From NCBI GenBank assembly GCA_019428855.1, contig JAHYJV010000011.1, positions 1 through 35,321 on the forward strand: DNA of 35,321 bases, read 5' to 3'. Source of the DNA: Patescibacteria group bacterium (GTDB taxonomy: Bacteria > Patescibacteriota > Minisyncoccia > JAHIHE01 > JAGLIN01). A model generated the notes under the pieces. That model was not told the DNA's origin. It worked only from the letters and a program-made list of their open reading frames with translations, and ran no database searches. The position numbers were made by a program, and so were the translations under genes. Positions 1 through 35,321 of the stretch are shown here, piece after piece (the first letter of the stretch is position 1; each line of letters opens with the position of its first letter).

Positions 1-275
1 ATGAAAAGTGGAAAGATTTCTTGCAAGAAAAGTCATTCAACTTTGAAACAGGAAAACTACATTACACTCACAAAAGATTAAGATCGGCTTATCGAAGTTT
101 AAAAACAAATTTGCCTTATCTTTTTACCTATCAGAAATATCCTCAATTAAAAATTCCCAATACTACTAATTCTTTGGATGGATCATTCTCCTATTTTAAA
201 ACTTTACTGAGAATTCACCGAGGAATGAGCAAGACTAAAAGATACAAGGCAATTTGTGAAATGCTTAAAAATTAA
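1..275 (+). mobile_element. IS transposase, C-terminal fragment (5' end outside window)
   Basis: The reading frame is open from base 3 to the TAA at 273-275, so only the last 90 or so residues of a longer protein are visible. The TTG at 21 is an internal codon, not a start. The C-terminal pattern TTNSLDGSFSYFKTLLRIHR, then GMSKTKRYKAICEML, resembles the end of IS256/IS1249-like (MULE-type) transposases, where a TTN-x-(I/L)-EG segment carries the last catalytic Glu. Here that position reads Asp (SLDG), which may be a conservative change or a sign of decay. No terminal inverted repeat could be recognised in the short stretch before 324. The family call rests on motif resemblance only. Confidence 0.6.
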
Positions 276-284
276 GCACCCGAA

Positions 285-314
285 TTGACCATTAAGCCTA
301 ATTTAATAAATAAT
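285..314 (+). promoter_or_regulatory. Candidate promoter for the ABC transporter genes
   Basis: TTGACC (285-290) and AATAAT (309-314) are 18 bp apart. The expected start of transcription is about 321, only a few bases before the ATG at 324, so the mRNA would be nearly leaderless. The -10 box is imperfect. Confidence 0.4.
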
Positions 315-323
315 GAATAGCAA

Positions 324-1661
324 ATGGCCTTGATAGAAGTAAAGAAGGTAAGTGTCATCTACAACAAAGGTTTGACCAATGAATCAAATGCAGTTTTGGA
401 TATAAATTTGGAAATATACCCAGAGGAATATGTGATGATTTTTGGTCCGTCCGGATGTGGAAAATCTACACTCTTAAATCTAATTGCGGGGCTTGAAAAT
501 CCAACCGAAGGTGATATCATAATTGATGGGCAAAACATAAGTGAAATGGATTATGCCCAGATGTCCAGATTTCATTGTACAAAAATTGGCATGATTTTTC
601 AGGCCTATAATTTACTTTCTAGTTTGACTGTCAAAGATAACATTATTCTTCCGCAAGTTTTTTTGGGTAATCATGATTTCAAAGAGCGAAATAACAGAGC
701 TGATGTATTGCTTAAAAAATTTGGAATATATGAACATGCTAATAAAATTCCCACAGAGCTTTCTGGAGGGCAACAACAAAGAATTGGAATCGCGCGTTCC
801 TTAATTAATGATCAGCCAATAATTTTGGCAGATGAACCTGTGGGTAATCTAGATTCAAAATCAGCTGCAAATGTTCTTGATATCATTAAAGAACTTAATG
901 AAAAAAATAAAAAAACCATCGTCATGGTAACTCACAACCCTGAATATCTCGAATATGCACATCGTATATTTTATATGAAAGATGGAAGAATGACACATGT
1001 TGTCGTAAATAAAAAATCAAAACACCTGAAAAAGGATGTCACGCAGAAGGAAAAAGAGTTTGATTTATTAGCAAGATCTTTCCCTGGTCTTTCAGAAGCA
1101 CAACTTCATACCTTGATGATTCCGTTCAAGGCGAAAATTATGTCAGAATATTTATTAACATCTTTGAACACCGATCAAATACAGCGGATAGAAGAATTTA
1201 TTAAAAAGAGAATGTCTGGTAAGTTTTCTAAATATGAATTCAGGATGATGCTTGATAGATCGTTTGAAAAGGGTGGAATTGGCTTAGACGAAAGAACTGC
1301 CATCCAATATTCTTCCGAGACAGAAAAAATTATTCAAGGAGCAGGTTTGTTACAAAAAAATCTGAAAGACAAAGCAGAAAGCTTAAATTTAGAGGAATCC
1401 GTTTTAAAAGCAAAATTAATCTCCAGATATTTAATCCGTTCTTATATAGGAAATATTAGTGAGCAGCAGAAGAACAGATTGGAGCATCTTGTTGATATGA
1501 GATTTAAAAATGAAATTGAAGCAGAAACATTTGACAAAGTTTTGGACATGCCATCAAGTGAAGGCGGAGTTGGACTTGATAAAAGGGTTACTAAAAAAAT
1601 AACCAGAGATTTAGAAATAATACTTCTCGTAAAATTTGGAACTAGCACGGACATTAAATAA
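324..1661 (+). CDS. MacB/LolD-type ABC transporter ATPase with duplicated C-terminal extension
   Basis: This is the ATP-binding subunit of a MacB/LolD-type exporter, working with the permease encoded 21 bp downstream. Residues 1-230 hold a complete nucleotide-binding domain: Walker A GPSGCGKST (41-49), Q-loop at 91-96, signature LSGGQQQR (146-153), Walker B IILADEP (166-172) and switch His204. Typical LolD/MacB ATPase domains end near residue 230, but this protein runs to 445. The extra part contains two similar units, about 270-325 and 363-420. Each has a (I/L)xSxYL start, a charged helix, and a G-G-(I/V)-G-L-D-(E/K)-R motif (317-324 and 414-421). The start ATG has no Shine-Dalgarno site. 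The exported substrate is unknown, and the function of the extension is not recognised. Confidence 0.9.
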   Translation: MALIEVKKVSVIYNKGLTNESNAVLDINLEIYPEEYVMIFGPSGCGKSTLLNLIAGLENPTEGDIIIDGQNISEMDYAQMSRFHCTKIGMIFQAYNLLSSLTVKDNIILPQVFLGNHDFKERNNRADVLLKKFGIYEHANKIPTELSGGQQQRIGIARSLINDQPIILADEPVGNLDSKSAANVLDIIKELNEKNKKTIVMVTHNPEYLEYAHRIFYMKDGRMTHVVVNKKSKHLKKDVTQKEKEFDLLARSFPGLSEAQLHTLMIPFKAKIMSEYLLTSLNTDQIQRIEEFIKKRMSGKFSKYEFRMMLDRSFEKGGIGLDERTAIQYSSETEKIIQGAGLLQKNLKDKAESLNLEESVLKAKLISRYLIRSYIGNISEQQKNRLEHLVDMRFKNEIEAETFDKVLDMPSSEGGVGLDKRVTKKITRDLEIILLVKFGTSTDIK

Positions 1662-1682
1662 ATAATTATCTTATAATTTCAA

Positions 1683-2903
1683 ATGCAGTCAAAAGATATC
1701 ATACGACTTTCAACAAGAGTTTTCAAAACAAATAAGCTCAGAACTGGTCTTACAATTCTTGGTATTGGTGTTGGTATTGGTACAATCTTGTTTTTAGTTT
1801 CCTTTGGCTTTGGTTTGCAAAAAGTTATTCTAGAACAAATTACGACTTCGGATGCCTTATTAAGTCTGGATGTATATTCAGAATCATCTTCAATTATAGC
1901 ATTAGACAAGGAAAACCTAGAGAAAATTCAAGCAATTCCTGAGATAGATGAAGTAAGTCCGCTGATTGCAGTACCAGCCCAAATTGAAATTGACGGTTTG
2001 AGGAGTGGTACGGTCGTCAATGTTGTTGATGCATCATACTTTAATCTATCAGGAATGCAAATTGAAAAAGGAAGTTTTTTTGCTAAGGGTAATAGCAACA
2101 AGGCAGTTATCTCTTCGGCGACTTTAAGGTCTTTTAATATTGAAGATTTCGGCAGTGCTTTGGATAAGACTGTCACAATCAAGCTCTATCTCTCCCAAAA
2201 AAGAGAATTAGAAAGTGAAGAAATTCCCGTGGCTGAAATTGAAGAAATAAATCTAGCCTATGATTTTGATATTGTCGGTATTGTTGACGATGAGTATAAT
2301 TCCTTTTTATTTATCCCTTCTTCTGAAAATATTAAGAGTATGAATTTGCCCGATTATTCGACAGTAAAGATAAAAGTGAAGACTGAGAATGACCTTGAGG
2401 ATGTGCGAAATAAAATAATTGAAATGGGATTTGGTGTTTCAGCACTATCTGATATTATTGATGAAGCCAATAAAATATTTCAGGCGGTGCAAATTGTCCT
2501 CTCTCTTTTTGGAGCGGTTGCCTTAATTGTTTCTGCGATTGGAATGTTTAATACTATGACTATTGCTCTTTTGGAAAGAATTCAAGAGATTGGAATTATG
2601 AAAGCACTTGGTGCTTCGAGAAGTGATATTTGGAAATTATTTTTGATAGAATCTGTTATTATTGGTTTTCTAGGAGGTGTCAGCGGTATATTGATTGGTT
2701 TTCTGGGAGGAAAAGTCCTAAATTTCGGAATAAATAAATTAGCGAGTTCCCTTGGAGGTCAAGTAGTTGACTTATTTTATACCCCGACTGCTTTTGTTAT
2801 AATTATTTTAGTTTTTTCAACAGTAGTAGGTTTTATGACAGGTCTTTATCCAGCAAGAAGAGCTTCAAAATTAAACGCCTTGGATGCCTTAAGATATAAA
2901 TAG
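1683..2903 (+). CDS. MacB/FtsX-type ABC transporter permease
   Basis: Membrane subunit partnering the preceding ATPase. The architecture is that of MacB-family permeases: one N-terminal transmembrane helix (about residues 20-44), a large extracytoplasmic domain of the MacB_PCD type (about 45-260), then three C-terminal helices (about 265-290, 320-348 and 365-390) of the FtsX domain. Family hallmarks are the EIGIMKALGASRSDI coupling helix after the second helix and the terminal YPARRASKLNALDALRY signature. The length of 406 residues is normal for the short Gram-positive-like form that has no fused ATPase. It probably exports a peptide, lipid or lipoprotein-like substrate, or transmits force across the membrane; the substrate cannot be read from sequence. 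Confidence 0.9.
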   Translation: MQSKDIIRLSTRVFKTNKLRTGLTILGIGVGIGTILFLVSFGFGLQKVILEQITTSDALLSLDVYSESSSIIALDKENLEKIQAIPEIDEVSPLIAVPAQIEIDGLRSGTVVNVVDASYFNLSGMQIEKGSFFAKGNSNKAVISSATLRSFNIEDFGSALDKTVTIKLYLSQKRELESEEIPVAEIEEINLAYDFDIVGIVDDEYNSFLFIPSSENIKSMNLPDYSTVKIKVKTENDLEDVRNKIIEMGFGVSALSDIIDEANKIFQAVQIVLSLFGAVALIVSAIGMFNTMTIALLERIQEIGIMKALGASRSDIWKLFLIESVIIGFLGGVSGILIGFLGGKVLNFGINKLASSLGGQVVDLFYTPTAFVIIILVFSTVVGFMTGLYPARRASKLNALDALRYK

Positions 2904-2919
2904 AAACCTGATTTTATTA

Positions 2920-2948
2920 TTGATTTATACTTATATTTGTTTTATAAT
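2920..2948 (+). promoter_or_regulatory. Promoter for the response regulator and TPR genes
   Basis: TTGATT (2920-2925) and a perfect TATAAT (2943-2948) are separated by 17 bp. Transcription would start near 2955 and give a leader of about 14 nt before the ATG at 2969. Confidence 0.6.
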
Positions 2949-2968
2949 GTGAATAATGAAAATATTTT

Positions 2969-3355
2969 ATGAAAAAAACAAAAAAAATTGCAGTGGTCGA
3001 AGATGATCCTACCGTTAAGGAGATTTACGAGATTAAATTACGTTCCAATAATTACGAAGTAGTTTCTGCTGATAACGGACTACAAGCAGTAAAGATGATA
3101 ATCAAAGAAAAACCAGACTTGGTTTTGCTTGATATTCTTCTTCCGAAAATGGATGGATTTGATGTTATCGATAAGTTAAAAAAATCAGAGGATGTCAAAA
3201 TCAGAAAAGTTCCAGTTTTTATTGTTTCGAATTTATCAAGTAAAGAAGATATTGAGGAAGCAAAATATCTTGGTGTTGAGGACTATATTGTTAAAGCTAG
3301 GAGCAATCCGAACGATATTATAAAAAAAATAAAAGATTTTTTTGATCATGAATAA
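2969..3355 (+). CDS. Receiver-only response regulator (CheY-like)
   Basis: A stand-alone phospho-receiver domain of 128 residues with no output domain. The acidic pocket is E11-D12-D13, the phospho-acceptor is D55 in LVLLDILLPKMDG, the switch Ser is S87 and the conserved Lys is K109. All catalytic positions are intact. No histidine kinase lies in the window, so its donor is encoded elsewhere or is an orphan kinase. It must act by protein-protein contact, since there is no DNA-binding part. It has its own promoter, and the TPR gene follows 31 bp later in the same direction, so the two may be cotranscribed. Confidence 0.92.
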   Translation: MKKTKKIAVVEDDPTVKEIYEIKLRSNNYEVVSADNGLQAVKMIIKEKPDLVLLDILLPKMDGFDVIDKLKKSEDVKIRKVPVFIVSNLSSKEDIEEAKYLGVEDYIVKARSNPNDIIKKIKDFFDHE

Positions 3356-3386
3356 TGTTAATTTACATCGAAACTAATATAAAAAT

Positions 3387-4067
3387 ATGAAAGAAACCAG
3401 CAAAAAAGAAAGAAAAATATTTAAAAAAGATCCATATATGGAAAAATATGAAAAGAATATTATCCTTTTCGGATTATTTACTTTTATAATTTTATCGGTG
3501 ATATCTTTTGTTTTTATCATGCCGATGCTATTTGGTTTTTATAATAATATTAATCCTCAGCAAGGAGATGTTGCTGATAAGAATCAATATATTCAAAAAA
3601 ATCAAACTTCGTCTGAAACAAACTATAAATCCGGAATAACTCTTTTTGATGAAAAAAATTATTCTTCAGCCTTGGATTTTTTTAAAAAAGCAATTGATGA
3701 AGAGCCTAATAATATAAATTATTTAACAGAATATGCCATAACAAATTACAGATTAAAAAATTATAGTGAGGCGATTAAAACATATCAGAGGATTATTGTT
3801 ATTGATGAAAATAGTGTTTCATCTTACAATAGTATCGGTAATATATATTGGATTATGGAAAACTATGATGCAGCTGAAAATAATTTCAAAAAAGCGATAG
3901 AAATTAATCCAAGCATAATTTCAGCCTATAATAATTATGCTTTAATGCTTGATGAAAAAGGTCAAATTGAAGAAGCAAAAGAAATATTGCAACAAGGGAT
4001 GGAAGCAAACTCAGAAAATACGGAATTGAAACTTACTATGAGAATTATAGAAGGTAATGAGAATTAA
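3387..4067 (+). CDS. Membrane-anchored TPR-repeat protein
   Basis: A 226-residue protein with a lysine-rich N-terminus, one transmembrane helix (about residues 24-50) and four tetratricopeptide repeats at about 77-109, 111-143, 145-177 and 179-211. Each repeat shows the usual A/G-x-x-x-x-x-x-x-x-Y-x-x-A spacing and ends near a Pro or Asn. The positive residues before the helix predict the N-terminus in the cytoplasm and the TPR part outside, where it would act as a scaffold for envelope proteins. It sits between the response regulator and the glycogen synthase gene, with 20 bp to the latter. The binding partner is unknown. Confidence 0.85.
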   Translation: MKETSKKERKIFKKDPYMEKYEKNIILFGLFTFIILSVISFVFIMPMLFGFYNNINPQQGDVADKNQYIQKNQTSSETNYKSGITLFDEKNYSSALDFFKKAIDEEPNNINYLTEYAITNYRLKNYSEAIKTYQRIIVIDENSVSSYNSIGNIYWIMENYDAAENNFKKAIEINPSIISAYNNYALMLDEKGQIEEAKEILQQGMEANSENTELKLTMRIIEGNEN

Positions 4068-4090
4068 ATAAAAAAAATAATCTTATATTG

Positions 4091-5962
4091 ATGAAAGCCA
4101 AAACAAAAATAATTACCAAACCAGATATGTTGATTGAGATGTCTTGGGAAGTATGTAATAAAGTCGGCGGAATTTTTACGGTGCTGAGTTCAAAGGCAAA
4201 ACAAATGCAAAAGCGTTATCGAAATTCTTATTGTTTAGTAGGACCATATTTTGTTGATAAAAGTAGAGGTGTTTTTAAAGAGGAGCCTATTCCAGAAATT
4301 TATAAACAAGTTTATTCTGACCTAAAAGATGTCGGGATAATTCTTCATTTCGGAACTTGGGTTATTAAGGGAGAGCCGAAAGTTATTTTAGTTGATTTTA
4401 GTAATTTTTGGTATAATAAGGATGATATAAAAAAACAAATGTGGGAAAGCTTTGGAGTGGATTCGATAAGTAGTGCTTATGATTTTGATGAGCCAGTTTT
4501 GTGGAGCTGGACGGTTGGTATGTTAGTTGAAAAAATAGGTCAAGTACAACAAGACAAAAATATCGTGCTTCATGCTCATGAATGGCTTTCTGGAGGAGCA
4601 ATTTTATATCTCAAAAAAAATAATTCAAAAATATGTTCTGTTTTTACAACTCATGCTACAACCCTTGGCAGAACTATTGCAAGTCACGGCTTGGATTTAT
4701 ATTACGAATTAGATAAAATCAAGCCGACGGAAGAGGCGTATAAATATGGAGTTCAGGCAAAACATAATCTCGAAAAGGTATCTGCAGAAAATGCGAATGT
4801 TTTTACAACAGTAAGTCAAATTACTGCTTTAGAAGCCAAATATATTTTGGGTAAGGATGTCGATGTAATTTTGCCTAATGGTCTCGATATGTCTGAATTT
4901 CCGAGTTTCGAAGAGACAGCCTTGAAGCATAAACAATATCGCAATAGATTAAGAAGATTCGCTCTATATTATTTCTCGCCCTATTATAAAATTGATCTTG
5001 AGAACACTTTATTCTATTTTACTGCTAGTAGATATGAGTTTCATAACAAAGGTTTAGACATTTTCATTGAGTCTTTAGGAAAGCTCAATGAAAAAATGAA
5101 AAAAAACAATAGTAAAAAAAATATCGTAACTTTTTTTTATGTACCAGCTCAAATGACGAACATTAATCCAGACATTATTGAAGCCCGCGAATTTTTCAGG
5201 GATATTAAAGATTTATTGGAAGAGGAAGAGGATGATATAAAAGAAAATTTACTTTATACAATTTCGGCAGAAGAAAAAATAAACAAGAAATCAATATTTT
5301 CTGAAAGCTTTAATCTAGCTATGAAAAGTAAGCTTTTGAAACTAAAGTCAAAAAATGGTCCAGCTCCGCTCTCAACACATGAAATTTCTCAAGCAGAAAA
5401 TGATTCAATTTTGCGAGCTTTTAAAGCAGCTGGTCTGGAAAATAAAGAAGAGGACAAAGTTAAGGTTATTTTTTATCCAATATACTTAACTGGTGCAGAT
5501 GGCTTGAGTGACCTTGATTATTATCAAAGTATCCAAGCTTGCCATTTAGGTGCTTTTCCTTCTTATTATGAACCATGGGGTTATACTCCTTTGGAAACTG
5601 CCGCCCTCGGAGTTGCTTCCTTGACGAGCAATCTTTCTGGATTTGGAAAATATTTTTACAGCAATCTTCACGACAAAAAGAATCCCGGAATATATATCTT
5701 AGATATCGAAAATGAAAAAAGAGAAGACATTCTAAGAGAATTTGTCGATATTTTGTATAAGTATACGTTGTTTACCAAAAAACAAAGAATCGAAAATAAA
5801 ATGCAAGCACGGAAGGTGGCCTTTATGGCAGACTGGGAAAATTTTGTTGATTATTATGTTAAAGCACATGGTTTAGCTCTAGAAAGAAGTCAGAGTCAAA
5901 TCGTTTCAAGAGAAAAAACCTGTCAACAAGAGTCTAAATCTTATAAAAAAACCACATCTTGA
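4091..5962 (+). CDS. Glycogen synthase, GT3 (eukaryote-like) family
   Basis: A retaining glucosyltransferase predicted to extend alpha-1,4-glucan from UDP-glucose. It belongs to GT3, the animal and yeast glycogen synthase group, rather than the usual bacterial GT5 GlgA. The signs are MSWEVCNKVGGIFTV near the N-terminus (about 18-32), HAHEWLSGG (161-169), TTHATTLGR (186-194), the sugar-nucleotide motif ASRYEFHNKGLD (312-323), and PSYYEPWGYTPLE (490-502) with the catalytic Glu, followed by LTSNLSGFG. The length of 623 residues fits GT3. I chose the ATG at 4091 rather than the in-frame TTG at 4088. The last 25 residues are polar. The rpoB promoter's -35 box overlaps its stop codon. No debranching or branching enzyme gene is adjacent. 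Confidence 0.85.
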   Translation: MKAKTKIITKPDMLIEMSWEVCNKVGGIFTVLSSKAKQMQKRYRNSYCLVGPYFVDKSRGVFKEEPIPEIYKQVYSDLKDVGIILHFGTWVIKGEPKVILVDFSNFWYNKDDIKKQMWESFGVDSISSAYDFDEPVLWSWTVGMLVEKIGQVQQDKNIVLHAHEWLSGGAILYLKKNNSKICSVFTTHATTLGRTIASHGLDLYYELDKIKPTEEAYKYGVQAKHNLEKVSAENANVFTTVSQITALEAKYILGKDVDVILPNGLDMSEFPSFEETALKHKQYRNRLRRFALYYFSPYYKIDLENTLFYFTASRYEFHNKGLDIFIESLGKLNEKMKKNNSKKNIVTFFYVPAQMTNINPDIIEAREFFRDIKDLLEEEEDDIKENLLYTISAEEKINKKSIFSESFNLAMKSKLLKLKSKNGPAPLSTHEISQAENDSILRAFKAAGLENKEEDKVKVIFYPIYLTGADGLSDLDYYQSIQACHLGAFPSYYEPWGYTPLETAALGVASLTSNLSGFGKYFYSNLHDKKNPGIYILDIENEKREDILREFVDILYKYTLFTKKQRIENKMQARKVAFMADWENFVDYYVKAHGLALERSQSQIVSREKTCQQESKSYKKTTS

Positions 5963-5986
5963 CAATATTTATTGTTTGTATATAAT
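5959..5986 (+). promoter_or_regulatory. Consensus promoter of the rpoB-rpoC operon
   Basis: A perfect TTGACA (5959-5964) and perfect TATAAT (5981-5986) are 16 bp apart. The -35 box overlaps the TGA stop of the glycogen synthase gene. Transcription should start near 5993, leaving a leader of about 220 nt. Confidence 0.75.
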
Positions 5987-5992
5987 GAATAT

Positions 5993-6216
5993 ACTTGAAT
6001 ACAAGTCAAAAATTGATATATGATTTATAAAATCATCAGATAAATACGGGATGCCCTTTCATGCCTGCAGTGTTTGCTGTTTAGGCTTGTTTTTGTGTCT
6101 TTGAAATATTTTTTACCGTATTTTAGATTTTCGTTTAAAAGTGTTCTTTTTCGTTATTATATTAAAAATGGATATAATAATTTATTTTGCTAATAATTAA
6201 CTTATTTTTATAAAAT
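5993..6216 (+). promoter_or_regulatory. Structured 5' leader of rpoB
   Basis: The leader between the promoter and the rpoB ATG contains a small hairpin (ATGATTT 6020-6026 with AAATCAT 6030-6036). It also contains an 8-bp perfect closing helix, AAATACGG (6042-6049) with CCGTATTT (6116-6123). Inside that helix, GCCT/AGGC (6063-6066 with 6083-6086) and CAG/CTG (6068-6070 with 6077-6079) form a second hairpin. This looks like a folded domain rather than a plain spacer. No ligand or known family was recognised, and no intrinsic terminator lies in it. A control point for RNA polymerase synthesis is possible but is an inference. Confidence 0.4.
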
Positions 6217-9200
6217 ATGTCAATACTCAAAATCAAAGAGGCGACTAGCTTAAAATCAAATAGGAAATATTTTAATGAAATAGATGAAGTAGTAAATGCC
6301 CCTTATCTAATCAAGTCTCAAATAACTTCTTATAATTGGTTTATCGAAATAGGACTTCGCGAATTGCTAGAAGAAGTGTCTCCAATTATTAGCTTTAATA
6401 AACAGCTAGAGCTGGATTTTGTTGATTATTATTTAGACAAGCCTAAATATGATGAAGAAACATCAAAAAAGAAAAATCTTTCTTATGAGGCACCTCTCCG
6501 ATGTAAGGTGAGATTAGTAAGTAAAGAAGATAATTTTAAAAAAGAACAAGAAATTTATTTTGGAGAGTTCCCGCTAATGACAAAGCGAGGAACTTTTATT
6601 ATTAACGGAGTCGAAAGAGTGGTAGTAAGTCAGTTGATAAAATCACCAGGCACATTTTTTTCTCTTGTGACTGAGAAAGAAGATAAGAGATATTTTGGGG
6701 CAAAACTAATCCCGACCAGGGGTGCTTGGCTTGAGGTTGAAACAGAAGCTAGCGGGGCGATTTTTGTGAAGATAGATAAAAAAAGGAAAGTCGCAATAAC
6801 TTCTCTTTTGAGAGCTTTTGGGAATAGTACAGACAAACAGCTTTTGGAATTGTTTTCAGATGTAGATACGGGTAATGTTAAATTTATTGAAGCTACAATA
6901 GCCAAAGATATTGCCAAGACCAAGGGTGAGGGGTTTATTGAAGTTTATAAAAGAATTAGACCGGGAGATCTTGCTACAGCTGATAATGCCAGACAATTAA
7001 TTGAAGGAATGTTTTTCAAATTTGATCGATACGATCTTGGTAAAGTTGGTAGACATAAGATAAATCAAAGGTTAAATATAGATTTAGCAGATACAGTTGA
7101 AAACAGAGTATTTCAATCTAGTGACTTAATTGCTGTCATAAAAGAAATTATTAGATTAAATAATACTCCAGGTTCCGTGGCCGACGATATTGACCATCTT
7201 GGAAATAGAAGAGTAAGAACTGTCGGAGAATTAATTCAGGAAAGATTTCGTCTTGGATTTATGAGAGTTGAAAGAAATATTAAAGACCGCATGAGTACTT
7301 TGGATATTAATACTGCTTCGCCTTCGCAATTAATCAATACTAGACCGTTGATTGCTGTTATTCGAGAATTTTTTATGTCTTCTCAACTTTGTCAGTTTAT
7401 GGATCAAGTAAATCCACTTTCTGAGCTTGAACATAAGAGAAGATTATCAGCTATGGGTCCAGGAGGACTTACCAGGGAAAGAGCTGGCTTTGAAGTTCGT
7501 GATGTGCATCGTTCTCATTATGGCAGAGTATGTCCAATTCAAACCCCTGAAGGACCAAATATCGGTTTAGTGGGACATCTTGCTCTTTATGCCACCATAA
7601 ATGAATATGGTTTTCTGGAAACTCCTTATCGAAAAGTTAAAGATGGGAAAGTGTCAGAAAATATTGAATATCTTGATGCGTCTGAGGAAGAAGAGGCTAT
7701 TATTGCTCATGCGAGTGTTCCATATGACCGAAAAACTCAAATGTTTACCCAAAAAGAAGTGCAGGCCCGAGTCAAAGGAAGGCCAGGAATTATTGAGGCT
7801 GAAAAGGTAAACTATATGGATGTTTCTCCAAATCAAGCAATTAGCGTTGCAACTTCTTTGATTCCTTTTTTAGAAAATGATGATGCTCATCGAGCTTTAA
7901 TGGGCTCGAACATGCAACGACAGGCTGTAACTTGTATTGTGTCTCAATCACCAGTAGTGGGTACGGGTTTAGAAAAAAGAGCCGCTGAAGATTCTGGTCA
8001 TGTTATTCTAGCGGAAGAAGACGGTGAAGTTACTGAATTAGATGGAGCACATATCAAAATCAAAAATAAGAATGGAACTTCTTTGACCTATAACCTTCAT
8101 AATTTTGTCAGGTCTAATGCTGCAACCTGTATGACTCAACATCCAAGAGTTGCTAAAGGGCAGAAAATTAAAAAAGGAGATTTAGTTGCTGATGGCTCTG
8201 GTACTGAAAACGGCGAACTTGCTCTTGGACAAAATCTTGTAGTTGCTTTTATCCCTTGGGCAGGATGTAATTTTGAAGATGCAATTATACTATCTCAAAG
8301 AGTTGTTGAAGAGGACAGATTCAGCTCAATTCATATCGAAGATTTTTCCATTGATGTGCGTGATACAAAATTAGGGCCAGAGGTTGTTACTTGTGATATC
8401 CCAAATATAGGAGAAGATAAATTAAAAGATCTCGACGAAGAAGGTATTGTCAGAATTGGAGCAGAAGTTCGTTCGGGAGATATTTTGGTTGGTAAGATTA
8501 CCCCTAAGGGAGAAAGTGATTTAACTGCCGAAGAAAGACTCTTGCGGTCAATTTTTGGAGAAAAAGCAAGGGATGTTAAAGATACTTCCTTATACCTTCA
8601 ACATGGGGAGCAAGGTAAAGTTGTGGATGTAAAAATATTTTCCAGAGATCAAGGTGATAAATTATCAAGTGGAGTGATTAAGAAAATTCAAGTTAGTGTA
8701 GCCCAACTTCGTAAAATTCAAGTGGGAGATAAGCTTGCTGGAAGGCATGGGAACAAAGGTGTAATTTCCACAATTTTGCCAGTTGAAGATATGCCCTATC
8801 TTGAAGATGGATCTACGGTTGATATAATTTTAAATCCGTTAGGAGTTGCTTCTCGTATGAATATTGGACAGATTTTAGAAACTCATCTTGGTTGGGCTGC
8901 CAGTAAACTTGGATATAAGGTTGCTTGTCAATCCCTCAACGGTGTGACTGAAGAGCAGATTAAGGGAGAACTTCGAAAAGCTGATTTGCCAGAAGATGGA
9001 AAGGTGCAGCTTTTTGATGGTAGAACTGGAAAGGCATTTGAAAATCTTTCGACCGTGGGAGTCACTTACATCTTGAAATTAAATCATCTTGTTGAAGATA
9101 AAATTCATATGCGTTCTATCGGTCCTTACTCTCTCATCACTCAACAGCCACTTGGAGGGAAGGCTCAATTTGGTGGACAGAGGTTTGGAGAAATGGAGGT

Positions 9201-9528
9201 ATGGGCACTAGAAGGACACGGTGCCGCACATACTTTGCAGGAAGTACTAACTATAAAATCAGATGATGTCTTGGGAAGATCAAAGGCCTATGAATCTATT
9301 ATAAAAGGGGAGTCAATAAAGAGTCCTCATATTCCAGCTTCTTTTCATGTTTTAGTGAATGAACTGAAAGCTCTTGGCCTGAGTGTTGATCTTTTAGGTG
9401 CCAAGGAACAAAAAGTGGACGAGGAAGGCGAAGAAAACATTGAAAATGGTGACGATGAAAAGATGGAAGAAAAAATAGAAATCAAAAATAAAACAGAAAA
9501 TGATATTGCTTCTGCAGATAAGATCTAA
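6217..9528 (+). CDS. rpoB: DNA-directed RNA polymerase subunit beta
   Basis: Catalytic-core subunit of RNA polymerase, 1103 residues, of the compact form lacking large lineage insertions. The rifampicin region is fully recognisable at residues 387-445: [20 protein letters not shown], then [18 protein letters not shown] and [17 protein letters not shown]. Against the E. coli numbering, D516, H526 and S531 are wild type (D396, H406, S411), but S512 is Cys (C392). The later invariant motifs [16 protein letters not shown] and [20 protein letters not shown] are present. The last 45 residues are a low-complexity acidic/lysine tail. The ATG lies in A/T-rich DNA without a Shine-Dalgarno site. rpoC follows after 43 bp and is cotranscribed. 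Confidence 0.98.
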   Translation: [1103 protein letters not shown]

Positions 9529-9571
9529 ACGATGAATAAGCTTTATAGTTATAAATTAATTTTCAAAATAT

Positions 9572-12500
9572 ATGTCAAATATAGGAGCAAAAGTTGAAGA
9601 TTTCGAGGCAGTAAGATTAAAGCTTGCCAGTCCTGAAGCAATCTTAAATTGGTCTCATGGAGAAGTCTTAAAACCAGAAACAATAAATTATCGTACTCAG
9701 AGACCAGAAAAAGATGGATTGTTCTGTGAAAAAATATTTGGACCTACCAAAGATTGGGAGTGCTATTGTGGAAAATATAAAAGAATTAGATATAAAGGAA
9801 TTGTTTGCGATAAGTGTGGTGTGGAAGTTACAAAATCCATCGTCAGAAGAGAGAGGATGGGTTATATTAAACTGGCGGTGCCAATTTCGCATGTTTGGTT
9901 TTTAAGAGGTGTCCCCTCAAGTATTGGGCTTGTTTTGAATATGTCTATTCAAGAATTAGAAAGAGTTATTTATTTCGCAAGTTATTTGATTACCGAGGTT
10001 GATGAAGAAGGGAAAAAAGCCGTTGCTGAACAGATTGAAGCTGAATATAAATCAAAGATAAAAAGTGGAAAGGAAACTTTGACAATTCCTCAAATTAACG
10101 ATATTAAAGAGGCTAAAGATAAAGCCAAGGAAGAACTTAGAGGAATTAAAAAATTTAAAGTTATTTCTGAGATGGAATATAGGGATCTTTCTTTGAAATA
10201 CTCATCTATTTTCAAAGCTGATATAGGAACACATGCGATTCAGAGTGTTCTCCAAAATATAGATTTGAAGAAGTTGGTGAAAATTGTCGAAAAAGATATA
10301 GTCAAACTTGCGCCGTCTTCTGCACAAAGAAAAAAAATGATGAAAAGGTTAAATCTTGTGCAAGGATTTTTAAAAGCTGAAATTAAACCAGAGTGGATGT
10401 GCTTGAATGTTCTTCCTGTCATACCACCAGATCTTAGACCAATGGTTCAGCTTGATGGAGGAAGATTTGCAACATCTGATTTGAATGATTTATATAGAAG
10501 AGTGATTAATAGAAATAATCGTTTGAAAAAACTGATTGAGTTGGGAGCACCAGAAGTTATCTCTCGCAATGAAAAAAGAATGCTTCAGGAAGCAGTAGAT
10601 GCCTTAATTGACAACTCTGCTCGCAGAGGTCAAGCCACGATGGCCGCAACTGGAAAAAGAAGACAACTTCGATCTTTGGCAGACATGCTCAAGGGAAAAC
10701 AGGGTAGATTTCGTCAAAATCTTTTAGGCAAGCGTGTTGATTATTCCGCTCGTAGTGTTATTGTCGTTGGACCAAATTTGAGATTAGATCAATGTGGTCT
10801 GCCGAAAAAAATGGCTCTCGAGCTTTTCAAGCCGTTTGTGATGAAAGAATTAATTGAAGGAAATTATGCTTATAATGTTCGAAGTGCCAACAAATTAATT
10901 GATCAAGGAATTACAGAAGTTTGGGATATTCTTGAAGAAGTAATTAAGAATAAAACCGTTCTTTTGAATCGTGCTCCAACTTTACATCGTCTTGGTATTC
11001 AAGCTTTTTATCCAGTGTTAATTGAAGGAAAGGCTATTCAAATCCATCCGATGGTTTGTAAGGCGTTTAATGCAGATTTTGATGGAGATCAAATGGCAGT
11101 TCATCTTCCTTTGACCAAAGAAGCACAGAGAGAGTCGGCAGAGATTATGCTTTCGGCAAAAAATCTTTTAAAGCCAGCTTCTGGGGATCCGATCGTTGTA
11201 CCATCTCAAGACATTGTTTTAGGATGTTATTATATGACCAAAATCGTTGATGGTAAACTAGGAGAAGGAAAAGCTTTTAATGATTTTGAAGAAGCCGTCA
11301 TCTTGTATGAACTTGAGCAAATAGACTTGAGAGCAAAAATCAAATTGAGAAATAATTCATGGCTCAGCAAAGATGATCAAGCGAAAGTCAATAACAAGGA
11401 AGACTCTTTTATAGAAACATCTGTTGGAAGAATAATTTTTAACCAGCATCTCCCCAAAGAGCTTCTTTTAATTAATAAGTTGATGGATTCAGGTGCGTTG
11501 AAGGGTTTGATTTCAGATGCCTTTGATAAAATCGGACAAGAAAAAACCGTTTTGTTAATAGATACTATTAAACAACTTGGTTTCAAATATGCAACTAAAT
11601 CTGGATTAAGCTGGGGGATGGATGATGTGAAAACACCACCCTCAAAATTTAAGCTCTTTGAGCAAGGAGATAAGTTGATTGATGAACTCAGAGAACAGTA
11701 TGATGACGGTTTGCTAACGGAAAATGAAAGAAGAATAAAATCAATTGAGGTCTGGAATGACATTAAAGGAAAGATTGCCAAAGAAATTCCAAGTACTATT
11801 GGAGAAGAAAGTCCTGTAGCCTACATGATTAATTCTGGGGCAAGAAGCAATTGGGCAGTTGTCACTCAAATGGGTGGTATGAAAGGATTAGTCGTGAATC
11901 CTTCGGGAGAAACAATTGAACTGCCAATTAAGAGTAGCTTTAAAGAAGGTTTTAATGTGTTGGAATATTTCATTTCAACACATGGAACCAGAAAAGGAAT
12001 GGCAGATACCGCCCTCCGAACTGCCAGCGCAGGATACTTAACGAGAAGGCTTGTAGATGTTGCTCAAGATGTAATTATTCATGAAGCAGATTGTGGAGAC
12101 ACGGAAGGTGCGGAAATCATTGGTAGTGAGCATGTTGATATTGGCAGAACGCTGTCTATGAGAATTAGAGGAAAAACAACATTGAAAGATATTAAAGATC
12201 CGCAAACCAAGAAAATCATTGTGAAAAAGGGGGAACAGATTAACAAATATCAAGCTGATGATATACAAAAGGCTGGCATTGAAAGAGTATGGCTTAGAAA
12301 TGTCATTAAATGCAAAGCACAAAGAGGTTTATGCCAACAGTGTTATGGTTATGATCTTGGAAAAAATAAGCTTGTAGAAATTGGGCAAGCTGTTGGTATC
12401 GTTACTGCTCAGGCTATTGGAGAACCTGGAACCCAGTTGACGATGAGAACATTCCATAGCGGAGGTGTTGCTGGAAAAGATATTACACAAGGTCTTCCTC

Positions 12501-13273
12501 GAGTTGAAGAAATTTTTGAAGCAAGACTTCCAAAAGGTAAAGCTATAATTTCGGAGGTTGATGGAAAAGTTGACGACATTAAGGAGACACGAGATTCAAG
12601 AATTATTCAAATTAAATTCAAACCAAAAAATGAAGATTTAACTGCTGAAGAAAGAGCTAATGACATTATGGAATATGTAATTGACAAAGATATTTCAATT
12701 TTAGTTAAGAAAGGGGAGTTAATTAATGCCGGTCAGCAGTTAGTTGAAGGACATGTTGATTTACACGAGCTTTTTAATCTCAAGGGTATTACTGAGATTC
12801 AAAATTATATCGTGAAAGAAGTGCAACAGGTATACACTTCGCAGGGTGAAGGAATTGATGATAAACATATTGAAATCATCATCAGACAAATGCTTTCGCG
12901 GGTTAAAATTACAGATTCTGGTGATACTAATTTGTTAATGGGAGATGTTGTTGAAAAGGCACAATTTCTCGAAGCTAATGAAGCTGTTGAAAAAGAAAAT
13001 GAAGGAAAGACGGGGGTTACAGATAAACTTAAAAAAGTTGCCGTGGCGGAGCAATTATTGCTCGGGATTACCAAAGCATCTTTGACTACAGAAAGTTTCT
13101 TATCAGCCGCTTCTTTTCAGGAAACTGCACGCGTTTTGATTAATGCCGCCGTCACTGGTAAAGAAGATAAACTTCGAGGATTGAAAGAAAATGTTATCAT
13201 CGGAAGATTAATTCCATCTGGAACGGGATATTTCAGAAATATTAATAAAAAGAAAGAAGAAATTGTAGATTAG
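9572..13273 (+). CDS. rpoC: DNA-directed RNA polymerase subunit beta'
   Basis: Holds the active-site magnesium of RNA polymerase in the invariant [12 protein letters not shown] motif (D502, D504 and D506). The N-terminal zinc finger is intact (C64, C66, C79, C82), as is the second zinc site built from CGDTEG and the later [13 protein letters not shown] segment. The bridge helix and trigger loop region reads [18 protein letters not shown] and later [16 protein letters not shown]. At 1233 residues it is close to the Gram-positive size, with no large insertion. A strong terminator follows 40 bp after the stop, so the operon consists of rpoB and rpoC only; the rplJ and rplL genes often found upstream are absent here. 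Confidence 0.98.
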
Positions 13274-13312
13274 ATTTATTTTGCAAGAGGATGTAAATCG
13301 CAGCAAATCATT

Positions 13313-13340
13313 AGCTCCACTCTCCTGGGTGGAGCTTTTT
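13313..13340 (+). terminator. Intrinsic terminator of the rpoBC operon
   Basis: AGCTCCAC (13313-13320) pairs perfectly with GTGGAGCT (13329-13336) around an 8-nt loop, followed directly by a T-run. It separates rpoC from the downstream membrane-protein gene. Confidence 0.9.
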
Positions 13341-13690
13341 GTATGAGCAATTATTTTCTCAGAAATAAACCCGCAAGCACAATCCTATAAAAACTAATCA
13401 ATTACTTTTATCCAGAAGAACTATAAACAACGCTGGACAATCAAATATGTAATTTAATTAATTTCAATTAATAGACTATTGAGATAAATTAGTATATAAT
13501 ATTAGTAAGCAGAGTAATTCAGATGTTATTACAATCTCAAATCCGCACAGGGTATCCAGTCTCTGAAAATAAATTTAAAAGATCGTCTTGAATAATCCAA
13601 AAATATCAGGCGATAATAGATAGAAAATATACTATATTTTTTCGCTTTATTTCATAAAATTTTACAAATAATCCATTTAAAATTAAAAAT
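13341..13690. other. 350-bp intergenic region between rpoC and the NusA-like/VIT gene
   Basis: No open frame of note and no tRNA could be found. The region contains the candidate promoter at 13472-13500, followed by a leader of about 180 nt. Weak pairings in it (for example TCCAG/CTGGA around 13410-13440) are too short to claim as structure. Confidence 0.5.
13472..13500 (+). promoter_or_regulatory. Candidate promoter of the NusA-like/VIT membrane protein gene
   Basis: TAGACT (13472-13477, 4 of 6 consensus bases) and a perfect TATAAT (13495-13500) are spaced by 17 bp. Because the rpoBC terminator lies upstream, this gene needs its own promoter, which supports the call. Confidence 0.5.
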
Positions 13691-16600
13691 ATGGGAAAAG
13701 AATTTGAGTATTTATTGGATACCGTTCTGAATCGCGGTATAAAACATTTTGAAATAATTTCTGCGATTCAAACAATGGTTTTACAAGAATATACCACTCG
13801 TTATCCAGAAAATCCGGGTGGAGTTGAAGTGATTGTTAATGAAAATACTGGAGATGTACGCTTAATGCTAAGCAAGACTGATATAACTCCAGCTGATTTT
13901 TCAACCATAGCAAGTCAAATTGCACTACAGGTCTTGATTCAAAAATTAAAGAAAAGTGAAGATGAAATTTCACAGCACTCACAAATTTCTCCATCTTCTC
14001 CAGCATTTCAAGTTCCCAAAGAATCAGAGAGTGATATTTACATGGGGGCTATCAATTGGGTTTTAAGCTTTTTGTTTTGGGCATATAATGGTTTTTATAT
14101 TGTGTTGATATCATTATATTTCCTTTATTCCACATTTTCCAAAAGCTATCGAGAGGAGATTGGAAGTTTATTTCTTGATGGTGGCTTAGCAAGAAGATTT
14201 ACCGTGCTGATAATTTTGGCAGTTCCTTGTCTTAGTTTTTACATCGCCTACAAATTGCAAAAAACAAAAAAAGAATTGCAAATCAATAAAATTATTTTTC
14301 AGTTTGAATTGCCACTGATTATTATTTTGATATTTTCACTTTTTGTTCTCGAAAATGCGCCTTTGGCAGTTTGGTTTTTTATTAACATAATTATTTTTTT
14401 TATTGGCATTTTTTTCCTAGATTCTTTAAAAATAAAAACTTATTCTCTGCGACAAAAATGGGTAATTTTCATCTTAAAACAAGCAATTCTAATTTCAGCA
14501 GTATATCTCATCTTCTTATATTTGTTCATCATTCCTATATTAATTAAAACTTCTATATCCTATATCTCGGTTCATTTTATTTTTGCAGACATCTTCGCGA
14601 TATTTCTCAGATTGATTTTAATTATTTTATGCGGTTTATTGTTAGCTTTTCCTTTCTTGATTACATATCTGATTTTCAAATCATTTCGTTATGCTCAACT
14701 GGATTTGGCAAAAGAAGTTAGTACCGAAAAGTTAAAGAGAGCTAATATTATTATAGCCCTAGCTTGGATTTTTCTTGTTTTTGTTTTTTCATATCAACCA
14801 AATTCTGGTCTGGTTCAAAAACTTGAAGATTATAAATCTTTGGAAAATTTTGAACAAAGAGAAGATATTGCTCGGCAAATTATTGAAAAAAAATCAAAAA
14901 TTGAAAAGGAATTAACAGAAATTTCTAAAGAGAAAAGTTCGTATAATATTGATAAAAATAATGATTTTCTGAAGAATGCCTATCGAAAGGAGTTTAAATT
15001 TGATAATACTTTAGCTGGGATTATTCAGAAAGCATTTATCGAGCTTGCTTATCCTTTCGTATATCAGGGAACTTATGACAGATATGGGGAAGCGCTTTTG
15101 AATTACAAATATATCTTTGGGTATGAGTTCGGACAAGAAGGAAAAATTATAAATCAATCAAAAAAAATTCAGCTTGTTTCTCGCAAGATTCATGCCGTTA
15201 CGGAACATCAAGGAGCGTTGGCCACTGTCAGTATTGAGGAAGAGTTTAAAAATACTGTTACTGCAAATCAGGAAGTGGTTTATGAATTCTCGCTTCCAGC
15301 CAATGCCGTAATTATGGATTTGAAGCTTGGTGCCGATTTAGAGTTCGATGGTGTGATTGCTCCGCGTGGGGCCGCTGGAAAAGTTTATCAGGCTCAACTT
15401 GTTCAAAGACGGGATCCTGCCATCTTGGAACAAACTGGACCAAGACAATATCGTTTACGAGTATTCCCTATTCCGAGCAAGAATGATCGAACAACTCTCG
15501 GTGGTAAAAATCAAAAAGTTAAATTCTCCTATGTCACTGAAATAACTTCAAAAGGATATGCCTTGCCGATTTATTCGAAGAAGCAAAATATCAACATTGA
15601 TGATTCGACAGAGATATCTTATTATTTAGATGCTCAGTCTGTTGCTACTAATGGCGATAGTCCATATGTGTTCAACTCATCGTTCACCAATGATAATTTA
15701 TGCAATCTATCAACTGTCTTGGAAGTTAAAGAAAAACCAGTTGATTATATGCCACTTCAGCTTGCAGGCGAAGCAGAAATTAAACCAGTTGATAATATTC
15801 TTGCTCAATTAATTCCATATAAAAATTTCACGGAGCTTAATGCTAGCTATCGATGTGACAAGGAGTTTGGTATTAACTTAATGGGTGCCTTGAAAAATTC
15901 AAAATTTGCTGTTCTTTTTGATGCATCTTATGAGAACAAGGATAATTTGTTCTTGGATGATTTTATAAACAATCTCAAAACTGAAGAAAACTTGCTCAAA
16001 AATAATACAATCGATTTTTATCTATTTAATGATATGCTGAGTAAAAAGAGAACACTGGTTAAAGATCAATTAGATAATTTATCTGATGTGATATATTTTG
16101 GAACAAGTGAGTGGACGAGTCAAATTAAAGAAATCGAAAATCAATATGATTTTATCATTGTCTTTACTTTAGATAGTAAGGTTTTAACTCAGAAAGACAA
16201 TTTAAGTGCTAATAATAAAGCTCCGTTATATATCATTCACAAGGACAATATTGTTCCTCCTTATTCAGCTGAAGTGTCAAATTATATAATGCAAAGTGGA
16301 GGAAAAGTTGCTCTTAATCTCAATGAGGTGATTTCACATTATGTTTTGACAAAACAATTGCGATTTAAAAATTCAGCAAGTCATATCGCATTTAACCCTT
16401 ACTGGATTGTTTCTGTTCCTAATTATGCCCAGAGTTATTTTGATCCTCAAAAGGCTTTAGATTTCTTTTATGTGAAAACAAATGAGAGTGATCCACTACT
16501 GTATTTTATTGATAAAGCCTATCTTGATAAAGTGCTAAGTTCTTATCAAGGTAGCTTGGAAAATGATTTAAAACTTGCGGATAGTTTCCACTATTTTTCG

Positions 16601-16933
16601 CAAAAGAATCACATTGTGTCGCCATATTCTTCACTCTTGGCTTTGGTAAATAAACAGCAAATGCAGGAATTAAAAAATGCATCTCAAGATCGTGATCGTT
16701 ATTCATATGAAATTCCAGATACGCGTAGTACAACTCTTCAGCAGAGCGGTAAAATCGAAGGATGGGGCTCTAAAGAAGCACCCCAATACATTCCAAAAGA
16801 TAATGGGCCTGTTGCAATTAGATATGTGTCTTGGTTTATTATTGTTAATGTCGGCATTATTATCTTGGCGATCGTTGTTCGCTTAATCCTCAGATATCGA
16901 AAAAAGTATTTGAAAAAAACTCGAAAAAGATAG
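13691..16933 (+). CDS. Multidomain membrane protein: NusA-N-terminal-like domain, polytopic membrane region, VIT-like domain, C-terminal anchor
   Basis: A 1080-residue protein of unusual make-up. Residues 1-93 resemble the RNA-polymerase-binding N-terminal domain of NusA: VEVIVNENTGDVRLM (45-59) matches the VEVxIDRxTG strand, and DFSTIASQIALQVLIQKLKK (69-88) matches NusA's DFGRIAAQTAKQVIIQ helix. The roughly 40-residue middle of that domain is missing. About seven or eight hydrophobic helices follow (122-367). A charged coiled-coil-like segment leads to a VIT-like domain (about 495-620) with FSLPANAVIMDLKLG and RRDPAILEQTGPRQYRLRVF, as in the large membrane proteins of PEP-CTERM/exosortase systems. 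A VWA-like fold may follow (about 735-850), but its metal site is degenerate (FDASYENK). The C-terminus is one helix (1045-1067) and a basic tail. Start chosen at the first ATG; own promoter and terminator. Function unknown. Confidence 0.75.
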   Translation: MGKEFEYLLDTVLNRGIKHFEIISAIQTMVLQEYTTRYPENPGGVEVIVNENTGDVRLMLSKTDITPADFSTIASQIALQVLIQKLKKSEDEISQHSQISPSSPAFQVPKESESDIYMGAINWVLSFLFWAYNGFYIVLISLYFLYSTFSKSYREEIGSLFLDGGLARRFTVLIILAVPCLSFYIAYKLQKTKKELQINKIIFQFELPLIIILIFSLFVLENAPLAVWFFINIIIFFIGIFFLDSLKIKTYSLRQKWVIFILKQAILISAVYLIFLYLFIIPILIKTSISYISVHFIFADIFAIFLRLILIILCGLLLAFPFLITYLIFKSFRYAQLDLAKEVSTEKLKRANIIIALAWIFLVFVFSYQPNSGLVQKLEDYKSLENFEQREDIARQIIEKKSKIEKELTEISKEKSSYNIDKNNDFLKNAYRKEFKFDNTLAGIIQKAFIELAYPFVYQGTYDRYGEALLNYKYIFGYEFGQEGKIINQSKKIQLVSRKIHAVTEHQGALATVSIEEEFKNTVTANQEVVYEFSLPANAVIMDLKLGADLEFDGVIAPRGAAGKVYQAQLVQRRDPAILEQTGPRQYRLRVFPIPSKNDRTTLGGKNQKVKFSYVTEITSKGYALPIYSKKQNINIDDSTEISYYLDAQSVATNGDSPYVFNSSFTNDNLCNLSTVLEVKEKPVDYMPLQLAGEAEIKPVDNILAQLIPYKNFTELNASYRCDKEFGINLMGALKNSKFAVLFDASYENKDNLFLDDFINNLKTEENLLKNNTIDFYLFNDMLSKKRTLVKDQLDNLSDVIYFGTSEWTSQIKEIENQYDFIIVFTLDSKVLTQKDNLSANNKAPLYIIHKDNIVPPYSAEVSNYIMQSGGKVALNLNEVISHYVLTKQLRFKNSASHIAFNPYWIVSVPNYAQSYFDPQKALDFFYVKTNESDPLLYFIDKAYLDKVLSSYQGSLENDLKLADSFHYFSQKNHIVSPYSSLLALVNKQQMQELKNASQDRDRYSYEIPDTRSTTLQQSGKIEGWGSKEAPQYIPKDNGPVAIRYVSWFIIVNVGIIILAIVVRLILRYRKKYLKKTRKR

Positions 16934-16948
16934 GATAGAATAACAAAT

Positions 16949-16983
16949 AAAAAGGTGGTTCTTGATAAAGACCACCTTTTTTA
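16949..16983 (+). terminator. Intrinsic terminator after the NusA-like/VIT gene
   Basis: AAAGGTGGT (16951-16959) pairs with ACCACCTTT (16971-16979), extended inward by CTT/AAG with one bulged base, then a run of T. Confidence 0.88.
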
Positions 16984-16987
16984 TTCT

Positions 16988-17016
16988 TTGCCTAAGATTA
17001 AATTTTAAGCTATAAT
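16988..17016 (+). promoter_or_regulatory. Candidate promoter of the ftsK-rodZ-recA genes
   Basis: TTGCCT (16988-16993) and a perfect TATAAT (17011-17016) are spaced by 17 bp, placed directly after a terminator. The expected leader before the ftsK ATG is about 24 nt. Confidence 0.5.
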
Positions 17017-17046
17017 AAAAAGGTAAAAATAAGAAGTAATAAGTAT

Positions 17047-19374
17047 ATGGCAAGAAGAAAAAGAAGAAAAAGAGGATATAGTGGTCCCGCGTTTAGGCTA
17101 CCTCAGCTTGAAATTAGTGCTGAGATTAAAAAGGATGTAATTGCGATTTTTCTTTTAGTCTTCGCTCTTTTAAGCTTTTTAAGTTTTTTTGATTTAGCGG
17201 GAGGATTAGGAGGAAAAATTAGTGAAATAATCAAACTATTGTTTGGTTGGGGATTTATTTTGTTTCCCTTCGCTTTGATATCATGGGGTTGGAAGATGAT
17301 TAAATCAGAGAGTATTTTCGATAGTAAGTCTTCTCTTTTTGGGATTATAATTCTGACACTGTCACTTCTTTCTTTATTGCATCTTTTTTATGAACCTTTT
17401 TTGATGTTTTCTTTGGCAAAATCAGGCTCTGGTGGAGGATTTTTGGGTGCAGGACTCGCATGGATATTAATCAGTCTAATTGGAAAGTGGGGATCTCTGG
17501 TGATAATTTTTGCCATGATAACTATCTCTGTTCTTTTGATATTTGACATCTCATTTGTGAACTTGCTGTCAAAATTCAAATTTTCAAAAATAAATAATGG
17601 CATTAGTCTTATTAAAAAGAAAAAAGAATCAGAAACACCAGCAGATCAAAATGATGACGAAGAAGAATTATCAGAAGACGAAGGGGAATATGAAGAGGAA
17701 GTTGTTGTTGATGTTTTGCCAAAAGAAAAAAAAGGAATTATATCTTCGCTCAAAGATAAATTATCCTTGAAAAATCGCGTGCCAGAGTTTTCAATTAAAC
17801 CGCTAGCAGATGATGAAACTTATTTAGAAGAGACAAATAAATATGAAGAACCAGAAGAAAATCAAGATAATAACATAGACAAAGACTTTCGAGAAAGTGC
17901 AGGTGTTGGAGGAGATAAAAATAAAAATTGGCTCCTTCCAGGCATAAACCTGTTAGAGGGAGGGGATAGCAAGTCAACGAGTGGAGACATTAAAGCTAAT
18001 TTAAATATCATCAAGGTTACGCTCGCTAATTTTGGAATTGAAGTTGAAATGGGTGAAGTTAAAGTAGGCCCAACTGTAACGCAATATAAGCTGAAGCCTG
18101 CGGTTGGAATTAAATTAAGCAGAATTACTTCTTTGCAAAATGATCTAGCCCTTGCTTTAGCTGCTCATTCTCTGCGGCTGGAAGCACCGATTCCTGGAAA
18201 ATCATGGGTTGGGTTGGAATTGCCAAATAAGTCGGTCGGTATGGTTAGACTGAAGAGCATGCTTTTATCTTCAGAATTAAAGGACAATAAAGCTAAATTA
18301 AATGTGATTCTCGGAAGAGATGTGTCCGGAAGTGCAATTTTTGCTAATCTGGAAAAAATGCCTCATCTTATGATTGCCGGCTCGACAGGAAGTGGTAAAA
18401 CTGTTTGTATCAACACCTTGATTACGGGTCTTCTCTTTCAAAACTCTCCAGAAAAATTGAAATTTATTATGATAGATCCAAAAAGAGTTGAACTTACTCC
18501 CTATGATGAGATTCCACATCTTTTAACACCTGTTATAACAGATCCAGAAAAAGCCGTTAATTCATTGAAATGGGCGATTGGTGAGATGGAAAAAAGGTAT
18601 GAAACTTTAAGTCACCTCGGTTGCCGAAATATTGAATCTTATAATACGGCAGTTGAAACAAAGTATACTCAAAGAGAGATTCTCCCGTATATAATTATTG
18701 TGATTGATGAGCTGGCAGATTTAATGGCAACTCACGGAAGAGAAGTGGAGGCGACTATCGTTCGGCTTGCTCAAATGGCCAGAGCAGTCGGAATTCATTT
18801 AGTGCTTTCGACACAAAGGCCTTCTGTTGAAGTTATTACGGGATTGATTAAGGCAAATGTTACCACAAGAATTGCCTTTCAGGTTGCCAGCCAAATTGAT
18901 TCTCGGACCATTCTTGATATGTCTGGTGCAGAAAAACTATTAGGAAGCGGAGACATGCTTTATTTATCTGGTGATTCAAATAAACCCAGAAGAATTCAAG
19001 GAGTATTCATTTCAGAAAATGAAGTGAGAAAAGTAGTTGAATTTTTGAAAAATCAAAAGGAAGAAGAAAACGAATATATTGAAGAAATCGTAAAAAATAA
19101 TAAAACAAATTCAGAATCTGATTTTGACCAAGATGATGAAGAGGACAGGCGTTTCAATGAAGCCGTTGAGTTTGTGAGAGACGCAGGAAAGGCCTCGGCA
19201 TCTTTGCTCCAAAGAAGAATGAGGGTTGGCTATTCGCGTGCTGCTCGATTACTTGATTTAATGGAAAACAAAGGAATAATTGGTCCTGGAAGTGGATCAA
19301 AGCCGCGCGAAGTTTATGCTGACATGGAAAGCGGAGAAGAAATAAAAACAGAAGAAGGAGAATTAGAAGAATAA
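17047..19374 (+). CDS. ftsK: DNA translocase FtsK/SpoIIIE
   Basis: Septum-located motor that pumps chromosomal DNA during division. The very basic N-terminus (MARRKRRKRG) is followed by four or five transmembrane helices within residues 30-168. An acidic, poorly conserved linker (about 195-290) comes next, then the alpha domain, then the RecA-like motor with Walker A GSTGSGKT (445-452) and Walker B IIIVIDEL (549-556). The STQRPSVEVITGLIKANVTT segment (588-607) is typical. A winged-helix gamma domain (about 700-757; RRMRVGYSRAARLLDLME) would read orienting DNA sequences. A 20-residue acidic tail ends the protein. At 775 residues it is the short SpoIIIE-like size. Eighteen bases separate it from the RodZ-like gene. 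Confidence 0.97.
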   Translation: MARRKRRKRGYSGPAFRLPQLEISAEIKKDVIAIFLLVFALLSFLSFFDLAGGLGGKISEIIKLLFGWGFILFPFALISWGWKMIKSESIFDSKSSLFGIIILTLSLLSLLHLFYEPFLMFSLAKSGSGGGFLGAGLAWILISLIGKWGSLVIIFAMITISVLLIFDISFVNLLSKFKFSKINNGISLIKKKKESETPADQNDDEEELSEDEGEYEEEVVVDVLPKEKKGIISSLKDKLSLKNRVPEFSIKPLADDETYLEETNKYEEPEENQDNNIDKDFRESAGVGGDKNKNWLLPGINLLEGGDSKSTSGDIKANLNIIKVTLANFGIEVEMGEVKVGPTVTQYKLKPAVGIKLSRITSLQNDLALALAAHSLRLEAPIPGKSWVGLELPNKSVGMVRLKSMLLSSELKDNKAKLNVILGRDVSGSAIFANLEKMPHLMIAGSTGSGKTVCINTLITGLLFQNSPEKLKFIMIDPKRVELTPYDEIPHLLTPVITDPEKAVNSLKWAIGEMEKRYETLSHLGCRNIESYNTAVETKYTQREILPYIIIVIDELADLMATHGREVEATIVRLAQMARAVGIHLVLSTQRPSVEVITGLIKANVTTRIAFQVASQIDSRTILDMSGAEKLLGSGDMLYLSGDSNKPRRIQGVFISENEVRKVVEFLKNQKEEENEYIEEIVKNNKTNSESDFDQDDEEDRRFNEAVEFVRDAGKASASLLQRRMRVGYSRAARLLDLMENKGIIGPGSGSKPREVYADMESGEEIKTEEGELEE

Positions 19375-19392
19375 AATATTTAATAACGATTT

Positions 19393-20181
19393 ATGCTAAC
19401 AAAATTCAAGACTAAAAAAATTGTTACAAATATGACAGTTGGAGAGTGCCTTCAAAAGAAAAGAGAAGAGTTGGGCATGAGTATAAAAGAAATTAGTGAT
19501 AAATTGAAAATTAGAGAAAATTATCTTGAAAATCTTGAAAATAATAATTATGATAAATTACCTCCGGATGTTTATGTAAAAGGATTTATAAAAGGGTATT
19601 GCCAGGTCGTAGGATATAACTTTGAAAAAATGCTCACTTTGTATAATAAAGAAAGAGGAATTGATGAAAAGATGCAAAAAAAGAAAGACACAAAGAAAGT
19701 GAAAAAAATATCATTATCTACAGGCTATCCCATTATAACTCCTAAAATTATTACTTTGTTTTTTAGTATTCTTGTTATTGCTATAATCGGATATTACCTG
19801 TGGTATCAAATAAGTTCATTCAGCTCAACGCCCTATCTTTTTGTAGCGAATCCATTAAATGACCGAATTATAAGTGATGCCCATTTACAGGTTTCTGGTC
19901 AAACTGAGGAAGATATAGTTGTTAAGATTAATGGTGAGGATATTTATGTTGATCCCATGGGATATTTTTCTGAGACAATTTATTTAAAACCAGGGAATAA
20001 TAAAATCGAAATAGAGGCAATTAATAAATTTAATAGAATAACTTCGGAAATCAGAAATATAATTTATCAGAAAGAATTAGAACCTGTTCCAGTGCATACA
20101 AAGAAGGAAAATATTGTTGAAGATAGCGGGCTATACGAAATCGAAATATTTGATGAAGACATGGAATTTATTGGACCGTAA
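19393..20181 (+). CDS. RodZ-like protein: cytoplasmic HTH, one membrane helix, extracytoplasmic domain
   Basis: A 262-residue protein in the RodZ layout. An N-terminal Xre/HTH_25-type helix-turn-helix (about residues 14-82; ECLQKKREELGMSIKEISDK, then LPPDVYVKGFIKGYCQ) is followed by a lysine-rich stretch. A single transmembrane helix (about 117-138) leads to an outer beta-rich domain (about 148-230) of the glucodextranase-B/Ig-like type. In rod-shaped bacteria RodZ links MreB to the elongation machinery. I do not know whether this organism has MreB, so the role could instead be regulatory. The start may be the ATG at 19393 or the in-frame ATG at 19432 (MTVGECL), which would begin closer to the domain. 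It lies between ftsK and recA. Confidence 0.8.
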   Translation: MLTKFKTKKIVTNMTVGECLQKKREELGMSIKEISDKLKIRENYLENLENNNYDKLPPDVYVKGFIKGYCQVVGYNFEKMLTLYNKERGIDEKMQKKKDTKKVKKISLSTGYPIITPKIITLFFSILVIAIIGYYLWYQISSFSSTPYLFVANPLNDRIISDAHLQVSGQTEEDIVVKINGEDIYVDPMGYFSETIYLKPGNNKIEIEAINKFNRITSEIRNIIYQKELEPVPVHTKKENIVEDSGLYEIEIFDEDMEFIGP

Positions 20182-20248
20182 GAATAAACAGTAGTGTGTA
20201 ATTTTTTAGGTAGGTATTTTAGACTAACTAATTTTTAAAAATAAATTT

Positions 20249-21295
20249 ATGGTAAAAGAAGAAGATAAAAAAAATAATGAGAAAAATGATAAAAAAGAAA
20301 AAAGGGATAAGTTGGTAAATGAAACCTTAGACGAAATTAGAACTCGGTTTGGGGAGGGTTCTATTATGAAGCTTGGGGAGGCCAGAGCAATGGATGTAGA
20401 ATTTACTCCTACTGGTTCAATCTCGCTTGATATTGCTCTTGGTGGTGGGGTTCCGCAGGGTAGAATAATTGAAATTTATGGTCCTGAAGCTAGTGGAAAG
20501 ACAACACTTTCATTGCATATTGTATCTGAGCTTCAAAAAAAAGGTGGAACAGCTGCCTTTGTGGATGCCGAACATGCTCTTGATCCTGAATATGCTAAAA
20601 AAATTGGCGTCAAAACAAATGATTTAATTATCTCTCAACCTGATAGTGGAGAGCAAGCTCTGGAGATTGTGGAAGCTCTTGTGAGATCAGAAGCGGTTGA
20701 TTTAGTGGTCATTGATTCAGTCGCCGCTCTGACACCAAAAGCAGAAATTGAAGGAGAAATGGGAGATTCTCACATGGGTCTTCAAGCAAGATTGATGAGT
20801 CAAGCCTTGAGAAAATTAACGGGAATTGTCCATAAATCAAATACAACCGTGATTTTTATTAATCAAATCAGAATGAAGATTGGGGTTGTTTTTGGAAATC
20901 CAGAGACAACAACTGGTGGGAATGCTCTGAAATTCTATTCATCGGTCAGAATTGAGGTGCGAAAATCAGCTCAAATTAAACAGGGTGATAATATTATTGG
21001 TAACAGAGTGAAAGTAAAGGTTGTGAAGAATAAAGTTTCTCCACCATTTAAAACAACGGAGTTTGATATTATGTATAATGAAGGAATTGCTTATTATGGA
21101 GATATATTGAACACTGGTGTAAAGTATGAAGTATTAAAAAGGGGAGGTGCTTGGTACAATTACGGCGAGCAAAAACTCGGACAAGGATATGAAATTAGCA
21201 GAAGGTTTCTCAAAGATAATCCAAAAACAACTGAGGAAATTATTAATAAAATTCAAGAAGCAGTCAAAAAAGAAAGAGAAGCCGCTGCGGTTTAA
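20249..21295 (+). CDS. recA: Recombinase RecA
   Basis: ATP-dependent strand-exchange protein for homologous recombination and DNA-damage response. Walker A is GPEASGKTT (78-86). The Walker B region is [20 protein letters not shown], loop L1 and L2 regions are recognisable ([20 protein letters not shown]), and the C-terminal domain is short. The length of 348 residues is standard. The first 20 residues are unusually rich in Lys, Glu and Asn. No LexA-like operator was found in the 67 bp upstream, and no clear own promoter, so it may be expressed from the ftsK promoter. A bidirectional terminator follows. Confidence 0.98.
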
Positions 21296-21338
21296 ATTAT
21301 TAGTTCTAAGAAAGGGTTATAATAGTTTTTGAAAGAAT

Positions 21339-21375
21339 AAAAAATATACCGATTTGAAAGTCGGTATATTTTTTT
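21339..21375. terminator. Bidirectional terminator between recA and rpsR
   Basis: AAATATACCGA (21342-21352) pairs perfectly with TCGGTATATTT (21361-21371) around an 8-nt loop. A-rich sequence lies on the left and T-rich on the right, so it can end transcripts arriving from recA (+) and from rpsR (-). Confidence 0.88.
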
Positions 21376-21387
21376 AAATAGTTAGAT

Positions 21388-21630
21388 TTATTTGCTTATA
21401 TAAGGAAGCAGTCCCATAAATCTTGCTTTTTTGATTGCATTTGATACATGCCTTTGATGTTTTGTGCAAGCACCAGTTCTTTTAGGCTGTAGAATTTTTG
21501 CACGTTGGGATAAAAATCTTCGAAGTGTTTGAGGATCTTTATAATCAACTTTTCTTTCTCTTTCAATACAGAACAAGCACTGTCTTTGTATTTGTATATT
21601 GTTCTGACTACGATTATGGTTATGATTCAT
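21388..21630 (-). CDS. rpsR: Small ribosomal subunit protein bS18
   Basis: An 80-residue 30S protein that pairs with bS6 on the platform. The core is recognisable: VDYKDPQTLRRFLSQRAKIL and the C-terminal HQRHVSNAIKKARFMGLLPY. It is of the cysteine-bearing type, with CLFC (18-21) and CTKH (55-58) that could hold zinc. Last gene of the rpsF-ssb-rpsR operon, 24 bp after ssb. The rplI gene often found next is not here. Confidence 0.97.
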   Translation of the reverse strand: MNHNHNRSQNNIQIQRQCLFCIERERKVDYKDPQTLRRFLSQRAKILQPKRTGACTKHQRHVSNAIKKARFMGLLPYISK

Positions 21631-21654
21631 AATAAATATTTAGTTAATAGTTTT

Positions 21655-22116
21655 TTAAAATGGGATATCCTCAATCTTTATTTCTTCTTCTTGGTTATTC
21701 TCGTTATTTGCATTTTTCATTGGGCTATGATCAACAGAACCAGTATTGTCAGCTTGATAAGAAACATTTTCTTCCCCTCCACTACCAGATTTTCTTGGTC
21801 CCATTTGCATATTTTCTGCAATTATTTCAGTTTTAGATCTCTTGACGCCGTCTTGTCCTTCCCATGTTCTTGTTTCCAATCTTCCTTCAAAAAGAACTAA
21901 TTGACCCTTAGATAAGTATTGTTTGCAGATATCTGCAAGCTTGCCCCAAGCAACAATACTATGAAACTCTACTTTTTCTTGTCTTTCGCCACCATTTGTA
22001 TTCCAAACTCTGTTAGTCGCCAGACCAATTGAGGCCACATTTTGACCATTGGGAGTTGTTCTAATTTCTGGATCTTTTGTCACCCTCCCGATTACTATTG
22101 CTTTGTTGAAATTCAT
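21655..22116 (-). CDS. ssb: Single-stranded DNA-binding protein
   Basis: A 153-residue OB-fold protein that coats single-stranded DNA in replication and repair. The N-terminal MNFNKAIVIGRVTKDPEIR and the VEFHSIVAWGKLADICKQYL segment are standard, with the OB domain covering about residues 1-108. A flexible Asn/Gly/Ser-rich linker leads to the acidic tip IEDIPF, the docking peptide for partner enzymes. The gene sits between rpsF (34 bp upstream) and rpsR, as in many bacteria. Confidence 0.96.
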   Translation of the reverse strand: MNFNKAIVIGRVTKDPEIRTTPNGQNVASIGLATNRVWNTNGGERQEKVEFHSIVAWGKLADICKQYLSKGQLVLFEGRLETRTWEGQDGVKRSKTEIIAENMQMGPRKSGSGGEENVSYQADNTGSVDHSPMKNANNENNQEEEIKIEDIPF

Positions 22117-22150
22117 AATTTTTAGTTATTATTTAATATTACTTATAAAA

Positions 22151-22870
22151 TTATAACATTGTATCTTCAAGAATTTCATCTAATTTTTCCTCTAGGTCTT
22201 CAAGTTTAATTTTCTTTTTTCTGGTCTTGGTAGTTTTCTTTTCTTCCTTCGGTTCTTCTTCCTTAGGCGCTTGAACTTCTTTAACTTCAAGTGGAGCTTT
22301 AATTTCCTTAATATCTTCTTTCGGCGCTGGAACTTCCTTTTTATCTTCTCCCGCCTTTATCTCCTTTGCCTCTTCTTTCGGTGCTGGAACTTTTTTAATT
22401 TCAGTGAGTACTTTTTCTTTCTTTGTCTCCTCTTTCTTTTTTGCTATTTCCTCTTTATCTCCTTCGGCTTTTTTCCGTGCAAAAAGTTTTTGAAGTTGTT
22501 TTAATTGCTCGATATTCATGGGATCTTCTTGAACGATAATATGTCTTAGAACATTTTTGTTTCTTAAAAGATATTTATTTAGTTCTTGTAATATTTTTCC
22601 TTCACTACTAAAATTAAAAAGACAATAAAATCCAAATCTATTCTTTTCAATTGGATAGGCCAACCTTTTTTTGATTATAGGAAGGTCTTGTAATTCAACT
22701 GCTTCCTCTTTAGACACTTCTGTTTTAAGTAGAAATGGATGGTCAAGCAGTGTCTGGAGTTTTTTTCCTCCAAAATTTTCAATTTCTTTTTCAATTTCCA
22801 CAAAAGTTTTTTTAATCTCTGCCCCCGTCATAGTTGACGGCAGAATGTAAAGTAATTCGTAATTATTCAT
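22151..22870 (-). CDS. rpsF: Small ribosomal subunit protein bS6 with a long charged C-terminal extension
   Basis: Residues 1 to about 98 are an ordinary bS6 ferredoxin-like fold (MNNYELLYILPSTM; FGFYCLFNFSSEGKILQELNKYL; RHIIVQ), which binds bS18 and 16S rRNA in the 30S platform. The protein then continues to 239 residues, more than twice the usual length. The extension is almost wholly Lys, Glu, Ala and Pro, with repeated P-A-P-K-E units at about 157, 180 and 203 (KVPAPKEEAKEI, EVPAPKEDIKEI, EVQAPKEEEPKE). It ends in a basic patch (KTTKTRKKK) and an acidic amphipathic helix (LEDLEEKLDEILED). The tail is probably disordered and surface-exposed; its role is unknown. First gene of the operon; no Shine-Dalgarno site. 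Confidence 0.95.
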   Translation of the reverse strand: MNNYELLYILPSTMTGAEIKKTFVEIEKEIENFGGKKLQTLLDHPFLLKTEVSKEEAVELQDLPIIKKRLAYPIEKNRFGFYCLFNFSSEGKILQELNKYLLRNKNVLRHIIVQEDPMNIEQLKQLQKLFARKKAEGDKEEIAKKKEETKKEKVLTEIKKVPAPKEEAKEIKAGEDKKEVPAPKEDIKEIKAPLEVKEVQAPKEEEPKEEKKTTKTRKKKIKLEDLEEKLDEILEDTML

Positions 22871-22921
22871 TATTTGATTATTATTTAATTAATTTTTCTG
22901 GTTTTGGTACAAAAAAGACAG

Positions 22922-22968
22922 ATATATATGGACCTTTGGATGTATAAACTTTGTATACACCATATATC
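22922..22968 (-). promoter_or_regulatory. Bulged hairpin in the rpsF leader
   Basis: On the minus strand, ATATATGG-TGTATA pairs with TATACA-(9-nt bulge)-CCATATAT around a 7-nt loop (plus-strand arms 22924-22931, 22941-22946, 22954-22959, 22960-22967). It lies about 50 nt before the rpsF start, just inside the predicted transcript. A bulged hairpin here recalls the known S6:S18-binding rpsF leaders, but the bulge (TCCAAAGGT) lacks the CCG signature, so autoregulation is an inference. Confidence 0.4.
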
Positions 22969-22980
22969 TTAAGTAACTAT

Positions 22981-23009
22981 ATGCTAGCACGAGGTTTTGA
23001 TTTTGGCAA
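22981..23009 (-). promoter_or_regulatory. Candidate promoter of the rpsF-ssb-rpsR operon
   Basis: Reading the minus strand, TTGCCA (23009-23004) and TAGCAT (22986-22981) are 17 bp apart. Transcription would begin near 22974, immediately before the bulged leader hairpin. Confidence 0.4.
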
Positions 23010-23118
23010 GAGAAATGGTCTCTCCCCGAATTCAAACCCCGAAGCTCTTTTTTACGGTATCATATAGTGTTCAGCAAATAACATTATAAACCATGTCGAA
23101 AGAAAAAGGATTGAATCA

Positions 23119-23149
23119 AGATTCTGAATTCTCAAAGGATTCAGAATCT
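23119..23149. repeat. 11-bp perfect inverted repeat (hairpin)
   Basis: AGATTCTGAAT (23119-23129) and ATTCAGAATCT (23139-23149) are perfect complements around a 9-nt loop. No T-run follows, so it is not a typical terminator. Confidence 0.7.
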
Positions 23150-23170
23150 GGAATTTTATAAAAAACCGCT

Positions 23171-23199
23171 GGATCCATGTCTCCTGGCTGGAGCCTTTT
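23171..23199 (+). terminator. Possible terminator hairpin with no assigned gene
   Basis: GGATCCA (23171-23177) pairs with TGGAGCC (23189-23195) with one A-G mismatch, followed by TTTT. No plus-strand gene lies upstream. It may end a small transcript or be a relic. Confidence 0.3.
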
Positions 23200-23491
23200 A
23201 TAATTTTCAACCAACTTTTCCCAATTCAAATAAGGCTCACAGGGCTACCGCCACAAGGGAGCCAACCTTCAAATACAAAATGTCAGGCATTAAATATTTT
23301 TGCCAAATAAGTGAGACTCTGTCATTCCACTACCACTACGATCAGAAAGATAATAAAATTACTGTAATTCAGCCACCACCCATTTTGAAAAAAAGCCGAA
23401 AAAAAGGCTCTACACTAATAACTGTGGTGAAAAGCTAAAGAAGTGGTAGAATTATATTGATAAATTATTTTTAAATTACAAAATTCAACAT

Positions 23492-23548
23492 ACTTGTCAC
23501 CCTGATCTTCCCACCATGTCACCCTTCGACAAGCTCAGGGTGACAAGT
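23492..23548. repeat. REP-like palindrome
   Basis: A 14-bp perfect inverted repeat, ACTTGTCACCCTGA (23492-23505) with TCAGGGTGACAAGT (23535-23548). A second nested copy of the TGTCACCCT arm lies inside (23517-23525). The motif with CTTCGACAAGCTCAGGGTGA is of a type seen as short intergenic palindromes in many bacteria. Confidence 0.75.
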
Positions 23549-23581
23549 GTGGCTTAATGTGACAAAAAGGTGTTTCAATCT

Positions 23582-23677
23582 TGTCATCTCAAACGGAGTG
23601 AGAGATCTTAAAATATGGGAAATGAAACTAAATTTACTTTTAGATCCCTCCGTCGCTATCGCTCTTTCGGGATGACA
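23582..23677. repeat. MITE-like element, copy A
   Basis: Ends are inverted: TGTCATCTC at 23582-23590 and GGGATGACA at 23669-23677. Inner arms GAGTGAGAGATCT and AGATCCCTCCGTCGC are also imperfect complements. No coding capacity. Related by arms to copies B, C and D. Confidence 0.6.
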
Positions 23678-23763
23678 AAAAAAGAAATGCTCATTTCGTA
23701 ATTCAAAAGAATAAACAATTCATACCACTCCTTTGAAAAATGATATCAAAAAAATGTTTTGAG

Positions 23764-23886
23764 ATGTCATCCAGAATGACGATAATAATTTGAGAAATCC
23801 TTCTTAAACACACTAAACATTATTAAACATCATTTTCGAATAAGAGCGATTTCTTCACTTTGCTAACACTATGGTCGGAATGATGA
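23764..23886. repeat. MITE-like element, copy B
   Basis: Begins ATGTCATCC and ends GGTCGGAATGATGA. It shares the 15-mer ATAAGAGCGATTTCT (23840-23854) and GGTCGGAAT with copy C, with the same order of blocks across about 110 bp. It lies 140 bp beyond the 3' end of ychF. Confidence 0.65.
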
Positions 23887-24024
23887 GTAAAAATTACTAT
23901 TTTCTTGAATACAAAGAATCAAAGATAATATGAAAGTTCTTTTATTTTGTCATAACTTTTTTTTGACATTTCTTATAAATTGCCCAAGGGCTACTTAGCA
24001 ATGTATTATTGAGTTTACTATATC

Positions 24025-25095
24025 TTAGATTTTAAATTCAATTACATCTCCGTCTTGGACGATATAGTCCTTTCCTTCGGTACGGAGCAGTCCTTTTTCA
24101 ATCGCATTTGACATTGAACCAGAATCTAATAATTTTTGCCAATTGATTATACTGGCCCGAATGAATTTTTGTTCAAAATCGCTATGAATGGCACTGCCAG
24201 CTTGTGGCGCAGTCGAATTTTTTTTAATGGTCCAGGCGCGAGTTTCAATTTTTCCAGTCGTTAGGAATGTGATTAAACCAAGGAGTTCGTAGCATTTTTT
24301 TACCAGATCGTCCAAAGAAGAAACATTTTCATCTAATTTAGTTTCTGCTTTAAATTCTTGAACTTCCTCTGGTGTAAGATCCATTAAGTCTAATTCAAAT
24401 TTAATCGGGATAAAAAGCTTATTTTTTATTTTTGGCAAAAGCTTATCTTTTTCGATTTTCTGTTCTTCATTAATATTTACGACATAAAGAATCGGCTTAT
24501 TTGTCAGAAGCTGTAATCCTTTAATAGCTTTTTTTTCATTTTTATTTAACTCGACAGTGTTGGCGAATTTTTCACCTTCAAGCGTTAGTTTATATTTTTC
24601 AAGAATGGACTGAAGTTCAATCGCATCTTTTTTACCTGCCCTAACATCTCTTTGAATTTTTTCTAAACTCTTATTAATTGTTTCAAGGTCAGCTAAAATA
24701 AGCTCAAGATTAATAGTTTCAATGTCATCGCTTGGGTCGATTTTTCCACCGACATGAATGATGTTATCATTGGAAAATCCACGAACAATATGGACAATCA
24801 TATCAACTTCACGAATGTTGGAAAGAAATTTATTTCCCAAACCTTCACCTTTGTGTGCATCTTTGACCAGTCCCGCAATGTCCACAAATTCAATGGCAGT
24901 CGGAATAATTTTTTCAGTTTGCGAAAATTCAGCCAGTTTGGCGAGTCTTCCATCGGGCACTTTGACAATACCAACATTAGGATCAATTGTGCAAAATGGA
25001 TAGTTTGAAATGTCAATTTCTTTTTTGGTTATTGTTTTGAAGAGCGTTGATTTGCCGACATTTGGCAAACCGACAATTCCGACTGAAAATCCCAT
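24025..25095 (-). CDS. ychF: Redox-regulated ribosome-associated P-loop NTPase YchF (OLA1 family)
   Basis: A 356-residue TRAFAC NTPase of the Obg-related YchF/OLA1 group, which prefers ATP and associates with ribosomes. The start MGFSVGIVGLPNVGKSTLFK carries the P-loop GLPNVGKST (9-17). The switch I region has NYPFCTIDPN, and Walker B/G3 is FVDIAGLV. The G4-equivalent is the non-canonical NVNE, which explains relaxed guanine specificity in this family. A coiled-coil insertion follows, and the C-terminal TGS domain ends in YIVQDGDVIEFKI. No Shine-Dalgarno site. A weak promoter-like pair (TTGACT at 25150-25145 on the minus strand, poor -10) precedes it. A terminator isolates it from the small gene upstream. 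Confidence 0.96.
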   Translation of the reverse strand: MGFSVGIVGLPNVGKSTLFKTITKKEIDISNYPFCTIDPNVGIVKVPDGRLAKLAEFSQTEKIIPTAIEFVDIAGLVKDAHKGEGLGNKFLSNIREVDMIVHIVRGFSNDNIIHVGGKIDPSDDIETINLELILADLETINKSLEKIQRDVRAGKKDAIELQSILEKYKLTLEGEKFANTVELNKNEKKAIKGLQLLTNKPILYVVNINEEQKIEKDKLLPKIKNKLFIPIKFELDLMDLTPEEVQEFKAETKLDENVSSLDDLVKKCYELLGLITFLTTGKIETRAWTIKKNSTAPQAGSAIHSDFEQKFIRASIINWQKLLDSGSMSNAIEKGLLRTEGKDYIVQDGDVIEFKI

Positions 25096-25154
25096 ATTTT
25101 TAGGTTATTATTTACCTCTTAAACTTATCTTAAAGTCTTGTTTTAGTCAATAAA

Positions 25155-25203
25155 AATAAAAAAAAATACAGATTGTCTTAATATTTTATATTTTGACAAT
25201 CTG
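25155..25203 (-). terminator. Terminator after the 54-residue membrane peptide gene
   Basis: On the minus strand CAGATTGTC (25203-25195) pairs perfectly with GACAATCTG (25177-25169), followed by a long T-rich tract (25168 downwards). It starts one base after the stop codon of the small gene. Confidence 0.8.
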
Positions 25204-25368
25204 CTATTTAACTTTTTGGCTTAGAATCCAAATCGCCACCGCAGAAAGTCCTCCCAGGGCGAATGCTCCTTCAGCTCCTTTGCCATAATAATAATCTATG
25301 GACAATCCAGCTGCTACTGCTATCGCTAGTAGTACAAATATGACTACTGCTATTTTTTTTTGTTTCAT
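25204..25368 (-). CDS. Small membrane protein, 54 residues
   Basis: An open frame with ATG at 25368-25366 and TAG at 25206-25204. It begins MKQKKIAVVIFVLLAIAVAA and ends AVAIWILSQKVK. Two hydrophobic helices (about residues 5-24 and 34-50) flank a short DYYYGKGAEG turn, so it should be a two-pass hairpin in the membrane. Its status as a gene is supported by a plausible promoter directly upstream (25399-25404 and 25376-25381) and a terminator directly after the stop. No family was recognised. The promoter position predicts a leaderless mRNA starting at or next to the A of the ATG. Confidence 0.65.
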   Translation of the reverse strand: MKQKKIAVVIFVLLAIAVAAGLSIDYYYGKGAEGAFALGGLSAVAIWILSQKVK

Positions 25369-25375
25369 AATATTG

Positions 25376-25404
25376 ATATTATTATAAATTTAAATATAAG
25401 TCAA
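25376..25404 (-). promoter_or_regulatory. Candidate promoter of the small membrane protein gene
   Basis: On the minus strand TTGACT (25404-25399) and TAATAT (25381-25376) are spaced by 17 bp. The -10 box ends 7 bp before the start codon at 25368, implying a leaderless transcript. Confidence 0.45.
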
Positions 25405-25442
25405 CATAATTAATACATGCCTGAATTCATCCATGCTTGTTT

Positions 25443-25471
25443 TTGTCAGTTATTTATGTTAAGATTATACT
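25443..25471 (+). promoter_or_regulatory. Promoter of the mscS-led sugar operon
   Basis: TTGTCA (25443-25448) and TATACT (25466-25471) each match 5 of 6 consensus bases and are spaced by 17 bp. Transcription would start near 25478. It is divergent from the small-gene promoter. Confidence 0.6.
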
Positions 25472-25514
25472 TGTAGATTAAATAAGTTCACTTTATTCTT
25501 AATTTTTTTAAAAA

Positions 25515-26594
25515 ATGATCGATTATTTTCAACAAATCAACCAAGCTCTCGGAATATATACTGGTATCAGCATTGCCTCATATTTAGTGGCAATTCTAAT
25601 TCTCATATCTTTTTTTATAATTGCTCAACTGGTAAATTTTGTATTTAATAAAGTTTTTTTAATTTTAACAGTCAAAACGAAGAATGACATTGATGACGAA
25701 ATAATCAAAATATTGAATATGCCCATATTTTATTCTATCGTTCTTTTCGGAGTTTATCAGTCTTTTTCGTATATTGGAATCTTAAGTAACTTTGCAAGTG
25801 AGTTTTCAAAAATTATACAATCTCTGGCAATTATAATTTGGATATTTGCAATCTCAAATATTGTTAATGTCATTATTGTTAAACTGGGGTTTAAGTTTGC
25901 AGCTCGCACAAAATCCACCCTTGATGATGAGCTAATGCCTCTTTTTGAAAAATTAAGTCGCATTGTTATCTATTTTGCAGGAATTATGATTTTGCTTCAA
26001 ATCTGGAATATTGACATCACTCCGTTTTTAGCTTCGGCTGGAATCGCTGGATTTGTAATTGCTTTTGCGGCTCAAGACACAATTTCTCATTTATTCGGAG
26101 GAATTTCGATATATTTCGATAAACCTTTCAGGGTTGGAGATCGCGTTCAGCTGGACAGTTCTGAAATTGGAGATGTTTTAGAAATTGGTATTAGATCAAC
26201 GAGAATTAAAACTTTTGATGAAACGGTGATTGTTATTCCAAATAATATTATTGCCAGTTCCAAAATTATAAATTATAATCAACCTGCCTCCAAGATTAAG
26301 CAGAAAATTACAGTAAAAGTTGCTTATGGATCTGATATTGATAAGGTAAAAAAAATTCTTTTTGATCTTGCAGTTGGAATTGAGGGAGTTGAAAAAAACC
26401 CAGCCCCATCTGTTTATTTGACAGAATTGGGAGATTTTGGGCTGGACTTTTTAGTTGTAACATGGGTGGATAATCCGAAGAAAAAATTTAATGTCAAAAC
26501 AAAGTTAAGTGAAGAAATCTACAAGCAGTTTAATAAAGAGGGGATAATAATTCCTTATCCAACACAAAACATTTATATGAAAAATAACAAATAA
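25515..26594 (+). CDS. MscS-family small-conductance mechanosensitive channel
   Basis: A 359-residue membrane channel that would open under membrane tension to release solutes. Four or five hydrophobic helices occupy about residues 15-185. The pore helix is clear: ITPFLASAGIAGFVIAFAAQ followed by DTISHLFGGISIYFDKPFRVGD, the family signature leading into the beta domain. The cytoplasmic vestibule part (about 205-355) ends in the usual amphipathic segment (FNKEGIIIPYPTQNIY). The next gene begins 3 bp after the stop, so it is probably cotranscribed with the sugar genes, though the functional link is not obvious. Confidence 0.93.
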   Translation: MIDYFQQINQALGIYTGISIASYLVAILILISFFIIAQLVNFVFNKVFLILTVKTKNDIDDEIIKILNMPIFYSIVLFGVYQSFSYIGILSNFASEFSKIIQSLAIIIWIFAISNIVNVIIVKLGFKFAARTKSTLDDELMPLFEKLSRIVIYFAGIMILLQIWNIDITPFLASAGIAGFVIAFAAQDTISHLFGGISIYFDKPFRVGDRVQLDSSEIGDVLEIGIRSTRIKTFDETVIVIPNNIIASSKIINYNQPASKIKQKITVKVAYGSDIDKVKKILFDLAVGIEGVEKNPAPSVYLTELGDFGLDFLVVTWVDNPKKKFNVKTKLSEEIYKQFNKEGIIIPYPTQNIYMKNNK

Positions 26595-26597
26595 AAT

Positions 26598-27797
26598 ATG
26601 CAAGCAGTAATTTTAGCAGCTGGCAGGTCTACTAGAACTTATCCCTTGACATTGACTAGGCCAAAACCTCTTTTGAAAGTAGCCAACAAGACAATTATCG
26701 AGCATAATCTTGAACAGCTTTCAGAGTTTGTTGACGAGGTGGTTATCGTTGTTGGCTATAGATCTAAAATGATAAAAGATTTTTTGGGTAATCGTTTTGG
26801 AAAAACAAAAATTAAATATATTATGCAAAATGATGTGATCGGTAATGCTGATGCTTTAAAGCTTGTTGAGAAAGAAATTAAAGATAGATTCATCTTGATG
26901 TTTGGGGATGATTTGTACAGCAAGAAAGACATTAAAAATCTTTTAAAATATGATAATGCAATTTTGGCTCAAAAGGTTAATAATCCTGAATGTTTTGGGG
27001 TTTTAAAAACTAGGAATAATATTTTTTGTGAAGTTGTTGAGAAACCAAAAGAATTTATATCGGATTTGGTAAATATTGGTTGTTTTGTTTTTTCTAAGAA
27101 GATTTTTGGCGTTTTAGATGACATTAAATTATCTTCTCGCAATGAATATGAGCTCACTGATGCCTATAATTTAATGGCCAAAAAACATAAAATGTATGTG
27201 GTTCAAGTTGCGGATTATTGGTTTCCGATTACATATCCCTGGAATTTGCTTGAAGCAAATGAATATATGATTAAAAATAATATTAAAAATACAAAGAATA
27301 AGAAAGTTACAATCGAGAAATTTACGAACATTAGTAAGAATGTTTCTTTCGGAGAAAATACAATTATCAAATCTGGTAGTTATATTGAAGATGGGGTTAT
27401 TATAGGACAGGATTGTAAAATAGGTCCGAATTGTTATCTGAGAAAAAGCACGACAATTGGGGATAACTGTCATATCGGACAAGCAGTGGAAATTAAAAAT
27501 TCGATTATTGGAGACAACTCTAACATTGCTCATCTTTCTTATATTGGTGACTCGGTGATTGGTAATAATGTCAATCTTGGGGCGGGTACTATTACGGCGA
27601 ATTTGAGGCATGATGGGAAAAATATCAAAACTATGATAAATGGAAATCTAGTTGATACCAGAAAAAATAAATTAGGAATTTTTATTGGTGATAATTGCAA
27701 GACGGGAATTAATAATTCTTTCTATCCCGGAGTAAAAATTGATTCAGGATGTATGATTTTGCCGGGAGAGATTATCAAAAGAGATGTAAGCAAATAA
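26598..27797 (+). CDS. GlmU-like sugar-1-phosphate nucleotidylyltransferase with left-handed beta-helix domain (archaeal type)
   Basis: The N-terminal Rossmann-like half (about 1-225) is a nucleotidyltransferase: LAAGRSTRTYPLTLTRPKPL carries the nucleotide-binding loop and catalytic Lys, and FGDDLYS holds a metal-binding Asp. The C-terminal half (about 245-395) is a left-handed beta-helix of hexapeptide repeats (IIGDNSNIAHLSYIGDSVIG), with the GAGTITANLRHDGK acyltransferase signature. The size (399 residues) and order match the archaeal ST0452-like enzymes more than classical bacterial GlmU. It would make UDP-GlcNAc or dTDP-sugars from sugar-1-phosphates. The exact sugar and whether acetyltransfer occurs cannot be settled here. 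Confidence 0.85.
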   Translation: MQAVILAAGRSTRTYPLTLTRPKPLLKVANKTIIEHNLEQLSEFVDEVVIVVGYRSKMIKDFLGNRFGKTKIKYIMQNDVIGNADALKLVEKEIKDRFILMFGDDLYSKKDIKNLLKYDNAILAQKVNNPECFGVLKTRNNIFCEVVEKPKEFISDLVNIGCFVFSKKIFGVLDDIKLSSRNEYELTDAYNLMAKKHKMYVVQVADYWFPITYPWNLLEANEYMIKNNIKNTKNKKVTIEKFTNISKNVSFGENTIIKSGSYIEDGVIIGQDCKIGPNCYLRKSTTIGDNCHIGQAVEIKNSIIGDNSNIAHLSYIGDSVIGNNVNLGAGTITANLRHDGKNIKTMINGNLVDTRKNKLGIFIGDNCKTGINNSFYPGVKIDSGCMILPGEIIKRDVSK

Positions 27798-27807
27798 TAA
27801 AAAAAAC

Positions 27808-28437
27808 ATGAAAATAGTTATAGGGTTTGATGATACAATTTTTAACACTTATAAATTGATAAAAAATATTTTAGATAATCTCAAAAAGGCGGGATACAAA
27901 TCTGAAGAATTTCAAGAAATTTATAAAAAAGCAAAGCAGAAAAAAGTAGACTTCAATCAAAGGGAGGTAGTCACTCTCTTAGAAAAACTTGATTTTAATA
28001 ATAAGTCAGAAGTTGTTCAAGAAATGGTTTTGTTATTAAAAAATGCTGAAAAATTTATTTATCCAGATTTTTATCGGTTTGTTGATAACTTTAAGAAAAA
28101 AGATCTTATCCTTCTTTCTTCTGGAAAAACATCTTTGCAAAAAAAGAAAATTGAAAATTCAAAAATAAGCAATTATTTTGACAAAGTTTTTGTAACCGAG
28201 GATAAAATTAAAAAATTAGAATTAATTTATAAAAAATATTCGAGAGACAGATTATTTTTTATAGACGATAGACCTTCCGATATTGATCAAGCGGAAAGGC
28301 TAATGTTAGGAATTGTAACATTAAAAATGGAAAGAGCAAGAGGTGTTTATACTAAACAAAGTTCCTCAAAAACAAACTTTGAAATAAGAAACTTTTCTCA
28401 AGCCAAAAAAATTATTCAGGAATTAACAAATAAATAA
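27808..28437 (+). CDS. HAD-superfamily protein lacking the nucleophile Asp (paralogue 1)
   Basis: A 209-residue protein with the HAD fold. Motif I reads MKIVIGFDDTIFNT, with Gly6 where the HAD nucleophile Asp should be (D-x-D-x-T). The second Asp (D8) is kept. Motif II is LILLSSGKT, motif III a Lys near TEDKIKKLE, and motif IV RLFFIDDRPSD, with both acids present. The neighbouring gene is a paralogue that keeps the nucleophile. Loss of the nucleophile usually abolishes phosphatase activity, so this may be a binding or regulatory protein. The GGG codon at Gly6 is two bases from an Asp codon, so one sequencing error would not explain it. It starts 10 bp after the GlmU-like gene in the sugar operon. 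Confidence 0.8.
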   Translation: MKIVIGFDDTIFNTYKLIKNILDNLKKAGYKSEEFQEIYKKAKQKKVDFNQREVVTLLEKLDFNNKSEVVQEMVLLLKNAEKFIYPDFYRFVDNFKKKDLILLSSGKTSLQKKKIENSKISNYFDKVFVTEDKIKKLELIYKKYSRDRLFFIDDRPSDIDQAERLMLGIVTLKMERARGVYTKQSSSKTNFEIRNFSQAKKIIQELTNK

Positions 28438-28458
28438 TCTTTAACATAAAACAAAATA

Positions 28459-29085
28459 ATGAAGATAGTCTTAGATTTTGATGATACCATATTCAACACC
28501 TTTCTTCTTATGCAAGAATTTAGAAAAATTTTTAACAGTCTGGGATTTACAAATGATGAATTTTGGGGTGCTTATAGACAGTGCAAGAAGGATATTAACG
28601 ACTTTGATCCTGATATTTTTTCGGATATAATAGAAAAAATTAGACCCTATGATAGAAACCAGGCCAAGGATGGTATGCAAAGCTTAACTGAAAGCTCCAG
28701 TGATTTTATTTTCTCAGATTTTTTTTGTTTTCTGAGTTTTGCGAAAAAAGAAGAACTAATTCTTCTTTCTTATGGTTTGTCTGATTTTCAAAAAAATAAG
28801 ATTGAAAAATCTGGCATTGTTCCATATTTTAGTGAAATTATCGTTACCGCACGAGATAAAGCAGATGACATCGAGGAAATTCATAAAAAACATAAAGAAA
28901 ATATAATTTTGATAGAAGACAAGGCGGAAAGCATTGATAATGTAAAAAGGAGAGTGCCTGAAGTTACGACGATGAAAATAATCAGACCGCAAGGAGGTCA
29001 TATTAAAAAAAAGTCGGAGCTAACGAATTATATAATTCAAGATTTATTCAAGTTGGAGGATATAATTAATAAACTAAGAGAATAA
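28459..29085 (+). CDS. HAD-superfamily hydrolase (paralogue 2)
   Basis: A 208-residue paralogue of the gene before it, sharing the same start (MKIV-x-x-FDDTIFNT) and the same layout. Here motif I is intact: D6 and D8 in VLDFDDT. Motif II is LILLSYGLS, the motif III region follows IVTARDK, and motif IV is NIILIEDKAES with Glu-Asp instead of Asp-Asp. It should be a phosphatase or related hydrolase with a helical cap (about 15-85). Its substrate is not known; given the operon, a phosphosugar or nucleotide-sugar by-product is a reasonable guess. It begins 21 bp after paralogue 1 and ends 3 bp before the phosphomannomutase gene. Confidence 0.82.
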   Translation: MKIVLDFDDTIFNTFLLMQEFRKIFNSLGFTNDEFWGAYRQCKKDINDFDPDIFSDIIEKIRPYDRNQAKDGMQSLTESSSDFIFSDFFCFLSFAKKEELILLSYGLSDFQKNKIEKSGIVPYFSEIIVTARDKADDIEEIHKKHKENIILIEDKAESIDNVKRRVPEVTTMKIIRPQGGHIKKKSELTNYIIQDLFKLEDIINKLRE

Positions 29086-29088
29086 TTT

Positions 29089-30453
29089 ATGACAAAAATA
29101 GATAAATCAATTTTTAAGGCCTATGATATCAGAGGAGTTTATCCCAGTCAGATTAATGAAGAAACCGCTTATAATATTGGTAGGGGATATGCAACTTTTA
29201 TTTTAAGAGATAATCCAAAGGCAAAAAATATTGTGGTCGGATCTGATATGCGTCTTTCTTCACCTTTACTAAAAAAAGAATTAATTAAAGGATTGATTGA
29301 GAGTGGATTGAATGTTATTGATATTGGCTTAGTAAGCACACCCACTTTTTATTTTGCAGTAGGATTTTATAATTATGACGGAGGAATTCAGGTTTCAGCT
29401 TCGCATAATCCCAAAGAATATAACGGTTTTAAGTTGGTCAAAAGAAAATCCTATCCAATTAGTAAAACGAATGGTATTTTTGAAATTAAAGACTATATTC
29501 TCGCAGATGATTTTATTAAATCTAATAAGTCAGGTATTATAATTGAGAAAGAAAATATTTTACAGGATTTAGCAGCTGAGCAATTACGCGATATTGATAT
29601 TTCAAAAATAAAAAAATTCAAAATCGTTGTTGATGCAGCCAACTCCATGGGAGCTCTTGATATGGAAGAATTTTTTAAGTCAATCCCAGTTGATTTAATT
29701 AGGATAAATTTCAAGCTCGATGGATCTTTTCCTTCCCATGAAGCTGATCCCTTAAAAGAAGAAAATCTTGAATTATTAAGTAAAAAAGTTATTGAAACAG
29801 GTGCGGATTTTGGTTTTTCGCCTGATGGTGATGGTGACCGATATTTTTTTGTAGATGAAAAGGGAGATGTTTTGAGACAAGAAATTTTAAGGGGGATTAT
29901 GGCGCAAATTGAATTAGTTGAAAAACCTGGATCAGTAGTTTGTTATGATATTAGACCAGGGAGAATAACAAGGGATATGATTGAAGAAATGGGAGGAAAG
30001 GCGGTGGTGACACCAGTAGGACATTCACTAATCAAGGAAATTATGATTGAAAATAATGCTGAGTTTGGAGGTGAATCTTCGGGGCACTATTTTTATAAAA
30101 AGGAATATGGATATTATGAAATGCCTTTTATTTTAATGGCAAAATTCCTAAAATTTCTTTCTGAAAAAAATCTACCATTTTCTGAAATTGTGGCACCTTA
30201 TAAAAAATACTTTCATTCAGGAGAGATTAATTTCAAAGTTGATAATACGCAAGATAAAATGGAGGAGATTGAGAAGCTATATAAAGACGGTCAAATAATT
30301 AAATTAGATGGTATTACCGTTGAATATCCAGCTTGGTGGTTTAATATTCGCGGATCAAACACAGAGCCTGTAATTCGTTTAAACCTTGAAGCTAAGACCA
30401 AAGAAATTATGGCAGAAAAAGTGAAGGAGATATCTGAAATTTTAAAAAAATAG
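29089..30453 (+). CDS. manB: Phosphomannomutase/phosphoglucomutase
   Basis: A 454-residue alpha-D-phosphohexomutase interconverting hexose-6-phosphate and hexose-1-phosphate. The start region FKAYDIRGVYP is typical. The phosphoserine loop is SASHNP with catalytic Ser105, the metal loop DGDGDR (246-251), the sugar-binding loop GGESSGHY, and the C-terminal phosphate-binding loop RGSNTEPVIRLNLEA. All active-site loops are complete. It supplies mannose- or glucose-1-phosphate to the nucleotidyltransferases encoded on either side in the same operon. The gene symbol reflects the PMM/PGM group; substrate preference cannot be decided by eye. Confidence 0.93.
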   Translation: MTKIDKSIFKAYDIRGVYPSQINEETAYNIGRGYATFILRDNPKAKNIVVGSDMRLSSPLLKKELIKGLIESGLNVIDIGLVSTPTFYFAVGFYNYDGGIQVSASHNPKEYNGFKLVKRKSYPISKTNGIFEIKDYILADDFIKSNKSGIIIEKENILQDLAAEQLRDIDISKIKKFKIVVDAANSMGALDMEEFFKSIPVDLIRINFKLDGSFPSHEADPLKEENLELLSKKVIETGADFGFSPDGDGDRYFFVDEKGDVLRQEILRGIMAQIELVEKPGSVVCYDIRPGRITRDMIEEMGGKAVVTPVGHSLIKEIMIENNAEFGGESSGHYFYKKEYGYYEMPFILMAKFLKFLSEKNLPFSEIVAPYKKYFHSGEINFKVDNTQDKMEEIEKLYKDGQIIKLDGITVEYPAWWFNIRGSNTEPVIRLNLEAKTKEIMAEKVKEISEILKK

Positions 30454-30456
30454 ATT

Positions 30457-30879
30457 ATGAAATTATTTGAAAATCGGCATCCGAAAAGATTCATAAAATT
30501 TGCAATCATAGGAGGTATTAATTTTTTTCTTGATATAACAATTTTGAACTCATTGAGCTATGTTACGGGATTTAACAAGGGTTTTTTAGCTGCAATTTTC
30601 AGTGCAGTTTCTTTTTTAATCGCAAATATAAATAGCTATTTTCTCAACCGTAAATGGACATTTAAAAGTAGTAGTAATGACTTGGGATATAAATCATTTC
30701 TGACGATAAGTCTTTTTGGTGTGATTGCAAATGTGATAATTGTTTTTTCCCTAACTTCATTTGTAAAACAAAATTATTTTTCAGATATCATATGGCTGAA
30801 TATTTCCAAGTTTGTCGCCGTCGCCTTTGTCGCCGTATTCAACTATTTTGGTTATAAAAAATATGTGTTTAAATATTGA
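30457..30879 (+). CDS. GtrA-like membrane protein
   Basis: A 140-residue protein with four hydrophobic helices (about 14-34, 44-62, 82-104 and 112-136). Family hallmarks are FIKFAIIGGINFFLDI near the start and NYFLNRKWTFK-like NSYFLNRKWTFKS after helix 2, ending with NYFGYKKYVFK. GtrA proteins are thought to act in moving or presenting polyprenyl-linked sugars during cell-surface polysaccharide modification. It begins 3 bp after the phosphohexomutase stop, fitting an envelope-glycan operon. No glycosyltransferase of the GtrB type is adjacent. Confidence 0.88.
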   Translation: MKLFENRHPKRFIKFAIIGGINFFLDITILNSLSYVTGFNKGFLAAIFSAVSFLIANINSYFLNRKWTFKSSSNDLGYKSFLTISLFGVIANVIIVFSLTSFVKQNYFSDIIWLNISKFVAVAFVAVFNYFGYKKYVFKY

Positions 30880-30922
30880 AACTAAAATTTATTATTTAAT
30901 ATTTACAAATTAAACTATTAAT

Positions 30923-31909
30923 ATGATTGGAGCTATTTTATGTGGAGGATTCGGAAAGAGGCTTAAACCTTTGACTGATAATTTACCAAAACCTCTTTTG
31001 GAAATCAAGAAAGATTACACAATTTTAGATAAACAGATTTTGCAATTCAAATATGCTGGTATAAATCAGGTTGTTTTACTTTGTGGCCATTTGCATGAAA
31101 AAATTCAAGAGAAATTTGGCGATAGCTGGAATGGAGTGAAGATTAACTATCTGATTGAGGATGAACCTCGAGGAACTTTGTTTGCGATTAATAATTTGCT
31201 GGAAAATTTTGAGGTCGATAATTATATCATCAGAAATGGAGATGTGGTTTGTGATGCGAATATCAAGGAAATGATTGCAGAACATAAGAACCAAATGATA
31301 ATGTATATTACACCTCTTATTTCTCCTTATGGAATTGCAGAATTATCAGAAAAGAAAATTATTGGATTTAAGGAAAAGCCAAAATTAAATCACTATCTCA
31401 ATGCTGGAATATATATCATCTCTAAGAATCTTAAGCCTCTTATTTTAAAATATAAAGAAGGATCAATCGAAGATTTAATTTTTCCAGAGATAGCGAGAAC
31501 AGGATTAATGGATTATTACAAGGAAGATGTTTTTTGGCAATCAGTTGATTCAATCAAAGATCTGCAAAGAGTAAATGAAGAATATTCAAACAAAGAAGAC
31601 AAGCCGTGGGGATATGAAAAAGTTATTGTTCTAACAGATAAGTATTTAACAAAAGAATTATATTTAATGAAGAATGAAGGAACTTCTCATCACAAGCATG
31701 CCCAAAAAGATGAAACAATGCATGTTGTCTCAGGAGAGGTGATAATTAAATTTGATGATAAGGAGGTTGTTATTAAAAAGAACAAGACAATTAGAATCGA
31801 GCCTTGCACTCCTCATACAATCTGGGCAGTTCAAAACACAATTTTGCAAGAGTATTCCACTCCTCATCCTGATGATACAATTAGAATTAAAGATAAATAT
31901 AAGAGATAA
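30923..31909 (+). CDS. NDP-sugar pyrophosphorylase fused to a cupin (mannose-1-phosphate guanylyltransferase/isomerase-like)
   Basis: Residues 2-218 form a compact nucleotidyltransferase: ILCGGFGKRLKPLTDNLPKP includes the nucleotide loop and catalytic Lys, and RNGDVVCD holds the metal-binding Asp107. Residues 227-315 are a cupin of the type II phosphomannose-isomerase kind: KPWGYEKV, then a metal cluster from H256, H257, H259 and E264 (SHHKHAQKDE), with H298 later (CTPHTIW). Classical bifunctional ManC/AlgA proteins have the same order but are about 470 residues long, because their nucleotidyltransferase part is larger. A role in making GDP-mannose or a similar sugar nucleotide is likely, supported by the upstream phosphomannomutase. 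It starts 43 bp after gtrA. Confidence 0.83.
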   Translation: MIGAILCGGFGKRLKPLTDNLPKPLLEIKKDYTILDKQILQFKYAGINQVVLLCGHLHEKIQEKFGDSWNGVKINYLIEDEPRGTLFAINNLLENFEVDNYIIRNGDVVCDANIKEMIAEHKNQMIMYITPLISPYGIAELSEKKIIGFKEKPKLNHYLNAGIYIISKNLKPLILKYKEGSIEDLIFPEIARTGLMDYYKEDVFWQSVDSIKDLQRVNEEYSNKEDKPWGYEKVIVLTDKYLTKELYLMKNEGTSHHKHAQKDETMHVVSGEVIIKFDDKEVVIKKNKTIRIEPCTPHTIWAVQNTILQEYSTPHPDDTIRIKDKYKR

Positions 31910-31918
31910 ATTAAGAAA

Positions 31919-31947
31919 TTGACACTATTTTTAATTTATAATATACT
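31919..31947 (+). promoter_or_regulatory. Strong promoter ahead of the structured leader
   Basis: A perfect TTGACA (31919-31924) and TATACT (31942-31947) are spaced by exactly 17 bp. Transcription should start near 31954. This is among the best promoter matches in the window. Confidence 0.75.
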
Positions 31948-31953
31948 TGTTAA

Positions 31954-32104
31954 AGCGTAATAGTTTTTAATAAAAATATTTCAATGAATTTACGAATTCG
32001 GGAAAAATCTCTTACTAAATTTCATCTCAAGTGTTTTTTATATTTTTCGAATTTACTACTCACAACAAGATAACCTCAATTAAGAGGTTATCTTTTTGTG
32101 AGTA
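31954..32104 (+). ncRNA. Structured leader or small RNA upstream of the 88-residue gene
   Basis: Two hairpins are visible after the promoter. The first pairs AATTCG-gg-AAAAAT (31995-32008) with ATTTTTCGAATT (32042-32053), 12 bp with a two-base bulge and a loop of about 33 nt. The second is described separately (32057-32104) and has a T5 tract in its 3' arm. The RNA could be a stand-alone small RNA of about 145 nt, or a leader controlling the downstream gene by attenuation. I did not recognise a known RNA family. Confidence 0.4.
32057..32104 (+). terminator. Long hairpin, terminator- or attenuator-like
   Basis: TACTCACAA (32057-32065) pairs with TTGTGAGTA (32096-32104), and AGATAACCTC (32068-32077) with GAGGTTATCT (32084-32093), around loop aattaa. 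The 3' arm contains TTTTT (32093-32097), so a transcript could end there. Confidence 0.65.
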
Positions 32105-32162
32105 AAAAATTTTGCTCGTTTACAAAATATTAAATAGAAATAAAAACAAAAGGAGGATTACT

Positions 32163-32426
32163 ATGGAAAGAACAGAAGATATATTACTAGCTGAATTTGT
32201 CGAGGATATTATTAATAATCTTCAAAATGAACCTCCGACTTTTTCAGAATTAGTAGATTTTATACAAACAAAAACAAAAGGAACGGTTATTCGTCGAAAA
32301 ATAATTGAATATTTACGACGGATGGAAAAAGCCGGAATATTTAAAATTGAAATAGGTATAATTGATCCAAAAAAATATTTGTATGGAAAAATTATTATAC
32401 CAAAACCGCAGGCATTATCAAAATGA
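32163..32426 (+). CDS. Small winged-helix-like protein of unknown function, 88 residues incl. stop (87 aa)
   Basis: I place the start at the ATG at 32163, because a full Shine-Dalgarno AGGAGG lies 6-7 bases upstream. An earlier in-frame TTG at 32112 would add a lysine/asparagine-rich leader and ignore that site. The protein (MERTEDILLAEFVEDIINNL to PKPQALSK) is mostly helical with a C-terminal beta hairpin. The stretch TFSELVDFIQTKTKG followed by VIRRKIIEYLRRMEKAGIFK looks like the helix-turn-helix and wing of a winged-helix domain. No family was recognised. It has a strong promoter and a long structured leader, and no partner gene follows. The Shine-Dalgarno site is out of keeping with neighbouring genes. 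Confidence 0.7.
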   Translation: MERTEDILLAEFVEDIINNLQNEPPTFSELVDFIQTKTKGTVIRRKIIEYLRRMEKAGIFKIEIGIIDPKKYLYGKIIIPKPQALSK

Positions 32427-32525
32427 CCTGCCTTTTATTTTGTAAATTAATTTGTAGATTTAATAGTTTTATCTAGCTGAACGTTCTATTCTCATTTTTT
32501 TAATTTTGATTAGCCTTTTTAAAAA

Positions 32526-32557
32526 TCGCAAAAGGCTCCAGTCAGGGGACTGGCGCC
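32526..32557 (-). terminator. Terminator downstream of trpS
   Basis: On the minus strand GGCGCCAGTC pairs with GACTGGAGCC (one C-T mismatch; plus-strand span 32534-32557), followed by TTTTGCGATTTTT. It lies 140 bp after the trpS stop, beyond a repeat element. Confidence 0.65.
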
Positions 32558-32574
32558 AACAGTTTGTGATGTCA

Positions 32575-32688
32575 ATTCCGACTAAACGACAGCGAATAGA
32601 GGAATCGCTTTTTAGCTTACCATACTTTCCAATAAAGCCTTGCTTGCCCAGAGAAATCTCTTAGCTTCTCTTGTTGCTCAAGATGACA
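32575..32688. repeat. MITE-like element, copy D (inverted relative to copy C)
   Basis: Starts ATTCCGACT and ends TCAAGATGACA (32678-32688). Read on the minus strand it begins TGTCATCTTGAGC, identical to the start of copy C, then continues with similar GAG-AGC-AGAG blocks. It lies between trpS and its terminator. Confidence 0.6.
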
Positions 32689-32696
32689 AAATATTT

Positions 32697-33794
32697 TTAT
32701 AAAGCTTCTTTTTCATAATTAACGCCGATTTTTTCCTTCACTTCTTTCATTGTTTTTTGCGCAATAACTCTGGCTTTTTCGGCTCCTTCTTTTAATATTT
32801 TTATTACTTCTTTCGGATTACTTTCAAGTTCTTTTCTTCTTTCACGGAATGATTTGAAGTGATTGGTGATGTCTTCGGCGAGGGTAGTTTTTAATTCAGA
32901 GAATTTTATAGTATTATTTTTAAATTTCTCAGAAAAATATTTTTGATGCTCTAGTGTACCAAAATTATCTAAGAGCATATTGAAATTTACAACACTATGA
33001 GCCGCTATTTTGTTTTCTATACTGTTCTCATTTCCTTCTATATAACTTATTTTTATGTGACCTAAATTATTATAACCTAACTCTAATACTCCCAAGTCAA
33101 CTAATTCTTTAAAATCTGAAACTGACATTGCTTTTCTCACCTTTTTTTGAATAACTTCTGGTTCGTCATTAATTGCGATATAAGATTTTGGTCCCGAAGA
33201 TTTACTCATCTTTTTCGTTGGGTCAAGCAGACTCATAACTCTCGGAGTTTTCGTGATTAAATATTTCGGTTCAGGGAAAGTCTCACCAAATTTATTATTG
33301 AAAAAGCGAGCAATTTTACGAGTGAGCTCCACATGTTGAATTTGGTCTTGTCCTACTGGCACGGTAGAAGATTTATACATCAAAATATCTGCCGCTTGCA
33401 AAACGGGATAATCAAGCAATCCCATATTAATATTTTTATCTTGTTGTTGTGACTTGTCTTTGAACTGGGTCATTCTTTGTAACTCGGCAAGGGGAGTGAT
33501 GGTATTGAAAATCCAAGCCAGTTCGGTATGCTCTGGAACTTGTGATTGCACGGCAATGGTGCATTTTTTGGGATCAAGTCCAATTGCCAAAAAATCAAGA
33601 GCCAAACCTATAATCTGTTTTTTCTTTTCAGTTGGATTATATTCTCCTGAAATGGAATGATAATCTGCAATAAAAAAATAGCATTTGTATTCTTCTTGAA
33701 GCTTTACAAAATTTTTGAGAGCTCCTAGATAGTTCCCAATATGCAATTCCCCCGAAGGCTGAATTGCACTGAAAATAGTTTGTTTTTTTGTCAT
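32697..33794 (-). CDS. trpS: Tryptophanyl-tRNA synthetase
   Basis: A class I synthetase charging tRNA-Trp. The HIGH-type motif is ELHIGNYLGA (H18-N21), and the KMSKS motif is fully conserved at 195-199 (DPTKKMSKSSGPKSY). The substrate-binding segment AADILMYKSSTVPVGQDQIQHVELTRKIA is typical. At 365 residues it is about 30 longer than the common bacterial form, mainly through a charged insertion around 225-262. It has its own well-formed promoter (33870-33898) and may also be reached by read-through from the T-box-controlled zinc-ribbon gene 131 bp upstream. No Shine-Dalgarno site precedes the ATG. Confidence 0.97.
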   Translation of the reverse strand: MTKKQTIFSAIQPSGELHIGNYLGALKNFVKLQEEYKCYFFIADYHSISGEYNPTEKKKQIIGLALDFLAIGLDPKKCTIAVQSQVPEHTELAWIFNTITPLAELQRMTQFKDKSQQQDKNINMGLLDYPVLQAADILMYKSSTVPVGQDQIQHVELTRKIARFFNNKFGETFPEPKYLITKTPRVMSLLDPTKKMSKSSGPKSYIAINDEPEVIQKKVRKAMSVSDFKELVDLGVLELGYNNLGHIKISYIEGNENSIENKIAAHSVVNFNMLLDNFGTLEHQKYFSEKFKNNTIKFSELKTTLAEDITNHFKSFRERRKELESNPKEVIKILKEGAEKARVIAQKTMKEVKEKIGVNYEKEAL

Positions 33795-33869
33795 GATTTT
33801 GATTATTTTATTAATTTCTTTTACTGCTAATATTAAATTCGATACTTTATCTCTTTGTTTTTCAATTTT

Positions 33870-33898
33870 ATTATAGCTTTATATGGAAAGTTTATCAA
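33870..33898 (-). promoter_or_regulatory. Promoter of trpS
   Basis: On the minus strand TTGATA (33898-33893) and a perfect TATAAT (33875-33870) are spaced by 17 bp. The leader to the trpS ATG would be about 68 nt. It lies after the zinc-ribbon gene, so trpS need not depend on the T-box. Confidence 0.65.
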
Positions 33899-33925
33899 TT
33901 TATAAATTTGGGGGATATTTTTGAT

Positions 33926-34237
33926 TTATATCCCCGCCCTTCTTAACATGGTTTTTCCGCTGTTGTTTGTTTTGTAAAATTCTTTTTTACATTCTGGACT
34001 TTTACATTTCTGGACTATTCCAAATCCGAAAGGATACTTTTCAATTGGTTCTAATTTTCCTCCACAAGCTGGACAGATGATTTCATTGTTACTGTTCATT
34101 TTATTTTCTCTGTCACAATTCGTACAATGTTTCGTATATGTTATTTTTTCTCCGAATTTTCCTTCCTGTTTGGTTGTAATTATATCTATGGATTCACCAC
34201 AAGTTGGACACTTTAAATTTAGGTTTTCTCCTGCCAT
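33926..34237 (-). CDS. Double zinc-ribbon protein of unknown function, 103 residues
   Basis: I chose the ATG at 34237 because GAGGTG, a good Shine-Dalgarno site, lies 6 bases before it; an in-frame GTG at 34246 would overlap that site. Eight cysteines form two zinc ribbons: C10/C13 with C38/C41, and C55/C58 with C78/C83. The second opens with CPACGGKLEP, a common rubredoxin-like knuckle. There is no signal peptide or membrane helix, so it should be cytoplasmic, perhaps binding nucleic acid or a protein. It is the first gene after the T-box leader. That position suggests it responds to uncharged tRNA, possibly with trpS, but no family function is known to me. Confidence 0.75.
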   Translation of the reverse strand: MAGENLNLKCPTCGESIDIITTKQEGKFGEKITYTKHCTNCDRENKMNSNNEIICPACGGKLEPIEKYPFGFGIVQKCKSPECKKEFYKTNNSGKTMLRRAGI

Positions 34238-34276
34238 TATATTCACCTCGTCTTTTATATTTGTTTGTATTTTTGA

Positions 34277-34604
34277 GAAATAAAAAAACTTCTCGTCTTT
34301 GAATACATAAAAACATTATGTATGCAAGGACGAGAAGTTTCCCGTGGTACCACCTTGATTGTTTGAGGTCATCACTAACAAAAAAATCTGCTAGATAGCG
34401 GACCTCAAACCACTTTACCGACTCTGACCCTTGCAAGAGCAAGACGACATCAGTTTATCCCATGATTACGGGGGAGACCGGATTTCCACTAGAGCAGAAA
34501 TCATCCTTTCGCAAGATATTTGCGAAGAAACTAGACCCAGCCCCGAACTATAAATTCGAGATCTAGCTTATGGATTTTATGATTATGCAAAGAACATTTA
34601 TTTC
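34277..34604 (-). promoter_or_regulatory. T-box leader (tRNA-sensing riboswitch)
   Basis: On the minus strand the antiterminator signature GGTGGTACCACGG (34354-34342) is followed by a T-box-style terminator. Upstream are a 10-bp perfect stem GTTTGAGGTC/GACCTCAAAC (34410-34401 with 34370-34361), a hairpin CTTGC-tctt-GCAAG (34443-34430) and TTCGCAA/TTGCGAA (34526-34508), giving about 325 nt as expected for T-boxes. The specifier could not be fixed with certainty. The best candidate is TGG (34488-34486) followed by AAA, on the 3' side of the helix closed by CTAG/CTAG, which would read tRNA-Trp and fits the nearby trpS. Confidence 0.85.
34282..34339 (-). terminator. T-box terminator hairpin
   Basis: AACTTCTCGTC (34339-34329, minus strand) pairs perfectly with GACGAGAAGTT (34297-34287), followed by seven T. 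The long loop holds its own small TACATA/TATGTA hairpin. Formation of the T-box antiterminator would use the same 5' arm. Confidence 0.85.
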
Positions 34605-34611
34605 TGAGATA

Positions 34612-34639
34612 AGAATAGCACATATATTTTTTATGTCAA
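34612..34639 (-). promoter_or_regulatory. Promoter of the T-box transcript
   Basis: On the minus strand a perfect TTGACA (34639-34634) and TATTCT (34617-34612) are spaced by 16 bp, setting the start of the leader near 34604. Confidence 0.65.
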
Positions 34640-34700
34640 ATTAAGAGAATATTTTTTGGATTTAGAAATGTTAAAAATTAGCTAGCCAAAGTTGTATTAG

Positions 34701-34753
34701 TTTTTGCTTCACTGCTAAGCTTGATCACCACACTTTTTAGCAGAGAGCAAAAA
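34701..34753. repeat. Extended inverted repeat
   Basis: TTTTTGCT (34701-34708) pairs with AGCAAAAA (34746-34753), and CTGCTAA (34712-34718) with TTAGCAG (34737-34743), around an 18-nt loop. It lies between the RNase J gene and the T-box promoter. No proper T-run is placed for a minus-strand terminator. Confidence 0.55.
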
Positions 34754-34791
34754 ATAAACGAGGTTCGAATTTCTTACTTATTTTTTTTAGA

Positions 34792-34895
34792 TGTCATCTT
34801 GAGCGACGTGAGGAGCAGAGGGATCCCTCTTGATTAGTTTAACATTTATACTAGATAAGAGCGATTTCTCCGCTCCACTACCTTACGGTCGGAAT
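34792..34895. repeat. MITE-like element, copy C
   Basis: Begins TGTCATCTTGAGCGACG and ends TACGGTCGGAAT. The two ends are imperfect inverted repeats: GGAGCAGAGGGATCCCTCTT on the left against GGAGCGGAGAAATCGCTCTT read on the opposite strand from the right. It shares a 15-base identity (34855-34869) with copy B. No coding potential. Confidence 0.65.
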
Positions 34896-34933
34896 ACAGC
34901 TAAAAATTAAAACAAATCTAAAACAATACAATT

Positions 34934-35321
34934 TTATACTTCAATTATCACTGGCAAAATCATTGGTCTTCTTTTGGTTTTGGTAAACAAGAATTGGCCG
35001 ATTTGATCTCTGATATTATCTTTTACATAAGACCAGTTGGCGCTATGTTCAGGGGCAGTTTTTTTGTTGATGATTTCCGAAATCTTTGTTTTAGTTTCTT
35101 GGATAAGTCCAGTTGATCCTTTCATATAGATAAATCCTTTGGAGATGATATCTGGTGAACCGACAATTGTTCCTGTTTTACTATCAACAATAACAATCAC
35201 CGTAAACATTCCGTCCTCACTCATTTGTTGGCGATCACGCAAAACAACATTGCCAACATCACCAACTCCAAGACCATCAACCATAACATAATTTGCGGGA
35301 ATTTTTTCTTTGGAGATGATA
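34934..35321 (-). CDS. rnj: Ribonuclease J, C-terminal part (5' end outside window)
   Basis: The frame runs off the right edge of the window, so only about the last 128 residues are seen. The segment VMVDGLGVGDVGNVVLRDRQ followed by MSEDGMFTVIVIVD is characteristic of the end of the RNase J beta-CASP region. GSPDIISKGFIYMKGS and a terminal dimerisation domain with RPMILPVIIEV follow. RNase J is a metallo-beta-lactamase-fold exo- and endoribonuclease in mRNA decay and rRNA processing. The catalytic metal motifs lie outside the window. The ATG at 35284 is internal; the family sequence continues upstream of it. Confidence 0.93.
   Translation of the reverse strand, partial: IISKEKIPANYVMVDGLGVGDVGNVVLRDRQQMSEDGMFTVIVIVDSKTGTIVGSPDIISKGFIYMKGSTGLIQETKTKISEIINKKTAPEHSANWSYVKDNIRDQIGQFLFTKTKRRPMILPVIIEV

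Follow-up and report, generated by a model that had tools for sequence, protein, structure and literature searches.

A headless NusA N-terminal domain joined to a VIT-domain membrane protein in Patescibacteria

What is a stretch resembling the N-terminus of NusA doing at the front of a predicted membrane protein? The question is raised by a gene that follows rpoC in a Patescibacteria group bacterium (assembly GCA_019428855.1). We analyzed the window, which is the whole stretch of 35,321 nucleotides of contig JAHYJV010000011.1, together with its genome (G000) and other genomes of the phylum. A first-pass annotation, made from the letters of the window, had proposed two functional readings: tethering of transcription to the membrane, or re-use of the NusA-like module as a binding domain. 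The gene and its parts are as follows.

13691-16933, forward strand: whole open reading frame, 1080 amino acids, ATG start, frame open
13691..13972, forward strand: residues 1-94, headless NusA-N-terminal-domain-like module of helix, helix, beta hairpin and long helix (Pfam, profile, AlphaFold2/Foldseek, dN)
13973..14044, forward strand: residues 95-118, variable and probably disordered linker (pLDDT about 30-45)
14045..14815, forward strand: residues 119-375, seven predicted membrane helices; the TIGR02921 alignment begins here
14816..15175, forward strand: residues 376-495, helical segment preceding VIT (AlphaFold2 model, low confidence)
15176..15520, forward strand: residues 496-610, VIT domain that includes the blocks APRGAAGKVY and RRDPAILEQTGPRQYRLRVFPIP (Pfam VIT)
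15881..16360, forward strand: residues 731-890, degenerate VWA-like domain with FDASYEN (matches of the full-length model; D744 and S746 invariant)
16751..16933, forward strand: residues 1021-1080, C-terminal tail that holds the membrane anchor, ends in basic residues, and lacks a PEP-CTERM motif (hydropathy, blastp)

The window protein is a real and unexpected joining of domains inside a known protein family. Above the cut-offs, Pfam reports only NusA_N and VIT, with no S1, KH1, or KH2 domain behind NusA_N, and NCBIfam places the protein in TIGR02921 (PEP_integral) at 210.9 bits, against a cut-off of 200. The domain assignments and the VIT/PEP-CTERM kinship given in the first-pass annotation were correct. 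Among the other fusion proteins scanned with TIGR02921, L072 scored 211.6 bits, over the cut-off, and L071, L074, and the truncated L010 scored 155-168 bits, under it.

Residues 1-94 are a NusA N-terminal domain without the head. NusA_N (PF08529 in Pfam; cut-off 23.8 bits) scored 26.7 bits when the whole protein was scanned, 35.7 bits with residues 1-100, and 34.1 bits in the genome search. Residues 14-60 and 62-92 are collinear with NusA in PDB sequences, and the two blocks whose likeness to NusA had been noticed at first sight, residues 45-59 and 69-88, both align collinearly with solved NusA structures. Single-sequence phmmer searches against the PDB gave weak E-values for NusA, and the identity was settled by profiles and structure. 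A profile of 27 compact NusAs detected all seven fusions then known at E-values of 4e-16 (the window protein) to 1.7e-7 (58.8 to 31.0 bits) and scored 49.8 bits on the eighth. A profile built from the fusions' own domains places NusA chains first in the PDB (6e-10 to 1e-8). The AlphaFold2 model of the domain, computed from an alignment of seven fusions only, without NusA sequences, is a helix-helix-strand-strand-helix fold with a pLDDT of 85.5, and the top four Foldseek matches in the PDB are all NusA (2mt4, E 1.1e-4, TM 0.72). Profiles and structure comparison thus both return NusA for residues 1-95, where the first-pass annotation had reckoned with the chance of no match. That the likeness is accidental, or that the domain is peculiar to this family and of different descent, might be argued from the failure of Pfam to call NusA_N in three of the divergent fusions (L072, L074, and L010, which is truncated). 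However, with the compact-NusA profile all eight fusions (31-59 bits) far exceed the 14.7 bits that was the top of 14,000 shuffled domains, and a model built without NusA sequences still puts NusA first, so that such an origin is extremely improbable. To our knowledge, the NusA N-terminal domain is normally met only in NusA. The window's genome has its own NusA as a separate gene on contig C23, and a NusA_N match elsewhere in the genome is present in all seven fusion genomes tested, in a NusA-length frame in six of them.

Behind the linker, seven helices and, at the C-terminus, a single anchor are predicted from hydropathy, in line with the seven or eight helices first proposed, and this 7+1 pattern is the same in all fusions. 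We favor a topology, predicted from the helix count, the positive-inside rule, and loop charges, in which the N-terminus and the C-terminal tail lie inside and the VIT part outside. The anchor does carry the basic tail that had been described (9 K/R in 13 residues). The VIT-like region is a VIT domain by Pfam (PF08487; 52.9 bits over residues 499-601, cut-off 26.5) and is 76.5% identical to that of the homologue in G008. The MIDAS motif DxSxS of the part that follows is incomplete: D744-A-S746-Y-E keeps DxS and has no third Ser, and D744 and S746 are invariant in nine homologues. In the full-length AlphaFold2 model (mean pLDDT 67.5), the VIT and VWA-like parts mostly reach 75-90. Its top structural match is inter-alpha-inhibitor heavy chain 1 (655 columns, E 6.5e-12), followed by VWA domains. 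Pfam gives no VWA match on this protein, and the putative VWA fold behind VIT comes from these structural matches of a moderate-confidence model.

A T4SS pilin may be the source of the window protein's tail. By blastp against a very small database, it matches the N-terminal part of a T4SS_pilin on contig C38 of the same genome at 2e-6, and the tail of the G008 homologue does so at 8e-9. Locus L082 on this contig (G000:C38:20958-22665) encodes several small two-helix proteins in a row, and both of those scanned are T4SS_pilin (PF18895). The pilin at 22288-22665 has a GWGtKEsP...P...NLtNWilG stretch in common with the tails of the window protein and the G008 homologue. The fusions of the other class have tails that differ from that of the window protein.

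The kinship with exosortase targets is visible in the relatives of the fusions. The window protein, whose end reads ...PKDNGPVAIRYVSWFII..., has no PEP-CTERM motif, and in the alignment (A6) VPEP occurs only in L085 and L089. No exosortase (PF09721) was detected in the window's genome at E<=0.01, and the fusion-only genomes tested, six in all, gave none. Relatives without the NusA domain are a second copy in G897 and the proteins of G750, G643, and G130. Exosortase was found in G897, G750, and G643, only in genomes that hold such a non-fused relative, and it is adjacent in two of them: the second copy of G897 and the relative of G750 each end in VPEP-CTERM and adjoin an exosortase gene, the latter XrtO-like at 236.8 bits, just below the cut-off of 250. 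At both loci (L085, G897:C3; L089, G750:C52), which belong to the second class, the VIT gene overlaps the start of the exosortase gene.

The search for fusions covered this phylum and gave eight proteins in eight genomes of two classes. Besides the window protein, one is the homologue in G008, of the same family and 60% identical, and six are from the second class, which may be Microgenomatia (G445, G836, G876, G897, G1055, and G1081). The NusA-like domain is present in all of them, which answers the question of its conservation raised by the first-pass annotation; the G445 copy is cut by a contig end. The G836 copy (L073, G836:C33) is interrupted by a frameshift, from an assembly error or in a decaying gene, and its frames were joined solely for the protein body comparison and the body tree. 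A scan of genome contigs with the single protein as query gave no relative; with the alignment as query it gave one, the same match as G008. The occurrence is patchy: 2/54 among the relatives (window included), 6/374 in the other class (non-fused included), and 2/57 in one order.

In a tree of the protein body (membrane and VIT parts), the fusions form one clade (100/99), within which the window pair is nested beside L071 (97/97). This nesting implies that the gene was transferred into the window's family, and from these sequences horizontal transfer is very likely. The domain tree again unites the fusions (99/98) and places them within the NusAs of the other class. Their stem of 2.6 changes per column carries a long-branch warning, and the exact place of the fusion domain among NusAs is uncertain because the alignment is short and this stem long. 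NusAs of the window's own class have a long insert, the head, between the beta hairpin and the last helix, whereas those of the second class lack it, as does the fusion domain (for example, DVTPAGFGRIAAQTAKQVILQKIREAEK versus DITPADFSTIASQIALQVLIQKLKKSE). As a class-level marker, the head insert is long and variable in NusA loci L001 and L041-L066 (window's class) and missing from L012-L038 (other class). M. tuberculosis and Planctomyces have NusA N-terminal domains of the headless kind (PMC4642336). The simplest history is that the fusion arose once in the other class, changed rapidly, and was then passed to an ancestor of G000 and G008.

The first-pass annotation had also tied the gene to its neighbor. 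It does follow rpoC, after a gap of 417 nt that holds two elements.

13313..13336, forward strand: terminator-like hairpin of 10 pairs, 6 of them G-C, then a T-rich tail, 40 nt behind rpoC
13472..13500, forward strand: promoter-like site TAGACT-17-TATAAT preceding the gene; weakly supported, with no clear enrichment of such sites relative to shuffles

As one hairpin of such kind was found in the scanned 4 kb versus 2.0 expected by chance, it is weighed mainly by its perfect stem and its position. In five relatives (G001, G002, G003, G005, and G007), rpoC is followed by ftsK, directly or after a small ORF, and among family members readable behind rpoC only the window and G008 have the VIT gene there. 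The fusions of the other class have unrelated neighbors, different in each genome, so that the position is not conserved in homologues. With a single pair behind rpoC, an intervening hairpin, and ftsK in the relatives, we regard the position as incidental and rejected the adjacency as a functional link. G002 has two rpoC matches (L103 and L106) of 72-74% identity on different contigs, from a duplicate rpoC or contamination. Within the window, 4088-5962 encodes a glycogen synthase of the PF05693 type (484.5 bits) in a genome of 0.98 Mb; this family is best known from eukaryotes.

Between the window protein and the G008 homologue, dN alone was used for comparison because dS is above 1. It is 0.17 for the NusA-like domain, 0.17 for VIT, 0.19 for the VWA-like part, 0.28 for the membrane part, and 0.80 for the linker. 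The first three are the slowest-changing parts, and the linker (29% identity over residues 91-118) and the C-terminal tail change fast. The NusA-derived domain is kept by selection, and its surface has been rebuilt. Alternatively, it might have no partner and act as a soluble cap in the cytoplasm that helps the protein to fold, insert, or stay stable. NusA is used in the laboratory as a solubility tag, and the domain is small, well folded in the model, and placed on a variable linker. However, non-fused relatives do without it, and few parts of the protein have a dN as low, a conservation beyond the needs of a mere cap, which makes this reading quite doubtful.

The rebuilding is visible residue by residue. 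Positions typical of the fold (F5, G16, Y34, G54, D64, T66, P67, F70, A74, and A78) are kept in all or nearly all fusions. The positions G71, R72, T77, and K79, invariant or near-invariant in NusA, are kept in 0/7 fusions each, and the NusA-conserved A29, A33, K36, Q84, R87, and E88 are nearly lost; these counts cover seven fusions, and the eighth was checked separately for Arg. R72 marks the Arg of FGRIAAQTAK, in the NusA-invariant [G/D]-R-[I/V] that opens the last helix. This Arg is found in 27/27 compact NusAs, in each of the five PDB NusAs of the alignment shown, among them the headless proteins of M. tuberculosis and Planctomyces, and in 0/8 fusions; its invariance argues for its importance.

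These losses bear on the possibility that the domain still binds the RNA polymerase beta flap tip and either holds transcription complexes at the membrane or puts transcription under the control of the surface head. The fold is that of the domain anchoring NusA to polymerase (PMC4642336, PMC8940904), and the domain lies on the predicted cytoplasmic side and is under selection. In E. coli NMR, the RNA polymerase surface is on the concave side, with Leu27, Leu31, Ile43, and Val45 affected (PMC4642336); since the equivalents of Leu27 and Leu31 in the window protein, I26 and V30, are still hydrophobic, some flap binding may persist. Against this, none of the eight fusions has the Gly-Arg of FGRIAAQTAK, most other positions invariant in NusA are missing from them too, the stem of the domain tree is long, and proximity to rpoC is not a conserved trait. 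The fusions also have no head, the part that touches the alpha CTD in E. coli (PMC7171158), though neither do headless NusAs. Because all fusions have lost NusA-invariant residues, and the stem branch is very long, the tethering of transcription first proposed is weakened, and re-use as a binding domain, the other early proposal, fits better. Judged from sequence, polymerase would be a possible partner of the fusion domain, less likely than another protein. Continued flap binding is unlikely, and slightly less likely still is a membrane dock in which the VIT/VWA head is linked via seven helices to a NusA-type domain, with this domain bringing in or controlling polymerase during transcription.

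We therefore prefer, with a probability of roughly 0.6, the reading that the window protein is a surface VIT/VWA protein, derived from an exosortase/PEP-CTERM system, in which the NusA domain is re-used as a cytoplasmic docking module. The starting point would be a TIGR02921-type surface protein, with an exported VIT and VWA-like binding head on seven N-terminal helices and an anchor at the C-terminus. A headless NusA domain, most likely copied from a NusA of the other class in the same phylum, would have been added to its cytoplasmic N-terminus in a single lineage, and this fusion lineage would have dropped the PEP-CTERM motif and the exosortase partner. The gene would later have reached the window's family by horizontal transfer and come to lie between rpoC and ftsK. 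We infer that the surface head binds and that, beneath it, the NusA-derived domain most likely docks to the membrane a protein other than the canonical RNA polymerase flap tip.

A partial literature search found no earlier report of a NusA and VIT architecture. In this clean case of re-use, a surface protein has taken over a domain of the core transcription machinery; at least eight genomes in two classes retain it, and the tree indicates movement from one class to the other. The fusions are also a branch of an exosortase-target family that left its sorting enzyme, and as a set they offer a test to tell the NusA residues needed for the fold from those that bind polymerase.

Compared with headless NusA of the PF08529 type (M. 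tuberculosis, Planctomyces limnophilus), the window domain has the same fold, the same two conserved blocks, and the same missing globular head. The window protein differs in having no S1/KH behind the domain, in being predicted to be membrane-bound, and in its lost Arg and other NusA-invariant residues. With the TIGR02921 (PEP_integral) family it has in common the seven N-terminal helices, the VIT block, and the C-terminal anchor, and it differs in its added NusA-derived N-terminus, the missing PEP-CTERM motif, and a genome in which no exosortase was found. Exosortase-linked VIT proteins (MSEP-CTERM TIGR04286, the XrtN targets TIGR04477, and here L085 and L089) are homologous to it in the membrane and VIT parts, whereas L085 and L089 have VPEP-CTERM-like ends beside their own exosortase and no NusA domain. 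The inter-alpha-trypsin inhibitor heavy chain is a secreted animal protein. It is 12% identical to the window protein, in which the MIDAS is degenerate, has the order of VIT followed by a VWA-like domain that is predicted for the window protein, and is the best structural match (PDB 6fpy, 655 columns).
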